A stretch of 64,000 nucleotides of DNA, from contig SVNC01000007.1 in NCBI GenBank assembly GCA_015067025.1, forward strand, positions 62,001 through 126,000, written 5' to 3'. A program made the translations under genes and the position numbers. Positions within the stretch are counted from its first letter, which is position 1; each line of letters begins with the position of its first letter. Source of the stretch: Oscillospiraceae bacterium (GTDB lineage Bacteria > Bacillota > Clostridia > Oscillospirales > Ruminococcaceae). This document shows, in pieces, positions 1 through 64,000 of the stretch. The notes beneath the pieces were generated by a model that was not told the origin of the DNA, made no database searches, and worked only from the letters and a program-made list of their open reading frames with translations.

Positions 1-586
1 TGATAGTGTCATCCTCATAATCGTAAACAATAGCGGTCATTTTTGTCGCACCTGCTACTACATGTGCATTGGTAACGATGTAACCGTCTGCTGTGAAAAC
101 AACACCGCTGGCACTACCTGAAAGCACAGGCTCGTCATAGCCCTGAACATCCTGATAGGAATAAAGCATTACTACCGAATCCTTTACCTTGGCATACAGC
201 TCCTCAGCATTAAGTAATACGCTGTTGTTTTTGTCGTTTATCTTTTCTTCGTCAAGGGGACGTACTGTAGAATTTTTTGAAGTATCTATAGTGGTTTCAG
301 GCTTGGGCATCTCTGCCTTTGATTCGGCATCAGAGCTTTCTGCACCCTTATCTTCGTTCGGAGCTTCACTGCTTGCAAGCTCAGGTAATGCTACTGTACC
401 GATGTTGTTACCGATAACTGAACCTGCAAAACCTGCAACGCCTCCCACTACAAGAGCGGTGACGATGATGCCCGCCACAAAGCCTGCACGGTTTTCTTTT
501 TTGTTGTTTTGGTTACCGTTATTTTCTGTGCCGTAGGGCTGATTGAGGTTCTGATTATCGTAATTATTTAAGTTGTTTTCTGACAT
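1..586 (-). CDS. HtrA/DegP-type trypsin-like serine protease, N-terminal part (runs off left edge)
   Basis: The reverse strand opens at an ATG ending at 586, preceded by AAAGGATGG, and stays open to the window edge. It encodes about 195 residues. A polar Asn/Gln-rich N-terminus (about 30 residues, cytoplasmic) leads into one hydrophobic segment starting GFVAGIIVTALVVGG, then an acidic, Ser-rich linker. From about residue 128 the trypsin-like fold begins (EELYAKVKDSVVML), with the GSASGVVF strand and the catalytic-histidine motif TNAHVVAG. This architecture matches membrane-anchored HtrA-like proteases of Firmicutes, which degrade misfolded proteins outside the membrane. The catalytic Asp and Ser and any PDZ domain would lie beyond the window, so activity cannot be confirmed here. 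Confidence 0.85.
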   Translation of the reverse strand, partial: MSENNLNNYDNQNLNQPYGTENNGNQNNKKENRAGFVAGIIVTALVVGGVAGFAGSVIGNNIGTVALPELASSEAPNEDKGAESSDAESKAEMPKPETTIDTSKNSTVRPLDEEKINDKNNSVLLNAEELYAKVKDSVVMLYSYQDVQGYDEPVLSGSASGVVFTADGYIVTNAHVVAGATKMTAIVYDYEDDTI

Positions 587-711
587 AAAAACCATCCTTT
601 CCTGATGTGATTTCCGACTTTATGCTTAAAGTATATCCCCGGTATGTGAAAATATCGTGAAAACAGACAGAAATTAGGAAAATAATTATAAAAAAATAAA
701 AAAAATAAATG

Positions 712-740
712 TGGACAAAGGGTGAATAGTATGATATACT
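712..740 (+). promoter_or_regulatory. Sigma-A type promoter for the 781 gene
   Basis: A TGGACA -35 box (712-717) is separated by 17 bases from a TATACT -10 box (735-740). A TG dinucleotide one base upstream of the -10 makes it an extended -10. It lies about 40 bases before the start codon at 781. Confidence 0.65.
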
Positions 741-780
741 TTTGTTGTAAAACTGAGAAAAAGGCAAAGGAGATGAATTT

Positions 781-1143
781 ATGTTCGGTTTTCTGAAGAA
801 AAATAAAACCCCGTCAGAACCGCCTCTTGCGAAAAAGGCAAAAAATATGCCCTATACAAAAAAGGTGCAGTTTTGTTTTCTTAAGCTATCGGAGCTTACA
901 GAACAGCTGGAGAAGGATATAAACAGCGTGCTTACTCTGACACCCGTAAACTATTATGCAGAAAAGAACCGCTATTATCAGTGTGTTTTTTACCACACTG
1001 AAGATTACAGAGAGATACTTATGAATTTTGAGCTTTACGAAAACGATATGAAGAAGTCTTCCACACCTTTTTATAGTATAGATATGGAGCTTTATTCAAA
1101 GATACTTTTAAAATTCGGACAAAAGCCGATAAACTACAGATGA
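781..1143 (+). CDS. Small soluble protein of unknown function (120 aa)
   Basis: The gene starts with ATG after a strong AAAGGAG site eight bases upstream and is followed by its own terminator, so it is probably transcribed alone. The protein has a basic Lys/Pro-rich N-terminus (residues 1-28) and then a compact mixed helical and strand region rich in Tyr, Phe and acidic residues. No signal peptide, membrane helix or metal motif is visible. I do not recognise a family. The divergent neighbour is the HtrA-type protease, but nothing links the two functionally. Confidence 0.75.
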   Translation: MFGFLKKNKTPSEPPLAKKAKNMPYTKKVQFCFLKLSELTEQLEKDINSVLTLTPVNYYAEKNRYYQCVFYHTEDYREILMNFELYENDMKKSSTPFYSIDMELYSKILLKFGQKPINYR

Positions 1144-1174
1144 TAATAAAGGGCGGAGTTTGTCTTCGGTCTGA

Positions 1175-1197
1175 GGCGGACGTTGTCCGCCTTTTTT
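1175..1197 (+). terminator. Rho-independent terminator after the 781 gene
   Basis: GGCGGAC (1175-1181) pairs with GTCCGCC (1185-1191) across a three-base loop, followed by six T residues. Confidence 0.85.
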
Positions 1198-1213
1198 AGT
1201 TTTAAAATAACTA

Positions 1214-1242
1214 TTGCAAAAGATGCGGATTTCTGTTACAAT
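1214..1242 (+). promoter_or_regulatory. Sigma-A type promoter for the amino-acid ABC genes
   Basis: TTGCAA (1214-1219), a 17-base spacer and TACAAT (1237-1242) with an upstream TG. It lies 66 bases before the permease start. Confidence 0.7.
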
Positions 1243-1307
1243 AGTTAGGTAGCTTGTTATTACATCAGCACACCGCTATGATAAAGCGATAACGGAAAGG
1301 AAATATA

Positions 1308-2012
1308 ATGGACGGAGAAAGCATTTTAAAGGTAACGGGGATACTTCTCGAATACCTTATACCAACTCTTAAAATATTCGGCTTTACGCTACTGTTTTCA
1401 ATACCTCTCGGTATGGTGGTAGCCTGCCTTAAAATGTGTAAGATAAAACCGATATCCTGGCTTACAAACGTATACATACTGATAATGAGAGGCACGCCTC
1501 TCATGCTTCAGGTAATCGTTGTATATTACGCTCTTCCCTATATCAGAATGATAGAGGGTCTGCCCGATTTTCTTAAAAATATGCTGTCAGGAATAGACGT
1601 TGCATCTGATGACTTTATGTTCGGTGCGGTACTCACAGCCTTTGTACTGAACTATGCCGCATATTTTGCAGAAATATTCAGAGGCGGAATTGAAGCAATG
1701 CCCAAAGGACAATATGAAGCGGCGGCGGCACTCGGTATGACAAGGCCCCAGACCTTCTTCAGAATTATTCTGCCTCAGGTTATAAAAAAGATAGTACCCG
1801 CGTCATCAAACGAAGTAATAACACTTGTCAAGGATACGTCCCTTGCCAACGTAGTAGCCTATGCTGAAATCACCTTAAAGGCAAAACAACAGATGATGAA
1901 CTACAGCTCGCTCATACCTTTATTTATTGCAGGCGTATTCTATTTTGCAATGGCAATGATACTTACCTTCCTCTTCTCCTTTATAGAGAAGAAGCTGAAC
2001 TACTACAGATAA
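1308..2012 (+). CDS. Polar amino-acid ABC transporter permease (HisM/GlnP family)
   Basis: This 234-residue inner-membrane protein would form the channel of a polar amino-acid importer. Several hydrophobic segments are visible, starting with [20 protein letters not shown] near residue 23. The EAA coupling loop is recognisable as [20 protein letters not shown], which docks on the ATPase. The end of the protein is hydrophobic and basic, as usual for the family. The start at 1308 follows a GGAAAGGAA site. The ATPase gene begins 13 bases downstream, so the two are one operon. A periplasmic-type binding protein gene, normally next door, is absent, so the substrate cannot be inferred. Confidence 0.92.
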
Positions 2013-2025
2013 AGGAGGAAAAGAA

Positions 2026-2787
2026 ATGGCTATACTTGAAGTTAAAAATCTCTCCAAAAGCTTTGGCGAGCTTGGAGTATTAAAAGACATCTCCTTTAAC
2101 GTAGAGCAGGGTGAAGTGGTGTCCATCATCGGCCCTTCCGGAAGCGGCAAATCCACACTATTACGCTGCATCAACCAGTTTGAAAAGGCGGACGACGGCA
2201 GAATTTCGATCTGCGGTCTTGATATGCTTGTTGAAGACAAAAACGGCAAAACCGTATACGCACCAAAAAAAGTTTTACAGGAAATAAGACTTAAGATAGG
2301 TCTTGTTTTCCAGAACTTTAACCTCTTCCCTCATATGACGGTGTTACAGAATATTATAGAAGCTCCCGTACACGTTTTAAAGCAGAATAAGGCAGAGGCA
2401 GAAGAAAACGCTATGAAGCTGCTTTCAAAAATGGGACTTGCCGACAAGGCAAAGGAATATCCCTGCAATCTGTCAGGTGGTCAGCAGCAGAGAGTCTCTA
2501 TTGCAAGAGCACTTGCCTTAAATCCTGAGGTTCTTTTCTTTGATGAGCCGACCTCTGCTCTTGACCCTGAGCTTACAGGCGAAATATTAAAGGTTATAAA
2601 AGAGCTTGCGGCAGAAAAAATGACAATGGTGATAGTTACCCACGAGATGCAATTTGCAAAGGAGATATCCGACAGGGTAATTTTTATGGACGGCGGCTAT
2701 ATCATTGAAAACGGCACGCCCGAAGAGGTGTTTGAAAATTCCGAAAACGAGAGAACAAAGCAGTTCCTCGAAAGATATCATTCATAA
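2026..2787 (+). CDS. Polar amino-acid ABC transporter ATP-binding protein (GlnQ/HisP family)
   Basis: The 253-residue protein supplies ATP hydrolysis for the permease encoded just upstream. Walker A is GPSGSGKST, the Q-loop region reads [12 protein letters not shown], the ABC signature is LSGGQQQR and Walker B is [14 protein letters not shown], followed by the switch histidine in VTHEM. All are canonical. Length fits the GlnQ/HisP family. A small insertion between Walker A and the Q-loop ([17 protein letters not shown]) is common in amino-acid importers of gut Firmicutes. RBS AAAGGAGG precedes the start. The operon ends at a terminator just after the stop. Confidence 0.95.
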
Positions 2788-2794
2788 AATTAAT

Positions 2795-2850
2795 AATCAG
2801 CAAATTTTGAGGTTTCCCTTACAGAAAATGAGGAATTTGCTGATTTTTTA
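2795..2850 (+). terminator. Terminator of the amino-acid ABC operon
   Basis: A 12-base arm AATCAGCAAATT (2795-2806) is the perfect reverse complement of 2834-2845. A run of T follows. The loop is 27 bases long. Confidence 0.8.
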
Positions 2851-2879
2851 TTTACATTTTATCAATTTTATGCTATAAT
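2851..2879 (+). promoter_or_regulatory. Sigma-A type promoter of the repeat surface protein
   Basis: TTTACA (2851-2856), a 17-base spacer and TATAAT (2874-2879) preceded by TGC, giving an extended -10. It abuts the preceding terminator. Confidence 0.75.
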
Positions 2880-2917
2880 TTTAGTGTAAAATTTTTTTAC
2901 ATAAAAAGGAAAGGATA

Positions 2918-5900
2918 ATGCTTATGAACAATATACTGAAAAGAACGGTTTCATCTGTTCTTGCTTTCACGGTAGCTTTGTCTTCTGTACAGCTTTACGG
3001 TACTACAGCACACGCGGCTGTAGCGTCAGGCGTAAAGGGTGACGCAAACGCTGACGGTGTTGTAACTGAGGCAGATCTTGCTATTTATGAAAGCTATTTA
3101 CTTGGCAATACAGAAATTGCCGACGATATACTTGAGGACATGGATATAGATTATGGCGTTCTTTATTCCTATGTCGATGTAAACGGTAACGACTATGCGG
3201 CAGTCAGAAATTATCTTGAGGGCTGTACCCAGACTATTGAGCCGTCAGGACAAAATGATTACAAGAATGACGGCGGAATTCTCTATACTACGTTATATGC
3301 CGGCTATTATTCATCGAATGCAGTATTTATTGCTGAAACCGATGACCTTACAAATAGCGTTACAGAGCATGAAATAACAGAAATCATCTGGGGCGGCGGA
3401 AAGCCTGACTGGGCAACAGAGGTTGAAAGAGAAGAGGGACTTTATATCGACGGCACTCCTGACGAAACCGACGTAGGTACTTACAATATGCTCATTGTCG
3501 GAAAGAGCCTGAGCGGAAAATATCACGCAATAGCCAACTACTTTGATGTATGCTTACCCGATTATAAAGTCACTACAGAGGGTGGTAACGTATCTTATGA
3601 GAGTGGTGTCTGCGCTCTGTTTGGACCGGGCACCTATAATATAACAAGCACCACGACAGACGTATCCGATATGATAATGATCGCAGATATCGGTCAGCCC
3701 GGAAAGTGCGTTATCAATTTAAACGGTATGAATATAAATTGCGGAACTGCGAATATCCCCGGAGATTTCATTCAGGCTGTGTCTTTTGAATCCGGTATGC
3801 CCACTATGGATATTGATATAGTGCTTTCAGGCTCAAACGTTATCAAAAACGCTGATGTCGATTTATATACAGAAGGTCAGGTCGATATTTACGGCGATGA
3901 GGACGATATTCTTTCCTTACTTGGTAACTCAAGTATAAGTGCCCGAACAATTAAAGTAAACGGCGGAAAGGTAACCGTAAAAAGCAACTACTATCAGGCG
4001 ATGGAAACAGAACAGCTTACAATGATGGGCGGAAGCCTTGACTTAAGCTTTTCACCCGTAGAAGGTCAGCAATACGTTACCAGCAATACAACTCTTACCG
4101 GTGTGGGACTTATCTGCGATGAAGTAATCATTCGCAGAGGTAATCTTTCACTTAGCGGCAACAATGGTGCTCTTAAGGGTATAAATTCTACTCCGAAGTT
4201 TTACGTTTCCCCTCTTTATTGCGATATAGATATAGAAACAAGTGACGATGGTAACACCTATACCGCTATCGAAGGCTCACCCTTCAGCGATCCCGTGAAT
4301 TCTCCTTCTGCCTATACATATACAGATGCAGTAGAAGCAGGTGCTCCCGATAATTCAATTGATATATTCGATCATATTGCAGATAAAAATTTCGTTGAGA
4401 TAATACTGGGAGTTACCTACTCATATAAGGTTACTATCAATACGGACGATCACGGCAAAGTAACGTATGAAGATGATACTTCCGACCAGAAAACGCTCTG
4501 GGTTTCCGGCGGCGAAAAATTACCTGAGGGTATCACCTTAACCGCTGACGAAGGTTGGGAAATCGACAGCGTAACAGCATCAATAAACGGCGGTTCGGCT
4601 GTAAACGTGACAGATATTTCTGACGTTGTTATAGGCGGTGATACGGTTATAAACGTTACTACAAAGGATGTAAAAGCACCGGTTATAAACGGCATTACAG
4701 ATGGCTCAAATTACTGCGGAACTATAACCTTTACCGTAACGGACGATAGTGACGTAAGCGTTACGATAAATGGAGAAGTTGCCCAGCCTGATGCAAACGG
4801 CGTATATACAATTGTAGGCAATACCTCGGCTTACGGAATTAGAGCAACCGACGCCTTCGGCAACGAAACAGAATATACTATAATAGTCTACGAGTCGCAT
4901 CCTTCGGTATCAAACCATCAGGATAACGCAGACGGCACACATACAGGTGTTTGTGATTATTGCCATGAAGATGTAGTCGAAGAGCATAATTTCAGAGGCT
5001 GGGAATCTATCAGCTATACAACACACATAAACATCTGTGATGACTGTGGCTACATAAAAACTGAAAATCACACTATGGGCGACTGGGGATCGAATGACGG
5101 AGAAACTCACAGCAGAGTGTGCAGTATCTGTCACTATCTTGAAGAATCAGGCCATAACTTCGGTGAGTGGAGTGATTATTACAATACAGACACGCACGTA
5201 AGAGTATGTGAAGACTGTAGATATATAGATGAAGCAGAGCACAATTATCTTGATATGTGGGATTACGAAGATGCCGATATGCACAGTAAAATGTGCGTGA
5301 TATGCGGAAACAAAATTTATGCCGATCATAGTATGACAGAATGGATTGCAGATGATGGTCTCACACATTCAAGAATCTGTCAGGACCATTGCGGATATCG
5401 CGATGTATCGCACCACACCTTCAGCGAATGGACAGAAAACGCTGAAACAGGTAAGCATGAAAGAGAATGTGAAACCTGCGGACATATAGAAGAAGCAGAT
5501 CACGTTTACGGTGAGTGGGAAGATAACCACGAAACAGGTAAATGTGAAAGAATATGTGAAATCTGCGGTCACATAGATGAAGCAGATCACGCTTTCGGCG
5601 AATGGACAGAAAACGCTGAAACAGGCAAACATGAAAGAAAGTGTGAAATCTGCGGGCATACAGAAACCGGCGATCATAACTTCAACGACTGGATTCCGGA
5701 CCCGCAGACAGATTGCCACAAAAGGGACTGTGATGATTGCGGATTTATCGAAGAAGGCTCTCACTCCTTTGGTGAATGGGGAGAATATGACGAAGCCCAG
5801 CATATCAGAAGATGTGAAGATTGTGCTTTTTATTATATAACAAACCACACCTACGGCGAGTGGACAGATAATGCCGAAACGGGTAAGTGCGAAAGAGAAT

Positions 5901-6733
5901 GTACAGCCTGCGGTCATACAGAAGAAGCAGAACACGTTTTCGGTGATTGGACTGATTACGGTACAGAAATATGCGTAAAAGAATGTGAAAACTGCGGTCA
6001 TACAGAAAAAGCAGAACACGTTTTCAGTGATTGGACTGCTGATGATGGCGGAGAACAACACACAAGAGAGTGTACAGTCTGTGGCAGACAAGAAGCAGAA
6101 GATCACATCATGGGTGAGTTCACCGACAACCACGAAACCGGCAAGTGCGAAAGAGAATGTGAAGTATGCGGATATATAGAAGAAGCAGAACACGTTTTCG
6201 GTGAATGGACCGACAACCACGAAACCGGCAAGTGTGAAAGAGAATGTGAATTATGCGGACATACAGAAGAAGCAGAACATATTTTCGGTGAATGGGCAGA
6301 AATTGACGATGCTTCTCACGAGCAGGAATGCAAAAACTGCGGACATTGTGTTTCAGAAGAGCATAAATATGAAAATGCTGTAAACATTGGTAATGTACAG
6401 CACAAGCTCACCTGCTCCGTATGCGGTTCAGAAATGACTGAAGCCTGCCACGGCGTATGGGAAACTGTAAAGGAAGCAACCTGTACCGAAGAAGGTATAG
6501 AAGAAATGATTTGCGACGTTTGCGGTGAAAAGCATACAAGAAGTATAGAAATGCTTCCTCATGAATTTGTAAACGGCAGATGTTCATCCTGTTACCTCGT
6601 AGATCCTACGATAGGCGACAGCTCAACAAATCCTCCTACGGGTGTTACACTCGGAACAGGACTTGCGGCACTTATCCCTGCATCAGCACTGGTATTCTTT
6701 GCAAGACCCAAAACAAAGAAAAAGAGTAAATAA
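2918..6733 (+). CDS. Secreted dockerin-like surface protein with about 19 Cys/His-rich repeats and a sortase-type tail
   Basis: The 1271-residue protein starts with a signal peptide (cleavage expected after THAA, near residue 33). A dockerin-like segment follows: GDANADGVVTEADLAIY has the Asp/Asn calcium-loop pattern and a weaker second copy reads DVNGNDYAAVRNYLEG. Residues of about 200-480 look like a beta-rich domain, and 490-660 carry Ig-like or Bacterial-repeat-like segments. Residues 679-1225 hold about 19 CxxC units of 27-30 residues in the pattern C-x-x-C-G-H-x-E-E-A-x-H-x-F-G-E-W. The C-terminus has NPPTG, a hydrophobic stretch and a KKKSK tail, consistent with sortase anchoring. ATG 2924 is an alternative start. 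The role is unknown; adhesion or cell-surface assembly is an inference. Confidence 0.9.
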   Translation: MLMNNILKRTVSSVLAFTVALSSVQLYGTTAHAAVASGVKGDANADGVVTEADLAIYESYLLGNTEIADDILEDMDIDYGVLYSYVDVNGNDYAAVRNYLEGCTQTIEPSGQNDYKNDGGILYTTLYAGYYSSNAVFIAETDDLTNSVTEHEITEIIWGGGKPDWATEVEREEGLYIDGTPDETDVGTYNMLIVGKSLSGKYHAIANYFDVCLPDYKVTTEGGNVSYESGVCALFGPGTYNITSTTTDVSDMIMIADIGQPGKCVINLNGMNINCGTANIPGDFIQAVSFESGMPTMDIDIVLSGSNVIKNADVDLYTEGQVDIYGDEDDILSLLGNSSISARTIKVNGGKVTVKSNYYQAMETEQLTMMGGSLDLSFSPVEGQQYVTSNTTLTGVGLICDEVIIRRGNLSLSGNNGALKGINSTPKFYVSPLYCDIDIETSDDGNTYTAIEGSPFSDPVNSPSAYTYTDAVEAGAPDNSIDIFDHIADKNFVEIILGVTYSYKVTINTDDHGKVTYEDDTSDQKTLWVSGGEKLPEGITLTADEGWEIDSVTASINGGSAVNVTDISDVVIGGDTVINVTTKDVKAPVINGITDGSNYCGTITFTVTDDSDVSVTINGEVAQPDANGVYTIVGNTSAYGIRATDAFGNETEYTIIVYESHPSVSNHQDNADGTHTGVCDYCHEDVVEEHNFRGWESISYTTHINICDDCGYIKTENHTMGDWGSNDGETHSRVCSICHYLEESGHNFGEWSDYYNTDTHVRVCEDCRYIDEAEHNYLDMWDYEDADMHSKMCVICGNKIYADHSMTEWIADDGLTHSRICQDHCGYRDVSHHTFSEWTENAETGKHERECETCGHIEEADHVYGEWEDNHETGKCERICEICGHIDEADHAFGEWTENAETGKHERKCEICGHTETGDHNFNDWIPDPQTDCHKRDCDDCGFIEEGSHSFGEWGEYDEAQHIRRCEDCAFYYITNHTYGEWTDNAETGKCERECTACGHTEEAEHVFGDWTDYGTEICVKECENCGHTEKAEHVFSDWTADDGGEQHTRECTVCGRQEAEDHIMGEFTDNHETGKCERECEVCGYIEEAEHVFGEWTDNHETGKCERECELCGHTEEAEHIFGEWAEIDDASHEQECKNCGHCVSEEHKYENAVNIGNVQHKLTCSVCGSEMTEACHGVWETVKEATCTEEGIEEMICDVCGEKHTRSIEMLPHEFVNGRCSSCYLVDPTIGDSSTNPPTGVTLGTGLAALIPASALVFFARPKTKKKSK
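4952..6592 (+). repeat. In-gene tandem repeat array encoding CxxC/His units (about 85-bp period)
   Basis: Roughly 19 units encode a CxxC pair, then a His, then a Trp. Several units are close to identical at DNA level, notably around 5390-5660 and 6120-6290, where GAAGAAGCAGAACACGTTTT-like strings recur. This argues for recent unit duplication or homogenisation. The outer units, at 4952-5400 and after 6290, are more diverged. Confidence 0.9.
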
Positions 6734-6740
6734 AATTATA

Positions 6741-6869
6741 GAGAGTCTCTTTAAAGGGAGCCCCTTTGGGCAGTTCCCGCCTTTTATAAGAAATGATTAA
6801 TCCCGCAGTTGAGAAACGGCGGGATTAAAAACTTCTATATGGCGGACACCCTAAGAGGCTCTCTTTTTT
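6741..6869 (+). terminator. Branched terminator-like structure after the repeat surface protein
   Basis: The outer 11-base stem (6741-6751 with 6853-6863, one G-U pair) is followed by a T run. Inside it are a perfect 10-bp hairpin, TTAATCCCGC (6797-6806) with GCGGGATTAA (6819-6828), and a smaller GGGA-GCCC/GGGC-TCCC hairpin near 6757-6777. A plain terminator would not need the inserted arms. Confidence 0.6.
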
Positions 6870-6906
6870 ATATTAAAAATTTTTTAAAAAATTTTTCAAA
6901 AACCCC

Positions 6907-6935
6907 TTGACAAAATCGCTTTAAGTGATTATACT
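6907..6935 (+). promoter_or_regulatory. Consensus sigma-A promoter of the YtrA-type operon
   Basis: TTGACA (6907-6912), exactly 17 bases, then TATACT (6930-6935). It precedes the small membrane protein gene at 7003. Confidence 0.85.
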
Positions 6936-6981
6936 GTATATATAACACATAAACAGTTACGAATGACCGTATATACACTAT
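6931..6981. promoter_or_regulatory. Candidate GntR (YtrA-type) operator, inverted repeat over and after the -10 box
   Basis: ATACTGTATATA (6931-6942) and TATATACACTAT (6970-6981) are inverted copies matching at 11 of 12 bases, spaced by 27 bases. The first arm overlaps the -10 box, a position suited to repression by the GntR protein encoded at 7181. The pairing of regulator and site is inferred. Confidence 0.4.
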
Positions 6982-7002
6982 AACGAAAAAGGAGTTTTTA
7001 AA

Positions 7003-7161
7003 ATGAAAAAGATAGTACTTATCGTTGCACTTGCCTGGTCGGCAATCAATTTAACGATCGGTCTTATGAACGGAGTCGATTTAAGCACACCTTCTATAGT
7101 AATGCCGATATTATTAGCAATAGTTATGGGACTAAAAAAGCTTACAAGAAAAGCAGGATAA
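7003..7161 (+). CDS. Small two-helix membrane protein (52 aa), first gene of the YtrA-type operon
   Basis: ATG at 7003 follows AAAGGAG with good spacing, and the frame runs to TAA at 7159-7161. The product begins MKKIVLIVALAWSAINLTIG and has a second hydrophobic stretch (IVMPILLAIVMGL) before a basic tail, LKKLTRKAG. It is too short for most gene finders. It sits directly between the consensus promoter and the GntR gene, 19 bases upstream of the latter, so it is co-transcribed. I recognise no family. A role as accessory membrane subunit of the ABC system is plausible but unproven. Confidence 0.7.
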   Translation: MKKIVLIVALAWSAINLTIGLMNGVDLSTPSIVMPILLAIVMGLKKLTRKAG

Positions 7162-7180
7162 TACAGTTAAGGAGTAGAGT

Positions 7181-7549
7181 ATGAAGATTTTACAGAATTC
7201 GGATATCCCTATCTATAAGCAGATAGCGGTACAGTTCAAGGAGCAGATCATGAACGCTGAAATCAAGGAGGGAGAATATCTCCCCTCGATAAGAGGACTT
7301 GCAAAGGATCTTAAAATAAGCGTCATTACTACGATGAAGGCTTATGAGGAGCTTGAAGCCGAAGGCTTAATAAAGGCTGTTCAGGGTAAAGGGTACATTG
7401 TAAATCCACAGGATACCGAGATGATAAAGGAACAGCATATGCGACTTTTGGAACAGCATCTGCAGAACGCCATAGACAGTTCAAAATTAGCAGGCGTAAC
7501 TATGGACGAAGTAATCAGTATGCTTAAAGTACTGTACACGATGGAATAA
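7181..7549 (+). CDS. GntR-family transcriptional regulator, YtrA subfamily
   Basis: The 122-residue protein has the winged-helix N-terminus of GntR regulators: PIYKQIAVQFKEQIM, then GEYLPSIRGLAKDLKIS with the recognition helix around VITTMKAYEELEAEGL. The short C-terminal helical region, with no effector domain, is typical of the YtrA subfamily, which usually represses its own operon of ABC exporter genes. The ATPase gene follows 17 bases downstream. RBS AAGGAG precedes the start. The inverted repeat around 6931-6981 is the likely target. Confidence 0.9.
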   Translation: MKILQNSDIPIYKQIAVQFKEQIMNAEIKEGEYLPSIRGLAKDLKISVITTMKAYEELEAEGLIKAVQGKGYIVNPQDTEMIKEQHMRLLEQHLQNAIDSSKLAGVTMDEVISMLKVLYTME

Positions 7550-7566
7550 AAGAAAGGACAACTAAA

Positions 7567-8445
7567 ATGACAAACGTTATAGAAACCAAAGGGCTTACCA
7601 AAGAGTATAAAAAAGATTTTAAGTTAGGTGAGCTTGATTTAGGATTTCCCAAGGGCTTTGCTACTGCTCTTATCGGTGCTAACGGTGCAGGTAAGACAAC
7701 ACTTATGGACGTGCTTTGCGGTATCACAGCAAAGACCGATGGCAGTGTAAAATACTTCGGTAAAGCTACTGACGTAGATGATGAAAACGTAAAGGACAGA
7801 ATAGGATATTGCTCCTCTCAGGGTTTATTCCCTCCCAACTGGTCGGTAAAGGATATAATCTCCTCTATGAGCTGTGCCTTTGATGACTTTGATAAGGACA
7901 GATTTATGAAGCTTCTTGAAGAGATGAACGTTGAGCTTGGCAAGAAGAATAAAAAAGCCTTATACAAGTTATCAGACGGTAATAAGATGAGAGTATATTT
8001 AGCCTCCGTTTTTGCAAGAAGAACGAATCTGCTTGTACTTGATGAGCCTGGCTCTTCTCTCGATCCCCTGATGCGTGACAGACTCTGCGACCGTTTCCGT
8101 GATTATCTTGACGAGGGTGACGGAGAAAACAGCATCATCTTCTCAACTCACAACATTGCCGATATGGAATATGCCGCTGACTACGCTATCTTTATGGATA
8201 AGGGACAGGTAATCGAACAGGGCTTTATCGAGCAGTTAAAGGAAAAATATATAATCGTCAGCGCAGATGCTGAGGATAAGGGCAAGATCGCTGGACTTAT
8301 GCTGACGGTACACAGCTCACGCAGTACCGTAACAGGACTTGCACTTGCAGAAAATCAGAATAAGCTTACCGACGCAGGTGCGATATGCGAAAGTCCCTCA
8401 CTCCAGCAGTTGAGCGTTGAACTGCTCAAGATGGCAGAAGAATAA
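7567..8445 (+). CDS. ABC transporter ATP-binding protein of the YtrA-type operon
   Basis: The 292-residue protein carries Walker A GANGAGKTT and Walker B LLVLDEPGSSLDP, with the switch His in FSTHNIADME. The signature motif is degenerate, reading KLSDGNKMR instead of LSGGQ, a feature seen in drug- or lantibiotic-resistance-type exporters. The C-terminal 70 residues form the usual extension (QVIEQGFIEQLKEKYIIVSA). It lies between the GntR regulator and two membrane-protein genes, so it should energise an exporter or cell-envelope stress pump made with those proteins. The substrate is not deducible. Confidence 0.88.
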   Translation: MTNVIETKGLTKEYKKDFKLGELDLGFPKGFATALIGANGAGKTTLMDVLCGITAKTDGSVKYFGKATDVDDENVKDRIGYCSSQGLFPPNWSVKDIISSMSCAFDDFDKDRFMKLLEEMNVELGKKNKKALYKLSDGNKMRVYLASVFARRTNLLVLDEPGSSLDPLMRDRLCDRFRDYLDEGDGENSIIFSTHNIADMEYAADYAIFMDKGQVIEQGFIEQLKEKYIIVSADAEDKGKIAGLMLTVHSSRSTVTGLALAENQNKLTDAGAICESPSLQQLSVELLKMAEE

Positions 8446-8460
8446 CGGCAGGTGAAATAT

Positions 8461-9162
8461 ATGAAAAGCTTTAAAATATTTTCAGGCAGATACATACTGC
8501 GTATGCTGATATTACTGCCTTTAGTATGGTTTTTATGCTATGGTACAGGTTTTGTAATCGGTACTGTGGCAGGCTATATGGAGCCTGATACCGAGTCCTC
8601 GGTTACTGAGGAGATTGAAACCGAAGAAGAGGACGAGGGCTTTATAGAAGGCTTTATGAGCAGTGCTTTAGCGATGATGGGCGGAATCACGGTAATCGCT
8701 ACCACGGGTATTATCGCAAACTATATGTTCAGAACAGACGGCAGTAAGTACGTAAGAACAATAAGAAACAGCCACAAGCACTATACAAAGGCATACGGCA
8801 TTACCGCAGTCGCTTCGGTATTCAGTGCAGTTATAGGTTGCCTTGCGCTGTGTCTGATCTCAAATATCATGCTGGAGCTTCCCTTATTCACAGAGCAGCT
8901 AATAAGCATTGTATTATGCACGGTTATCTCTTCTGCTCTTGCCAATATTATCATTTCCTTTATGTTCTTTGTAAAGAGCAGTACCGTAAGAGGCATCCTT
9001 ATAGTTGTAACTATGATATCAACGATGATAATAAGCCTTATTATATCGGAAAACGTGGCTCTGAACTTTATTGTAGTAATTGCCGTCGTATCACTGGTGC
9101 TTTTTATAGCGGCACTTATTGTCGCAACGAAAAGAATTCAGCGCAGATGGTTATTTGACTAA
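8461..9162 (+). CDS. ABC exporter membrane subunit of the YtrA-type operon (first)
   Basis: ATG at 8461 is preferred over GTG 8452 because AGGTG lies seven bases upstream of it. The 233-residue product has about six hydrophobic segments, beginning LRMLILLPLVWFLCYGTG, and one acidic soluble stretch at residues 43-65 (SSVTEEIETEEEDEG) that probably faces outward. It has no sequence motif I recognise beyond general resemblance to ABC-2 type permease subunits. Position immediately after the ATPase gene supports that role. Confidence 0.65.
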   Translation: MKSFKIFSGRYILRMLILLPLVWFLCYGTGFVIGTVAGYMEPDTESSVTEEIETEEEDEGFIEGFMSSALAMMGGITVIATTGIIANYMFRTDGSKYVRTIRNSHKHYTKAYGITAVASVFSAVIGCLALCLISNIMLELPLFTEQLISIVLCTVISSALANIIISFMFFVKSSTVRGILIVVTMISTMIISLIISENVALNFIVVIAVVSLVLFIAALIVATKRIQRRWLFD

Positions 9163-9171
9163 GGAGGATGT

Positions 9172-9876
9172 ATGACTAAAAAAGAAAGAACAAAAAGGGC
9201 AATAAGCTTCTGCCTTAAAAAGACCTTTAAAATATGCCTTGCCTTTTTTCTGTGGGCTGTGATATATCTTTTCTTTGTGCTACTATCAGGTCTTATCCGT
9301 GAACCGATAGGACACGAGGATTATTTTCTAAGCTCGGTGTTCACAACAATAGGAACAGGCATCCCGATTGTGGCTGCAAGCCTTATGATGACGGACGTAC
9401 ATATCACAAGATACCTCCGTGTAAGCCCTTGCTACAAGGAGATATACACTATAGGAAAGCCTTTTGCTTTGTCGCTTTCAGGCGTGCTTGCAATGATGGG
9501 AGTTGTGATAACAAATATCATCTCCCTTGTAATAGGCAATATAGATATGGCGTCCTTTAACGATATTCTGATATTCGGTGCGATAGGCGTTGCGTTAACA
9601 CTTATACTTGCAGGTATACATTACAGCGGAGCATATATGCTCTTCTTAGCTTTATCGCTTTCAATGTTCGTAACGTTATTCAACCCTGACTTTTTAAGAT
9701 ACGGCTTCGGATTTGATACGGCAATAAGCTGTCTTATAGCAATAGGTTTACTTGCAGTATCGATCATACTCTGCTTTGTTATGGCGAAGATCTCCTACGG
9801 CAGAAGAGATTCAAGGCCTATAAATTCGATGGCAAAGACAATGCAGGTGTATAATACAAGCTGGAGTAGAAGGTAA
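9172..9876 (+). CDS. ABC exporter membrane subunit of the YtrA-type operon (second)
   Basis: ATG 9172 has an AAGGAGG site. The 234-residue protein has a basic N-terminus (KKERTKRAISFCLKKTFK) and about six membrane segments. It follows the first membrane subunit by nine bases, and the operon closes at a strong hairpin. The two subunits do not look like recent duplicates of each other. They probably form a heteromeric exporter with the ATPase, an inference from gene order. Confidence 0.65.
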   Translation: MTKKERTKRAISFCLKKTFKICLAFFLWAVIYLFFVLLSGLIREPIGHEDYFLSSVFTTIGTGIPIVAASLMMTDVHITRYLRVSPCYKEIYTIGKPFALSLSGVLAMMGVVITNIISLVIGNIDMASFNDILIFGAIGVALTLILAGIHYSGAYMLFLALSLSMFVTLFNPDFLRYGFGFDTAISCLIAIGLLAVSIILCFVMAKISYGRRDSRPINSMAKTMQVYNTSWSRR

Positions 9877-9881
9877 CGTAA

Positions 9882-9908
9882 GAGACGGACTCTTTCAGAG
9901 TCCGTCTC
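9882..9908 (+). terminator. Strong hairpin ending the YtrA-type operon
   Basis: GAGACGGACTCT (9882-9893) pairs perfectly with 9897-9908 across TTC. There is no clear T run, so termination efficiency is uncertain. Confidence 0.65.
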
Positions 9909-9992
9909 GTTCACCTTTGCAAACATCGATGATATTTAAAGGCGGTAATTATAACAAAGCATCCCCATAAAGCAAATTACATAAGCAAACGT

Positions 9993-10027
9993 AAAGCCAC
10001 TTTTGATGCAATTTCAAAAGTGGCTTT
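9993..10027. terminator. Second hairpin between convergent operons
   Basis: AAAGCCACTTTTGA (9993-10006) pairs perfectly with 10014-10027 across seven bases. It sits between the forward exporter operon and the reverse M20 peptidase gene and may serve either. Confidence 0.5.
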
Positions 10028-10069
10028 GTAATGCTTCTGTATAACTATCTTCAGTAGATCGTGAAGGTT

Positions 10070-11518
10070 TTATTTTTCCGCCTTGATAACCTCTTTATAA
10101 AAATCAACGCATTTGGGCAATGCACCGCTGTAGACGTTTTCGTTAAGTCCGTGGATCGTGCCGTACTGCTGAGGATCTATGTAAAGTGGAGCAAATCTTA
10201 TACTGTTACGGCTTACTTCGCTATAGAACTTGCAGTCTGTACCGCCGGTCATAACGTAGGGGCTTACAAGCACGTCGGGATAGATATCTGCCGATACTTT
10301 TTCAATAAGAGCAAAGGCTGAGGATTTATAATTTACGATAGGACAGGGCTTATCCTGATAGATTATCTCGGTATCTATATCGAATTTCTTTGCCATATCG
10401 CTTACTATCTTTATGCTTTCTTCATTAGGCTGATGATGGATAAATCTCATATTACCCGTTACGTATGCTTCCTGAGGAAGAACGTTAAGCCCCTCAGAAC
10501 CCGATGCCTTTGTAAAAGCAAGAGTAGTCTTTGTCATTGCTCCTGCGGCTGGGCTGATACTTGGTAACAGCTTTGCAAGAAGTGGTTTTGTAATCCAAAG
10601 ATTAGCAAAAACAAGTCTTAAAGGAAAGCTCATATTCGGGGCAATTCTTTTGAACATTTCGGTAACGGTTGGAGTAAGCTTTGCTTTAAAGGGGTCGTGC
10701 TTTTCAGCATAAGCCATAAATTTACCCAGTCTTACAAGAGGTGTGTTTTTCGGAGGTGCACTGGCATGACCGCCCTTACCTCTTGCAATGAATTTTATAT
10801 CTCCGTAGCCCTTTTCCACAACTCCGACCATAGCATAAATACCCTTTACACCCTTTATAGGCTCTTCAAGTATCATACCGCCTTCGTCAAGGAGAAGTTC
10901 AAGCTGAACGTTATTTTCTTTAAGATAGCTTGCTATTGCGGGGCCACCGCCACCACTCCACTCTTCTGTGCAACTGCTGGCGATATAAACGTCGGTTTCG
11001 GGAGTATAACCCTCGCTAAGAAGCTCTTCAACTGCCTGGAAAATACAGAAAAGACTGCCCTTGGTATCTACCGTACCTCTACCCCACACTCTGCCGTCTT
11101 CATCAATATGACCGCTGAAGGAGGGGTATTTCCAGTCGCCCTTTGCCTGCACCACGTCGTGATGGCTCATAAGCATAATAGGCTTTTTATCGTTTTTGCC
11201 TTTCCATTTGAAAAGCAGACTGCCGTCAAAGACGTTTTTAGTAAGGTTTTTATGTACGAGAGGAAATAAATCCTCTAAGGTTTTATGAAATTCATAGAAC
11301 TTTGTTCTGTCACTATCAAATCTGTCGGATACCGTTTCTTTCTGTATCATCTTTGACAGTCTTTCACCGTAGCTTTTTGCTCTGTCGCTTTTATCGGGAG
11401 CAAAGACGGCATCCTTTGATTTGTGAGGCTTTAAGCTGACTGCTCTAATTGCCATTACAGCAAACAGCAGAATAATAACTCCAAATATTACGCCGAGAAT
11501 TATAAGTGCGATTTCCAT
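10070..11518 (-). CDS. M20-family metallopeptidase (carboxypeptidase S-like), membrane-anchored
   Basis: The 482-residue protein begins with a single hydrophobic segment (ALIILGVIFGVIILLFAVMA) and then an M20 dizinc aminoacylase/peptidase fold. Expected metal and catalytic motifs are present: MSHHDVV, GRGTVDTKG, the catalytic-Glu stretch CTEEWSGGGG, and a lid region near GKGGHASAPP. Length and N-terminal helix resemble carboxypeptidase S-like M20 proteins. The family cleaves or forms amide bonds of N-acyl amino acids or small peptides. RBS is AGGAGG. It is the third gene after two membrane-protein genes with a 10-base gap, suggesting a peptide or acyl-amino-acid uptake and hydrolysis unit. 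Confidence 0.9.
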   Translation of the reverse strand: MEIALIILGVIFGVIILLFAVMAIRAVSLKPHKSKDAVFAPDKSDRAKSYGERLSKMIQKETVSDRFDSDRTKFYEFHKTLEDLFPLVHKNLTKNVFDGSLLFKWKGKNDKKPIMLMSHHDVVQAKGDWKYPSFSGHIDEDGRVWGRGTVDTKGSLFCIFQAVEELLSEGYTPETDVYIASSCTEEWSGGGGPAIASYLKENNVQLELLLDEGGMILEEPIKGVKGIYAMVGVVEKGYGDIKFIARGKGGHASAPPKNTPLVRLGKFMAYAEKHDPFKAKLTPTVTEMFKRIAPNMSFPLRLVFANLWITKPLLAKLLPSISPAAGAMTKTTLAFTKASGSEGLNVLPQEAYVTGNMRFIHHQPNEESIKIVSDMAKKFDIDTEIIYQDKPCPIVNYKSSAFALIEKVSADIYPDVLVSPYVMTGGTDCKFYSEVSRNSIRFAPLYIDPQQYGTIHGLNENVYSGALPKCVDFYKEVIKAEK

Positions 11519-11529
11519 ATATCCTCCTA

Positions 11530-12237
11530 TTAAAGCTTATCCTTTTTGAATAAGAACCAGCCTATTGCAAGGGCAAGACCGCCGCTGGGGAGTAAAAGCA
11601 GACTTGTCTGACTTATCATAGAGGGCACGAATACACAAAGTAATGTAAGTGCAAGCAGAGGTATTGCCGCAATCTTGGGACTTTCAAGGAAGTATTTAAG
11701 ACCCAATGCACCAAAGAGTGCAGGCACTACGTTATTAAAGGCAGGAGCTAAGAGCTCGCTGTTAAGCACAGGCTGTAACGGTGCTAAAAGTATAACGCCT
11801 ACTACGATTACAAGAGTTGTGACAATGGCACTTGTGGCAACGCTTATGGTAGAAATGATCTCGTGCTGAGGAGTACCGGGCTGTGTGCCGGCAATATCCT
11901 TTGCGTTCATTACGCAGGGTATCTTCATATTGGTTATATTACCCGTTATGAAGGAAAGGTAGCTTCCACCCACACCAAGCATAGGAGCGTATACTAAAAA
12001 TTCTGCAAGAGCTACGGGATAATAGATGATACCCACTCTGAATAAACCGCTGAAAAATCCGCCCACGTCAGGCATAACTCCGTTTGCCATCCCGTAAACA
12101 AAGGGGACTGCTACAAGTACGATTATAGCGGCAATAAGACTTATTCTGCCAACCTTATGAAGTCCGTTATTAAATTCGTTTAAAAACTGCTGTTCAGCAG
12201 ATATTTCTTCATTCTGTACTGCGATTTCGTTATTCAT
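11530..12237 (-). CDS. Multi-pass membrane protein, partner of the DUF5058-like protein
   Basis: The 235-residue protein has a soluble N-terminus (residues 1-30) and about six membrane helices. Notable conserved-looking stretches are GVGGSYLSFITGNITNMK and PCVMNAKDIAGTQPG, polar motifs inside a membrane protein, as found at substrate sites of secondary transporters. I do not recognise a named family with certainty. It lies 15 bases after the DUF5058-like gene and 11 bases before the M20 peptidase gene, so the three are almost certainly co-transcribed from the promoter at 13044-13072. Confidence 0.75.
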   Translation of the reverse strand: MNNEIAVQNEEISAEQQFLNEFNNGLHKVGRISLIAAIIVLVAVPFVYGMANGVMPDVGGFFSGLFRVGIIYYPVALAEFLVYAPMLGVGGSYLSFITGNITNMKIPCVMNAKDIAGTQPGTPQHEIISTISVATSAIVTTLVIVVGVILLAPLQPVLNSELLAPAFNNVVPALFGALGLKYFLESPKIAAIPLLALTLLCVFVPSMISQTSLLLLPSGGLALAIGWFLFKKDKL

Positions 12238-12252
12238 ATTTTTACCCCCTCC

Positions 12253-13002
12253 TTATATAATAGCGGAAATTCCGACTGCGGCAGCCATTGATATCAGCAT
12301 ACTTGCCGCAAGACTGAAGTTTTCAAGCACCTTGATATTCTTTTTACGGATAAAGAATTCAAATACCGCCATCGCAAGACCTGCGATAACAGCAACGATA
12401 AGCGGCATAACGTCAGAACCCTCTCTTGGTATTGCCTTACCGATGTATGAACCGATATACGCGGCACAAAGGCCTATAAACATTGCTGTAGTGGCATAAG
12501 CACCAAAGCTCTTTTTACCGCTTTCATTAGCCTTTTTAGGCTTACTGCTGAGCTTTTTCATATATTTTTTAAGGAAGAATATACAGCAGAGCACGCCGCC
12601 TAAAATACCTACAGTCATTATAAGAGCAATCGTAGTAAAGGCTGAGGGGTTAAGGTCGGATACGTTAAGGCCCGGCATACCAAGGCTCTGTGCCGACATT
12701 TCGGCAACGTTCAGTTCATACTGTAACGCACCGATGACTGATAATCTGAGCCAGGAAAACGGAACTCCCAGCGTACCGCTTAATGCAATAACCCCAAGCA
12801 GAATACTGATAGAGGGAAGAAGAGTAAAGGAGGCGCTTGCCATAATGGTCTTTTTAAGTACCTTTTTATCCATGCCTATTTTTATACCCGCCTTATAGCT
12901 CTTTACTAAGAATACTATGCAGATAGCTGTAATAAACGCCATTACACCTGCTACGAGCAGATAGAAATATCCCGCGTTTACGCTTTCTAAATATCCGTTC
13001 AT
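12253..13002 (-). CDS. DUF5058-like membrane protein
   Basis: The 249-residue protein has about seven membrane helices. The stretch GMDKKVLKKTIMASASFT followed by LPSISILLGVIALSGTLGVP and WLRLSVIGALQYEL resembles the DUF5058 family as I remember it. This was not checked by search. A cytoplasmic Lys-rich loop lies near residue 155. It is the first gene of a three-gene operon with a second membrane protein and an M20 peptidase. The pair may form a transporter whose substrate is processed by the peptidase; that role is inferred from order only. Confidence 0.75.
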   Translation of the reverse strand: MNGYLESVNAGYFYLLVAGVMAFITAICIVFLVKSYKAGIKIGMDKKVLKKTIMASASFTLLPSISILLGVIALSGTLGVPFSWLRLSVIGALQYELNVAEMSAQSLGMPGLNVSDLNPSAFTTIALIMTVGILGGVLCCIFFLKKYMKKLSSKPKKANESGKKSFGAYATTAMFIGLCAAYIGSYIGKAIPREGSDVMPLIVAVIAGLAMAVFEFFIRKKNIKVLENFSLAASMLISMAAAVGISAII

Positions 13003-13043
13003 AAAATTCTCCTTTGATAGATTTTTGAAACTTTATTAAGTAA

Positions 13044-13072
13044 ATTATACCACCGATAAGGAATATTGTCAA
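13044..13072 (-). promoter_or_regulatory. Consensus promoter of the DUF5058/M20 operon
   Basis: On the reverse strand TTGACA (13072-13067), 17 bases and TATAAT (13049-13044) form a near-perfect sigma-A promoter 42 bases before the start at 13002. No obvious operator was seen. Confidence 0.85.
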
Positions 13073-13130
13073 TTTAAGAAGAAAATAGCCGCACAGATAT
13101 TATGTACCACAAAGCCGCAAATATGACCAA

Positions 13131-13157
13131 TGCCTCCGAGGATTAACCACGGAGGCA
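13131..13157 (-). terminator. Hairpin after the sugar-binding lipoprotein gene
   Basis: TGCCTCCG (13131-13138) and CGGAGGCA (13150-13157) pair with an 11-base loop, about 80 bases after the stop of the reverse-strand gene at 13236. The T run is weak. Confidence 0.5.
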
Positions 13158-13235
13158 TGACAGATAATCTATTCGCAGGAGTTTAACTCAAAATTCTTTC
13201 TCTTTTCCAAAAGAGTTGTTGCGTTAGTTTATAGC

Positions 13236-15107
13236 TTATTCAGCTACGTAAGCGGGGGTCGTTGTAGTGTCAGCACTGCATTCGTAAAGTCTGATCTTGG
13301 AAACCTTATAGTCGTGACCCCAGATGATAAGACCGCCCTGTTCTGCCGCCTTGGTTATATCTTCGGCATCGAGAACAACTGTAAAGGTCGTAGCACCTGT
13401 GTTTATTGCACATCCGCCATCATCTGTTAAAGAACCGTCACTCTTGATAGCAGGCCAGTTAGCCATATTGATACGGAACATAACAACGTGATATTCTGCT
13501 GTACCGCCAACTACATCGAGGTCGATAGCATACTTCTTGGAAGGGTCAAGCTCTGAGACTACTGATGTAGTTAACTTGATAGCTTCATCACCATTCCAGA
13601 GTGTGCCGATCTCTATAGGATCGCCTTCGTAAAGGATGCCATCCTCACCGATTTCCGTAATTACTCTGTTATTAGTAGGTGCGGGAGTTACGGGCTTTGA
13701 GGGGTTAAGCTCTGCAAGCGTCTCGTTTGCCTTGTCGATTTCTGTCTGAACACCGCCCTTGATGCTTTCCTTGGTCTGTGTCCAGGATACGCCTGCGTTG
13801 AAGGATTCCTTCATAGGATTATGTACATAGCCGTAAAGTGCACTTGAAACCGCACCGTAGAAATCAAATACGGGATGTTCGTTTGTCATTTCCTTGACCT
13901 TTATGTACATATCCATCATTTCTTCAGTCCACTTGTAATCTTCGTAGAACTGGTTTCTCTGGATCTCAAGTGTCTGAGGATCTGTTGATGCAATTCTTCT
14001 GCACTTTAAGAATGCAGCCGCACCTTCGGGGTTCTTACTGCCCTGTACCATTGCCATAGCGTCAACGCCTGCAGGGAGGTAGTATTCGTCAACGTACGTG
14101 CATTTAGGCATGGGAACGAACATAATATCTTCCATTTCGCCGAACATTGAAAGATCAGCTTCGTAAAGCTGCCATACACCTACAGGATAGAATAAGGTCT
14201 TACCTGCCGCGATGTTGGAGGGAGCGATCTGCCATTCGTGTTCTGCCTTGGGATAAGGGAATTTTTCCTGGTTCATCATCTGCATATATTCTTCTGCGTA
14301 ATTGATAAGGGGATCGTCAAGGTTGTTTGAAAGCTGGCCGTTTTCATAACCGATAAAGGGTACGCCTGTTGTAAGTACAAACGCCTGCTCAAACCACCAG
14401 CCGTCGATAGCGTACTGATTAGCTTCAGGATCGCAGAAGTCAGCCATCATCTTTTTGAATGAATCCCAGTCCCACTTTCCGTCTTCAAGAAGCTCAGCGG
14501 GATCGTCAAGGTTGTTGGTCTCGATCGTGTTCTTGTTGTAGATCATAACCGTACCTGCGTCTGCAGACATATTACATACGTAGTGCTTGCCGTTTAACGT
14601 ATAAACGTCGTTTAAGTGGCTTATATCCTGCCATATATCTTCTGAGAAGTCAATGTAGTCATCCATAGGTGCAAAGAGATTAAGCATTGCACACCTCGGG
14701 AACACGTCAAGGTCAGCCGCAGGGAATAAGTCGGGAGAGTCGCCTGAAAGCACCATTGTAGAAAGCTTTTCAAATCTTTCCTCAAAGGTACACTGGATAA
14801 AGCTAATTTCACCGCCGTAGTTGTTCTTGAAAAGCTCTAATTCTGCAGGCATTGCCTTACCGTTCTTGGGATTTATATCCCAGGTAGACAGCCATACGAC
14901 TTTTCCGTTTTCAAGCTTTTCTACGTTTTCGCCTAAATCAATACTTTCGAGAGTGGAGTTGTATTCCTCTTTAAGTGTAGAGGGTGGCAATGTGGTTTCG
15001 GGAGTGCTTGAGTTGCCTGAACCTGTATCGGTAGAGTTGCAAGCTGACGTTAAAACGCTTATGGCACAAAGTGCTGATAGGAGCATTGCCGATTTTCTGA
15101 TATTCAT
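13236..15107 (-). CDS. Extracellular sugar-binding lipoprotein with C-terminal carbohydrate-binding-like domain
   Basis: The 623-residue protein has a lipoprotein signal ending LTSAC (Cys 23). Residues of about 65-455 fit a family 1 extracellular solute-binding protein of carbohydrate ABC importers. A Pro/Thr linker (NPSKPVTPAPTNN) leads to a C-terminal beta-rich domain of about 130 residues ending GLIIWGHDYKVSKIRLYE, a pattern typical of ruminococcal carbohydrate-binding modules. The fusion is odd: binding proteins rarely carry such a module. No permease or ATPase gene is adjacent, so it either uses permeases encoded elsewhere or acts as a surface glycan-capture protein. A -10-like TATACT lies at 15164-15169, but no good -35 was found. 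Confidence 0.88.
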   Translation of the reverse strand: MNIRKSAMLLSALCAISVLTSACNSTDTGSGNSSTPETTLPPSTLKEEYNSTLESIDLGENVEKLENGKVVWLSTWDINPKNGKAMPAELELFKNNYGGEISFIQCTFEERFEKLSTMVLSGDSPDLFPAADLDVFPRCAMLNLFAPMDDYIDFSEDIWQDISHLNDVYTLNGKHYVCNMSADAGTVMIYNKNTIETNNLDDPAELLEDGKWDWDSFKKMMADFCDPEANQYAIDGWWFEQAFVLTTGVPFIGYENGQLSNNLDDPLINYAEEYMQMMNQEKFPYPKAEHEWQIAPSNIAAGKTLFYPVGVWQLYEADLSMFGEMEDIMFVPMPKCTYVDEYYLPAGVDAMAMVQGSKNPEGAAAFLKCRRIASTDPQTLEIQRNQFYEDYKWTEEMMDMYIKVKEMTNEHPVFDFYGAVSSALYGYVHNPMKESFNAGVSWTQTKESIKGGVQTEIDKANETLAELNPSKPVTPAPTNNRVITEIGEDGILYEGDPIEIGTLWNGDEAIKLTTSVVSELDPSKKYAIDLDVVGGTAEYHVVMFRINMANWPAIKSDGSLTDDGGCAINTGATTFTVVLDAEDITKAAEQGGLIIWGHDYKVSKIRLYECSADTTTTPAYVAE

Positions 15108-15265
15108 ATAATCTTTCCTTTCTGTAAACTGTAAAGCCTGACGCTTTGTTTTCTTACAGTTTCAGTATACTCCATCGAAAAAAGAAGAAATGTCATTTTC
15201 TTGTTGTTTTTGTTACACGATTGCACAAAATTGTTTTAATTTATAGATAAAATTAAGATTTATTG

Positions 15266-15304
15266 CAAAAAATTAACCTCTTCCCGTTTATAAGAAGAGG
15301 TTAA
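15266..15304 (-). terminator. Terminator of the GH2 gene
   Basis: TTAACCTCTT (15273-15282) pairs with AAGAGGTTAA (15295-15304). In the reverse direction the stem is followed by a run of six T. Confidence 0.85.
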
Positions 15305-15314
15305 AATATAAATT

Positions 15315-18300
15315 TTACTTTATAAACTTAAAGCTTTCCATACTGAATTTTGTACCCGGCAGGAATACAAAGCTGATATCGTAAAGTCCCTTAAGCTCTT
15401 CAATATCAAAGACTACAGCCGTATAATCATCGGCGTGGGGGAATTCTATGAGTCTTGTCACCTGCTTGCCATTCTTGTCGGTAGCTCTTATCTGTACCGA
15501 GCAGAAGTCAAGAGGAGTCTTTGCAGTAACTTCTACCTTGCTTGCTCCATCAACGAAGTCCATGTCATCGAATTCGATAACAACGTTATTGCCGATATCA
15601 TCAATACGTTTTTCGTTTACCGTAAAGTCATCGCCGTATACGTTATCAGTGTCACCTGCGAAGTTCAGCTTATACGCACGCTGATTCTTTGTAAACTCAA
15701 ATCCGCCGTAAATGCAGTTCCTGTCAATTACAAAGCTGATATCCTGTATACCCTTTATTACTTCGGGAAGGGTAAATTCCTGAGGATGAGCTCTGTCCCA
15801 GCCGCCGTTGAAGTCGACTCCGAAGGTACCTACGTATCGACCGCCGTTGTCAGCGTCACCGATATAAAGCTCTACGGGGTACGCTTCACCGCCGCCGCAG
15901 TTACCAACACTGATTATTATTTTGTCTGCACCGGTGCCGAAATCCACCGCAGAATAGCCGATGACCGTTCTGCCGTCAAAGCCGCCAAGTGCACCTCTTT
16001 CAATTGTGTTAAGAGGCTTATTGCTGAAGTCGGAAAGGCAGGCAGCCGTAAATTTATAAGGATCCTTTGTAGCATCGCCAAGTCCTGTTATGCTGTATTC
16101 AAGCTCGGATATAACCTCGGGGAAATCCTTGTCATTCATTGCACAAGCACGCAGTCTGAAATTTCCGTCTCCTTTTGCTGTAACCGTTGCCTTTGTTCCG
16201 TTGAAGTCTGTTACCTCAGCAAAATTTATTTCTACTCCGTTGTCACTGCAGCATTTAAATACTATGTCCCTATAAGTTGCGTTTTCAGGAAGTATTTTTA
16301 CTCCAACCCTGCAGGTCTTTTTTTCTTCGTTCATATGTCTGTCTGAACGGTCTGTAAGCTCTATCTTTCTTACGGGTATTTCAGATCTGCATCTTGGGGA
16401 TACCACGGGGAAAGTGTTTTCTGTAGCAACGCTTACGCCCTCGGGCATATCACAGGGAGTTGCGTGAAGTACTACAGAGTCAGAATCAAGCCCCTTACTT
16501 TCTACAGTAACTGTTACTGCACCGGGGTCAAGAGTCGTCATTATCATAACCGTCAGCTTACCTGAGAACATCCTGCGGTTGTTCGCCTTAAAGCTGTCGT
16601 AATCGGTGCTGTTGCCGTTATCTATACCAACAATTCTTGCGGGACCCTTTAACTTTACTTTAACACGGTTATTTGCGTTGGCAACCGGCTGATTTTGTCC
16701 GTCTATCGCTGATATCTGCAGAAAGAACATCGACCTGCCGTCAGCCTTTGCTTCATATCTATCGGGCTCGATGCAAAGTGCCACGGCATTATCGTGATGC
16801 TTTAATATCTCTTCGCATATCGCCTGCTTATCGCTGACACTTCTGTAACCTCTTATCGTTACTTGCTTATTCTTGCAGTAATTGAGCTTCCAATGTCCGT
16901 AAAGCTTATCGGAGTTTTCAAAATCAAGTATCTGCTTTTCATATTTCTTTCCGTCATAGATAAGCTCTAACACGGGAAGATTTGAATATGCAAACACATC
17001 TATAAGCTGACCCTCGTTATAATCCCAGTAGGGAAGAATGTGGATAAAGGGCTGAGCCGCTTTGTTCCAAAGGGCTTTATATAGATAGTAGCTGTCTTTG
17101 GGTATGCCTGCAGTATCCACTATACCAAAGTAGGAATTTTTCGTGCTGTAGGGAGTAGGCTCGCCGATATAGTCAAAGCCCGTCCATACGAACTGACCCA
17201 TAGAAAGTTTTGCATCTCTGTCCATTACATAAGAGGTTACCGGAGATGCACCCCAGTTTACAACGCTGTTTAATAGATCGGAGCACTGCAGATCGTCGTG
17301 GGTTAAAAGTGCGGTATCCGCAGGGAAATGATAAATACCTCTTGAACGTACTGTTGAGGCAGTTTCACTGCCATATATCACCCAGTCGGGATGAGACTTG
17401 TGATGCTCGTTATAGAGTCTTTCGGCGTAATTATAGCCTGCTATTTTAAGATGATCCGCTACCTTCTGGGCATTTTCCCAGGGCATATAGTTAGAACCTA
17501 TTGTAGCTACCGCATTTTTACTCGGGTCGTGCTTTAACACTTCCTCACTAAGCATCTGTGCTACTTCAAGTCCTCTTTCGCTCTTATGGGTATCGGGTAT
17601 CTCGTTACCGATACTCCACATAATAACGCTGGGATGGTTTCTGTCACGGCGTATCCACGCCTTTACGTCCGTTTTGTACCACTCGCCGAAATATCTTGCG
17701 TAGTCAAATTCGTTCTTCGGGATTTCCCACATATCTAAAAATTCGCTGACAACAAGAAGACCTATTCTGTCACAGATATCCATAAATTCCCTTGAAGGAG
17801 GGTTGTGACTCGTGCGTACCGCGTTAACGCCCATTTCCTTTAAAATAAGGAGCTGACGGAGTGTAGCGTCATAATTCACCGCTGAGCCTAATGCACCTAA
17901 GTCGTGGTGCAGACATACGCCGTTTAACTTCAGCTTTCTGCAGTTGAGAGAAAAGCCTGTTTCGCTGCTGAATTCCACCACTCTGTAACCGAAGGTGTTC
18001 TCCACTTCGTCAAGAAATTCCCCTTCAGCAGAATGTAAAGTGGTAGTGAGCTTATATAAATTAGGCTCATATATATCCCACAGTACCGGTGTATCTGTGT
18101 AAAAGGTGGTCTTGTCACCGTCTCCGCATATTCTTCGCTGGGCAGAATATACAGTATTTCCGTCAGGGTCGGTTATGTTGTGAGTGATAGTTCCGTCTAT
18201 CTCCGTATTGAATTCACTCTCGACACATACACGCCATCTGCCGGGATTTTTTTCGTTAATGTGATAATTGCACTTTGTGGTGATATAAACGCCGTCCTCC

Positions 18301-18749
18301 ACAATATGACGTTTTGAGGTATGACGGAGATAAACGTTTCTGTAGATACCTGCACCGCTGTACCAGCGGGTATTGGGAGATTTATGGTTTACTCTTACAA
18401 GTATCTCGTTGTTTCCGCTTTTAAGATAATCGGAAATATCAAAGGAAAAGGAGGTGTATCCGTACTTCCAAACCCCTGCCTCTTTTCCGTTTACATAAAG
18501 AGTGGTGTCCATATATACGCCGTCAAAGCACAGTATAAAGCAATCCTGCAGCTCATCCTTTTTCACCTTGAAATTCTTTTTATACCAGCCGCATCCTGAT
18601 TTATAGAGGTTTGCAGTATCGCCTATCAGCCAGTCGTGAGGTATTTCCACATCGTACCAATGTGCGTCACGTATAGCTGATTTTTTACTGTCAGGGTCTG
18701 TCAGAGTGAACTGCCAGTTATCGCTGAATAAAATTCTGCCTTTTCTCAT
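15315..18749 (-). CDS. Glycoside hydrolase family 2 enzyme (beta-galactosidase or related), 1144 aa
   Basis: ATG at 18749 is chosen over GTG 18767 because AAAGGA is nine bases upstream of it. The protein has the GH2 order: sugar-binding jelly roll (from about residue 1, IPHDWLIGD), Ig-like domain, then the TIM barrel. The acid/base is Glu 383 in WSIGNEIPD, and the nucleophile is probably Glu 462 in YGSETASTVRSRG. The C-terminal 550 residues hold Ig-like and two galactose-binding-like beta domains (for example DISFVIDRNCIYGGFEF). No signal peptide is present, so it acts in the cytoplasm on imported oligosaccharides. Specificity cannot be assigned. A candidate cre site lies just upstream. Confidence 0.93.
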   Translation of the reverse strand: MRKGRILFSDNWQFTLTDPDSKKSAIRDAHWYDVEIPHDWLIGDTANLYKSGCGWYKKNFKVKKDELQDCFILCFDGVYMDTTLYVNGKEAGVWKYGYTSFSFDISDYLKSGNNEILVRVNHKSPNTRWYSGAGIYRNVYLRHTSKRHIVEDGVYITTKCNYHINEKNPGRWRVCVESEFNTEIDGTITHNITDPDGNTVYSAQRRICGDGDKTTFYTDTPVLWDIYEPNLYKLTTTLHSAEGEFLDEVENTFGYRVVEFSSETGFSLNCRKLKLNGVCLHHDLGALGSAVNYDATLRQLLILKEMGVNAVRTSHNPPSREFMDICDRIGLLVVSEFLDMWEIPKNEFDYARYFGEWYKTDVKAWIRRDRNHPSVIMWSIGNEIPDTHKSERGLEVAQMLSEEVLKHDPSKNAVATIGSNYMPWENAQKVADHLKIAGYNYAERLYNEHHKSHPDWVIYGSETASTVRSRGIYHFPADTALLTHDDLQCSDLLNSVVNWGASPVTSYVMDRDAKLSMGQFVWTGFDYIGEPTPYSTKNSYFGIVDTAGIPKDSYYLYKALWNKAAQPFIHILPYWDYNEGQLIDVFAYSNLPVLELIYDGKKYEKQILDFENSDKLYGHWKLNYCKNKQVTIRGYRSVSDKQAICEEILKHHDNAVALCIEPDRYEAKADGRSMFFLQISAIDGQNQPVANANNRVKVKLKGPARIVGIDNGNSTDYDSFKANNRRMFSGKLTVMIMTTLDPGAVTVTVESKGLDSDSVVLHATPCDMPEGVSVATENTFPVVSPRCRSEIPVRKIELTDRSDRHMNEEKKTCRVGVKILPENATYRDIVFKCCSDNGVEINFAEVTDFNGTKATVTAKGDGNFRLRACAMNDKDFPEVISELEYSITGLGDATKDPYKFTAACLSDFSNKPLNTIERGALGGFDGRTVIGYSAVDFGTGADKIIISVGNCGGGEAYPVELYIGDADNGGRYVGTFGVDFNGGWDRAHPQEFTLPEVIKGIQDISFVIDRNCIYGGFEFTKNQRAYKLNFAGDTDNVYGDDFTVNEKRIDDIGNNVVIEFDDMDFVDGASKVEVTAKTPLDFCSVQIRATDKNGKQVTRLIEFPHADDYTAVVFDIEELKGLYDISFVFLPGTKFSMESFKFIK

Positions 18750-18774
18750 CACATAAATTCCTTTCACAAAAGAA

Positions 18775-18790
18775 ATGTAATCGTTTTAAT
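18775..18790. promoter_or_regulatory. Candidate CcpA cre site upstream of the GH2 gene
   Basis: ATGTAATCGTTTTAAT matches the cre consensus WTGNAANCGNWNNCAW with one mismatch. It lies 26 bases upstream of the chosen start codon. Its palindromic core AATCGTT is shared with two other sites in the window. Confidence 0.35.
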
Positions 18791-18832
18791 AAATAAGTGC
18801 TTCTGTTTTTTAAATCAATACCGATCTGATTT

Positions 18833-19357
18833 TCACATTGCGTCAAGGTCCGTAGGCTTTACGGTAATGAATTTTAATTTATTGTTCTTTTCCCCCATGA
18901 TAAGCTCGACGCCTCTGCCCGAAACTATAGTTTCATTAAGACTCGGCTGAAAGCTCATTGATTTTGTTATCACCTTTATATCATAGTTCAGAAAATCATA
19001 ATATCTCACTCTGAACATTCTGCCGCCTCTTACACGAAAGGTGTTTTCAACAAAGCCTCTTACTATGTATATACGAGTATAGCTTTTTATTTTAAGTTTA
19101 TCCCGTACCGTAAGTATAAATATAATCGCCGCGATCACCGTTGCAACAATAAGCATAAACGGGAGCACCTTAGTCGATCCTTTTATTAACGGAATAGCGG
19201 TAAAAAGCAGATATACTACCCCTATTATTATAAAGGGATAGGGCTTTATTTTTGCAAGATTTGTTCTCTGACGGGGAGATAATGGTATAGGCGGGATATC
19301 CTTCATTGCATAGTCGATGCCCGAATAATCCTTTTTATTATTCAAGAGACTGAACAT
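18833..19357 (-). CDS. Membrane protein of unknown function with two helices (174 aa)
   Basis: The ATG at 19357 has GGAGG five bases upstream and is preferred over an ATG 12 bases earlier that overlaps that site. Two adjacent helices (PYPFIIIGVVYLLFTAI and VLPFMLIVATVIAAIIFIL) separate a short N-terminus from a C-terminal soluble domain of about 85 residues rich in basic and aromatic residues (GFVENTFRVRGGRMFRVRYY). This resembles general small PH-like or DUF membrane proteins; no family is claimed. It lies downstream of the PilZ gene on the same strand. Confidence 0.75.
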   Translation of the reverse strand: MFSLLNNKKDYSGIDYAMKDIPPIPLSPRQRTNLAKIKPYPFIIIGVVYLLFTAIPLIKGSTKVLPFMLIVATVIAAIIFILTVRDKLKIKSYTRIYIVRGFVENTFRVRGGRMFRVRYYDFLNYDIKVITKSMSFQPSLNETIVSGRGVELIMGEKNNKLKFITVKPTDLDAM

Positions 19358-19375
19358 AATTTCCTCCATAGCAGA

Positions 19376-19401
19376 ATATCCCCTTTTAAAAAAGGGGATA
19401 T
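19376..19401. terminator. Hairpin between PilZ gene and the 18833 gene
   Basis: ATATCCCCTTTT (19376-19387) pairs with AAAAGGGGATAT (19390-19401). It lies in the short spacer and may end or reduce transcription from the PilZ gene. No T run follows on the reverse strand. Confidence 0.45.
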
Positions 19402-19414
19402 ATCAATACTTAAA

Positions 19415-20074
19415 TCAATCGTCGTCTTCAAGTGCCATTCTACGTTCTCTTTCAAGCACCTGAAGATGCATAATGAAACGGGATATCTGTTCTTCCTGTT
19501 CCTCTGTCACTCGTTCAAACTGACAGCCATAGCCTACTAAATTGCCTTCAATATCTTTCTGTATTCTTAATACCTTTGTAACTAAATCAAGTCTTCCTTT
19601 AAAAAAGCTTGCGTGAAATTTATCTCCCGGATTTAAGTTCAGTTCTTCGCATTTCAGCAGAATTCCGCCAAGGTTGATGTTAAGGACTGTAGCAGGAACG
19701 ACATCTCCCATCGTCAGTCTTTCAGAATAGATATAGATAGCCTCATTGCAGGGCATTTTAAAATATCTGCGACGTTCTTCAAGCTCCTCTACTTCATCTA
19801 CTTTAGCGGTGAAATAGGATTTGTCGCAGTCGTCAACGATTACGGGTGTTTTGTATCTGTTCCCGTTGAAATATTCAAACACCAGTATCATAACATCTCC
19901 CTTTTTGAGTGCAGGGAGAGAACTGCTCATAACCTTGACGTTTACAGTCCCGGTAGATTTGAACAGTATTTTTACATCAGTAAAGGAAAACGCCTTTGTG
20001 GTACCGATATGATGACTCTGAAGGTCATATATCTCAATTTTTACCACATCGTCTTTGCTTATCATTACATTCAT
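19415..20074 (-). CDS. PilZ-domain protein (YcgR-like), probable c-di-GMP effector
   Basis: The 219-residue soluble protein has an N-terminal YcgR-like beta domain (residues 1-95) and a C-terminal PilZ domain. The arginine cluster EERRRYFKM and the second motif NINLGGILLKC are in the correct order for binding cyclic di-GMP, although the usual Ser of the second motif is Asn. Such proteins tune motility, adhesion or polysaccharide output. No flagellar genes are nearby, and the target is unknown. The gene is on its own, with the 18833 membrane protein downstream as a possible partner. Confidence 0.85.
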   Translation of the reverse strand: MNVMISKDDVVKIEIYDLQSHHIGTTKAFSFTDVKILFKSTGTVNVKVMSSSLPALKKGDVMILVFEYFNGNRYKTPVIVDDCDKSYFTAKVDEVEELEERRRYFKMPCNEAIYIYSERLTMGDVVPATVLNINLGGILLKCEELNLNPGDKFHASFFKGRLDLVTKVLRIQKDIEGNLVGYGCQFERVTEEQEEQISRFIMHLQVLERERRMALEDDD

Positions 20075-20170
20075 ACATTAATTTCTTTCCGCTGTTCCCA
20101 TTACAGCTGTTACATTATCTCAATACAACCTAATTTGACTTAACTGAATGTTTTCCTTCGCTTAGATTTT

Positions 20171-20809
20171 TTACTTTGTGCCGAAAATTCTGTCGCCGCC
20201 GTCACCGATACCGGGTGTGATATAAAGCTCGTCGTTAAGGCCCTTGTCCATAGCACCGCAGTAGATCTCTACGTCAGGATACGCTTCCTGAAGTGCCTTT
20301 ACACCTTCGGGACAAGCGATTACGCACATAAACTTGATTGTATGTGCACCTGTTTCCTTTATTTTCTTGATAGCGTGGATAGCAGATGCGCCTGTAGCTA
20401 ACATAAGGTCTGTTACGATAACGTCACGCTCGTTTATATCGAAGGGAAGCTTGCAGTAGTATTCTGCAGCAGAATTTGAATTTGCCTTATCTCTGTATAT
20501 GCCGATATGACCGATCTTTGCAGCGGGAACAAGTGCCATAGCACCGTCAACCATACCAAGACCTGCTCTTAAGATAGGAACGAAAGCAAGCTTTCTGCCT
20601 GAGATAACGCTGGATTCAGCGATAGCAATCGGAGTCTGGATCTGTACCTTCTTTAAAGGCAGATCACGTGTTGCTTCATAGCACATAAGCATAGAAATTT
20701 CGCTTACTAATTCTCTGAATTCCTTTGAGCCTGTGTTCTTGTCTCTTAAAAGAGATATCTTGTGCTGTACAAGGGGATGGTCACAGATGTGAAGCTTTTC
20801 GTTTGACAT
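20171..20809 (-). CDS. upp: Uracil phosphoribosyltransferase
   Basis: The enzyme makes UMP from uracil and PRPP in pyrimidine salvage. The 212 residues match the family length. The PRPP loop is [12 protein letters not shown], and the uracil-binding C-terminal motif is [13 protein letters not shown]. The N-terminus [13 protein letters not shown] is typical. RBS AGAGGA lies before ATG 20809. The gap to rpiB is 112 bases and contains an inverted repeat TCCCTATG/CATAGGGA (20824-20870), which could be an attenuator but is not supported further. Confidence 0.96.
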
Positions 20810-20921
20810 AAAGTCCTCTTTTCTCCCTATGGTAGAAATTTATTTTTTGCTGACAGGATTTTCATAGGGAAAAATCCGCAGTGTTTATTTTTAAAGCTGT
20901 TAATTTTAACGCTTCATTTTC

Positions 20922-21353
20922 TTACTTTTCAAGATTCATTATCTTGTCTATTCTTCTCTGGTGTCTGCCGCCTTCAAATTCTGTATTCAAAAACACAGTT
21001 ACGATCTCTTCCGCCGTACCGGTCCCTATAACTCTGCCACCCATACATAAAACGTTGGCATCATTATGAAGTCTTGTGTACTTTGCGGTATAATAATCCT
21101 GACAGAGTGCAGCTCTGATACCCTTTATCTTGTTTGCAGACATTGAAATACCAATGCCTGTACCGCATATAAGAATACCCTTATCGCATTCGCCGCTTGT
21201 TATCTTTTCGCAGGTCTTTTCCGCAATATCGGGATAGTCACAGCTTTCGCCGTCACAACCGCAGTCAATAAACTGAATACCGCTTGCTTCGAGAAATTTA
21301 ATTACCTCGCATTTAAGAGTATATCCGGCGTGGTCGCTTCCTATTGCTATCAT
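20922..21353 (-). CDS. rpiB: Ribose-5-phosphate isomerase B
   Basis: The 143-residue enzyme interconverts ribose-5-phosphate and ribulose-5-phosphate in the pentose phosphate pathway. The N-terminal motif GSDHAGYTLK and the active-site loop ICGTGIGISMSANK with the catalytic Cys are visible, as is the C-terminal RRIDKIM. It lies 18 bases after tsaB and shares the operon that starts with fhs. Confidence 0.95.
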   Translation of the reverse strand: MIAIGSDHAGYTLKCEVIKFLEASGIQFIDCGCDGESCDYPDIAEKTCEKITSGECDKGILICGTGIGISMSANKIKGIRAALCQDYYTAKYTRLHNDANVLCMGGRVIGTGTAEEIVTVFLNTEFEGGRHQRRIDKIMNLEK

Positions 21354-21371
21354 TTTACTTTACCTTTCCTT

Positions 21372-22082
21372 TTATTCCGTCTTTATGCCTTGCTTTGCCA
21401 TAAGCTCTCTCTGAGCCTGAGGGAGCTTTAAATACATCGGCATAAGTGCTTCAGGCTTTATCTGTTCTTTATCCATTGCCGCAAGACATACGCCTGCACC
21501 CGTCTGATATCTTAAGTGTGAGGGGCTGAGCCTTACGTTTTTAAGTCCTGCCTTTTCACATTCAGATAACAGCAACTCTGCACCGTCACCCACAAGAACA
21601 ATTTCCTTGTCCCCGTAAGCTGAAAGATTTTGTGCAAGCTCATCTGCTTTATGACAGCTTTCGTCTGTAAGTCTTGTGACCTTGCCTTTTTTAATTTCAA
21701 AAATTGCGTCAAAGACCTGATTGCATCTTGCGTCAATTGCACTGCACACGATACAGTCAAAGGCTGAAAGATTATACGCCATTGATTCGCTTGACGTTAC
21801 CTCGGCACAGGGCTTATTATTTGCAAAAGCCATACCCTTTACTGCGGATATGCCTATTCTGAGTCCCGTAAAAGAGCCGGGGCCTGCCGATACTGCAAAA
21901 AGATCAATATCAGAAAGCTTAATTTCTGAGTTTTTTATAATATCCTCTACAAGAGGCATAAGCGTTACCGAGTGGGTAAGCTTGTTGTTTATGACAGTCT
22001 GGGCAAGCACTATATCCTTGTCGCTGTCATATATCGCCGCACAGCAGGGTGCGGCTGAGGTGTCTATTCCAAGTATCAGCAT
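21372..22082 (-). CDS. tsaB: tRNA threonylcarbamoyladenosine biosynthesis protein TsaB
   Basis: TsaB is the inactive ASKHA-fold partner of TsaD in making t6A on ANN-decoding tRNAs. The 236-residue sequence starts MLILGIDTSAAPC and has the conserved SAGPGSFTGLRIG motif. The start overlaps the end of tsaE by seven bases, indicating translational coupling. tsaD and tsaC are not in the window. Confidence 0.95.
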   Translation of the reverse strand: MLILGIDTSAAPCCAAIYDSDKDIVLAQTVINNKLTHSVTLMPLVEDIIKNSEIKLSDIDLFAVSAGPGSFTGLRIGISAVKGMAFANNKPCAEVTSSESMAYNLSAFDCIVCSAIDARCNQVFDAIFEIKKGKVTRLTDESCHKADELAQNLSAYGDKEIVLVGDGAELLLSECEKAGLKNVRLSPSHLRYQTGAGVCLAAMDKEQIKPEALMPMYLKLPQAQRELMAKQGIKTE

Positions 22083-22513
22083 ACGCTTTCCTCCTGCGGA
22101 ACGTATTTTATAATTCTGCTGTCGTCACCTGTTTTTGTGATCTCCACTATGCAAAAGCGGGGTAAAAAGGTAACGAGCTCAGGGATGTTTTCGCTCCATT
22201 CTATCGCCATTATGCCGTTTCGGTCAAGATAATCGAAAAAGCCTATAGCGTAAAGATCGTCCATCGTATCAATTCTGAATAAATCGAAATGGAAAACGGG
22301 CACATCTCCCTCGTATTCATTTACAAGGGCAAAGGTAGGGCTTGTTACCACGTCACCGCAGCCGAAATGATCGGCCACTCCCTTTGTAAAGTGGGTCTTG
22401 CCTGCTCCCATTTCTCCTCTGTATAATATGCAGTCGCCCGAGGACAGCTTTTCGGCAAGCTTTTTGCCTATTGCTATCGTCTGCTCTGCACTGTCAGATA
22501 TGAATTTTTCCAT
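22076..22513 (-). CDS. tsaE: tRNA threonylcarbamoyladenosine biosynthesis ATPase TsaE
   Basis: The 145-residue P-loop protein drives turnover of the TsaBDE complex. Walker A reads RGEMGAGKTHFTKG, and the SPTFALVNEY and HFDLFRI motifs are those of TsaE. Its ATG shares bases with the fhs stop codon (ATGA), so translation is coupled to fhs. Confidence 0.95.
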   Translation of the reverse strand: MEKFISDSAEQTIAIGKKLAEKLSSGDCILYRGEMGAGKTHFTKGVADHFGCGDVVTSPTFALVNEYEGDVPVFHFDLFRIDTMDDLYAIGFFDYLDRNGIMAIEWSENIPELVTFLPRFCIVEITKTGDDSRIIKYVPQEESVC

Positions 22514-24183
22514 CAGAAAAGTCCTGTTATTTCGCCGTTTGCAAGTACGTCAATATTGTTTGCCGCAGGAACCTTAGGAAGTCCGGGCATAGTCATAATA
22601 TCGCCTGTTAATGCAACTACGAAGCCTGCACCTGCAGAAAGCTTTACGTCACGTACTGTGATTTCAAAGTTTTCAGGTCTGCCAAGCTTTGCAGGATCAT
22701 CAGATAATGAATACTGAGTCTTTGCAACGCATACGGGTACGTTAGAGAAGCCGATATCTTCAATCTCCTTGATTGCCTTTTCAGCGGCACCTGTAAAGAT
22801 GACACCGCTTGCACCGTAGATTTCCTTTGCAATGATCTGAAGCTTTTCCTTGATAGGAAGCTCGCTGTCGTAGATAGGAGCAAAATTGCTTTCCTGTTCT
22901 TCAATTGTTTCGATAACAGCCTTTGCAAGCTCAATACCGCCCTCGCCGCCGTTTAAGAATACGTCGGAGAAAGCAACCTTTGCACCGTGCTTTTCGCAGT
23001 ATTCACGAACGATTGCAATTTCTGCATCTGTATCTGTATAGAAATGGTTGATTGCAACAACTACCGGCACACCGTACTTTCTCATATTGTCGATATGTGC
23101 ACCGAGGTTTACGATACCCTTACTGAGAGCCTCGGTATTTTCTGTTGTAAGGTCAGCCTTTGCAACGCCGCCGTTGTACTTTAATGCACGGATAGTTGCA
23201 ACAAGAACTGTACAACTGGGCTTAAGACCTGCATAACGGCACTTGATGTCAAAGAACTTTTCAGCACCAAGGTCAGAGCCGAAGCCTGCCTCTGTTACCG
23301 CATATTCGCCGAGCTTTAACGCAAGCTTTGTAGCTCTTACACTGTTACAGCCGTGAGCGATGTTTGCGAAAGGACCGCCGTGAATGATAGCGGGTGTATT
23401 TTCAAGGGTCTGCACGAGGTTAGGATTTATAGCTTCCTTTAAAAGTGCAGTCATAGAACCTACTGCCGACAGATCCTTTGCGTATACGGGCTTGTTGTCG
23501 TAAGTATATGCAACTAAAATTCTGCCGAGGCGAAGCTTTAAATCGTCAAGGTCATCTGCAAGGCAGAGGATAGCCATAATTTCACTGGCTACCGTGATCT
23601 GGAAGTGATCTTCTCTCGGTACGCCGTTTACCTTACCGCCAAGACCGATTATTACGTTACGGAGTGCTCTGTCGTTCATATCAAGGCAACGCTTGATCTG
23701 AATACGTCTGGGGTCGATACCAATAACGTTACCCTGCTGGATATGGTTATCAATAAGAGCACAAAGCAGGTTGTTTGCCGCTGTTATTGCGTGCATATCA
23801 CCTGTAAAGTGGAGGTTGATATCCTCCATAGGTACAACCTGAGCATAGCCGCCGCCTGCAGCACCGCCCTTGACGCCGAACACAGGACCTAATGAAGGTT
23901 CACGCAGAGCAAGTACAGCCTTTTTGCCAAGCTTGTACATACCCTGAGCAAGACCGACTGAAGTAGTAGTCTTACCTTCGCCTGCGGGAGTGGGGTTGAT
24001 AGCGGTAACGAGTATCAGCTTTCCATCGGGCTTATCTGCTAATCTGTCGATACATTCCTGAGATATCTTTGCCTTATAGTGACCGTAGGGAACGAGTTCG
24101 TCCTCGTTTATGCCAAGGTCAGCGGCGATATCCTTTATTTTAAGCATTTTTGCACTCTGTGCGATTTCAATATCTGTAAGCAT
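22513..24183 (-). CDS. fhs: Formate-tetrahydrofolate ligase
   Basis: The 556-residue enzyme forms 10-formyltetrahydrofolate from formate, ATP and tetrahydrofolate for purine and formyl-Met synthesis. The P-loop [17 protein letters not shown] and the folate-site motif [18 protein letters not shown] are present, with the C-terminal [10 protein letters not shown]. The length matches the family. The RBS (AGGCAGG) is weaker than in neighbours. No other Wood-Ljungdahl genes lie nearby, so this is probably a biosynthetic rather than acetogenic copy. It heads the fhs-tsaE-tsaB-rpiB-upp operon. Confidence 0.97.
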
Positions 24184-24255
24184 TTCTATAACCTGCCTTT
24201 ACGGAAATTTTCTTTTATCTGTCATACTTTACGGCAGATAAAATTACTTATTTTA

Positions 24256-24284
24256 AGTATATCACAATACTGTAAAAATTTCAA
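24256..24284 (-). promoter_or_regulatory. Promoter of the fhs operon
   Basis: Reverse strand TTGAAA (24284-24279), 17 bases, TATACT (24261-24256) with an extended TGA -10. Confidence 0.75.
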
Positions 24285-24290
24285 TAAACT

Positions 24291-26519
24291 TTAGCTAAAT
24301 TTTATCTGATTTACGTCATTGTCGTAAAAAGCTCCGGCAACAGGTACGTTTTTGGTTCTGTAGGTGTCTGGATTAGGCAGCATTCCTTCGGTATAAAGCT
24401 CGGCAGAAACCACCGATACGTTCTTATGCTTTATTACCTGTACACCCTGTGTATCTCTTGCAGATTTGGGCAGCACAAGAACGGTATTGAATATAATCGC
24501 CTTACCCACTGCGGATACCACCATAAATTCAGCGTCTTCCTTTATATGATGCATTGATACCAAGGGCGAACCGTCAAAATATGCACCTGACAGTTTTTTG
24601 CGGCGTGTCTTTGTTTCAAAAGAGCTCATAGGTATCTTTGCACACTTGCCGTTTTCAAAGAAGATGACCAGCATACCGCTGAAGTCTTCCATAGCAATTA
24701 CCTTTACTATCTTTTCATCCGCCTCAAGCTCTAACTTTGCAGGGAGATAGTCACCCATCACACTTGCCTTGCTGTCGTCAAAGTCACAAGCTCTTGCTTT
24801 ATATACCTGATGTTTATCCGTAAATACAAGAAGCTCTGCCTTGTTTGTACCTTCATACGTGTAGGAGATGCAGTCGCCGTCTTTGAGCTTATGTTCACCG
24901 CTCATACGCAGTGACTGAGGTGTTATCTTCTTGAAGTAGCCTTCTTCTGTAACGAAGATATTTACAGCATAGTCGGGAATTTCTTCTTCTGCTGCCGCCT
25001 CTTCCTGCTCTACGCCATAGATGAACATAGTCTTTCTCGGCTTGCCGTACTTCTTGGCAATTTCAGCAAGCTCGGAGATAATTATTTGCTTTACTCTTCT
25101 TTCACTGGAAAGTATCTCTTCCATATCAAGAATTTCAGCCTTTAACTGATCAATTTCCTCAGTACGCTTAATTATATAGCCCTTGTTGATATTTCTGAGC
25201 TTTATATCTGCCACGTATTCAGCCTGAACTTCATCAATGCCAAAGCCTATCATAAGGTTTGGTACAACGTCAGCGTCATCCTCGGTTTCACGGATTATCT
25301 TTATCGCCTTGTCGATATCAAGCAGTATCTTTTTAAGGCCCTGTAAAAGATGGAGCTTTTCCTTCTTCTTCTTTAGATCAAACTTTGTCTTTCTCTTTAC
25401 ACAGGCAATTCTGAAATCTGTCCATTCGGCAAGAATTTCTCTGACGCCCATGACTTTTGGCATACCGCCTACAAGTATATTGAAGTTGCAGGAGAAGGCT
25501 TCCTGTAAAGGAGTCAGCTTGAACAGCTTCTGCATAACTGCTTCGGGGTCGTTGCCACGCTTTAAGTCAATGGCAAGCTTTAAGCCTGATAAGTCGGTCT
25601 CGTCTCTTACGTCGGAGATCTCCTTTACCTTGCCCGCTTTTATCATTTCGATTATCTTGTCCATTATCGCTTCTACCGTTGTGGTAGGAGGAATTTCGGT
25701 AACCTCTATGCAGTTTTCTGATTTATCGTAGACGTATTTTGCTCTAACCTTTATACTGCCTCTGCCGGTTTCATAGATCTTTCTGGTTTCCGCTTCATCG
25801 GCAAGGATAAACGCACCGCCCGGAAAATCAGGACCGGGTAAAGTTGAATATATATCGTGCTCAGGATTTTTCATCAGTGCCGCTGTAGTTTCGCAAAGCT
25901 CTGCTAAATTGAAGGAGCAGATGTTACTTGCCATTGATACGGCAATACCGATGTTGTTGTTTACCAGTACAGCAGGAAATTTTGTAGGGAGCAATACAGG
26001 CTCAGTAAGAGAGTTGTCGTAGTTAGGTACGAAATCCACCGTATCCTTTTCAATATCGGCAAATATCTCGGCACAGATAGGGTCAAGCTTTGCCTCTGTA
26101 TAACGGGAAGCGGCAAAGGACATATCTCTTGAATAAGCCTTACCAAAGTTACCCTTACTGTCCACGTAAGGATGGAGCAGGGTCTCGTTACCTCTTGCAA
26201 GTCTTACCATTGTTTCATAAATAGCCATATCGCCGTGGGGATTTAGTTTCATAGTCTGACCGACAATGTTTGCAGACTTTGTTCTCGCTCCGTTTAAAAG
26301 TCCCATCTTGAACATTGTATAGAGCAGCTTTCTGTGAGAAGGCTTGAAACCGTCTATTTCAGGTAACGCACGGGATACTATAACGCTCATCGCATAGGGC
26401 ATATAGTTTTTTGTCAACGTATCCGTGATAGACTGATTTTCAACTATACCTGCTCCCTCTATATAAGCCGTGGGCTTTTTACTGTCGGTAGCCTTTTTTT
26501 CCTTTTTTTCTTTTTTCAT
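24291..26519 (-). CDS. parC: DNA topoisomerase IV subunit A
   Basis: The 742-residue protein is the breakage-reunion subunit of a type IIA topoisomerase. The N-terminal YAMSVIVSRALPEIDGFKPS, the catalytic tyrosine in AASRYTEAKL and the PDFPGGAF motif are visible. The C-terminal domain from about residue 490 has degenerate GyrA-box-like blades without a clear GyrA box, which favours ParC over GyrA. A Lys-rich N-terminal tail (KKEKKEKKATDSKK) precedes the core. The partner gene parE lies two genes upstream, with an HD-domain gene between. Confidence 0.92.
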   Translation of the reverse strand: MKKEKKEKKATDSKKPTAYIEGAGIVENQSITDTLTKNYMPYAMSVIVSRALPEIDGFKPSHRKLLYTMFKMGLLNGARTKSANIVGQTMKLNPHGDMAIYETMVRLARGNETLLHPYVDSKGNFGKAYSRDMSFAASRYTEAKLDPICAEIFADIEKDTVDFVPNYDNSLTEPVLLPTKFPAVLVNNNIGIAVSMASNICSFNLAELCETTAALMKNPEHDIYSTLPGPDFPGGAFILADEAETRKIYETGRGSIKVRAKYVYDKSENCIEVTEIPPTTTVEAIMDKIIEMIKAGKVKEISDVRDETDLSGLKLAIDLKRGNDPEAVMQKLFKLTPLQEAFSCNFNILVGGMPKVMGVREILAEWTDFRIACVKRKTKFDLKKKKEKLHLLQGLKKILLDIDKAIKIIRETEDDADVVPNLMIGFGIDEVQAEYVADIKLRNINKGYIIKRTEEIDQLKAEILDMEEILSSERRVKQIIISELAEIAKKYGKPRKTMFIYGVEQEEAAAEEEIPDYAVNIFVTEEGYFKKITPQSLRMSGEHKLKDGDCISYTYEGTNKAELLVFTDKHQVYKARACDFDDSKASVMGDYLPAKLELEADEKIVKVIAMEDFSGMLVIFFENGKCAKIPMSSFETKTRRKKLSGAYFDGSPLVSMHHIKEDAEFMVVSAVGKAIIFNTVLVLPKSARDTQGVQVIKHKNVSVVSAELYTEGMLPNPDTYRTKNVPVAGAFYDNDVNQIKFS

Positions 26520-26533
26520 ATTCCTTTAACCTT

Positions 26534-27013
26534 TCAGATAAGACCAAGTTCGTCTTTAAGCTTTGCATAACGCTCTGCATATTTTTCATCTACAGCCTTT
26601 GACGCATTGTAAAGAATATGCTGCAGTACGTCGGCATCCTTTAAAAGCTCCTCGTAGGGCGTACCGTCCGTCTTTTCCTTATCGGAGTGACCAAGTATCG
26701 CCTTTGAGATATTCGCTACCTCGCAGACTGAGAAAAGTCCCGTCTTTGCAAGTAAGGGCAATACCATATCCGCACCCTTTGAGGCGTGCTTTTCTCTGTC
26801 GCCCGTCATATATGCATAGTAGTCGTGCAAAAGACCTGATATCTGTGCAATTTCCGTGCTTAAATTTCTTTTCTTTGCAAGCAGACCTGCCATCTGTGAT
26901 ACCCCGAAAAGGTGAATATAGCCTGCCTGTCTTTCGTAAGGGTTTTCTATGTTTTCCAGCATTTCGCATACCACCTGCGAAATGACTTCAACTCTGTTTA
27001 CTTCAAATTCCAT
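26534..27013 (-). CDS. HD-domain hydrolase between parE and parC
   Basis: The 159-residue protein has an HD-superfamily metal site: the first His in GYIHLFGVSQMAGLLAKK and the HD pair in SGLLHDYYAYMTGD, then a third His in AILGHSD and an Asp in LLKDADVLQH. This is the HDc core of metal-dependent phosphohydrolases. Gaps to parE (9 bases) and parC (14 bases) make it part of the topoisomerase operon. The substrate is unknown; members of this family act on nucleotides, oligonucleotides or signalling nucleotides. Its position between two topoisomerase subunit genes is unusual. Confidence 0.82.
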   Translation of the reverse strand: MEFEVNRVEVISQVVCEMLENIENPYERQAGYIHLFGVSQMAGLLAKKRNLSTEIAQISGLLHDYYAYMTGDREKHASKGADMVLPLLAKTGLFSVCEVANISKAILGHSDKEKTDGTPYEELLKDADVLQHILYNASKAVDEKYAERYAKLKDELGLI

Positions 27014-27022
27014 TTTAACTCC

Positions 27023-29026
27023 TTAAGATACGTCTATATCGTCCATATAAAGATAGCCGTAATCACGGATGTAATCCTTTCTGCCGTCAAGATTGTTACC
27101 AAGCAGAAGATCAAACATTTCGTAGGTTTTTTCAGCGTCTTCGGGGCACACCTTTATAAGTCGTCTTGTTTCGGGGTTCATAGTTGTCAGCGACATCATA
27201 TCAGGCTCGTTTTCACCAAGACCTTTAGAACGCTGGATAGTATATTTCTTATCCCCGAAGGACTCTAAAATCCTCGTCTTTTCCTGCTCTGTATAAGCAA
27301 AGTAGGTTTCGTCCTTACAGTTTATTTCATAAAGGGGAGATTCTGCGATATATACGTATCCCTTTTCAATAACCGTAGGCACAAGGCGGTAAAGCATTGT
27401 TAAAATAAGAGTTCTTATCTGATATCCGTCCACGTCGGCATCGGTGCAGATAACGATCTTTTCCCATCTTAGGTTGTTTAAGTCAAAGGTGGAAAGGTCC
27501 TTGTTGGACTTTGACTTTACCTCAACGCCGCAGCCTAAGATCTTAAGAAGGTTTGTGATGATCTCGCTCTTGAAGATCTGGTCATAGCTTGCCTTTAAGC
27601 AGTTCAGCGTTTTACCTCTTACCGGCATAACTGCCTGATATTCAGAGTCTCTTGCCTGCTTTACGGCACCTAAAGCCGAGTCACCCTCCACTATATAAAG
27701 CTCACGCTTTGTAACGTCCTTGCTTCTGCAGTCTACAAATTTAGGGATACGGTTAAGAAGGTCTATCTTCTGAGAAAGAGTCTTCTTCATGTTTTCCCTT
27801 GTCTTTGCGGCGTTTTCTCTTGCACGCTTGTTTATAAGAACCTGCTCGCATATTTTTGCCGCTTCGTCGGGATTTTCAAGGAAGTATACTTCCAGCGACT
27901 GCTTTAACCAGTCGGTCATAGCCTCCTGAATGAATTTATTTGTGATAGATTTTTTGGTCTGGTTTTCATAGCTTGTCTGAGTGGAGAAGTTTGAAGAAAT
28001 GAACACAAGGCTGTCTGCCACGTCAACGTATTTTACCTTACCCTCAGTCTTATTATACTTGCTGTTTGCCTTAAGCCAGCCGTCTATCTGATTTACAAAG
28101 GCCGCCTGCCAGGCTTTTTCAGGGCTGCCGCCGTGTTCAAGCCAGCTGGAATTGTGATAGTGCTGGATAAGCTGGACTTTATTTGAAAAGGCAAAGGCAA
28201 CGTGCATCTTTACCTTATACATAGGCTTGTCCTCTCTGTCACGACCCTCTCTCTGAGCTGACCATACCTGAGGGGTTGTAAGAGCGGTATCACGGAGCTG
28301 TTCTGTAAGATAGTCGCTGATGCCGTTTTCGTAGCAGTATACGTGCTCTTCAAAACGGGTGTAGCCTGTTTCTTCGTCCATAACTTCATTACGGAGTATA
28401 AATTTAAGACCGCCGTTTACTACCGCCTGACGTCTTATAACGTCGTCGAAATATTCAAAGCTTACGTCTATATCCGTGAATACGTTAAGGTCAGGCTTCC
28501 ATCTGATTTTTGTACCCGTCTTACCGTCAGAATGTCTGCGACGGAAGCCTCTTTCCTCACTCTCCATATTAAAGCCCTTTTCAAAATGGAGGTTATATAT
28601 CCAGGTGCCGTTATTACTTTCGACGTCCATATATTCACTGGCAAACTGGGTGGAACAAAGACCAAGACCGTTAAGACCCAAAGAAAAGGAATAACTGTCG
28701 CCGCTGTTGTTATCGTATTTACCACCTGCATAAAGGGTGCAGAATACCAGCTCCCAGTTATATTTCTGCTCATTCTGGTTAAAGTCAATCGGGATACCTC
28801 TGCCGTGGTCCTCTACTTCGATACTTTTATCAAGATATTTCGTTACTGTAATTTCTTTACCAAAACCCTCTCTTGCCTCGTCAATGGAGTTTGAGAGTAT
28901 CTCAAATACAGCGTGACAGCAACCGTCAAGTCCGTCAGAACCGAATATAACACCCGGGCGGAGTCGTACCTGGTCAGGTCCTTTAAGCTGTTTTATACTG
29001 TTGTCATCATAGGTCTTCTTAGCCAT
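27023..29026 (-). CDS. parE: DNA topoisomerase IV subunit B
   Basis: The 667-residue ATPase subunit has the GHKL motifs EILSNSIDEA and VEDHGRGIPID, the glycine-rich lid SLGLNGLGLC, and the TOPRIM motif ELYIVEGDSALG with DADVDGYQI. The N-terminal GPDQVRLRPGVIFGSDGLDG is slightly divergent from classical GyrB. The extended central region around residues 230-330 is longer than in GyrB. Together with parC it relaxes and decatenates DNA. RBS GAAAGGAAACG precedes the start. Confidence 0.93.
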   Translation of the reverse strand: MAKKTYDDNSIKQLKGPDQVRLRPGVIFGSDGLDGCCHAVFEILSNSIDEAREGFGKEITVTKYLDKSIEVEDHGRGIPIDFNQNEQKYNWELVFCTLYAGGKYDNNSGDSYSFSLGLNGLGLCSTQFASEYMDVESNNGTWIYNLHFEKGFNMESEERGFRRRHSDGKTGTKIRWKPDLNVFTDIDVSFEYFDDVIRRQAVVNGGLKFILRNEVMDEETGYTRFEEHVYCYENGISDYLTEQLRDTALTTPQVWSAQREGRDREDKPMYKVKMHVAFAFSNKVQLIQHYHNSSWLEHGGSPEKAWQAAFVNQIDGWLKANSKYNKTEGKVKYVDVADSLVFISSNFSTQTSYENQTKKSITNKFIQEAMTDWLKQSLEVYFLENPDEAAKICEQVLINKRARENAAKTRENMKKTLSQKIDLLNRIPKFVDCRSKDVTKRELYIVEGDSALGAVKQARDSEYQAVMPVRGKTLNCLKASYDQIFKSEIITNLLKILGCGVEVKSKSNKDLSTFDLNNLRWEKIVICTDADVDGYQIRTLILTMLYRLVPTVIEKGYVYIAESPLYEINCKDETYFAYTEQEKTRILESFGDKKYTIQRSKGLGENEPDMMSLTTMNPETRRLIKVCPEDAEKTYEMFDLLLGNNLDGRKDYIRDYGYLYMDDIDVS

Positions 29027-29095
29027 CGGTCGTTTCCTTTCGCTACTTTTATGAATAGGGCTGTAAACCCGTAAAATTTTAAAAATACATAAAAT

Positions 29096-29124
29096 ATTGT
29101 ATCATAATTTCAAAAATTTTGCAA
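29096..29124 (-). promoter_or_regulatory. Promoter of the parE-HD-parC operon
   Basis: Reverse strand TTGCAA (29124-29119), 17 bases, TACAAT (29101-29096) with an extended TGA -10. Confidence 0.75.
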
Positions 29125-29173
29125 GCAGATTTCCCACAATACGCCTGTACTGTAACTGTATTTTTAATTCTTA

Positions 29174-29202
29174 TTGACTAATCTCTCTTTTTAAGGTAAA
29201 AT
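29174..29202 (+). promoter_or_regulatory. Sigma-A type promoter upstream of the ECF sigma gene
   Basis: TTGACT (29174-29179), 17 bases, TAAAAT (29197-29202). The leader to the start at 29373 would be about 165 bases long. Confidence 0.6.
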
Positions 29203-29303
29203 AAAGGTGTATGTGTAAAATATATTGTGGCAGATAGTTGTTAATTTGCACAAATTATCAGCTCAGATTTCTACACTGAATTTAGTTTTAATTTTTAAAA
29301 TCG

Positions 29304-29331
29304 TGAAACTTTTCGTCAAAATCTGCCTACT
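29304..29331 (+). promoter_or_regulatory. Candidate ECF-type promoter (possible autoregulation)
   Basis: TGAAAC (29304-29309) followed by TTTT resembles ECF -35 elements. A -10 element is not clear: CGTC occurs early at 29314-29317 and CCTACT lies 16 bases after the -35. Positioned 64 bases before the sigma gene. Weak call. Confidence 0.3.
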
Positions 29332-29372
29332 ACAAAGTAGGTGGCAAAGTGAGGTGAGCCAAAGGGCACTGC

Positions 29373-29918
29373 ATGAGTCACAACAAAGATATAAACAGCT
29401 ATTTCAACAGCGTGTACGATGATACGATAAAATCGGTGACGCGCTTTATTGTCAGCAAATGCGGTAATTTTGAAGATGCCGAGGATATGGTCCAGAACGT
29501 GTATACGAGATTTTTTCAGCGTATATCGCAAAAGGGCTATGAGGATATCGAAAGTCCCGAGGCTTTTCTTATAAACATTGCCAAATTTGAGTGCAAAACG
29601 TATTTTTCAGTAAAGAAGAAAAACGAAAAGGTTTCTTCCTTTGCGGATTATTCTGAGGAAGAAATGGTAAATATAGAAGCAGAAATGTCAAAACCACAGA
29701 GATCCTTAGAGGATATTATGTGCAACAAACTGCTTGCAAAAAAAATATTTGACGATATTGTAAACACTGATGAAATGACGGGTCAGATATTCTATCTGCA
29801 TTTTGTCTGTGATATGAAGCTTGAGGACGTGGCTGCTGCCCTTGACGTCAAGCTGTCAACGGTAAAAAACAAGCTCTACCGTACTATTGAACGGCTGAGA
29901 AAAAAGTATAAATTCTGA
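29373..29918 (+). CDS. ECF-type RNA polymerase sigma factor
   Basis: The 181-residue protein has sigma region 2 (SKCGNFEDAEDMVQNVYTRF, with RISQKGYEDIESPEAF completing the helix bundle) and region 4 (KLEDVAAALDVKLSTVKNKL as the helix-turn-helix). No region 3 is present, as expected for ECF factors. The RBS (AAAGGG) is modest. The next gene, 23 bases downstream, encodes a membrane protein with a cytoplasmic N-terminus that fits an anti-sigma factor. The following convergent gene is a GH5 lipoprotein, raising the possibility of polysaccharide-responsive control. Confidence 0.9.
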   Translation: MSHNKDINSYFNSVYDDTIKSVTRFIVSKCGNFEDAEDMVQNVYTRFFQRISQKGYEDIESPEAFLINIAKFECKTYFSVKKKNEKVSSFADYSEEEMVNIEAEMSKPQRSLEDIMCNKLLAKKIFDDIVNTDEMTGQIFYLHFVCDMKLEDVAAALDVKLSTVKNKLYRTIERLRKKYKF

Positions 29919-29941
29919 TCTTACGAAAGGAGGCTTTTAAA

Positions 29942-30808
29942 TTGAATGAAAAAGATTTTTACAAACAGCTTATGAGCGAATATTCATTCGATCATGACAA
30001 AATAAAGAAAGCCGCTATGGGTAAGATCGCCGAGCCTGCTAAGAAAAGATCTCCGATGAAATGGATATCCGTTGCCGGTGCAGCCGCAGCAATAGCTCTT
30101 ACAATAGGTACTGTAGCGATATTTGCTCCGGGTAATCCCGTAAGCGTTACTCCTGCAAATTCCATAACGGTAGAGGATCGTTTCAAGCTAGCTTTAGAGG
30201 CTTACGAAAAGGCTGACTTAAACACCGAGGAAGAATTCCTCTACGTTACCTTTATGAATAAGGAAACTCCTACAGATATGCAGACTATTCTCGCCCGTGC
30301 AGACGCTACAGGCGAAATAAAAGTAGTTGAAGTTTATCTCACAGGAAGAGAAGTCGTAAGCGGTAACGCAAACATAAAAGAGCTTTTCAGTCTGGACGAA
30401 GAAAATATCGTTGCAGTAAAGATAAGATGCCCCGGTAACTTTATAAAACGCCTTACCGATGATAAAGACGTTTATCTTGTAGAAACCGAAAAGGCTTTTG
30501 AAAACGGCGGATTTAGTGCAATAGACACAAACGTAAGCAATCCCACACCGCCCGAAACGAGCGACATCAGCACAGAAACATCAACTCCGAATGAGGAGAG
30601 CAGTTCTTCTACAGAGCAGGCTTCACCTCCTCCCGTAATAGGTGATACGACTCCTGTAAAGGAAGAAGAGCAGGCAGAACAGACTGACCAGTCCGAAACT
30701 GTCGTTACTCCCCCTGTAGCAGAGGTTCCCGAAACAGAACCGCCTGTAACTGAAGCTCCCGAAACCGAAGCTCCTGTGACCGATGTACAGACAAGTATAA
30801 CAGAATAA
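29942..30808 (+). CDS. Probable anti-sigma factor, single-pass membrane protein (TTG start)
   Basis: The frame opens at TTG 29942 after AAAGGAGG; the nearby ATG at 29946 is out of frame. The 288-residue product has a 35-residue cytoplasmic N-terminus (KDFYKQLMSEYSFDHDK), one membrane helix (WISVAGAAAAIALTIGTVAI), a folded extracellular region (residues 75-190, with an RFKLALEAYEKADLN helix) and an acidic Pro/Thr/Glu tail that may span the wall (TEPPVTEAPETEAP). This is the topology of an ECF anti-sigma or sensor protein. No zinc-binding anti-sigma motif is visible. The assignment rests on position and topology. Confidence 0.7.
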   Translation: MNEKDFYKQLMSEYSFDHDKIKKAAMGKIAEPAKKRSPMKWISVAGAAAAIALTIGTVAIFAPGNPVSVTPANSITVEDRFKLALEAYEKADLNTEEEFLYVTFMNKETPTDMQTILARADATGEIKVVEVYLTGREVVSGNANIKELFSLDEENIVAVKIRCPGNFIKRLTDDKDVYLVETEKAFENGGFSAIDTNVSNPTPPETSDISTETSTPNEESSSSTEQASPPPVIGDTTPVKEEEQAEQTDQSETVVTPPVAEVPETEPPVTEAPETEAPVTDVQTSITE

Positions 30809-30810
30809 CA

Positions 30811-30850
30811 AAAATCTCCTATGGGTTTTACCATAGGAGATTTTCTTTTT
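30811..30850. terminator. Bidirectional terminator between anti-sigma and GH5 genes
   Basis: AAAATCTCCTATGG (30811-30824) pairs perfectly with 30831-30844 over a six-base loop, with T runs on the forward side. It separates the convergent genes. Confidence 0.85.
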
Positions 30851-32264
30851 ACTGTGCTATTTTTTCGGATATATCCTTTATAAGCTTTGCATCATCTGCA
30901 TTTACTATCTTATATTCTGTTCTTGAGTAGAAGTGGCTGTTTGTATCCCACAAAACAGGTACAAAGCCCTCGTCAAGAAGTCTTTCAAGTACGATTTTCA
31001 GGCAGTCGGTAGAGGACATTTTATTTTTCACGGACGAATCCATATTATTTTTGGGATACATTGATGTGGTTTCTCCCATAAATACGGGGATACCCTTATC
31101 CGTAAAGGCTCTTTTCAGCTTGCCGCACTGATCGTCTATGTAGTTAAGCCAGTCCTGTCCGCCTATCTTATTCCACCAGTACATATTGTTATCCACATAA
31201 TGTACAGATACCATAAGTCTGTCAGCAACCGTATCGGTGGGCATCTCGAATTTACTGTCTGTTGTAAGGTCTATATTCGTCCAGTAGCCTGACACGATAA
31301 GAACACGCTGGGCGTTATTTCCGCCGGTTTTTCTTACAGCATCCACAAAGCACTGATTCATTGTGTTGGTCATCTTGTAGCCTTTAGATTTGGACACCTC
31401 TACAAGCTCGCCCTTATCATTAAACTGTTTTCCTCCCAAGTATTCATTGTAGCCTTCAAATACAAGAGTAGGTCCGTAATCCTTGAAATATTCTGCAATC
31501 TGAGTCCACAGACGTGTGAATATCTTTTCACATTCATCTATGTCATTTCTGCGGATGATAAATTCATCAAAGTGATGGATGTTGATAACTGTGTAAACTC
31601 CTGCACTCTGGCAATAATCAACTATTTCCTTTACTCTTGCAATATAGTCGGCGTTGATAGTCCAAGTGCCGTCATTTGCCATCATATTGCCCCAGAAAAC
31701 GGGAATTCTCACTGTGTTGAAGCCTGCCGCCTTCATGCCGTCAATTACTTCCTGAGTTGTTTCTACACATTCCCAGCAGACTTCATAATCTTTAGGGGTA
31801 TTGTTTCCCACAACGGGAATCCACTCGAAGGTTATCTTTTCACAATCGGTTGCCTCGTAAGCCTCCATTGTATTGCCAAGGCTTATGCCAAGCCCCATAT
31901 CCTTTGCCACTTCATTTGCGGTCGGAAATATAATAGGCTCAGGCTCAGGCTTTTGAGTTTCAGGAACTTTTGTAGTTGTAGTGGTTTCAGGCTCTTTTGT
32001 GGTGGTTGTAGTTTCAGCTTCTGTCACGGTAGTCTCAGGAGCTTTTGTGGTCGTAGTGGTTTCAGGAGCCTTTGTTGTAGTGGTTTCGGGTGCAGAGGTT
32101 TCAGTCATAGAGCTTTCCTCTTCTGAACTTACATTACTTTCATCAGTTACAGACGAAACCGAAGAGCTTACATCCGATGTACTGTCAGAGCTTGTTACAG
32201 GTGCAGAACAAGCAGTTAAAAGCATTGACGTACATAAAAGAAGAGAAATAAGTTTCTTTTTCAT
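30849..32264 (-). CDS. GH5 endoglucanase-like lipoprotein
   Basis: The 471-residue protein has a lipoprotein signal ending LLTAC (Cys 19), then a 90-residue Thr/Ser/Glu/Pro linker (TTTTTKEPET repeats), then a family 5 glycoside hydrolase barrel from about residue 115. The acid/base is Glu 274 in FEGYNEYLGG, and the nucleophile is Glu 398 in FMGETTS. GISLGNTMEAY is the typical start of the barrel. It should hydrolyse beta-1,4-linked glucan or mannan at the cell surface, tethered by lipid. The subfamily is not fixed. The gene lies tail-to-tail with a sigma/anti-sigma pair. Confidence 0.93.
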   Translation of the reverse strand: MKKKLISLLLCTSMLLTACSAPVTSSDSTSDVSSSVSSVTDESNVSSEEESSMTETSAPETTTTKAPETTTTTKAPETTVTEAETTTTTKEPETTTTTKVPETQKPEPEPIIFPTANEVAKDMGLGISLGNTMEAYEATDCEKITFEWIPVVGNNTPKDYEVCWECVETTQEVIDGMKAAGFNTVRIPVFWGNMMANDGTWTINADYIARVKEIVDYCQSAGVYTVINIHHFDEFIIRRNDIDECEKIFTRLWTQIAEYFKDYGPTLVFEGYNEYLGGKQFNDKGELVEVSKSKGYKMTNTMNQCFVDAVRKTGGNNAQRVLIVSGYWTNIDLTTDSKFEMPTDTVADRLMVSVHYVDNNMYWWNKIGGQDWLNYIDDQCGKLKRAFTDKGIPVFMGETTSMYPKNNMDSSVKNKMSSTDCLKIVLERLLDEGFVPVLWDTNSHFYSRTEYKIVNADDAKLIKDISEKIAQ

Positions 32265-32314
32265 TTTCTTTTCCTTTCACGTTATAAAAAGTAGGAACAA
32301 ATTCACTTTTTAAT

Positions 32315-32343
32315 AGTATACCACTCACCAAAAGCAAAGTCAA
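32315..32343 (-). promoter_or_regulatory. Promoter of the GH5 lipoprotein gene
   Basis: Reverse strand TTGACT (32343-32338), 17 bases, TATACT (32320-32315). It lies between the lacZ stop and the GH5 start, so the GH5 gene has its own promoter. Confidence 0.75.
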
Positions 32344-32348
32344 TATCA

Positions 32349-35446
<3,098 letters not shown>

Positions 35447-35542
35447 TAAGCGATATTATTATAATATAACGATTTGAACATTTGTTTAAAAATTTTATTT
35501 TGCAAATTACCGCAGATAAATCTGAAACAAGGAGAAATGCCA

Positions 35543-36352
35543 ATGATTTTATACTATGATTTTCCCATTATCCGCTCAGAGGGAGAGTTGCCTTTATATC
35601 TTGTAGAAATGGGCGTGAATATAAGAGAAGAGCATTTTGTAAGAAAAGATGGGTATAAGCAACCCCAGATAATATATTGCACTAAGGGCAGCGGTACACT
35701 TATCCTTGACGAAAAGACTTATATAATAAAACCCTCTATGGGATTTTTTCTCCCTGCAAATTACCCTCATGAATACTATCCGAATGAAGAGGTGTGGGAT
35801 ACCCACTGGGTGATACCGGGAGGAAGCGGTGCAGAACAGATTATGACCCATTTCGGTTTTTCGAAAGCTCGGGTGTTTGAAATGTCGGAAATAAAGACAA
35901 TTGAACATATTTTCCGCAAAATGCACGAGGCAATAAGAGATGACAGCATTTTCGGAAATTATCGTGCCGCAGGCTTTCTTTACGATTTTCTTATAGAGCT
36001 TTACAGAGTTACATCCACGGCGGCAACGGGCAAAGCCACAAACTCAGCAGTAATACGAGCAGTAGATTATATAAACGCAAATTACACAAATCAGGTCACG
36101 ATGGAGCGGTTATGTAAGCAGGCGGGTGTATCAGAGCAGCACCTGTGCAGGCTGTTTCGCTCTGCTCTTGGCTCACGCCCAATGGAATACGTGGCAAAAC
36201 GCAGAATACAGACCGCAAAGGAGTTGCTCACCTCTTCAGATTTTTCTGTTGATGAAATAGCGGAAAAGGTCGGCTTTTGCTCAGGCAGTTATTTTTGCAA
36301 GCTGTTTAAAAGATATGAAGGGATGACGCCGACAGAGTTCAGAAGGGGATGA
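35543..36352 (+). CDS. AraC-family transcriptional regulator with cupin domain
   Basis: ATG 35543 is chosen because AAGGAG lies eight bases upstream; earlier in-frame codons have no usable site. The 269-residue protein has an N-terminal cupin-like sensor (residues 10-130, with QIIYCTKGSGTLIL and the PANYPHEYYP strand) and a C-terminal double helix-turn-helix (NYTNQVTMERLCKQAGVSEQ and IAEKVGFCSGSYFCKLFKR). This is the RhaS/MelR-like layout that senses a sugar. Divergence from lacZ suggests it controls that gene, probably in response to a galactoside. The ligand is inferred only from context. Confidence 0.92.
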   Translation: MILYYDFPIIRSEGELPLYLVEMGVNIREEHFVRKDGYKQPQIIYCTKGSGTLILDEKTYIIKPSMGFFLPANYPHEYYPNEEVWDTHWVIPGGSGAEQIMTHFGFSKARVFEMSEIKTIEHIFRKMHEAIRDDSIFGNYRAAGFLYDFLIELYRVTSTAATGKATNSAVIRAVDYINANYTNQVTMERLCKQAGVSEQHLCRLFRSALGSRPMEYVAKRRIQTAKELLTSSDFSVDEIAEKVGFCSGSYFCKLFKRYEGMTPTEFRRG

Positions 36353-36354
36353 TA

Positions 36355-36383
36355 AAAAGGCAGATGCATTGCATCTGCCTTTT
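36355..36383. terminator. Terminator between AraC-family gene and ABC permease
   Basis: AAAAGGCAGATGC (36355-36367) pairs perfectly with 36371-36383. It lies between convergent genes. Confidence 0.8.
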
Positions 36384-36396
36384 GTTATTGATTTTA

Positions 36397-38553
36397 TCAG
36401 CGCGTGTAAAAACCTGCGAAATCAACCTTATCATTATTCTTTTCTCTGTCTGCTTCTATTTCCTTTATCAGTTTTTCCGCCTTTTCGGCGTTTTCTGCTG
36501 TGATAAACATTAACACACCGGAGTCATTAAATTCAATCATATAGCTAACATTCTTTTCTTTGTCCGGCTCGTGAACCTCAAAAAGATCGGTAAGTGCTTT
36601 CACCTTTTCGTTATCCAGATCTTTATTTCTGATGTGGAAGCGTAAATAACGGAGGTGTTCTTCTTCTCCGATATAACTCATAGCTATGAAAATAGCGTCA
36701 GGTCGTTCAGACTCTTCGCGGGTATTGTAAAACTGATTAGCTTGATAGGAGTGATAATTTTCTTTGTTTTTAAGAACAGCGATCATGTTTTCACAGTTTT
36801 CTGTAATAGCTATTTCAAACATACCTACACCACCGTCATCGTTGTTCCAGTATGAATTAGCATAGCCTATTGTCTTTCCTGTGGTAAAACTGCCGTTTTC
36901 AATGTCCAGCTTTATAGCTTCTGCCAGTTTCTTGACGCCGTTTTCGGAAAGCTCCTTTGTAAGAAATCCCTCTTTTAGCATAAAGGTGCCTGAGAGCTGA
37001 TCACTGTGTTCATTGAGAAGTATCTGATTTACGGTTGCAGGCAATGACAATAGTACTTTTTTGATTTCTGAGCCTACATTTGTATTAATGTTCGGGTTAT
37101 AGATGTAGCGCCTTGTTATTTCACTACCGTCCTTCATATTGTAAGTTATCTGGAACCAATATCCTGTTTCCGCCTTATTGTCAACACACATTTTATGAAG
37201 CTCTGATATTTTCTTAATATCGTTTTCATCTGTATAAATAAGAGTGTTTATGTCGTTGCGAAAGCCGGTATAGCCTTCACATACCTCTATTGATTCCACT
37301 TGCTTTGTGTCAGGAATATATCTCCCATATCCAAAGCCTTCTGATAATCCGATAAGGGTAAAGCCGCCGAAGGCTATAGCCGAGGTCAGTACAAGATGTA
37401 AAAGGTGCATTGGTATTTTCTTTATGCTCTTGTAGTGGAAAAGCTGTAAAGCCATATAAACAGCAAAAAGTATAAGGATAGTAACTGCAAGTCCCGACTG
37501 GTTTTTTCTGAAGGATACCACCAGCATACCTACAAAGCATACCACAAGAAGAGTCATTATCACCTTGTATATAAATTCTATTGCAAAGGGCTTGCCGGTG
37601 TTTTCTGCCTTTCTCTTTTTCGTGCATATATAAGCGGCAAAAAGCAGCAAAAAGCATATTATTATTGCGGAAATAATAACGGTTACGGGGAAAGCGAGAA
37701 CCTCAGGTACCATTTCAGATGTTACTGTACGTGCCTTTGTGAATCTGCCCATACCTGCTAAAAGCGTGCCGAAAACGGGCATGTGTGCAGGAATATTTTC
37801 AAGCTCGGGCCAGCTTGTTATTCCCCGTGTGGTATTTAAAATAAGTGTAACGAGATTATTGATAGTGAGTAAAGCTACAAGGGGAGTAGCTATGGAATAA
37901 ATGACACTTTCTGCTCTTCTTCCCGTACAGCAGGTGAAGAAAAGGGATGTGAAATATACCGCCGTTACTGTGATTATTCCTGTAGTTGCCGCAAGGAAGA
38001 ACATATCGTAGGCGTTGCATACACATAAGCGGGTAAGGTCTGTAACGCCCAGAGAATCGAATAATTCGAAATGCTCTGATAATACTCCTGCTGCCTTTTG
38101 TATGAATATAAAGCCGCCGAGGAAATTGATTGCAAGCGGCAATACGGCTATAAAAAAGCCTGCAAGAGCATCGGCTAAAAATCTGCCCTTTGTGGATATC
38201 GGAAGACTTAAATACATATCCGAATCGGAGCGCTTATTGTTGTAGCTCATCACAAGTGTAGGTGCGGCAATGCTGATGATAGTCAGCACGGCAAATACGA
38301 AAATGCAGATTACAAATGCGCTTTCCGCACTACCTGCAAGATTTGCAAGTGCTTCTTTGCTTTCAAAGGAAAGTGGAGCTTCTTCGGTGATATTTGCCAG
38401 AATATTATATATTCCCTCTACCGAGGATGACGTAATAATAGCCATCAGAGGCAGAGCCAGTATATTCGCTACAAGAGAAACTATTAAAAGCACCTTATGT
38501 TTTAATAGCTTATAAAAGAAATAACGGGAGAAATATGTATCAGTTAATTTCAT
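36397..38553 (-). CDS. ABC-2 type exporter membrane protein (718 aa)
   Basis: The protein has an N-terminal ABC-2-like membrane domain (helices at about residues 18-40, 75-100, 140-165, 185-210, 225-250 and 285-310, for example LIVSLVANILALPLMAIIT), further helices to about 415, and a C-terminal soluble domain of about 300 residues (FRNDINTLIYTDENDIKKI onward) that probably lies outside. It overlaps the start of the ATPase gene by 14 bases, so the two are coupled. The layout is that of GntR-controlled exporters of Firmicutes that move antibiotics, lipids or signal peptides. Confidence 0.82.
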   Translation of the reverse strand: MKLTDTYFSRYFFYKLLKHKVLLIVSLVANILALPLMAIITSSSVEGIYNILANITEEAPLSFESKEALANLAGSAESAFVICIFVFAVLTIISIAAPTLVMSYNNKRSDSDMYLSLPISTKGRFLADALAGFFIAVLPLAINFLGGFIFIQKAAGVLSEHFELFDSLGVTDLTRLCVCNAYDMFFLAATTGIITVTAVYFTSLFFTCCTGRRAESVIYSIATPLVALLTINNLVTLILNTTRGITSWPELENIPAHMPVFGTLLAGMGRFTKARTVTSEMVPEVLAFPVTVIISAIIICFLLLFAAYICTKKRKAENTGKPFAIEFIYKVIMTLLVVCFVGMLVVSFRKNQSGLAVTILILFAVYMALQLFHYKSIKKIPMHLLHLVLTSAIAFGGFTLIGLSEGFGYGRYIPDTKQVESIEVCEGYTGFRNDINTLIYTDENDIKKISELHKMCVDNKAETGYWFQITYNMKDGSEITRRYIYNPNINTNVGSEIKKVLLSLPATVNQILLNEHSDQLSGTFMLKEGFLTKELSENGVKKLAEAIKLDIENGSFTTGKTIGYANSYWNNDDGGVGMFEIAITENCENMIAVLKNKENYHSYQANQFYNTREESERPDAIFIAMSYIGEEEHLRYLRFHIRNKDLDNEKVKALTDLFEVHEPDKEKNVSYMIEFNDSGVLMFITAENAEKAEKLIKEIEADREKNNDKVDFAGFYTR

Positions 38554-39442
38554 AGTCGTAGCCTGCTCCTTTCATTTCGTAGATGAATATTTCTTCAAGA
38601 GATAAGGGTATAATATCGCAGAAGCGAGCGTTTTTGCTTTCCATCGCTTTTTCGATATCTTCGTTACTGCCCTTTATCACAAGAGCAGAAACGCTTCCGC
38701 TTGTTTTTATGGAAAGAATTTCAATATCTTTGCAGTCGGCAAAGTCCTCTATGCCAAGTTCCTTTTCAAATGAAGTCTGCACCTTGTGGATGTTACCCTT
38801 TACGCTGTCAAGCTCACGGCTGAAAATTACCTTGCCCTCGTGGATAAGTCCCACAGTATCGCAGAATTCTTCAATTTCTTTTAAATTATGGGAGGAGATT
38901 ATAACGGTAACGCCTCTGTCGATGATAGCGTCAATAAGCATCTGCTTTACCGCATATCTCATAGCGGGATCCAGTCCGTCAAAGGCTTCGTCAAGGAGCA
39001 GATATTCCGTGCAGGCTGAAAGTCCGCAGATAACCACCGCCTGTCTTCTCATACCCTTTGAAAAATCAGACAGTTTTTTATCCATAGGCAGTTTAAGTAT
39101 TTCCCAGAGAGAATTAAATACCTCTTCGTTATAGGTCTTATAGAAGGTCTTTACAAAATTCTTCATCTGCAAGAGCGTCATACCTGTAAATTGGGCGGTA
39201 TCGTCGCTTACAAAGAATATCTTTTCTTTAAGCTGTGGATTATCATATATAGGCTGGTCATCAATGGTTATACTGCCGCCTTCCTGAATATATATACCGG
39301 ATAAAAGTCTTAAAAGAGTGGATTTTCCTGCTCCGTTAGAGCCGAGCAGACCATAGGCACAGCCCTTTTCTATTTCAAGGGTGAGGTCGTCAAGCGCTTT
39401 TTGTGTACCGAATTTTTTTGTAACGTTCTGAATCTTTATCAT
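38540..39442 (-). CDS. ABC exporter ATP-binding protein
   Basis: The 300-residue protein has Walker A LLGSNGAGKST, a signature reading DFSKGMRRQA (degenerate), and Walker B YLLLDEAFDGLDP with the switch His in SSHNLKEIEE. A C-terminal extension of about 85 residues is typical of exporters of this type. It works with the overlapping permease gene. The upstream GntR gene ends eight bases before it starts. Confidence 0.9.
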   Translation of the reverse strand: MIKIQNVTKKFGTQKALDDLTLEIEKGCAYGLLGSNGAGKSTLLRLLSGIYIQEGGSITIDDQPIYDNPQLKEKIFFVSDDTAQFTGMTLLQMKNFVKTFYKTYNEEVFNSLWEILKLPMDKKLSDFSKGMRRQAVVICGLSACTEYLLLDEAFDGLDPAMRYAVKQMLIDAIIDRGVTVIISSHNLKEIEEFCDTVGLIHEGKVIFSRELDSVKGNIHKVQTSFEKELGIEDFADCKDIEILSIKTSGSVSALVIKGSNEDIEKAMESKNARFCDIIPLSLEEIFIYEMKGAGYDYEIN

Positions 39443-39449
39443 AGTGCAG

Positions 39450-39821
39450 TTACTCCTTTTCTCCGATTTTTTTAATGATATTTATAAGATCCTCGGTGTT
39501 TAGTCCCTTTTTCAGAGCCTTTGTGACTGCCGCTGTAAAGTCCCAAGTGGCGGACTGCCGCAGTTCGTCCTGATAATCGGCTCTGCCCTTTACGTAGCTT
39601 CCCTTACCGGGGAGTGAATAGGTAAAGCCCTTCTGTTCTAAAAGCTGGTACACCTTCTGAACGGTGTTGGGGTTTATGGCAAGCTCTTTCGCCACCTCTC
39701 TTACCGCAGGGAGCTTTTCGTTTTCCTTTAAAGCTCCGCTTATGATAAGTTCTGATACGTGGGTGAAAAGCTGTTCGGATATCGGCGTACCACCCGATAT
39801 ATGAATTGCAAACATATTCAT
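39450..39821 (-). CDS. GntR-family regulator (YtrA subfamily) of the exporter operon
   Basis: The 123-residue protein has the winged helix PISEQLFTHVSELIISGALK, EKLPAVREVAKELAINPNTV and QKVYQLLEQKGFTYSLPGKGSYV, then a short helical C-terminus with no ligand domain. It is the first gene of the operon, and a perfect 10-bp inverted repeat lies between its promoter and start codon. It should therefore repress its own operon; this is inferred. Confidence 0.9.
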   Translation of the reverse strand: MNMFAIHISGGTPISEQLFTHVSELIISGALKENEKLPAVREVAKELAINPNTVQKVYQLLEQKGFTYSLPGKGSYVKGRADYQDELRQSATWDFTAAVTKALKKGLNTEDLINIIKKIGEKE

Positions 39822-39854
39822 TTCCTTTCAGATTACAGATTTACTAATGCATTA

Positions 39855-39881
39855 AACTGTACTATCTGTGTTAGTACAGTT
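39855..39881. promoter_or_regulatory. GntR operator: perfect 10-bp inverted repeat
   Basis: AACTGTACTA (39855-39864) and TAGTACAGTT (39872-39881) are perfect inverted copies with a seven-base centre. The site covers the region just after the -10 box of the reverse-strand promoter. A third half-site-like copy, CATACAGTTTG, lies in the promoter spacer at 39892-39902. Confidence 0.65.
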
Positions 39882-39884
39882 AGG

Positions 39885-39913
39885 ATTATATCATACAGTT
39901 TGAGATTTGTCAA
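39885..39913 (-). promoter_or_regulatory. Consensus promoter of the GntR-ABC exporter operon
   Basis: Reverse strand TTGACA (39913-39908), 17 bases, TATAAT (39890-39885) with an extended TGA -10. It abuts the operator at 39855-39881. Confidence 0.85.
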
Positions 39914-39918
39914 CTGTT

Positions 39919-39947
39919 TTGTCAAAAAAATTTTTTCTGCATATACT
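39919..39947 (+). promoter_or_regulatory. Promoter of asnB
   Basis: TTGTCA (39919-39924), 17 bases, TATACT (39942-39947). It lies back-to-back with the exporter promoter. Confidence 0.7.
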
Positions 39948-39971
39948 AAAGAAACCGAAAGGAGTGGTACT

Positions 39972-41798
39972 ATGTGTGGTATAGCAGGTTGGGTAGATTA
40001 TAATGAACTGATAAATCCCAAAGAGAGAATTATAAAAATGTCAGATACTATGATACCGAGAGGTCCTGACAGCGGTGGTACGTATATTGACGAGGTATGT
40101 GCCTTAGGTCACAGAAGGCTTGCCGTTATTGACGTGGCAGGAGGTGTTCAGCCTATGAGGATAGGCGACTACATAATTGTCTACAACGGAGAATTATACA
40201 ACACCGAGGAGATAAGAAAAGAGCTTAAAGCATTAGGGCACAGCTTCAGGTCAATGTCTGATACCGAGGTCTTGCTCACTGCCTTTATACATTGGGGAGA
40301 AGCCTGCCTTGAACGCTTAAACGGCATCTACGCTTTTGCTGTATGGGATAAAAAAGAAAAACAGCTTTTCATTGCCCGTGACAGAATGGGCGTAAAGCCG
40401 TTTTTCTATTATGAATATAATGGCGGTATAATTTTCGCCTCTGAAATAAAGGCACTTTTAACCCATCCCAAAATTCCTCATGTAATAGACAGAGACGGAA
40501 TTGCTCAGATAACGTTACTCGGTCCTGCAAGAAAGGGTGGTAGCGGAGTTATAAAAGGAGTAAAGGAGCTTTTACCGTCAGAGTGCGGATTTTTTAACCG
40601 CTACGGACTGAAAAAGCGTACCTACTGGAGTCTTCGTGCCTGTCCTCATACCGAAACGCCTGAAGAAACTGAGGAACACATTGCCTTTCTTATAAAGGAC
40701 GCTATAAAAAGACAGCTTGTCAGCGACGTACCCTTATGCACCTTTTTATCAGGCGGTCTTGACAGTAGCATTATAAGTGCAATTGCGGCAAAGCAATATA
40801 AGGAACAAGGGAAGGTCCTTACCACCTATTCTGTAGATTATGCCGACAACGACAAAAACTTTGTGGCAAGCAATTTTCAGCCTGATATGGATGCCCCCTG
40901 GATAAAGGAGATGTCGGAATTTATCGGCTCAGATCACATCAACGTAGAGCTGGATACTCCTGAAATAACAGACGCCCTTTATCCTGCAACGTTAGCAAGA
41001 GATCTGCCCGGTATGGCAGACGTGGACAGCTCGCTTTTACTGTTTTGCAGGGAGATAAAAAAGGATTATACCGTAGCACTCAGCGGAGAGTGTGCTGATG
41101 AAATTTTCGGGGGCTATCCTTGGTATCACAATGAAAGTATACTTTATCAGACGGGCTTTCCATGGGCAAAAAGCACCGAAGACAGAGCAGGGCTTTTAAG
41201 AGAGGACGTTTTAGGCGATATAAAGCCTGCCGATTATCTGGCACAGTGTACTGAAAGTACGCTGAAAAACACCGACTATCTCGATACCGACAGCAAAAAG
41301 GACAGACGGATGAGAGAAATGTTTATGCTCAATATCTACTGGTTTATGCAGACCTTACTAGACCGCAAAGACAGAATGAGCATGGCGACGGGGCTTGAAG
41401 TAAGAGTGCCCTTCTGCGATCATCGTATTGCAAAATATGCTTATAATATCCCCTGGGAGCTTAAAAGCATCGGAGGTAGGGAAAAGGGACTTATCCGCAG
41501 AGCAATGAACGGAGTTTTACCCCACGACGTATTATGGCGAAAAAAATCCCCCTATCCCAAAACTCACAATCCCACCTATCTCAAGGCAGTTATAAGCAGG
41601 GTAAGAGAGATACTTGAAGATAAAGACTGCCGTATTACAGAGATATTTGACAGAAAGCGTCTGCTTCAGCTTTGTGACGAACCGACAATTTTTAAAAATA
41701 ACTGGTACGGTCAGCTGATGACCGCACCTCAGACCTTTGCTTATATCATCCAGACGGAATACTGGCTTAAAAGCTACGATATCAGAGTCGAAAAATAA
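39972..41798 (+). CDS. asnB: Asparagine synthetase B (glutamine-hydrolysing)
   Basis: ATG 39972 is the right start because it places the catalytic Cys at position 2 (MCGIAGWVDYN) and has an AAAGGAG site; a longer reading frame upstream lacks both. The 608-residue enzyme has the N-terminal glutaminase domain (RGPDSGG, VYNGELYN) and the C-terminal ATP pyrophosphatase domain with FLSGGLDSSIISAIAA and SGECADEIFGGY. It makes asparagine from aspartate, ATP and glutamine in the cytoplasm. It is monocistronic between a promoter and a terminator. Confidence 0.95.
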   Translation: MCGIAGWVDYNELINPKERIIKMSDTMIPRGPDSGGTYIDEVCALGHRRLAVIDVAGGVQPMRIGDYIIVYNGELYNTEEIRKELKALGHSFRSMSDTEVLLTAFIHWGEACLERLNGIYAFAVWDKKEKQLFIARDRMGVKPFFYYEYNGGIIFASEIKALLTHPKIPHVIDRDGIAQITLLGPARKGGSGVIKGVKELLPSECGFFNRYGLKKRTYWSLRACPHTETPEETEEHIAFLIKDAIKRQLVSDVPLCTFLSGGLDSSIISAIAAKQYKEQGKVLTTYSVDYADNDKNFVASNFQPDMDAPWIKEMSEFIGSDHINVELDTPEITDALYPATLARDLPGMADVDSSLLLFCREIKKDYTVALSGECADEIFGGYPWYHNESILYQTGFPWAKSTEDRAGLLREDVLGDIKPADYLAQCTESTLKNTDYLDTDSKKDRRMREMFMLNIYWFMQTLLDRKDRMSMATGLEVRVPFCDHRIAKYAYNIPWELKSIGGREKGLIRRAMNGVLPHDVLWRKKSPYPKTHNPTYLKAVISRVREILEDKDCRITEIFDRKRLLQLCDEPTIFKNNWYGQLMTAPQTFAYIIQTEYWLKSYDIRVEK

Positions 41799-41804
41799 AA
41801 AAAA

Positions 41805-41828
41805 AGAGGTTGTCTTTCGACAACCTCT
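41805..41828. terminator. Bidirectional terminator between asnB and the surface CBM-like gene
   Basis: AGAGGTTGTC (41805-41814) pairs with GACAACCTCT (41819-41828) over TTTC. A-rich and T-rich flanks on both sides fit termination in both directions. Confidence 0.85.
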
Positions 41829-41860
41829 CTTATTATTTACATTTTCGCTTTATGAGTTAA

Positions 41861-42664
41861 TTACTTTCTCTTCTTAGAAATAACAACTGCACCGGAAGCG
41901 AGAACAGCGATACCAGCTACGAGAGCGATACCTTCAACGCCTGTACCTGCATTGGGCTTGGAAGAATCACCGTTTGTGGGTTCATCTGTAGGCTCATCTG
42001 TGGGTTCGTCTGTGGGTTCGTCTGTGGGTTCATCTGTGGGCTCATCAGCGGGAGCTTCAGCAAGACCGGAAATTGTGAATTCGATTTCTACAGAAGATGT
42101 AGGATATGCACCTGTGTAGCTTTCGAGTTCTGTGTTCCAGATGTTAGCGAATAAAATACCGAGATATCCGTTCTTAACTTCATCGGGGTCGATTACGGGT
42201 TCAGCGTATGTAGCTGTTACTTCGCCGTCAACAATTACCTTAGCATCGGATACTGTGATGCCACAGCCTTCGCTGTAAGGAATATCTGTGCTAACGAAGA
42301 GCAGGTTAAAGCCTGTAGCTGCGTCTAATGACCAGTCAAAGTCAGAAATACCAACCTTGTATGTTCCGTCATATTCTACAACTGCATCTGTGATTGTTGC
42401 ATCAAGAACGTAACCTTCGATATCATAATCGAACTTATCTTCGTACTCAGGGAATGTTTCGGGATCGTTACCGCCCCAAACAATCATGTTGTTGAAATAA
42501 CCTGAATCCTTACCGTATGTAGCGTCATTCCACTTGTTTCTGAAAGAATAAGCTGCTGTCTGAGCGCCTACATATGCTGTGTAAGTTTCTGCTGCTGCTG
42601 CAGCAACCATTGTGCTTGCTACTGCTGTAGCTACGATAGCACCGATGATCTTTTTGATCTGCAT
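41861..42664 (-). CDS. Secreted surface-anchored protein with carbohydrate-binding-like domain
   Basis: The 267-residue protein has a signal peptide (cleaved after AAAAAE, near residue 26), one beta-rich domain (residues 27-200, opening TYTAYVGAQTAAYSFRNKW), a linker of six DEPT repeats, and a C-terminal tail with PNAGTG, a hydrophobic stretch and SKKRK, a likely sortase-type sorting signal. The domain opening resembles the C-terminal module of the GH5 at 47020 (AWIMYQSSDWNIAYSVGD), suggesting the same carbohydrate-binding family. It probably displays a stand-alone binding module on the wall. A ribosome site TGGAGG lies 11 bases before the start. Confidence 0.8.
   Translation of the reverse strand: MQIKKIIGAIVATAVASTMVAAAAAETYTAYVGAQTAAYSFRNKWNDATYGKDSGYFNNMIVWGGNDPETFPEYEDKFDYDIEGYVLDATITDAVVEYDGTYKVGISDFDWSLDAATGFNLLFVSTDIPYSEGCGITVSDAKVIVDGEVTATYAEPVIDPDEVKNGYLGILFANIWNTELESYTGAYPTSSVEIEFTISGLAEAPADEPTDEPTDEPTDEPTDEPTDEPTNGDSSKPNAGTGVEGIALVAGIAVLASGAVVISKKRK
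41975..42046 (-). repeat. 12-bp coding tandem repeat, six copies (DEPT linker)
   Basis: Six near-identical 12-base units encode Asp-Glu-Pro-Thr. Slippage could change linker length between strains. Confidence 0.9.
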
Positions 42665-42708
42665 TTTAGTTTACCTCCATATAAAAATGTTTGTTTTTTA
42701 CAAATACA

Positions 42709-42724
42709 AGTAAAACGATTACAA
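42709..42724. promoter_or_regulatory. Candidate CcpA cre site downstream of the surface-protein promoter
   Basis: TTGTAATCGTTTTACT on the reverse strand fits the cre consensus with two mismatches and lies about 18 bases after the -10 box, a road-block position. It shares a 13-base core with the GH2 site at 18775. Confidence 0.3.
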
Positions 42725-42741
42725 GTATTTATAGTAAGCAC

Positions 42742-42770
42742 ATTATAACAGATTTTCACATAATTTTCAA
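42742..42770 (-). promoter_or_regulatory. Promoter of the surface CBM-like gene
   Basis: Reverse strand TTGAAA (42770-42765), 17 bases, TATAAT (42747-42742) with an extended TGT -10. Confidence 0.8.
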
Positions 42771-42777
42771 TATGCAA

Positions 42778-42810
42778 TTTCACCAAAACATCACACACGG
42801 TTTGGTGAAA
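42778..42810. promoter_or_regulatory. Inverted repeat upstream of the surface-protein promoter (possible activator site)
   Basis: TTTCACCAAA (42778-42787) and TTTGGTGAAA (42801-42810) are perfect inverted arms with a 13-base centre, ending eight bases upstream of the -35 box. That is a place for an activator. It could also be a weak terminator for the radical SAM gene. Confidence 0.4.
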
Positions 42811-42852
42811 CTGTATAAACTTAAAGTTATAACTTAAATGCGAAGGATGATT

Positions 42853-43791
42853 TTATATTCCCTTTCCCTGCCATATATCAAACTGAGCCATATACTTATC
42901 TATACCGCCAAGCACCGATATCTTATCCCTGCTCCATAAGGGTGCAACAAGATATCTTCTGTCGCCGTCTCCCGTAAGTCTTTCTATAACTGTGGTCTGC
43001 GGTATGTAAAGAAGCTGCTCTGCAACGGTTTTTATATAATCTTCCTTCTCCATAGGAATATACTTTCCGTCAAGGTACATCTTTTCAAGGACTGTATCCT
43101 TATTTATATGTAAAAGATGTATCTTTACCCCGTCAGGAGCAAGCCTTCCGACTTCTTTTGCGGTAGCTATCATATCTTTATAGCTTTCACCGGGAAGCCC
43201 GTTTATAATATGCAGGCAGGTGCGTATGCCTGCCTTTTTCAGTTTTTCGTAGCCTGCAAGAAACTCGCTGTAGCTATAGCAACGATTAATAAGCTCTGCC
43301 GTTTTATCGTGGATAGTCTGAAGTCCTAACTCTACCGTAAGCTCTGTTTTTTTCGCAAGTCTTTCAAGAAGCATGGTAACTTCATCCGAAAGGCAATCCG
43401 CTCTTGTACCTATGGATATCCCTGCAACACCAAAGTCAAGCGCCGCATTATACGCCTTTTCAAGTACGGAAACGGGAGCATATGTATTCGTATTTGCCTG
43501 AAAGTAGGCTACGATAAGACTGTCAGGGAATTTTTTATATATTCTGTCTCTTTCGCTTTTAAGCTGATTTGTAACGTCCTCATAAATGTTATCTGAATAT
43601 CTTGCGGTAAAATATCCGCTGCCGCCCCGACAATAAATACATCCGCCGACCCCCTTCGTACCATCGGCGTTAGGGCAGGTAAAGCCTGCGTCTATCACCG
43701 CTTTCATTACTCTTTTGCCGAAATGATTTTTATTGTAGAAATTTAAGGTATGATATCTTTTATTGTCGAGCGAAAAAGGAAATTTGTACAT
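42853..43791 (-). CDS. Radical SAM protein, TIGR01212/YhcC family
   Basis: ATG 43791 (MYKFPFSLDNKRYHTLN) is chosen because it matches the family N-terminus and has GAAGG upstream; a longer frame extends through the divergent promoter. The 312-residue protein has the cluster-binding pattern C-x11-C-x2-C in CPNADGTKGVGGCIYC, then the barrel (IGTRADCLSDEV, VELGLQTIH, HIINGLPGESY). Function in this family is not well established; roles in RNA or tetrapyrrole-related chemistry have been suggested. No operon partners. Confidence 0.85.
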   Translation of the reverse strand: MYKFPFSLDNKRYHTLNFYNKNHFGKRVMKAVIDAGFTCPNADGTKGVGGCIYCRGGSGYFTARYSDNIYEDVTNQLKSERDRIYKKFPDSLIVAYFQANTNTYAPVSVLEKAYNAALDFGVAGISIGTRADCLSDEVTMLLERLAKKTELTVELGLQTIHDKTAELINRCYSYSEFLAGYEKLKKAGIRTCLHIINGLPGESYKDMIATAKEVGRLAPDGVKIHLLHINKDTVLEKMYLDGKYIPMEKEDYIKTVAEQLLYIPQTTVIERLTGDGDRRYLVAPLWSRDKISVLGGIDKYMAQFDIWQGKGI

Positions 43792-43843
43792 TTTATGACC
43801 TTCTTTTTTATGCAAGTTTACTTTTTTTATTTTTTCCAAACCG

Positions 43844-43872
43844 TTGACAACGGTGGCAAAAGATAGTATAAT
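43844..43872 (+). promoter_or_regulatory. Consensus sigma-A promoter
   Basis: TTGACA (43844-43849), 17 bases, TATAAT (43867-43872). Both boxes are perfect. It serves the gene at 43932. Confidence 0.9.
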
Positions 43873-43931
43873 TAAAGTGGTTGTAAAACACCGCAAACAT
43901 GAAATGATTTACATATCAGGAGGAAATTATT

Positions 43932-44657
43932 ATGCCTTTTTGTCCAAAATGCGGCACAGAATACCAGGACGGAACAAAGTTCTGTGGTAAGTGCGGCGAA
44001 AACGTAGATGGCTCAGCCGCTACAGCAATTCCTGCATCAGCTCCCGCAGATGCTGCTACAGCAATTCCTGCAGGCACTCCCGCTGCTGCTCCCGCAAAGC
44101 CCGCTAAGCAGGGCCCCGGCTTCTTTGAGAAGCTGTTAAACACAAAGGATTACACAGATGAAATCGGTCTTGATGATATCAAGCAGAACAAGGTAATGGC
44201 TATTTTAGCTTTCTGTGCTGTATTCGCTTACATCTTATTCAACTGGACTCCCATTGGTATTCTTGGTATTGTAGCTTTTGCAGCATTACTTATTGCTCCC
44301 ATTCTCAAGTATAAGAATTCTGCTTACATCCGTTTTGTAATGGCTCAGATCTACGTTGCATTCTTCGGCGTTCTTATCTTCAGCCTTTTCGATGGTGCAA
44401 TCTCAGGCTTCTTCTATAACCTTATTGCTCCTTCAGCGGAAGAGCTTGCTGCTAACGCACTCTTAGGCGGTTTTGGTATGGCTGATGCCGGTATAGTTAT
44501 CAGACACGTTATCGCGTCTGTCGTTGCATGGCTTCTTCACATCATCTTTATGGCAGTACCTATCTTTACACTTGTTGTTGGTTTTATCAACGTTATCAAG
44601 GAAAAGGCAAAGGATATGCCCTTCATCGGTAAGATCAAGGTTACTTTTGAAAAGTAA
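43932..44657 (+). CDS. Zinc-ribbon membrane protein of unknown function
   Basis: The 241-residue protein opens with a zinc ribbon (FCPKCGTEYQDGTKFCGKCG, two CxxC pairs), then an Ala/Pro-rich linker (residues 28-60) and five or so membrane helices (for example VMAILAFCAVFAYILF). A Gly-rich cytoplasmic loop is followed by a basic tail. Such proteins occur widely in Clostridia; their function is unknown. A perfect promoter and RBS CAGGAGG suggest strong expression. Confidence 0.85.
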   Translation: MPFCPKCGTEYQDGTKFCGKCGENVDGSAATAIPASAPADAATAIPAGTPAAAPAKPAKQGPGFFEKLLNTKDYTDEIGLDDIKQNKVMAILAFCAVFAYILFNWTPIGILGIVAFAALLIAPILKYKNSAYIRFVMAQIYVAFFGVLIFSLFDGAISGFFYNLIAPSAEELAANALLGGFGMADAGIVIRHVIASVVAWLLHIIFMAVPIFTLVVGFINVIKEKAKDMPFIGKIKVTFEK

Positions 44658-44677
44658 TTTCTGAAAACTTAAAATTT

Positions 44678-44712
44678 ACCCCACAGGATAAAACCTGTGG
44701 GGTTAGTTTTTT
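44678..44712 (+). terminator. Terminator of the zinc-ribbon gene
   Basis: ACCCCACAGG (44678-44687) pairs with CCTGTGGGGT (44694-44703), then a T run. Confidence 0.85.
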
Positions 44713-44713
44713 A

Positions 44714-44950
44714 TTAGTCCTTCTTGCCGAAAAGACCGCCGATTGCATCGCCGATCTTGTCAACGATGCTGCCTTCGCCTGAAAGCTTCTGCTTTACCGT
44801 TTCAACTACGTTGTTGATAACGTCGTCAGGAAGGTCAACGCCGATAACCTTTTCAACAGCACCGATAGGGTTTGACTGAAATTCGTTTGCAAAGTTAGGA
44901 TCGTCCTTTACCTTTGCTACTACTTCGTCAACTTTAGCCTTGATATCCAT
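44714..44950 (-). CDS. Small helical protein resembling Nif11/nitrile-hydratase-like leader peptides
   Basis: The 78-residue product has a helical N-terminus (KAKVDEVVAKVKDDPNFANE), a NPIGAVEKVIGVDLPDDV stretch that resembles the D-P-x-x-L-P core of Nif11/NHLP leaders, and a Gly-rich tail ending AIGGLFGKKD. No RiPP enzyme gene is nearby, so a maturation product is doubtful. Similar short proteins are frequent in Clostridia with no function assigned. RBS GGAGGAA, with promoter at 44997-45026. Confidence 0.7.
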   Translation of the reverse strand: MDIKAKVDEVVAKVKDDPNFANEFQSNPIGAVEKVIGVDLPDDVINNVVETVKQKLSGEGSIVDKIGDAIGGLFGKKD

Positions 44951-44996
44951 TTTTCTGTTCCTCCTAATAAGTATTTGCGGATAATCCGTTATATAT

Positions 44997-45026
44997 ATTT
45001 TATCATATAATAAAGCTCCTTGTCAA
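44997..45026 (-). promoter_or_regulatory. Promoter of the leader-peptide-like gene
   Basis: Reverse strand TTGACA (45026-45021), 18 bases, TAAAAT (45002-44997) with an extended TGA -10. Confidence 0.7.
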
Positions 45027-45047
45027 GAAATTACGTACTTAAAACAA

Positions 45048-45181
45048 GAAATCCGTCTGTTGTTATTTCAGACGGATCTTATTCTTTCCCTGTTTAAAGG
45101 GGATATATTCATAGCCGAGGGAATAAATAACTGATTGCATCGAAAAGATTCGAAAGGCAATATGGGAACGAATTACTTACC
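45048..45181 (-). ncRNA. Candidate structured RNA of unknown type
   Basis: Between the 44714 gene and the methyltransferase gene lies a gene-free stretch. On the reverse strand a TATAAT (45192-45187) is followed at the right distance by GGGGTAAG. The segment has pairable GGGG/CCCC ends (45183-45180 with 45102-45099) and an internal hairpin of TCGAA/TTCGA within ATTGC/GCAAT arms (about 45133-45161). It ends at a terminator-like hairpin ATCCGTCTG/CAGACGGAT (45051-45077) then TTCTTGTTTT. The -35 box is weak. The hairpin could instead terminate the methyltransferase transcript. Confidence 0.3.
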
Positions 45182-45312
45182 CCTCTATTATATATAACTA
45201 AAAAGCAGTGAGGTTTGTGACAGTTTTTCAAAAAATTTTTTCACTTTGTAGCATTGTATAATAAACAGATGTGTTTTTTGTGTATTATTAACAGTTGTGC
45301 AAAGTAGTAAAT

Positions 45313-46125
45313 TTATCTTTTCCTCAGCTGCCAGAACGCTACCGCACTTGCCGCCGCTACGTTAAGCGAATCCACTCCGTGCGACATAGGTATTTTTACC
45401 GTATAATCACAAGCGTCTATGGTGCTTTGCCTTAGTCCGTCACCCTCTGTACCGAGGATTATTGCAAGCTTTTCTTCCTTTGCCACGTTCTCGTCATCAA
45501 TGCTGACAGAATTATCGGTAAGTGCCATTGCGGCGGTTTTAAAGCCGTATTCCTTCAGCACCGATACGTAGTCGTCATTTGTCGGCAGAAAGTTCCAGGG
45601 TATCTGAAAGACCGTACCCATACTTACTCTGACAGCCCTTCTGTAAAGAGGGTCGCTACAAGCAGGAGTAAGCAGGACTGCATCAATATCAAGGGCGGCG
45701 GCACTGCGGAAGATCGCACCGATATTGGTGGAGTTCATTATATTTTCCATTACCGCAACTCTTTTTGCATCCTTTAGGGTATCGGATAATAAAGGCATCG
45801 CAGGGCGTTTCATCGCACATAACGCACCCCTCGCAAGTGAATATCCCGTAAGCTGAGTTAATACCTCAGAGTCAGATGTAAATACGGGTATATCGGGACA
45901 TCTTGCAATAATACCCTTCATCTGTGTTTCGATATGCTTTCTTTCAAGAAGCAGGGAAATAGGCTCATAGCCCGCATCTAAGGCTCTCGTTATGACCTTA
46001 GGGCTTTCCGCTATGAATACACCGCCGTTTGGTTCATATAAGTGCAGAAGCTGTGCTTCTGTAAGCCTTGCGTATATATCAAGCTCTTTTGCATTGAAAT
46101 CTGTTATTTCGATTATTTGTGACAT
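45313..46125 (-). CDS. SpoU/TrmH-family RNA 2'-O-methyltransferase
   Basis: The 270-residue protein has an N-terminal substrate-binding domain (residues 1-105, with GGVFIAESPKVI) and a SPOUT methylase domain. Motif 1 is MNSTNIGAIFRSAAAL, motif 2 IILGTEGDGL and motif 3 IPMSHGVDSLNVAAASAV, so the SAM knot is intact. It methylates tRNA or rRNA ribose; the exact target is not deducible. It follows the 46137 gene by 11 bases. Confidence 0.93.
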   Translation of the reverse strand: MSQIIEITDFNAKELDIYARLTEAQLLHLYEPNGGVFIAESPKVITRALDAGYEPISLLLERKHIETQMKGIIARCPDIPVFTSDSEVLTQLTGYSLARGALCAMKRPAMPLLSDTLKDAKRVAVMENIMNSTNIGAIFRSAAALDIDAVLLTPACSDPLYRRAVRVSMGTVFQIPWNFLPTNDDYVSVLKEYGFKTAAMALTDNSVSIDDENVAKEEKLAIILGTEGDGLRQSTIDACDYTVKIPMSHGVDSLNVAAASAVAFWQLRKR

Positions 46126-46136
46126 TTTTTAACCTT

Positions 46137-46631
46137 TCAGTATTTGTATATATACTCATTGAGGGGTATCGGCTCTTCGTCTTCTTTAAACGGACCGTCC
46201 CATACACCCTTATATTCGCCTGCATGCACATAGACACGAGCTTTGTTTATATCCGGGATGATATTTATTTCTACAATAGGAAAGCTATTGGATTTTGACA
46301 CTCGTTCTGCTGTGTACACAAGGAAATTATTGTTATCGCCAAAGGCAACGCCCACTAATTTATATTCTTCCTCTCCAATTTTCACAATACCTTTTACACG
46401 GTTTGCATTGCCGATAAGATTTCTTGTTACTGCACAATCTATGGTAAAGTTAGCTTTTCGTTCATCTTCTGCGGTAAAATCAGTTGCGTTACCAGTCATA
46501 ACCCCCGACAGTAGAAAATCACCCGATATATCAATCTGTGTTGTAGTTGGCAGGAAAACTATAAGAAATGCCCCAACAAGAGCACCGATAACCGCTACTG
46601 TAATTATAATATTTCTGACAATAGGTTTCAT
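46137..46631 (-). CDS. Membrane-anchored exported protein of unknown function (164 aa)
   Basis: A single N-terminal helix (NIIITVAVIGALVGAFLIVF) anchors a predicted extracellular beta-rich domain of about 135 residues (DISGDFLLSGVMTGNATDFT). The helix lacks a clear cleavage site, so it may stay membrane-bound. RBS AAGGAGG. It is the first gene of a two-gene operon with the methyltransferase. Confidence 0.75.
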   Translation of the reverse strand: MKPIVRNIIITVAVIGALVGAFLIVFLPTTTQIDISGDFLLSGVMTGNATDFTAEDERKANFTIDCAVTRNLIGNANRVKGIVKIGEEEYKLVGVAFGDNNNFLVYTAERVSKSNSFPIVEINIIPDINKARVYVHAGEYKGVWDGPFKEDEEPIPLNEYIYKY

Positions 46632-46668
46632 ATGACCTCCTTGATTTTTCTCATTACTATGCCCTTTG

Positions 46669-46697
46669 ATTATATCAGATTATCCTTTCTGTGTCAA
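46669..46697 (-). promoter_or_regulatory. Promoter of the 46137-45313 operon
   Basis: Reverse strand TTGACA (46697-46692), 17 bases, TATAAT (46674-46669), extended TGA -10. Confidence 0.85.
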
Positions 46698-46889
46698 TTG
46701 ACCTAAAAAAGCGAAGTATGCAACAGACGTCTTTTTTCTGCTTTTTAAACGGAAATACAAACTACGACCTTTTTATGCTAAAATTCTTTTTGTGACATTT
46801 GACGATAATTGCCTGATATTATGCCGTTTTAAAAAGATTATCGCTGAAATGTAATAAAATTAACCCTTTAAAAAGTAAAAAAAATTCTA

Positions 46890-46918
46890 TTGAAATTTGT
46901 GCCGAAAAATGCTATACT
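46890..46918 (+). promoter_or_regulatory. Promoter of the second GH5 gene
   Basis: TTGAAA (46890-46895), 17 bases, TATACT (46913-46918). The leader is about 95 bases long. Confidence 0.75.
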
Positions 46919-46934
46919 TTTGTTAATAGGAAAT

Positions 46935-46970
46935 AGGCGTTTTGTAAAATATTCATAAAACGCCTGTTTT
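46935..46970 (+). promoter_or_regulatory. Terminator-like hairpin in the GH5 leader
   Basis: AGGCGTTTT (46935-46943) pairs perfectly with AAAACGCCT (46957-46965) and is followed by GTTTT. It lies between promoter and start codon, so it could attenuate transcription or stabilise the transcript. Confidence 0.45.
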
Positions 46971-46981
46971 AAAGACAAGAT

Positions 46982-46997
46982 CAGTAAACGATTTCAT
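46982..46997. promoter_or_regulatory. Candidate CcpA cre site in the GH5 leader
   Basis: Reverse strand ATGAAATCGTTTACTG matches the first 14 positions of the cre consensus and misses the last two. It sits 23 bases before the start codon. Confidence 0.35.
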
Positions 46998-47019
46998 AAC
47001 AACAAGGAGGACTTTTTCA

Positions 47020-48888
47020 ATGAAAATGAAAAAGCTGATATCAGCAATTCTTTCTGTAGCTATGCTTTCTTCTCTGCTCCTTACGGGATGTGCAGGCACA
47101 GAACAAAGCTCTGCTCAGTCAGACAGCGGTTCATCTGTAACACAGGAAAGCAACACATCCTCTACAGATGACAAATCATCTGCAGACAGCAATACTTCTT
47201 CATCAGAAGAAAGCAAGCCTACCACAGACGACTCCGCGTTAAAGGAGCTTACCGCCCTTGAAGTTACAAAGCTTATGGGTAACGGCATAAACCTCGGCAA
47301 TACTCTCGAGGCATATAATCACAACGCTTATTTAAACGGCGGCGATCCTTCAACCTTTGAAACAGTATGGGGTCAGCCTGTAACCACACAGAAGATGATA
47401 GACGATATGAAAGCCTTAGGCTTTGATACTATCCGTATTCCTGTAGCCTGGACAAACGGCATGAATTTTGAATCAGGCGATTACACTATCGACGAACGTC
47501 TTATGAAGAGAGTTGAAGAGGTAGTAAACTACGCTCTTAACGCTGATATGTACGTTATCATCAACGACCACTGGGATGGCGGCTGGTGGGGTATGTTCGG
47601 CAACTCCGATATGGCTATGCGTGAAAAGGCTATGGAAATGTACAAGTCTATGTGGACACAGATAGGCGAGCATTTCAAAGATTATTCATACAAGCTGATA
47701 TTCGAATCTGCCAATGAAGAGCTTGGCGACAGACTTAACGACAGCGACATTGCAGGCTCAAAGGGTACGCTCACAGCAACCGAATGCTACGAAAAGGCAT
47801 ACGAAATAAACAGCGAATTCGTTAAGGTCATCCGCGGCCTTGGCGGCAAGAATGAAGACCGTTTCTTACTTATTGCAGGCTACAACACGGATATTCAGAG
47901 AACCTGCGACAAGCGTTACAAAATGCCTGAAGATACGGCAAAGAACAAGCTTATCCTTTCCGTTCACTACTATACTCCCTGGGATTACTGCGGTACAGAC
48001 GCTATCGAACAGTGGGGTTCTGTAGGCGATCTTGATGAAATGAACGGACTTTTAAAATCCCTTACAAAGTTCACAGATGAAGGCTACGGCGTTATCATCG
48101 GTGAATATGCGGTTATGAAGTCAAACGGCGGTATCAAGCCTGATACGGATAAGTTCTATACAAACTTCCTTGATAACTGCGACTTATATAATTACGTTCC
48201 CGTATTATGGGATTGCAGTAACCTTTACAAGCGTCATCTTGAAACAGTATCCGATGAAAATATTGCAAACATCTTCAGAAACAGAAGTGCCGCAAAGGAA
48301 GTCGGCGTTGACTATGAAACAATAAAGGCAAACGCACAGAAGGCGATCGACGAGCTTTACGCAAAGGCTAAGGAAGAAATGATGGACGAAGACTTCATCG
48401 AGCCTGCTGATGATAAGGCTGTTGCATGGATCATGTATCAGAGCAGCGACTGGAATATTGCTTACAGCGTAGGCGACACCTACGATCCCACAAATATGTC
48501 AACAGGTGTAAAGGCTAAGAATGCTGAAATAACAGGTGCAGGTACTTATACAATTTCTCTTGATCTATCAGGTGCAGGTAAAGCAAAAGGCTTTGCTTTC
48601 TCAGCAATCGGTATTTCAAACGGCGAGACCTTATTCCCCGGTTATATTATCACAATTGATGAAATTCTGATAAACGGCGAAAAGTACACTCCCGAGGGTA
48701 AGAACTATACTTCCTCCGACAACGGCATATGCACAAGAAGTAACCTTTATAACCAGTGGGTATCAAAGGTTCCTACAGACGGCAGAATTATAGGCGGCGA
48801 CTTATCCGAAGCTACAGCACAGCTTATAAACGTAGGCAAGCAGGAGATAAAGACTTTAGAGATCACCTTTACATATTCCGCTCCGTAA
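47020..48888 (+). CDS. GH5 cellulase-like lipoprotein with C-terminal binding module
   Basis: The 622-residue protein has a lipoprotein signal ending LLLTGC (Cys 24), a Ser/Asp/Glu-rich linker to about residue 72, and a GH5 barrel with Glu 233 (acid/base, FESANEELGD) and Glu 362 (nucleophile, IIGEYAVMKS). The DGGWWGMF loop adds aromatic subsites. From about residue 467 a beta-rich module (AWIMYQSSDWNIAYSVGD) follows, similar to that of the surface protein at 41861 and probably carbohydrate-binding. Lipid-tethered endoglucanase activity is likely; glucan versus mannan or xyloglucan is not decided. RBS AAGGAGG. Confidence 0.95.
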   Translation: MKMKKLISAILSVAMLSSLLLTGCAGTEQSSAQSDSGSSVTQESNTSSTDDKSSADSNTSSSEESKPTTDDSALKELTALEVTKLMGNGINLGNTLEAYNHNAYLNGGDPSTFETVWGQPVTTQKMIDDMKALGFDTIRIPVAWTNGMNFESGDYTIDERLMKRVEEVVNYALNADMYVIINDHWDGGWWGMFGNSDMAMREKAMEMYKSMWTQIGEHFKDYSYKLIFESANEELGDRLNDSDIAGSKGTLTATECYEKAYEINSEFVKVIRGLGGKNEDRFLLIAGYNTDIQRTCDKRYKMPEDTAKNKLILSVHYYTPWDYCGTDAIEQWGSVGDLDEMNGLLKSLTKFTDEGYGVIIGEYAVMKSNGGIKPDTDKFYTNFLDNCDLYNYVPVLWDCSNLYKRHLETVSDENIANIFRNRSAAKEVGVDYETIKANAQKAIDELYAKAKEEMMDEDFIEPADDKAVAWIMYQSSDWNIAYSVGDTYDPTNMSTGVKAKNAEITGAGTYTISLDLSGAGKAKGFAFSAIGISNGETLFPGYIITIDEILINGEKYTPEGKNYTSSDNGICTRSNLYNQWVSKVPTDGRIIGGDLSEATAQLINVGKQEIKTLEITFTYSAP

Positions 48889-48896
48889 AAAGCCTG

Positions 48897-48928
48897 ATGG
48901 AAGTAATATAAAAATGGAAGTAATATAA
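48897..48928. repeat. Short direct repeat after the GH5 gene
   Basis: ATGGAAGTAATATAA occurs at 48897-48911 and again at 48914-48928. It looks like a small tandem duplication just before the terminator. Confidence 0.8.
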
Positions 48929-48930
48929 TA

Positions 48931-48965
48931 ATAACATCCGACCGAAAGGTCGGATGTTATTTTTT
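48931..48965. terminator. Terminator between GH5 and giant anti-sigma gene
   Basis: ATAACATCCGACC (48931-48943) pairs perfectly with 48948-48960 across a GAAA tetraloop. Five T follow the forward stem. Confidence 0.9.
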
Positions 48966-51900
48966 ATACATACATATCTTTTTCTATTCTGAATTTAAAT
49001 TCGGAATTACCATCGCTGTCAATATAATATACAGGATGATCTACTATATAACCGCCATTGTCACCATCATACACGATCCCTATAGCGTAATAACCCGAAG
49101 GAATGTACGAATCCCATCCATCAGGGACAACAAACTCTCCCTTTTCGTTTATCGAAAATCCACCTATACAATTATAATCATGGAAACTATCCGTATATCC
49201 GTCAACGTCAAGTCCGTTCTGATGTAAATATACTTCAAGCTCGTTCAAAAGATAGATACGCACGTCTTTAACAGTTTTATTTTTTTCGAATCCGTCAATT
49301 TTCAGTTTTATATCTGTCATTTTAAGGTCATTGCCAACTGACGGTATTACCCCTGAGCCTGCATACACCACGTTGCCCTCAGTCTTAAGCGACTTTTTAA
49401 TATAAAGTACGGGGATATAGTACTTATTCTGATTTTTGGGTTTCACCTTTCTTATAAGGAAATTATCAAAAACCTCATCCTTTCTGTAAAGGACTCCGTT
49501 ATAATATATCTCGCTGTATTCGCTGAACAACTGACGTTTTGCTCTGTGTATCTCTTCGTCGTATTTATCTCCGGATATTTTAACAGGCACTGTACCTCCG
49601 CCGTTTTTAAGATTATCCCACTTGACGTCAACGGATATCGCACAGTATTTTTCACCCATAAAGCTTATATCCTGCGTACAATATTCGTTCTCTTCTTCTA
49701 TCCACGGAGAACCTGAATCGGGTGCGTTAGTGCCAACCCTGTCCGAGCCGATATCTGCTTTATTAAGAGTGACATTTATTGTTTTATAGCTGTCCTTATT
49801 AGTTACCTCGAATACTGTAAAGCCGTTATCATTTGTCGGCAGGAACATAGGACCTGTGACTATGTAATATCCCACATCGGCTTTATCAATAACTACCTTT
49901 CCGTCAGCCGATACCGAATAGCTGGGTACAACGCTTAAATCCTTATCGGTATAGGTGAGCTTGTCGGTGCTGTCAAGAAAAGCCTTGTCGGTTTTTATAA
50001 GATAGAGCAGTCCTCTGTTTGTATAGGAGCTGTCACCCGTAAACTGTATAGTAAGATTTTCTGCAACAGCATCGTTATCACCTGGGAGATTAAGCGACCA
50101 CACGCTTTCAAGATTGCTTTCAAATACTCTGAAAACTACTCCGTGAGGATCAGCAGAAACTATATTGCCCTGCTCGTCAAATATGTTATAGGTAAGACAG
50201 GGCAGTTCGTCAAAGTGTGCCTTGCCGTTACTGTCGGTGGTGAAGTGGATGATTTCTTTTTCCTTATCGGTAAGAGTATATTCCTGAAGATAGAAATTTT
50301 TGTTGCCGTAGCTTACGTTTCCTTTAAAGGTGATATTTATATTTCTTACCTTTGCGGGAATTACAGAGGCTGTTCTCTTTTCAAAATCAAAGGCTACAGT
50401 CCATTCCTTGCCGTCTGTAACGGCGTTGTCCTTTATTATGATATTGTTATCAAGTACAGGGCTGTAAAGGTTGATATCATCATACCCTGTAAACTGATAA
50501 GGCATACCGGGTACACCGCTATCGGTTATGGAATAAAAGGCAGGAATAGTATAATCTCTGTCCATAGGATAAAGTTTTGTTATCCTATTGTAATTATCAA
50601 TCCCATTACCCTTTACCGCAAGTATAACAAGCGGATATTCCTTGCCGTTTTGCGTCATCGTTTTAACGGATAACATATTATCAGTAAATTTCTTTGCATC
50701 CTGTACGAGTATCTTAACGCTTCCGTCTTTTGCACCTGTATAAAACTCTCCGAAGTCCTTCATAAGCTCTTTACCCTTATACACGTAAACTCTGGGTCTT
50801 GCGGTGTAGTAATCGGTGGTTGTACGGGTAAGCTCGCCTGCTGCAATAAAGCGGTATTCTCCGTAGGTGACTTCTGCAAAGCGTACTCTTTCGCTTACAC
50901 CTGTATTATATTTATCCTCGCCGAAAAGCTTTGAATCCTCATAAGGCGGGAAGGACAATACGTCTCTGCTTTTATCTTCCTTAGATATACCCTTTACAGT
51001 CATCTCAGTTTTGCTGTTATCAAAGGTAATAGTTATACTTTCCGACTTATCGTCAATTATATTTTTACCGTTTTCGTCTGTAATTATATAAGTGTCACAG
51101 GGAAGAACATCAAAACGAGCCTTGCCATTACTGTCGGTAGTGAAAGTTGTGGCATTGTCGCCTGATGGGTATTTACCGATTATCAGCTTCTTATTTTTAT
51201 ACTCATCACCCTCTATACTGATACCTACATTAAACGCTTTATTTGCAGTAATGTAGGCGGTCCTGATTTCAGGATTGAAGAATACCTCCCAGCCCTTTTC
51301 ATCCACCATTACAGTCATTCCGGAATTGTTTTCAGATTCACGGAAGGTTACGTTCTTTGTATAATCGGGATAGAGCATACTGCCGCTGAACAGAATAAGC
51401 TGCGGACCTGTTTCAACTAAATTCTGTGAATATCTTACAGAAAAGAAATTTGATACAGTGGTAAAACCGGCAGATGGGAAATCATCCTCTAAAATACTGC
51501 TGTGCGGTTTTGCAGTAACCACCGCTAAAGGAAAGGGCGTTCCGAAATACTGAAATTCCTTTACATCAAGTACAGCATCGCCAAAGCTTTCGATATCATC
51601 GGCACTTACGGTAAAGTCAAAGCCTCCGTTGGATAAAGCATTCTGCATATCTATCAGCTTGTTGTGTTCATACAGATACATATTAAGGGATACCGTATAA
51701 TCCCCCTCTTCCGTGCGTTCCATTTTTCCGCCTACAACAAAGTCATATTTATTATAACTCTTTTCGGCAAAGCGGACTATATCAAAGTCGCCCTTCACAG
51801 TTTCATAAGGCTCAGTGTAAATGTGAGAATCCGTGTATAACGGACGCTTTTTTATATCTACGTCAGCTTCATTATTTAACTCCGTTACGGTACCCTTTAT

Positions 51901-53406
51901 ATTTTCAAAATCAAAGGTTATCTTTTTTCGGTTTACACTATCCTTTAAGGATAAGCCCACCTGCTCTACGTCTGATGGGAGGTTTTTGTAATTTATTACA
52001 CCGTAAATCGATTCACCTCTGCCATATCTTACTGTATAGAAGGAAGTTATTGAATCTGCGTCAAGGCTTTCCTTGGTTTTTTCGTCCGGAATATTATAGG
52101 TTACAGACGCCAAGGGATAATCTATGCCGTTTTGCTTCATCATATAGCATTTCAGCATATCCTTATAATTATAATCCTTAGGTACTGATATTCCGTATTG
52201 CTGGCCAAAGTTGACAGGAGCAATAAAAACGCTGTTCAATGCTCTTTTGTTTTTGCTTACAATAATGCCAAAGCCTCCGAAGTAATTATCAACGTTATCA
52301 GAACGCTTTACAAATTTTCCTGTCAGAGTAAAGGTATAATCGCCAATGGTTTTTTCATCAACAACAACCTTAGCATACGGGACATTTGAAATATCTCCGA
52401 GAAAGCCGTCATAAACGGGGATATTACTGTCTTCAAAGGGAAGAAGATTATCTAAATGCTCCTGCTTTTCATCGTCATAGAATACTGCATCTACGTAGGC
52501 AGTTTTATTTTCAAAATCAAACTGAGTTACCCAGCCGTTTTTATCAGTATAAACGTTCTTGCTGAAGCTTTCCATTTCAAAATCGGGATAGCATAAGTTA
52601 AAGTTACCGTTCAAGGTAAATCTGAACGCCTGATCATCCTTTACAGAGAAGAATATTGTGCCGTATTCATAATCTTCACTATTAAACAAGTCTGCCAGTA
52701 CCCGTTTATTTACCTTGTGTGTAAGCATAATAAGCGGATAGATTTTATCGTCCTGCCATACACTATAGACTTTAATCAGTTTGTTCTGGAACTGTTCCAT
52801 ATCCTCTTTCGTTACATCAAATCCAGACTGACCGCCTATATCAAAGCCACCTGGGACGCCTATAAGCTCTTTGCCCTTGTATATATACAGGTTGAACCTC
52901 GCTTCATATCTGTCCTCTTCACGACGGATAAAATCGCCTGCTACTATGTAACGATAGTCATTGGCATTTGATATAACCTCAGCAAAGCGGACCTGTTCCA
53001 TTCCCTCACTGCCGTACTTCTGCGGCTCCATATCCATAACTGCGCTGTCCTTATAAAAGGGCAGACTGAGGGCGTCTATCATTTCAGGCTTTGGATTTTT
53101 ATTGTTTGTAGAACCGGATTCTGTTTCAGGAATACTTGGAATATTGCTCTCGAACACGTTATTCTGCGGAGTAGAAACGTCGATCTGCTGTCCGGGTGTT
53201 GCAAAATGGATAATAAGCATAGTTATACCTGTAAGCAGCACTATGCTTGCCGCGATGGCGGCATATCTCATAAAGCCCGTTTTATTTTCTGCCTTTTCCT
53301 CCGCCTGTTCTGTTGCGGTATTTGTAACAGACATATTTATACGGTCAAACAAGGCGTCCTTTTTTTCCTGCGAAAGTGAGTATTTATCAAAAGTCTTTTT
53401 AATCAT
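48964..53406 (-). CDS. Giant single-pass membrane protein, probable ECF anti-sigma/sensor (1480 aa)
   Basis: ATG 53406 is chosen because it overlaps the sigma stop codon in ATGATTAA and has GGGG eight bases upstream; a longer frame reaches further into the sigma gene. The cytoplasmic N-terminus is about 47 residues (FDKYSLSQEKKDALFDRI), followed by one membrane helix (residues 48-68). The rest is outside: four copies of a 200-300 residue unit recognised by VRFAE..Y.F..GG and YPLxxVT strings, interspersed with Cna-B-like folds (FTTDSNGKARFDVLPCDTYII and a near copy FTTDSNGKAHFDELPCLTYNI). The overlap with the sigma gene and topology support an anti-sigma role; ligand unknown. Confidence 0.75.
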   Translation of the reverse strand: MIKKTFDKYSLSQEKKDALFDRINMSVTNTATEQAEEKAENKTGFMRYAAIAASIVLLTGITMLIIHFATPGQQIDVSTPQNNVFESNIPSIPETESGSTNNKNPKPEMIDALSLPFYKDSAVMDMEPQKYGSEGMEQVRFAEVISNANDYRYIVAGDFIRREEDRYEARFNLYIYKGKELIGVPGGFDIGGQSGFDVTKEDMEQFQNKLIKVYSVWQDDKIYPLIMLTHKVNKRVLADLFNSEDYEYGTIFFSVKDDQAFRFTLNGNFNLCYPDFEMESFSKNVYTDKNGWVTQFDFENKTAYVDAVFYDDEKQEHLDNLLPFEDSNIPVYDGFLGDISNVPYAKVVVDEKTIGDYTFTLTGKFVKRSDNVDNYFGGFGIIVSKNKRALNSVFIAPVNFGQQYGISVPKDYNYKDMLKCYMMKQNGIDYPLASVTYNIPDEKTKESLDADSITSFYTVRYGRGESIYGVINYKNLPSDVEQVGLSLKDSVNRKKITFDFENIKGTVTELNNEADVDIKKRPLYTDSHIYTEPYETVKGDFDIVRFAEKSYNKYDFVVGGKMERTEEGDYTVSLNMYLYEHNKLIDMQNALSNGGFDFTVSADDIESFGDAVLDVKEFQYFGTPFPLAVVTAKPHSSILEDDFPSAGFTTVSNFFSVRYSQNLVETGPQLILFSGSMLYPDYTKNVTFRESENNSGMTVMVDEKGWEVFFNPEIRTAYITANKAFNVGISIEGDEYKNKKLIIGKYPSGDNATTFTTDSNGKARFDVLPCDTYIITDENGKNIIDDKSESITITFDNSKTEMTVKGISKEDKSRDVLSFPPYEDSKLFGEDKYNTGVSERVRFAEVTYGEYRFIAAGELTRTTTDYYTARPRVYVYKGKELMKDFGEFYTGAKDGSVKILVQDAKKFTDNMLSVKTMTQNGKEYPLVILAVKGNGIDNYNRITKLYPMDRDYTIPAFYSITDSGVPGMPYQFTGYDDINLYSPVLDNNIIIKDNAVTDGKEWTVAFDFEKRTASVIPAKVRNINITFKGNVSYGNKNFYLQEYTLTDKEKEIIHFTTDSNGKAHFDELPCLTYNIFDEQGNIVSADPHGVVFRVFESNLESVWSLNLPGDNDAVAENLTIQFTGDSSYTNRGLLYLIKTDKAFLDSTDKLTYTDKDLSVVPSYSVSADGKVVIDKADVGYYIVTGPMFLPTNDNGFTVFEVTNKDSYKTINVTLNKADIGSDRVGTNAPDSGSPWIEEENEYCTQDISFMGEKYCAISVDVKWDNLKNGGGTVPVKISGDKYDEEIHRAKRQLFSEYSEIYYNGVLYRKDEVFDNFLIRKVKPKNQNKYYIPVLYIKKSLKTEGNVVYAGSGVIPSVGNDLKMTDIKLKIDGFEKNKTVKDVRIYLLNELEVYLHQNGLDVDGYTDSFHDYNCIGGFSINEKGEFVVPDGWDSYIPSGYYAIGIVYDGDNGGYIVDHPVYYIDSDGNSEFKFRIEKDMYV

Positions 53407-53896
53407 TTTCATTACCCCTTTCTGTATCGTCACCAAGAATGTCACGAAGCATCGCTCTTGCCTTCTGCAGATGATTTCTCACAGCAGAATCACTCTGCTT
53501 TAAGATCCCGCCTATCTCTTTACTGTTATAGCCGTGATAATAAAACAGATAAGTGGGTACTTTCAGCTTATCGGGAAGCTTTGATAAAGCGTCCAGCACC
53601 TCGCTGTACTCGTCATATACTCCGCTGTCCTTTACTTCTTCAAGATCAGCATTGTAGCGTGTCCAGTGTCTTAACATATTTTTGGATACGTTTACTGCCA
53701 CCTTTATAAGCCAGTTTTTCTCGTGGAGCTCGTTTTCAAAATTTCTTTCTTTCTCCATCAGCTTTACAAAGGTGTTATGTACAGCGTCTTCGGCATCTGC
53801 TTCATTTTTCAGATACATCAGACAGATATGGTAGATAGTATCAACGTTACGCTGATACACTTCTTTTAAATAATCGGTGTGATTTTTAGGTACCAT
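53399..53896 (-). CDS. ECF-type RNA polymerase sigma factor (second module)
   Basis: ATG 53896 (MVPKNHTDYLKEVYQ) is chosen because GGGAGGG lies upstream; the longer frame adds 27 residues that do not resemble protein. The 165-residue product has region 2 (YLKNEADAEDAVHNTFVKLM) and region 4 (GYNSKEIGGILKQSDSAVRN). It overlaps the giant membrane protein gene by eight bases. Upstream, the reverse strand has a TATATA-type -10 but no good sigma-A -35; a repeated GGGGTA (53944-53969) may be a regulatory site or an unusual promoter. Confidence 0.9.
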   Translation of the reverse strand: MVPKNHTDYLKEVYQRNVDTIYHICLMYLKNEADAEDAVHNTFVKLMEKERNFENELHEKNWLIKVAVNVSKNMLRHWTRYNADLEEVKDSGVYDEYSEVLDALSKLPDKLKVPTYLFYYHGYNSKEIGGILKQSDSAVRNHLQKARAMLRDILGDDTERGNEND

Positions 53897-53970
53897 TAAA
53901 ATCCCTCCCGTTTTTGTCTTTCTATATATATTACAATTGAGCAGGGGTATCTGTCCTGTTTTGGGGTAAT

Positions 53971-54007
53971 AAAACAAAAAAATTCCCCGAAAAACACTTC
54001 GGGGAAT
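53971..54007 (-). terminator. Terminator of the rubredoxin gene
   Basis: ATTCCCCGAA (53982-53991) pairs with TTCGGGGAAT (53998-54007). On the reverse strand the stem is followed by TTTTTTGTTTT. Confidence 0.85.
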
Positions 54008-54013
54008 AAAAAA

Positions 54014-54166
54014 TCAGTCTTTTTTTATAAAATCAGCTTTGGAAAGTCCGCAGACAGGGCATACCCAGTCCTCAGGAATATCTTCAAAAGCTGTGCCGGG
54101 GGCAATACCGCTGTCGGGATCGCCTACAGCAGGATCATATACGTATCCACATACACATTCGTACAT
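54014..54166 (-). CDS. Rubredoxin
   Basis: A 50-residue electron carrier with one iron held by four Cys, in the pairs CVCGYVY and [11 protein letters not shown]. The family pattern [18 protein letters not shown] and [10 protein letters not shown] is fully present. Its ATG at 54166 has AGGAGG upstream. It usually serves oxygen- or peroxide-reducing systems of anaerobes. No rubrerythrin or flavodiiron gene is next to it. It is short enough to be missed by length-filtered gene callers. Confidence 0.95.
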
Positions 54167-54222
54167 ATTAAGGTCCTCCTTGATACATAGTTAATTTATG
54201 CTTTGTCGACAGATTTATACTA

Positions 54223-54456
54223 TCAGTCGATCTCAACCATTACCTTCTGATTGTATCTTACAGCACCTGCACGCATAATTGTGCGGATAGCCTTGGCAAT
54301 TCTGCCCTGCTTGCCTATTACACGTCCCATATCGTCAGGAGCAACGTGCAGATGATATACAACAGTACCGTCCTCTTTGGGTTCGTCTACTGTTACCTGG
54401 ATGGCGGACTTGTCATCTACAAGATCTTCCACCATAGTGATAAGCAATTTTTCCAT
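54223..54456 (-). CDS. khpA: KH-domain RNA-binding protein KhpA
   Basis: The 77-residue KH protein has the GKQG loop in MGRVIGKQGRIAKAI. KhpA forms a dimer with KhpB/Jag and affects cell division and translation in Firmicutes. It follows rpsP by 19 bases, the usual conserved position. Confidence 0.92.
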   Translation of the reverse strand: MEKLLITMVEDLVDDKSAIQVTVDEPKEDGTVVYHLHVAPDDMGRVIGKQGRIAKAIRTIMRAGAVRYNQKVMVEID

Positions 54457-54475
54457 TGTTTTTTCCTTTCAGAAA

Positions 54476-54715
54476 TTAGTTTTCGGAAGCGATCTTGAGG
54501 AGCTTCTTAACTGTATCTGTGGGCTGAGCACCGTTAGCGATCCACTTGTTAGCCGCCTGTGTATCAACCTTGATTACAGAGGGTTCCTTTGTGGGATCAT
54601 AGTAGCCGATTTCTTCGATGAAACGGCCATCTCTGGGATAACGTGAGTCTGCAACTACGATTCTGTAGAAGGGAGCCTTCTTAGCACCCATACGTCTTAA
54701 TCTGATCTTTACCAT
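54476..54715 (-). CDS. rpsP: 30S ribosomal protein S16
   Basis: The 79 residues show the S16 signature ([20 protein letters not shown] and [19 protein letters not shown]). It is in the standard ffh-rpsP-khpA order. Confidence 0.98.
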
Positions 54716-54812
54716 GGTTTTGTTTTCCTTTCTCTTTGAGGTTTTACCTCGTTTGTTATGTTAAATAATTTTTTATATCAAAGTGTATTAACACCATGAA
54801 TTACTGTTTTGC

Positions 54813-56174
54813 TTACATGGGGAAACCGCCCATACCGTTCATACCGCCCATACCCATAGGGAATTTAGGCATACGCTTTTTCTTACCCTTGCCGCCCATC
54901 TGCTTCATCATCTTGGACATCATTTCATACTGCTTTAACAGCTGATTTACGTCCTCGACCTTTGTGCCTGAGCCTGCCGCAATTCTGCGTTTTCTCTTGG
55001 CGTCGATTATCGAAGGCTTTTCTCTTTCTTTTTTGGTCATCGAGGAAATGATCGCCTTTGTACGATACATCTTACGCTCGTCTATATCTTCTTCCTTTAC
55101 CTTGTTACCAACTCCCGGTATCATCTTGATAAGAGAGGAGATACTACCCATTTTTTCAATCTGTTCAAACTGGGCGTAAAGGTCGTTCATATCGAATTTG
55201 TTTTCCTGGAGCTTTCTTGCAAGCTTTTCAGTTTCCTTTTCGTCAAAGGTTGCCTTTGCCTTATCAATAAGGGAGAGCACGTCGCCCATACCTAAGATTC
55301 GGTCTGCCATTCTGTTGGGGTGGAACTGTTCAAGATCGTCGATCTTTTCGCCCACGCCTGCAAACTTGATAGGCTTGCCTGTAACGTGCAGTACTGATAA
55401 CGCCGCACCGCCTCTTGTGTCACCGTCAAGCTTTGTAAGGATTACGCCTGTGATCTCAAGAGCTTCATTAAAGGTCTTGGCTACGTTTACCGCGTCCTGA
55501 CCTGTCATCGAGTCAACTACTAAGAGGATCTCGTTGGGGTTTACCTCAGCCTTGATGTTCTTAAGCTCGTCCATAAGGGTCTCGTCAATATGCAGACGAC
55601 CTGCGGTATCGAGCAGTACAACGTCATAGCCGTTATCTTTAGCAAACTTTATACCTTCCTTTGCAATGGTAACAGGATTTATCTGTCCCATCTCAAAGAC
55701 CTTTGCCTCTGCCTTTTCACCGACAACCTTTAACTGATCAATAGCCGCAGGACGATAAACGTCGCAGGCTACTAATAAGGGTCGTCTGTTCTGGCTTCTT
55801 AAATATTTTGCAAGCTTTGCCGAATGAGTTGTTTTACCTGCACCCTGAAGACCACACATCATAATGACGCAGGGGGGCTTTGAGGGAAAATCAATTCTTG
55901 CAGCACTGTCACCCATAAGAGTGATAAGCTCTTCGTGTACTATATCTATAACCTGCTGTGCAGGGGTAAGGCTGTTCATAACCTCAGCACCGACAGCTCT
56001 TTCACTGACCTTGCCCACAAAGGCTTTAACTACAGGAAAGCTTACGTCGGCTTCAAGAAGTGCCATTTTGACTTCTCGCATTGCCTCTTTAACGTCCTTT
56101 TCGCTGAGCTTACCGTGGTTTTTCAGCTTGCTGAATACCTTGCCAAGCTTATCGGAAAGTCCTTCGAATGCCAT
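54813..56174 (-). CDS. ffh: Signal recognition particle protein Ffh
   Basis: The 453-residue GTPase has the N domain, G domain (GLQGAGKTTHSAKLA, DTAGRLHIDE, TKLDGDTRGG) and Met-rich M domain (KMMKQMGGKGKKKRMPKFPM). It delivers ribosomes making membrane proteins to FtsY with the SRP RNA. ylxM lies 13 bases upstream. Confidence 0.97.
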   Translation of the reverse strand: MAFEGLSDKLGKVFSKLKNHGKLSEKDVKEAMREVKMALLEADVSFPVVKAFVGKVSERAVGAEVMNSLTPAQQVIDIVHEELITLMGDSAARIDFPSKPPCVIMMCGLQGAGKTTHSAKLAKYLRSQNRRPLLVACDVYRPAAIDQLKVVGEKAEAKVFEMGQINPVTIAKEGIKFAKDNGYDVVLLDTAGRLHIDETLMDELKNIKAEVNPNEILLVVDSMTGQDAVNVAKTFNEALEITGVILTKLDGDTRGGAALSVLHVTGKPIKFAGVGEKIDDLEQFHPNRMADRILGMGDVLSLIDKAKATFDEKETEKLARKLQENKFDMNDLYAQFEQIEKMGSISSLIKMIPGVGNKVKEEDIDERKMYRTKAIISSMTKKEREKPSIIDAKRKRRIAAGSGTKVEDVNQLLKQYEMMSKMMKQMGGKGKKKRMPKFPMGMGGMNGMGGFPM

Positions 56175-56187
56175 AGGTACGCCTCCT

Positions 56188-56529
56188 TTATATTATTTCT
56201 TCTATCTCGTCTACACAGGATAACAGCTTTTTATTTTCTTCGCTGTTTTTATCCGCTGAGCTTTCAATAATGCTCTTCATCTTTTTTAAAATTTCATTTA
56301 TCTCGTGGGATTTTGCAGCATATTCGAGCGTATCCTCAAGCTGCATAAGATAATCTTCAGCACTTCTGATACACTTGTGTACGCCCTGACGGGTGATACC
56401 TGTGTTTTCGGCAATCTCTGTCAGCGACAGGTCCTCGTCATAATAAAGTGTGAGAGTGTCCTTCTGCTTTTCTGTTAGCATATCGCCATATATATCAAGC
56501 AAGAGTGCCATATCTAAATTCTTTGACAT
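56188..56529 (-). CDS. ylxM: YlxM-family DNA-binding protein (UPF0122)
   Basis: The 113-residue protein has a sigma-like helix-turn-helix (DLSLTEIAENTGITRQGVHKC) near its N-terminus and is located immediately upstream of ffh, as in most Firmicutes. It is thought to modulate SRP function. RBS AAGGAG. Confidence 0.93.
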   Translation of the reverse strand: MSKNLDMALLLDIYGDMLTEKQKDTLTLYYDEDLSLTEIAENTGITRQGVHKCIRSAEDYLMQLEDTLEYAAKSHEINEILKKMKSIIESSADKNSEENKKLLSCVDEIEEII

Positions 56530-56613
56530 AAGCTGCTCCTTATACCCGTAAAACCTTTTAAAATCCGTACTTCAAGTGGTGTAATGTAATTTTGGTTTAC
56601 ACCCACCTATACT

Positions 56614-56641
56614 ATTATACACATTTTTTTATAAATGTCAA
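56614..56641 (-). promoter_or_regulatory. Promoter of the ylxM-ffh-rpsP-khpA operon
   Basis: Reverse strand TTGACA (56641-56636), 16 bases, TATAAT (56619-56614). Confidence 0.8.
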
Positions 56642-56658
56642 TAGGTAATTTAAAAATT

Positions 56659-56793
56659 TGGCGGCGGTGTGCCACCGCGGGCGGTCCTGCTGTCAAACCT
56701 CACGAGATGTAGAACAGACCTTTGCAAGAGACCGTGACAGACTGAAGGTGAGATCACGCAAACACCCACCTCTTGACAGGTGGGTGTTTTCAT
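56659..56793 (+). ncRNA. Candidate GC-rich structured RNA ending in a terminator
   Basis: Between ylxM and the serine hydrolase gene lies a stretch that is GC-rich relative to its flanks and has no reading frame. It holds a hairpin GCGGTG/CACCGC (56663-56677), long-range pairings CGGTC/GACCG and CTGTCA/TGACAG, and CTCAC/GTGAG. It ends with ACACCCACCT/AGGTGGGTGT (56762-56787) followed by TTTT. A forward promoter was not found, so it may instead be the leader of nothing or a terminator region. Not recognised as tRNA, tmRNA, SRP RNA or RNase P. Confidence 0.4.
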
Positions 56794-57966
56794 TTACGCC
56801 GGATTGCTCATTACAATATTTTTCAGCTTTCGGGTGAGTGTGCCACCCTTGCCTATACCAAGCTGTTGCATTCCAAGGAGGAAGGTTATCCTGCCTTGAG
56901 GCTCGTTTGAGAAGAAAGTTCCCATCCAGCCGTCCCAGCCGTATTCTCCCTTATTTGAAAAAACCGAGGTTCTGCTTTCATCCTCGCACACTCTCATAAA
57001 ATTGCCGTAGGTGTACCCGCCGAGCCAGTCCCAGTCAGCTTTGAGCTGAGCTTTCTGACAGTCGGTAAGACCGCCTTTCGTAAGAAATTTTACAGCCCTT
57101 TCCGACAAAATACGCTTGCCGCCGAACTCTCCGCCGTTTATCAGCATAGTGGCGAATTTAGAATAATCGTCAAGAGTCGAGCAAAGGCCTGCTCCGCCGC
57201 TTTCAAAGGCAGGAGGGACGTCACGGTAATATCTCAGTCCTAAGTTGTTGGTCTTGTTTTCAAAAAGCTTTCCGTCTTTATCGTAATCATACGCCTTTGT
57301 CAGTCTGCTCTGCTTTTCAGCAGGAACGTAAAAGGCGGTGTCGGTCATTCCTAAAGGGGTAAAAAATTCATCCTGCAAAAATTCACTGAAGCGTTTGCCG
57401 CTTACCTTTTCGACAAGCGCTCCTGCTATATCCGCCGATGTGCCGTAAAGAAATTTCTCGCCGGGGTGAAAGCAAAGATCTGTCTTTGACATCATTTCGG
57501 CAAATTCTAAAGTAGTAACGGGATTGTCAGAAAAAAGTCGCTGATCGATCTGCCGGAATACTGCTCCGCTTTGCTTTCCGCCCTCGTAAAAGTCATTCGG
57601 ATAAGCAAGTCCTGAAGTCATATTAAGCAGGTCAATGACTGTTATCTGTCTGTTTGCCCTTTCTCTTTTGCCGTTTATATTTACGTACATATCACCGTAC
57701 TGAGGAAAATAGTCGGACAGCCACGCAGAAAGATCTATCTCTCCCCTTGACGCAAGAAGAACGACCGCCGCTGCTGTTATCGGCTTTGTCTGAGAATAAA
57801 GTCGGAAGATAGTATCCCTTGTCATAGGAATTTTATTTTCAAGGTCTTTGTAGCCGCTTTCACAGTAGGCTATTTCCTTGCCCTCTTTCAGCACAAGAAG
57901 ATTTACTCCGGCAACGTCGCCCTTTGCGACTGCTTTGTCCATGATGTTTTGTAAATTTCCTTTCAT
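56794..57966 (-). CDS. Serine hydrolase of the beta-lactamase/DD-peptidase-like fold (EstB-like)
   Basis: The 390-residue protein has the active-site pattern S58-Q-T-K61 in RLYSQTKPIT and Tyr 174 in LYGTSAD, a variant of the Tyr motif typical of family VIII esterases (EstB). A signal peptide is absent. It probably hydrolyses an ester or peptide-like bond in the cytoplasm; antibiotic resistance should not be assumed. The last step of the family, an HGG-like strand, is unclear. It lies 15 bases after the GH13 gene and is probably co-transcribed with it. Confidence 0.88.
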   Translation of the reverse strand: MKGNLQNIMDKAVAKGDVAGVNLLVLKEGKEIAYCESGYKDLENKIPMTRDTIFRLYSQTKPITAAAVVLLASRGEIDLSAWLSDYFPQYGDMYVNINGKRERANRQITVIDLLNMTSGLAYPNDFYEGGKQSGAVFRQIDQRLFSDNPVTTLEFAEMMSKTDLCFHPGEKFLYGTSADIAGALVEKVSGKRFSEFLQDEFFTPLGMTDTAFYVPAEKQSRLTKAYDYDKDGKLFENKTNNLGLRYYRDVPPAFESGGAGLCSTLDDYSKFATMLINGGEFGGKRILSERAVKFLTKGGLTDCQKAQLKADWDWLGGYTYGNFMRVCEDESRTSVFSNKGEYGWDGWMGTFFSNEPQGRITFLLGMQQLGIGKGGTLTRKLKNIVMSNPA

Positions 57967-57981
57967 TTTCGTATCTACCTT

Positions 57982-59544
57982 TTATTCTATGACATAATAT
58001 CCCGCAAAGCAGGGGGGAACGGAAATTTTTCCGTTTTCGGCAGTAACTGTGCCGCCAAAAGAATATATCTTTTCCTTAAGCTTATAATCACAGGGGAAAT
58101 TAACTTCTCTGTCGGCAGGATTTATAATAACAAGTATCTTCTGCTTTTCGTCGCTTCTCAGATAGCAAAGAGGATATTCGTTCTTTTCAGCGTAGATGAA
58201 TTCTATTTCACCCTTACTGAGTAATGCTGAGTTTGCCTGACGGATCGAAATCAGCTTTTTCACTTCATTATAAAGAGAATTTTCATCTGCCATTTGCTTA
58301 CTTGCTATAGGTCTGTCTATGCTGTCGTCCATTTTTATATAAAGCTTTTCTTTGGCAGCTGAGCTGAAGCCGTCGTTTATACCGTCATCCCACTGCATAG
58401 GAGAACGTGAACCCGTTCTGCCATAGCCACCTTCTACAGAAACAAGATTTTCCACGTAATTCATACCGATCTCGTCACCGTAATAGATGAAGGGTGCGCC
58501 GGGCATTGATAACAGAAAGGCAAAGGCTATTTTTAAGTTATCGCCCTTGATACTACGGGCAAGTCTGTCCATATCGTGATTGCCTGAGGGTATGCAGATA
58601 AGCCCTTTACGCTGGGACTTTTCGTAATTTTCTATATATTTCTTTACAAATTCCGATACATCGCCCTTGCCGCGGGAGGAGAAGAAAGGTTCTTCACAGC
58701 GGAAAAGGTCGTTATAGTGAGATGGTCCGAAGTGGAGCAGAAAATCCATATGAAAGCCACCCTGTAAGGATTTATCAGGCTCGCCCCATTCAGATACCAT
58801 AGCGGCAAGAGGGAATTCTTTATCTAAAAACGCTCTTACGTTCTGCCACAGCTTTATCGTACCCTTGCCCTCTTCATCGTGCTTTACAAGAGAACCTGCC
58901 ATATCCACTCTGAAACCGTCTGCACCCATTTTAAGCCAGAATCTCATAATATTTTTAAGCTCTTCAAGGGTTGCCTTAGGTCCTTCGCTGTCGGTGGACT
59001 GCTGCCACTTTTTATCGGGATCGGGCTTATAAAAGCCGTAATTCAATGCGGGCTGATGCGAAAAGAAATTAACTGCACAAGAGCCGTCTCTGTCGGAGAT
59101 GCCTCTGATACAACCCATGCCCTGAGGCTCTTCCCATATACTGTCCGTCCATACGTAGCGGTCAGAAAATTCATTACGCTCTGCTTTTAAAGATTCCTTG
59201 AACCATTTATGCTCTACCGAGGTATGCCCGGGGACAAGGTCTAAAAGCAGATGCATGTCTCTTTTATGGACTTCACTGAATAATCTTTTTATATCTTCGT
59301 TTGTGCCGTATCTGGGTGCTACCGTGTAATAGTCGGAAACGTCATAGCCTGCATCACCAAAAGGAGAAGCGAAACAAGGATTCATCCATATGGCATTACA
59401 TCCGAGGCTCTTTATATAGTCGAGCTTTGAAATAATGCCGTTTATATCACCTATTCCGTCGGCGTTAGTGTCACAGAAGGATTGGGGGTATATCTCGTAG
59501 AACACCGCATTGTTAAGCCATTTGGGCTGGTTTATCATACTCAT
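57982..59544 (-). CDS. GH13 alpha-glucosidase/alpha-amylase family enzyme
   Basis: The 520-residue enzyme has the GH13 barrel: NAVFYEIYPQSF, the GDINGIISKLDYIK start, DLVPGHTS, GFRVDMAG (nucleophile Asp 214), SEWGEP (acid/base Glu 252) and PSGNHDMDRL (Asp 324). A C-terminal beta domain (residues 440-520) closes it. The sequence lacks a signal peptide, so it works on imported malto-oligosaccharides or similar substrates. It could be an oligo-1,6-glucosidase, neopullulanase or trehalose-like enzyme; motifs do not decide. RBS AAAGGA. Confidence 0.93.
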   Translation of the reverse strand: MSMINQPKWLNNAVFYEIYPQSFCDTNADGIGDINGIISKLDYIKSLGCNAIWMNPCFASPFGDAGYDVSDYYTVAPRYGTNEDIKRLFSEVHKRDMHLLLDLVPGHTSVEHKWFKESLKAERNEFSDRYVWTDSIWEEPQGMGCIRGISDRDGSCAVNFFSHQPALNYGFYKPDPDKKWQQSTDSEGPKATLEELKNIMRFWLKMGADGFRVDMAGSLVKHDEEGKGTIKLWQNVRAFLDKEFPLAAMVSEWGEPDKSLQGGFHMDFLLHFGPSHYNDLFRCEEPFFSSRGKGDVSEFVKKYIENYEKSQRKGLICIPSGNHDMDRLARSIKGDNLKIAFAFLLSMPGAPFIYYGDEIGMNYVENLVSVEGGYGRTGSRSPMQWDDGINDGFSSAAKEKLYIKMDDSIDRPIASKQMADENSLYNEVKKLISIRQANSALLSKGEIEFIYAEKNEYPLCYLRSDEKQKILVIINPADREVNFPCDYKLKEKIYSFGGTVTAENGKISVPPCFAGYYVIE

Positions 59545-59592
59545 AATTACTTTCCTTTCTCAAAAAAGTTTTTAAAGAAAACCCTTAATGTT

Positions 59593-59621
59593 ATAATACT
59601 ACAAAACAGTCTATTTTTCAA
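59593..59621 (-). promoter_or_regulatory. Promoter of the GH13 operon
   Basis: Reverse strand TTGAAA (59621-59616), 17 bases, TATTAT (59598-59593). The nested palindromic element begins five bases upstream of it. Confidence 0.65.
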
Positions 59622-59625
59622 GGGT

Positions 59626-59818
59626 TTTGCGGCGAGCCGTTAATCTAAAGATCGTCGCAGTCCTGCGGACTGCTCTCTACGGCGGTTGGTTGTATACGGG
59701 CGACTGAGCAGTAGTTGGTTTAAAGACTGCGACAGTCTCGTAAGAATCAGTCGCCCGCAATTCATCGTCTAAATGCAAACCGCCGCAGGCGGAAATGGGA
59801 GCGGCGGCTCGCCGCAAA
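59626..59818. repeat. 193-bp nested palindromic element (MITE-like)
   Basis: Terminal inverted repeats TTTGCGGCGAGCCG (59626-59639) and CGGCTCGCCGCAAA (59805-59818) match over 14 bases. Within them lie GGCGGTT/AACCGCC (59681-59687, 59778-59784), the 11-bp CGGGCGACTGA/TCAGTCGCCCG (59697-59707, 59747-59757) and an apical AGACTG-CGA-CAGTCT (59724-59738). Two side hairpins, GCAGTCC-TGC-GGACTGC (59657-59673) and CCGCC-GCA-GGCGG (59780-59792), are also present. It is GC-rich against an AT-rich intergenic background and has no coding frame. Confidence 0.7.
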
Positions 59819-59851
59819 CAAAAATTTAGCATCCCTTTTAAGTATACCCGT

Positions 59852-59893
59852 AGAAATAACAGGCGAACCTATTCTGGTTCGCCTGTTATTTCT
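59852..59893 (-). terminator. Long hairpin after the thiamine operon
   Basis: An 18-bp perfect stem (59852-59869 with 59876-59893, six-base loop) begins 19 bases after the thiD stop. The adjoining T run is weak, so efficiency is uncertain. Confidence 0.7.
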
Positions 59894-59912
59894 GTTCCCG
59901 CCTGACATTTAT

Positions 59913-60692
59913 TTACAAATTGTAATTATGCATAAGCGGTCCGCTGCCGTGACCTAAATCAAGTCCTGCCGATAACGCTCCTGAAATATACTGCTTTGCA
60001 TTTTCCACGGCTGATTTCAGGCTTTCTCCCTTTGCTAAATTCGTTGCTATCGCAGAAGATAAGGTACAGCCTGTGCCGTGGGTGTTTTTATTATCGATCC
60101 TTTCACCGATAAACCATTCTTTACCGTCCTTACCATATAGCAGGTCGTTTGCATCATTAAGACTGTGGCCGCCCTTTAAAAGCACCGCACAACTGTACTT
60201 CTCTGAGACTGTTTTTGCCGCTTTTTCCATATCCTCTTTGCTTTCTATCTTCATATCCGATAAAATTTCCGCTTCGGGAATATTGGGGGTGATAACCGTT
60301 GCCAAAGGCATCAGATATTTAGTCAGCGTAGTTATAGCCTTGTCCTTTATAAGCTTTGCTCCGCTGGTTGCCACCATCACGGGATCAAGAACGATATTGC
60401 GAGGCTTATACTTTTGCAGACAGTCTGCTATAACCTTTATAAGCTTTTCATCCGACACCATACCGATCTTTACTGCGTCAGGAAATATGTCTTCAAATAC
60501 TGCTGTAAGCTGAGCCTCTAAAAATTCTGGAGTTACCTCGTAAATTGCCGATACTCCCGTAGTATTCTGGGCGGTAAGGGCAGTAATAACGCTCATAGCG
60601 TAACCGCCGTTCATACAGATCGTCTTTATATCCGCCTGAATACCTGCTCCGCCACTGCAGTCAGAGCCTGCTATTGTAAGTACAGTTTTCAT
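59913..60692 (-). CDS. thiD: Hydroxymethylpyrimidine (phosphate) kinase
   Basis: The 259-residue ribokinase-fold enzyme phosphorylates HMP and HMP-P for thiamine pyrophosphate synthesis. It has IAGSDCSGGAGIQAD, LDPVMVATSGA and the catalytic motif NTHGTGCTLSSAIA. The start is two bases after the thiE stop. RBS AGGAGG. Confidence 0.96.
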   Translation of the reverse strand: MKTVLTIAGSDCSGGAGIQADIKTICMNGGYAMSVITALTAQNTTGVSAIYEVTPEFLEAQLTAVFEDIFPDAVKIGMVSDEKLIKVIADCLQKYKPRNIVLDPVMVATSGAKLIKDKAITTLTKYLMPLATVITPNIPEAEILSDMKIESKEDMEKAAKTVSEKYSCAVLLKGGHSLNDANDLLYGKDGKEWFIGERIDNKNTHGTGCTLSSAIATNLAKGESLKSAVENAKQYISGALSAGLDLGHGSGPLMHNYNL

Positions 60693-60693
60693 T

Positions 60694-61326
60694 TTAGTCC
60701 TCCTTTAATGATAAAAACGCCTGTTTTAATTCCCTTGCCGCTTTTTCGGGATCATCCGACTTCATCACAGCAGATACCACGCATATTCCGTCTATGCCAC
60801 TACCTTTCAGCACGCCGATATTATCCTTATTGAGTCCGCCGATGGCGTTTACCTTTATCGGTACTGCCTTTACAATGTCACAAAGAGTATCTACCGACGT
60901 AAGTACAGTCTTTACCTTTGTAGTAGTGGGATATATCGCACCTACACCAAGATAATCCGCTCCCTCGTTATAAGCCTTTTTCGCCTGTTCTACAGTTTTT
61001 GCGGTAGCACCTACTATCTTGTTTTGCCCAAGAAGCTTTTTTGCCATAAAAACAGGCATATCCGATTGCCCTACGTGTACACCTTCGGCGTCGGTTGCCA
61101 TTGCAACGTCCACTCTGTCATCAACTATAAGGGGTATGCCGTATTCCTTAGTGATCTCACGTACCTTTAAGGTAAGAGAGATATATTCTCTCGTTGACCT
61201 TTCCTTTTCTCTTATCTGTATAAGAGTTACACCACCCTCACAGGCAGATTTTACACGGGAGAGGAATTCTTCCTCGGATAGTCCCGTACTATCGGTGATA
61301 AAATATAACGTGCTGTCAAAATTCAT
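60694..61326 (-). CDS. thiE: Thiamine phosphate synthase
   Basis: The 210-residue barrel enzyme joins HMP-PP and thiazole phosphate. It has GGVTLIQIREKE, VDDRVDVAMATDAEGVHVGQ and PIKVNAIGGL. Its start overlaps the thiM stop by four bases. Confidence 0.96.
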   Translation of the reverse strand: MNFDSTLYFITDSTGLSEEEFLSRVKSACEGGVTLIQIREKERSTREYISLTLKVREITKEYGIPLIVDDRVDVAMATDAEGVHVGQSDMPVFMAKKLLGQNKIVGATAKTVEQAKKAYNEGADYLGVGAIYPTTTKVKTVLTSVDTLCDIVKAVPIKVNAIGGLNKDNIGVLKGSGIDGICVVSAVMKSDDPEKAARELKQAFLSLKED

Positions 61327-62123
61327 AAAGCCACTTCCTCCAGTTTAAGATGTTTTTCTATATCGCTGTCTGTTATTGTCGAGAGATCATCAAAAAGCTC
61401 CGCTTCAAAGCTTGCCTGACCCTTTGATGTGCAAAGCTCTGCTGATATCCCAAGCATTGCAAGGGCAGCAACTGCCGCATATACGGAATTTTCCACCGCT
61501 AAAAAGCAACCGCAAAGCACACCTGAAATACATCCCGTACCGGTTATTCTGCTCAGCATTGCCGTTCCGTTATTGATACGGAAAAGCTTTTTTCCATCAG
61601 TTACGATATCTGTTTTTCCGCTGGCAAGGATTATCGCATTATATCTTTTCGATAACTTCTTAGCCGCTTTTTCAATATCAGTCATATCAAGCCTTTCAGA
61701 ATCCACCCCGACTGCATTATAATCACTGTCATATAAAGCAAGTATCTCAGAATAATTCCCCTTTATAACGGTAGGCGGGGCTTTTTTTAAAAGCTTTGCC
61801 GTATATTTTCTTCTGAGTAAGGAGCAGGCAACTCCTACCGCATCATATACAAAGGGGATATTATTACTGTGGCAGAACACTGCCGTTTTCATTATAGACT
61901 TTTTTCTGACATCGGTTATATTTCCGATATTAAGCACCACTGCACCGGCAGTTTTTGCAATTTCGCATACCTCGGTGGGGTGCTCTGCCATCATCGGCTT
62001 TGCACCCACCGCTAAAACAGCATTTGCACATTTGTTTATGGAAATGGGGTTTGTTATCGAATGGATAAGAGGTGCTTTTTCTTTAAGTTTTTCTCTCAGC
62101 GTATTTATTTTCGCTGTCTGCAT
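61323..62123 (-). CDS. thiM: Hydroxyethylthiazole kinase
   Basis: The 266-residue enzyme phosphorylates thiazole. It has PLIHSITNPISINKCANAVL, GAKPMMAEHPTE and the catalytic RITGTGCISGVLCGCF. It overlaps the transporter gene by 41 bases and has its own AAAGGAG site inside it. Confidence 0.95.
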   Translation of the reverse strand: MQTAKINTLREKLKEKAPLIHSITNPISINKCANAVLAVGAKPMMAEHPTEVCEIAKTAGAVVLNIGNITDVRKKSIMKTAVFCHSNNIPFVYDAVGVACSLLRRKYTAKLLKKAPPTVIKGNYSEILALYDSDYNAVGVDSERLDMTDIEKAAKKLSKRYNAIILASGKTDIVTDGKKLFRINNGTAMLSRITGTGCISGVLCGCFLAVENSVYAAVAALAMLGISAELCTSKGQASFEAELFDDLSTITDSDIEKHLKLEEVAL

Positions 62124-62838
62124 TTTTATCTCCTTTCAGTTTTTTAAAAATAAGGTATATCAAACCTGCTATTATAAATCCTCCGAGTAACGAAAAGGAT
62201 ATATAATTCCATATCTCATCCGTCATGCCGAATATACCCGTCAGAGTTTTTATAACAATAAAGCATATTACGCCAAAGCTCATAATGGTAAGAGAATTGC
62301 TGATAATACCGCCCTTATCCTTATATACGGGTGAAGCTAAAGTGGACTGAAATCTTATCAGCAGTCCGGAATTGTTCAGCTTTTTCAAAAAGACGAAGGC
62401 GATACTGCCGCCTATCAGCGTTCCGCAGATAAAGGAGGGTATGTAAAACAGCCAGCTAAGTCCCTCTTTACCCCATAGAAAAGTCATTACCGGGTAGGAT
62501 GCTATCGCTCCTATTACGCCTGTTCCTATAATCTCGCCCACTATCGCAAATAAAATCCTGCCCTTTGACAGTCTGTAGAGAAGTCCTGACAGAAACGCTC
62601 CGAATATTGCACCTGTAAGAGCAATTGGTGGTATGCCCATAAACATCATACGGATGATACCGATGAGTATGGCACAGATAAGACTTTCCAGCGGTCCTAA
62701 AAGTACACTGCATACTATGTTTATAAGGTGTGCCATCGGACACATACCTTCAAAACGGAGCAGCGGAGAGATCACAACTCCCAGTGCTATAAGCACTGAC
62801 ATTACCATAAGTCGTAAAAGCTTGTTTTTGTTTTTCAT
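62083..62838 (-). CDS. thiW: Thiamine-precursor ECF transporter S component ThiW
   Basis: The 251-residue integral membrane protein has six helices (starting LLRLMVMSVLIALGVVISPL and the family motif EGMCPMAHLINIVCSVLLGP). ThiW is the substrate subunit of an energy-coupling-factor importer, predicted for hydroxyethylthiazole. The shared EcfA/A'/T module must be elsewhere. It is the first gene under the TPP riboswitch. Confidence 0.9.
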   Translation of the reverse strand: MKNKNKLLRLMVMSVLIALGVVISPLLRFEGMCPMAHLINIVCSVLLGPLESLICAILIGIIRMMFMGIPPIALTGAIFGAFLSGLLYRLSKGRILFAIVGEIIGTGVIGAIASYPVMTFLWGKEGLSWLFYIPSFICGTLIGGSIAFVFLKKLNNSGLLIRFQSTLASPVYKDKGGIISNSLTIMSFGVICFIVIKTLTGIFGMTDEIWNYISFSLLGGFIIAGLIYLIFKKLKGDKNADSENKYAERKT

Positions 62839-62886
62839 TTTTTCATTTCCTTCGTTTATTAAAAGTACGAAGTGAAATACACTTCG

Positions 62887-62936
62887 CTCGGTCGAAGATC
62901 AATTTCTTCCTCTCACTCCGAAACACGGATTCCCTC
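62887..62936 (-). promoter_or_regulatory. Degenerate half-copy of the TPP aptamer in the leader
   Basis: Read on the reverse strand, this 50-base stretch aligns without gaps to 63168-63119 of the TPP aptamer at 36 of 50 bases by eye, sharing TGAGAGGAAG and TTCGACCGA in the same spacing. It lacks the GGATAATGCC half, so ligand binding should be lost. Confidence 0.55.
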
Positions 62937-62948
62937 GCTGAATACAGA

Positions 62949-62970
62949 ATATACGGGGCTCGCCGTATAT
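62949..62970. other. Hairpin in the thiamine leader
   Basis: ATATACGG and CCGTATAT pair across six bases. Its GGCTCGCC centre is also found in the terminal repeats of the 59626 element. Confidence 0.5.
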
Positions 62971-63000
62971 CCGATTACCTCCTTTTCTTAGATTTTGCAA

Positions 63001-63036
63001 AATAAAAAACGGAAGCTACTGATTGGTAACTTCCGT
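63001..63036 (-). terminator. Second riboswitch terminator
   Basis: ACGGAAGTTAC and GTAGCTTCCGT (63036-63009, one G-U pair), followed on the reverse strand by TTTTTTATTTT. Confidence 0.75.
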
Positions 63037-63040
63037 CTGC

Positions 63041-63078
63041 GTAAAATAAAAAACGCACCGACTTGCAAGCGTCGATGC
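63041..63078 (-). terminator. First riboswitch terminator
   Basis: GCATCGAC (63078-63071) pairs with GTCGGTGC (63062-63055), then TTTTTTATTTT on the reverse strand. It directly follows the aptamer. Confidence 0.8.
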
Positions 63079-63084
63079 TTTACA

Positions 63085-63174
63085 GTCGTCCCTACGTTGG
63101 CATTATCCAAATCAGGTTATCGGTCGAAGGTCATTTCCTTCCTCTCAGCCTGCAACACAAGCTCCCGTCTGTTA
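63085..63174 (-). promoter_or_regulatory. TPP (thi-box) riboswitch aptamer
   Basis: On the reverse strand the conserved blocks occur in order: CGGGAGC, GGCTGAGAGG, ACCTGAT, TTGGATAATGCCAACGTAGGGA. An extended P1 is possible between ACAG and CTGT. This is the standard TPP riboswitch, here controlling thiW-thiM-thiE-thiD by transcription termination. Confidence 0.95.
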
Positions 63175-63186
63175 AATTGTGTTTAT

Positions 63187-63215
63187 AGTATAACATATTA
63201 TTTCAAAAAAATCAA
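63187..63215 (-). promoter_or_regulatory. Promoter of the thiamine operon
   Basis: Reverse strand TTGATT (63215-63210), 17 bases, TATACT (63192-63187). The transcript would start just before the aptamer. Confidence 0.75.
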
Positions 63216-63237
63216 GTAAATGTGTACAGTGGACTAA

Positions 63238-63260
63238 ATTTGCAGGTAACACCTGCAAAT
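63238..63260. other. Small inverted repeat in intergenic stretch
   Basis: ATTTGCAGGT (63238-63247) and ACCTGCAAAT (63251-63260) are perfect arms. Function unknown; it is just upstream of the thi promoter on the reverse strand. Confidence 0.4.
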
Positions 63261-63312
63261 GTCATTAAATAATTGGCAGGTAAATATGCTTGTCGTTCTT
63301 GCTTAAAATATT

Positions 63313-63357
63313 ACTCCCCCGATAAAGCCGAATGACAATATCAGGGGAGTTTTTATT
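63313..63357. terminator. Terminator after the right-edge gene
   Basis: ACTCCCCCGATA (63313-63324) and TATCAGGGGAGT (63339-63350) pair with one mismatch. T-rich on both sides, it probably ends the reverse-strand gene at 63465. No forward gene was seen. Confidence 0.6.
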
Positions 63358-63464
63358 TTAAAAGACGGAGTATAAAAGAGTGATGGTTTTGATATTTATA
63401 TCAGGAAGCGGCATTGTAAAGCTGTTCAGTGATTTATAAATTTACAGAATGTTGTATGATGTAA

Positions 63465-64000
63465 TTAAAAATCCATAACGAAGAGGTCACCGCAGGATAC
63501 GTAGAGCTTTCTTGCGTCTTCATCTATATATGCAGTAAAAGCTCCTGCATAAGTGTTTTTGGTTAATAACACTCTACCTGTTTTTGCGTCATACAGCTTT
63601 ATTTCAGCGTTAAACATTGAATGTTCTGTTGACGTTAAAATAAATTTTCCATTGGGGGATATAAAAGCATTTTCGCTTTCATAACCTTCTTCGCATACAA
63701 ATCTCGTCATTTGGTTATCTCCGATGCAGAAGTAGGGAAGCTTACCGCCTGAGCGATCACCGATGATTATGAAAGAGTTATCTATATATTCTCCACCATT
63801 TAAGATCTGCTGATGTTCTTCCATTTTATGATAGATATTCCATTCGCCTGTTGTTACATTCATACTTGCAAAGTAGCGTTCATGTTCGCCTGTTTCAGAA
63901 AAATATCTTACAGCTAAGCCGTAAATGACATCGTCTTCATAATGCATAATATCCAACATAACGTTAAATTCTTCAAAGCCACCGTTAAACTTATCAGCAG
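63465..64000 (-). CDS. Beta-propeller-like protein, C-terminal part (runs off right edge)
   Basis: The reverse frame is open to the window edge, so the true start is outside. About 178 residues are visible. They contain repeated beta-strand blocks (TGEWNIYHKMEEH, ENAFISPNGKFILTSTEHSM, AEIKLYDAKTGRVLLT and ARKLYVSCGDLFVMDF) in the style of WD40/YVTN-like propellers. Function cannot be stated from this fragment. Confidence 0.75.
   Translation of the reverse strand, partial: ADKFNGGFEEFNVMLDIMHYEDDVIYGLAVRYFSETGEHERYFASMNVTTGEWNIYHKMEEHQQILNGGEYIDNSFIIIGDRSGGKLPYFCIGDNQMTRFVCEEGYESENAFISPNGKFILTSTEHSMFNAEIKLYDAKTGRVLLTKNTYAGAFTAYIDEDARKLYVSCGDLFVMDF

Follow-up and report, generated by a model that had tools for sequence, protein, structure and literature searches.

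ECF anti-sigma factors provide bacteria with one of their main means of sensing the environment, and to our knowledge few of their ligands have been established. Among the sigma factors of the ECF type is sigma24C of Clostridium thermocellum. In this fibre-degrading Clostridium, sigma24C is paired with the membrane anti-sigma factor Rsi24C, whose large sensory ectodomain carries a GH5-like module described as interacting with crystalline cellulose (PMC3526467, PMC3990059). The SigI/RsgI systems are described as several paralogous pairs per genome that combine an intracellular N-terminal domain with swapped sensors and autoregulation (PMC12203970, PMC6056542); SigI is reported to be without region 4 (PMC6056542), and RsgI to have a periplasmic autocleavage domain (PMC12203970). 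In the ECF pair sigmaV/RsiV, RsiV is reported to bind and inhibit lysozyme and then to undergo cleavage, first the work of signal peptidase and RasP together (PMC5014341, PMC9044953). As to the cytosolic ends of such proteins, class I anti-sigma domains (ASDI) are given as at least 50 residues, with a mean of 101, and the class II protein CnrY as short, with two helices; one study set aside class I domains of fewer than 50 residues as possible class II (PMC7406223).

The locus compared here with these systems lies in a window of 64,000 nucleotides, the whole stretch of DNA that was analysed, from the genome of an Oscillospiraceae bacterium (2.4 Mb, 29 contigs). It consists of a sigma factor gene and an overlapping gene for a very large protein, preceded by a predicted promoter:

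53926..53957, minus strand: predicted autoregulatory promoter with a GGACA-N15-TTGTA core (leave-out matrix 19.2 bits; zero-mismatch site)
53399..53896, minus strand: ECF sigma factor gene, 165 aa with regions 2 and 4 (Pfam Sigma70_r2 3.4e-11, Sigma70_r4_2 3.8e-8)
48964..53406, minus strand: anti-sigma candidate gene, 1480 aa, with an 8-nt overlap with the sigma gene

The sigma factor is of the ECF type, with regions 2 and 4 both present, and it is matched by the sigma70-ECF model TIGR02937 with 71 bits against a cut-off of 42.9. Its region 4 separates it from SigI, and Pfam and NCBIfam scans contained no RsgI family. Three marginal PADLOC matches to the sigma factor (E 0.0075–0.0087) were disregarded, and PADLOC gave no match for the 1480-aa protein. 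The sigma gene shares eight bases, ATGATTAA, with the large gene on the minus strand, as the preliminary description had placed it; AGGGG, which is Shine-Dalgarno-like, stands 5' of the overlapping ATG, with another ATG six bases further upstream. All four orthologs (those of the window and of the genomes G063, G465 and G461) retain the 8-nt overlap, which, together with the N-terminal homology described below, bears out the proposed anti-sigma candidate and its translational coupling to an ECF sigma factor. Hydropathy gives a single transmembrane peak in the 1480 residues, at residues ~46–71, in agreement with the earlier view of a single-pass protein of this length. By the overlap and the one hydrophobic segment the large protein is a coupled single-pass membrane protein, which would be co-transcribed with the sigma gene and would have its N-terminal side in the cytosol.

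Related pairs are widespread in the genus, and a sigma relative at E 1e-15 was found in 38 of the 40 genomes searched. We read 47 pairs, 13 of which score above 215 bits and are here called the core; the other 34, two of them failed ORF picks of 7 aa, do not, and the pairs of G461 and G465, which turned up afterwards, are not included in the 13. Five core pairs belong to this genome, which has four close sigma paralogs of the window gene (47–53% identity); downstream of each a single-pass protein is encoded, and the ectodomain differs from pair to pair. Throughout the core the anti-sigma N-termini align and the ectodomains differ. Pfam at E 0.01 gives no family in nine of the ten other core proteins scanned (L139 and L141 left out), and two of the sister pairs of this genome lie on C23, one with an anti-sigma protein of three 109-residue repeats. 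The size of the window protein had been called atypical for an ECF anti-sigma factor. This holds against the wider sigma relatives, for which the downstream ORF has a median of 344 aa and a maximum of 703 in 66 of 80 loci examined (L095–L108 left out; the median includes three failed ORF picks of 20–32 aa). Within the core, though, large ectodomains are common and the median anti-sigma length is 753, compared with 362 for the genus pairs outside it (34 in number). One ortholog that is not part of the 13 core pairs has 1534 aa.

The N-terminal part of the large protein is divided as follows:

53266..53406, minus strand: predicted cytosolic anti-sigma segment, residues 1–47 (leave-out profile match; two helices predicted)
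53203..53265, minus strand: transmembrane helix, residues 48–68 (hydropathy; helix 42–68 in the AlphaFold2 model)
53179..53193, minus strand: juxtamembrane motif GQQID, residues 72–76 (pattern G-x-[PGQ]-[IV]-[DSNT])

The 47-residue segment scores 19.0 bits with a profile of sister N-termini, built from 11 sister anti-sigma proteins without the window protein and the ortholog L140, and the highest of 1000 shuffles scores 9.6. At the level of sequence, the putative cytosolic end and the sister anti-sigma N-termini are homologous. An anti-sigma helix bundle, which the preliminary description had named, is not supported at this end: AlphaFold2, run on an alignment of 19 N-termini, predicts helices at residues 5–8 and 13–40 ahead of the membrane helix (mean pLDDT 69). 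Only 47 residues precede that helix, fewer than in ASDI domains, and a Pfam scan at E 1 gives no anti-sigma family for the large protein. The predicted short two-helix segment fits the CnrY-like class II better than the ~100-residue class I fold, and as modelled it resembles a class II anti-sigma domain. By homology and helix prediction residues 1–47 may hold the sigma factor, and the large protein is likely an anti-sigma factor. Right after the membrane helix, 12 of the 13 core proteins carry the juxtamembrane pattern, starting at residues 65–72; elsewhere in the core proteins (beyond residue 100) it matches twice in 8774 residues, a background count that is flattering because the pattern was derived from the same 13 proteins.

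The core is further united by its promoters, with the consensus GGACA-N15-TTGTAwTrTA or close variants upstream of the sigma genes. A leave-out scan, with a matrix trained on 10 of the 13 core genes (L021b, L141 and L145 not in training), places a promoter of 13.4–24.8 bits before 12 of them, and 26 control scans of the 13 core rows (reverse-strand, downstream) reach 10.3 bits. The sites lie 41–62 nt before the nominal start in 11 of the 12 cases and 251 nt before it in one. The exception is L141, whose sigma gene has neither promoter nor juxtamembrane motif. The promoter type also occurs outside the core, since 5 of the 34 other pairs score at least 13.0 bits, one of them 24.0 (controls up to 11.3). 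Zero-mismatch sites number 12 in six genomes, as compared with 2 for the reversed pattern, and seven of the 12 precede core sigma genes. One perfect site in this genome ends ~43 nt before the start of a lipoprotein gene, and two in G031 precede lipoprotein genes, one SurA_N-like below cut-off. The lipoprotein site of this genome is most like the promoter of the C28 sister sigma, so only autoregulation is claimed for the window pair, whose sequence-predicted promoter would be used by its own sigma factor; no second target of the window sigma was found in this genome. With one mismatch allowed, the pattern gives 9 sites in this genome and 7 for the reversed control, too near a count, and therefore only the site before the C15 sigma gene was used. 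A C11 site before an aquaporin-like gene was set aside, because its sequence, TTGACA...TATAAT, could simply be that of a standard promoter.

Our comparison points to an autoregulated pair of ECF sigma factor and membrane anti-sigma factor, in which the anti-sigma factor is probably a modular surface receptor released by regulated proteolysis. The short cytosolic helices would keep the sigma factor at the membrane, and the ectodomain, with four units, two SpaA-like spacers and a variable tip, would meet a ligand outside. Ligand would expose or strain the juxtamembrane motif and so lead to a first cut there, after which an M50 site-2 protease, genes for which are present in this genome, would cut within the membrane and free the sigma factor. 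The freed sigma would then transcribe its own operon from the GGACA-N15-TTGTA promoter and yield more receptor. Ligand-triggered cutting followed by site-2 cleavage is proposed because of the analogy with RsiV, RsgI and Rsi24C.

The surroundings of the pair raise the alternative of a carbohydrate sensor like C. thermocellum Rsi24C and RsgI, in which the units would bind plant polysaccharide and the sigma factor would activate glycosidases, the GH5 next door among them. The gene for this GH5 cellulase (Pfam 1.5e-47) stands convergent beside the pair, as do homologous genes downstream of the pair in G461, G465 and G063; a dockerin-like match and GH2 genes occur elsewhere in the window, and the C15 sister has a solute-binding-protein-like ectodomain (SBP_bac_8, 6.1e-7). 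However, the convergent GH5 gene is outside the operon of the pair and has no such promoter before it, the best other site in the window (13.6 bits) being near 35750. In addition, Pfam gives no carbohydrate-binding family for the large protein at E 1 and no GH5 match in it; where Rsi24C has its GH5-like sensor, the window protein has an unnamed repeated domain with SpaA-like spacers, and GH5 is a separate neighbour gene. We consider sensing of plant polysaccharide rather unlikely.

The ectodomain of this putative receptor is composed of the following parts:

52486..53016, minus strand: unit 1, residues 131–307 (profile A3 219 bits, the profile including unit 1; outside profile 29.8 bits)
51883..52383, minus strand: unit 2, residues 342–508 (profile A3 187.9 bits; outside profile 57.9 bits)
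51244..51798, minus strand: unit 3, residues 537–721 (profile A3 170.7 bits; outside profile weak, 4.2 bits; aligned by BLAST to units 1 and 4)
50965..51222, minus strand: SpaA/Cna-B-like segment S1, residues ~729–814 (best Pfam SpaA stretch 751–804, protein E 1.6e-5)
50359..50907, minus strand: unit 4, residues 834–1016 (profile A3 191.9 bits; outside profile 45.8 bits)
50071..50298, minus strand: SpaA/Cna-B-like segment S2, residues ~1037–1112 (42% identity to S1 over 72 residues)
49633..50070, minus strand: domain X, residues ~1113–1258 (BLAST to L002, L142 and L144, E 4e-15 to 1e-17, and to ortholog L140)
48967..49632, minus strand: C-terminal tip, residues ~1259–1480 (most divergent part compared with ortholog G063, 43% identity; unit 1 87%)

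The preliminary description had the outside part repeat a unit of 200–300 residues about four times, with Cna-B-like segments, and both features were recovered: four units of ~180 residues by profile, with at least three pairings by masked self-BLAST, and two segments, S1 between units 3 and 4 and S2 after unit 4. The unit borders were placed with profile A3 (ten rows, window units included); the cores are 167–185 residues long and start 211, 195 and 297 residues apart. A second, outside profile, made of four single-unit stretches of other genomes that were originally found with the window protein and are not wholly independent of it, locates residues 131–304, 345–505, 544–604 (the weak third unit) and 830–1014 with a total of 126.6 bits, as compared with 6.2 bits for the best of 500 composition shuffles. 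Unmasked BLAST of the whole protein against itself returns the diagonal only; with the query stretch masked, the matches listed include units 1/4 (38.7%, E 3e-21), 1/3 and 3/4, and unit 2 is recognised as a repeat by profile. SpaA (PF17802) is the sole Pfam family above cut-off in the protein (25.4 bits, cut-off 23.1), with two stretches at a lax E of 1. It is borderline in the orthologs, with 22.3 bits in G465 (below cut-off) and E 0.01 not reached in G063, and the SpaA/Cna-B-like prealbumin fold is accordingly a borderline assignment by sequence. The units themselves are probably beta-rich, to judge from an AlphaFold2 model of the four window units that is mostly beta with two short helices and is poor (pLDDT 56). 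Foldseek returned no PDB structure for the unit model at E ≤ 0.001, and the whole protein and domain X searched against PDB sequences gave nothing better than E 0.18. Kbp was not believed as the unit fold; profile A3 matched it weakly among PDB sequences (E 0.0069). Domain X recurs in sister anti-sigma proteins of different architecture, among them that of C28.

Repeats and SpaA-like spacers resemble those of surface stalk proteins, and a protein for which Pfam gives no anti-sigma domain might be a surface adhesin or stalk that merely follows a sigma gene and does not bind sigma. Yet its N-terminus is homologous to those of other sigma-coupled proteins, the gene overlap is kept in four species, no LPxTG sorting motif is present in the large protein, and the N-terminal helix is its only membrane anchor. 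A mere adhesin is thus very unlikely, and an anti-sigma receptor is the reading we retain.

Comparison of the orthologs indicates how the receptor changes between species. In the relatives the pair lies at the same locus, with the convergent GH5 gene beside it, and in G461 ffh lies upstream of the pair. The ortholog has 3 units in G063 (1186 aa), 4 in G465 (1116 aa) and 7 in G461 (1534 aa). With most units sorted into classes A, B, C and D by pairwise identity, and S denoting the SpaA-like segments, the array reads A-B-C-S-D-S-X-tip in the window, A-B-C-S-X-tip in G063 and A-B-C-S-D-S in G465; that of G461 has its seven units without S and ends A-B-C. Between G063 and G465 the sigma factors are 96% identical, the N-termini 98% and S1 95%, as compared with 48% for unit 1 and 61% for unit 2. 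Fourfold-degenerate sites show the same contrast (Fisher P 6e-6), with 91% identity in the N-terminus and S1, 80% in unit 3, 54% in unit 1 and 60% in unit 2. Because synonymous sites in units 1–2 diverge too, segment replacement and not only protein-level selection is indicated, and in these sequences units 1–2 look like they were replaced as a segment. The contrast between window and G063 is weaker, with fourfold identity of 57–68% except in the tip (35%). Repeat number also differs in a second orthologous pair, with 3 repeats in L021b and 2 in L141. The sequences suggest that, while the switch stays constant, units of the ectodomain are gained, lost and replaced, and the ectodomain looks like a fast-evolving detector. 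The same changes, segment replacement and altered unit number beside a conserved N-terminus, together with the comparable change in the second pair, would also be expected of a decoy whose units come under attack from phage, predators, antibodies or the proteases of host or competitors and escape by variation, with the anti-sigma end reporting damage. But repeat arrays readily change number without selection for escape, and we judge a decoy unlikely.

Our literature search found no report of an ECF sensor composed of such a repeat array, nor of any anti-sigma factor with a solute-binding-protein ectodomain, which is weak evidence of absence as subscription papers lay mostly outside the search. 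We also did not find described the change in unit number and segment replacement of such an array between species, or a link of its unit to peptidase genes. One switch with several unrelated ectodomains in one genome, a species-varying array and a readable promoter amounts to natural receptor swaps with a ready reporter, by which the ligand, the site of the first cut and the overlap of sister-sigma promoters become directly testable.

Among 391 genomes sampled across the class, the unit profile has matches in 2, both of this genus; of 71 genomes searched within the genus, 9 match. One-unit anti-sigma-like proteins occur in G025 and G009, and a large protein beside another sigma gene, in G476, has a weak match (27.5 bits). 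The unit search also returned five single-unit lipoproteins, four of which (one in this genome, one in G461, two in G019) are encoded just after a secreted C39-like peptidase; the fifth, in G034, has no peptidase neighbour. No promoter site of at least 14 bits was found in the stretches examined around the five. Cys, His and Asp are conserved in all four peptidases, whose Pfam scores are just below cut-off. In the other direction, C39-like peptidases number 7 copies in 6 of the 71 genomes: after the G032 copy comes a lipoprotein that scores 30.3 bits with the unit profile (shuffles do not exceed 8.5), the neighbour in G027 is marginal (11.4, shuffles 7.2), and the G060 copy has no detectable unit neighbour (2.5 bits, shuffles 7.8).

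Since single-unit lipoproteins adjoin C39-like peptidase genes, the peptidase is proposed as the partner of the domain. As regards the ligand, a protein seems most probable, and for this step alone we tentatively put forward a secreted peptidase as first candidate. RsiV offers a model of how a receptor can be built from a domain resembling an inhibitor; by comparison, the window ectodomain is different and repeated, and neither DUF4163 nor DUF3298 was found in it at E 1. More speculatively, and in our estimate improbable as a whole, the receptor family could be somewhat like immune receptors, with a constant signalling end (class II-like helices, membrane helix, juxtamembrane cleavage motif and common promoter type) and interchangeable ectodomains. 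The array would then be built from a domain that partners peptidases, either binding extracellular proteases or being cleaved by them, and units gained, lost and swapped between species would change its specificity.

A further perfect promoter site precedes a serpin gene in G014, and an identical site is present in G031, where the contig stops before a gene can be read. Serpins were rejected as a general target, as this genome and G063 have none and those of G025 and G026 are without the site. The G014 serpin gene with its site was counted in favour of the peptidase step.

Besides the window protein, the genome encodes another anti-sigma factor made of repeats, with three 109-residue repeats as compared with two in its ortholog. 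In a sister anti-sigma factor, the ectodomain is a solute-binding-protein-like domain (SBP_bac_8), as identified by Pfam, and an ortholog of this protein, 51% identical, is carried by the related genome G063. The 414-residue protein at locus L190, which has no Pfam match, looks like a further anti-sigma factor.

L021:8534-10957 and L141:3816-5888, second repeat-built anti-sigma factor and its ortholog, respectively
L003:1501-3105 (own genome, contig C15) and L139:1060-2724, sister anti-sigma factor with solute-binding-protein-like (SBP_bac_8) ectodomain
L190:146-1390 (own genome, contig C13), protein of 414 residues that seems to have a single membrane segment

On contig C2 of the same genome, a perfect site of the sister-sigma promoter type lies upstream of two genes, one coding for a lipoprotein and the other for a small membrane protein, which are likely a target of a sister sigma factor. 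A promoter of this type also precedes a secreted serpin gene in the relative G014 (L195), and an identical site is found at a contig end in G031 (L204). Separately, a gene for a secreted C39-like cysteine peptidase and one for a lipoprotein consisting of a single unit form a two-gene arrangement.

L188:3698-5091 (own genome, C2), lipoprotein and small membrane-protein genes behind the perfect site
L243:581-2310 (own genome, C2), L244, L007, L010 and L249, peptidase and single-unit lipoprotein arrangement

Among other large ORFs of the window, the 718-residue ORF at 36397-38553, for which Pfam gave no match at E 0.001, overlaps an upstream 300-residue ORF, and the 1271-residue protein at 2918-6733 has a dockerin-like match slightly under the Pfam cut-off.
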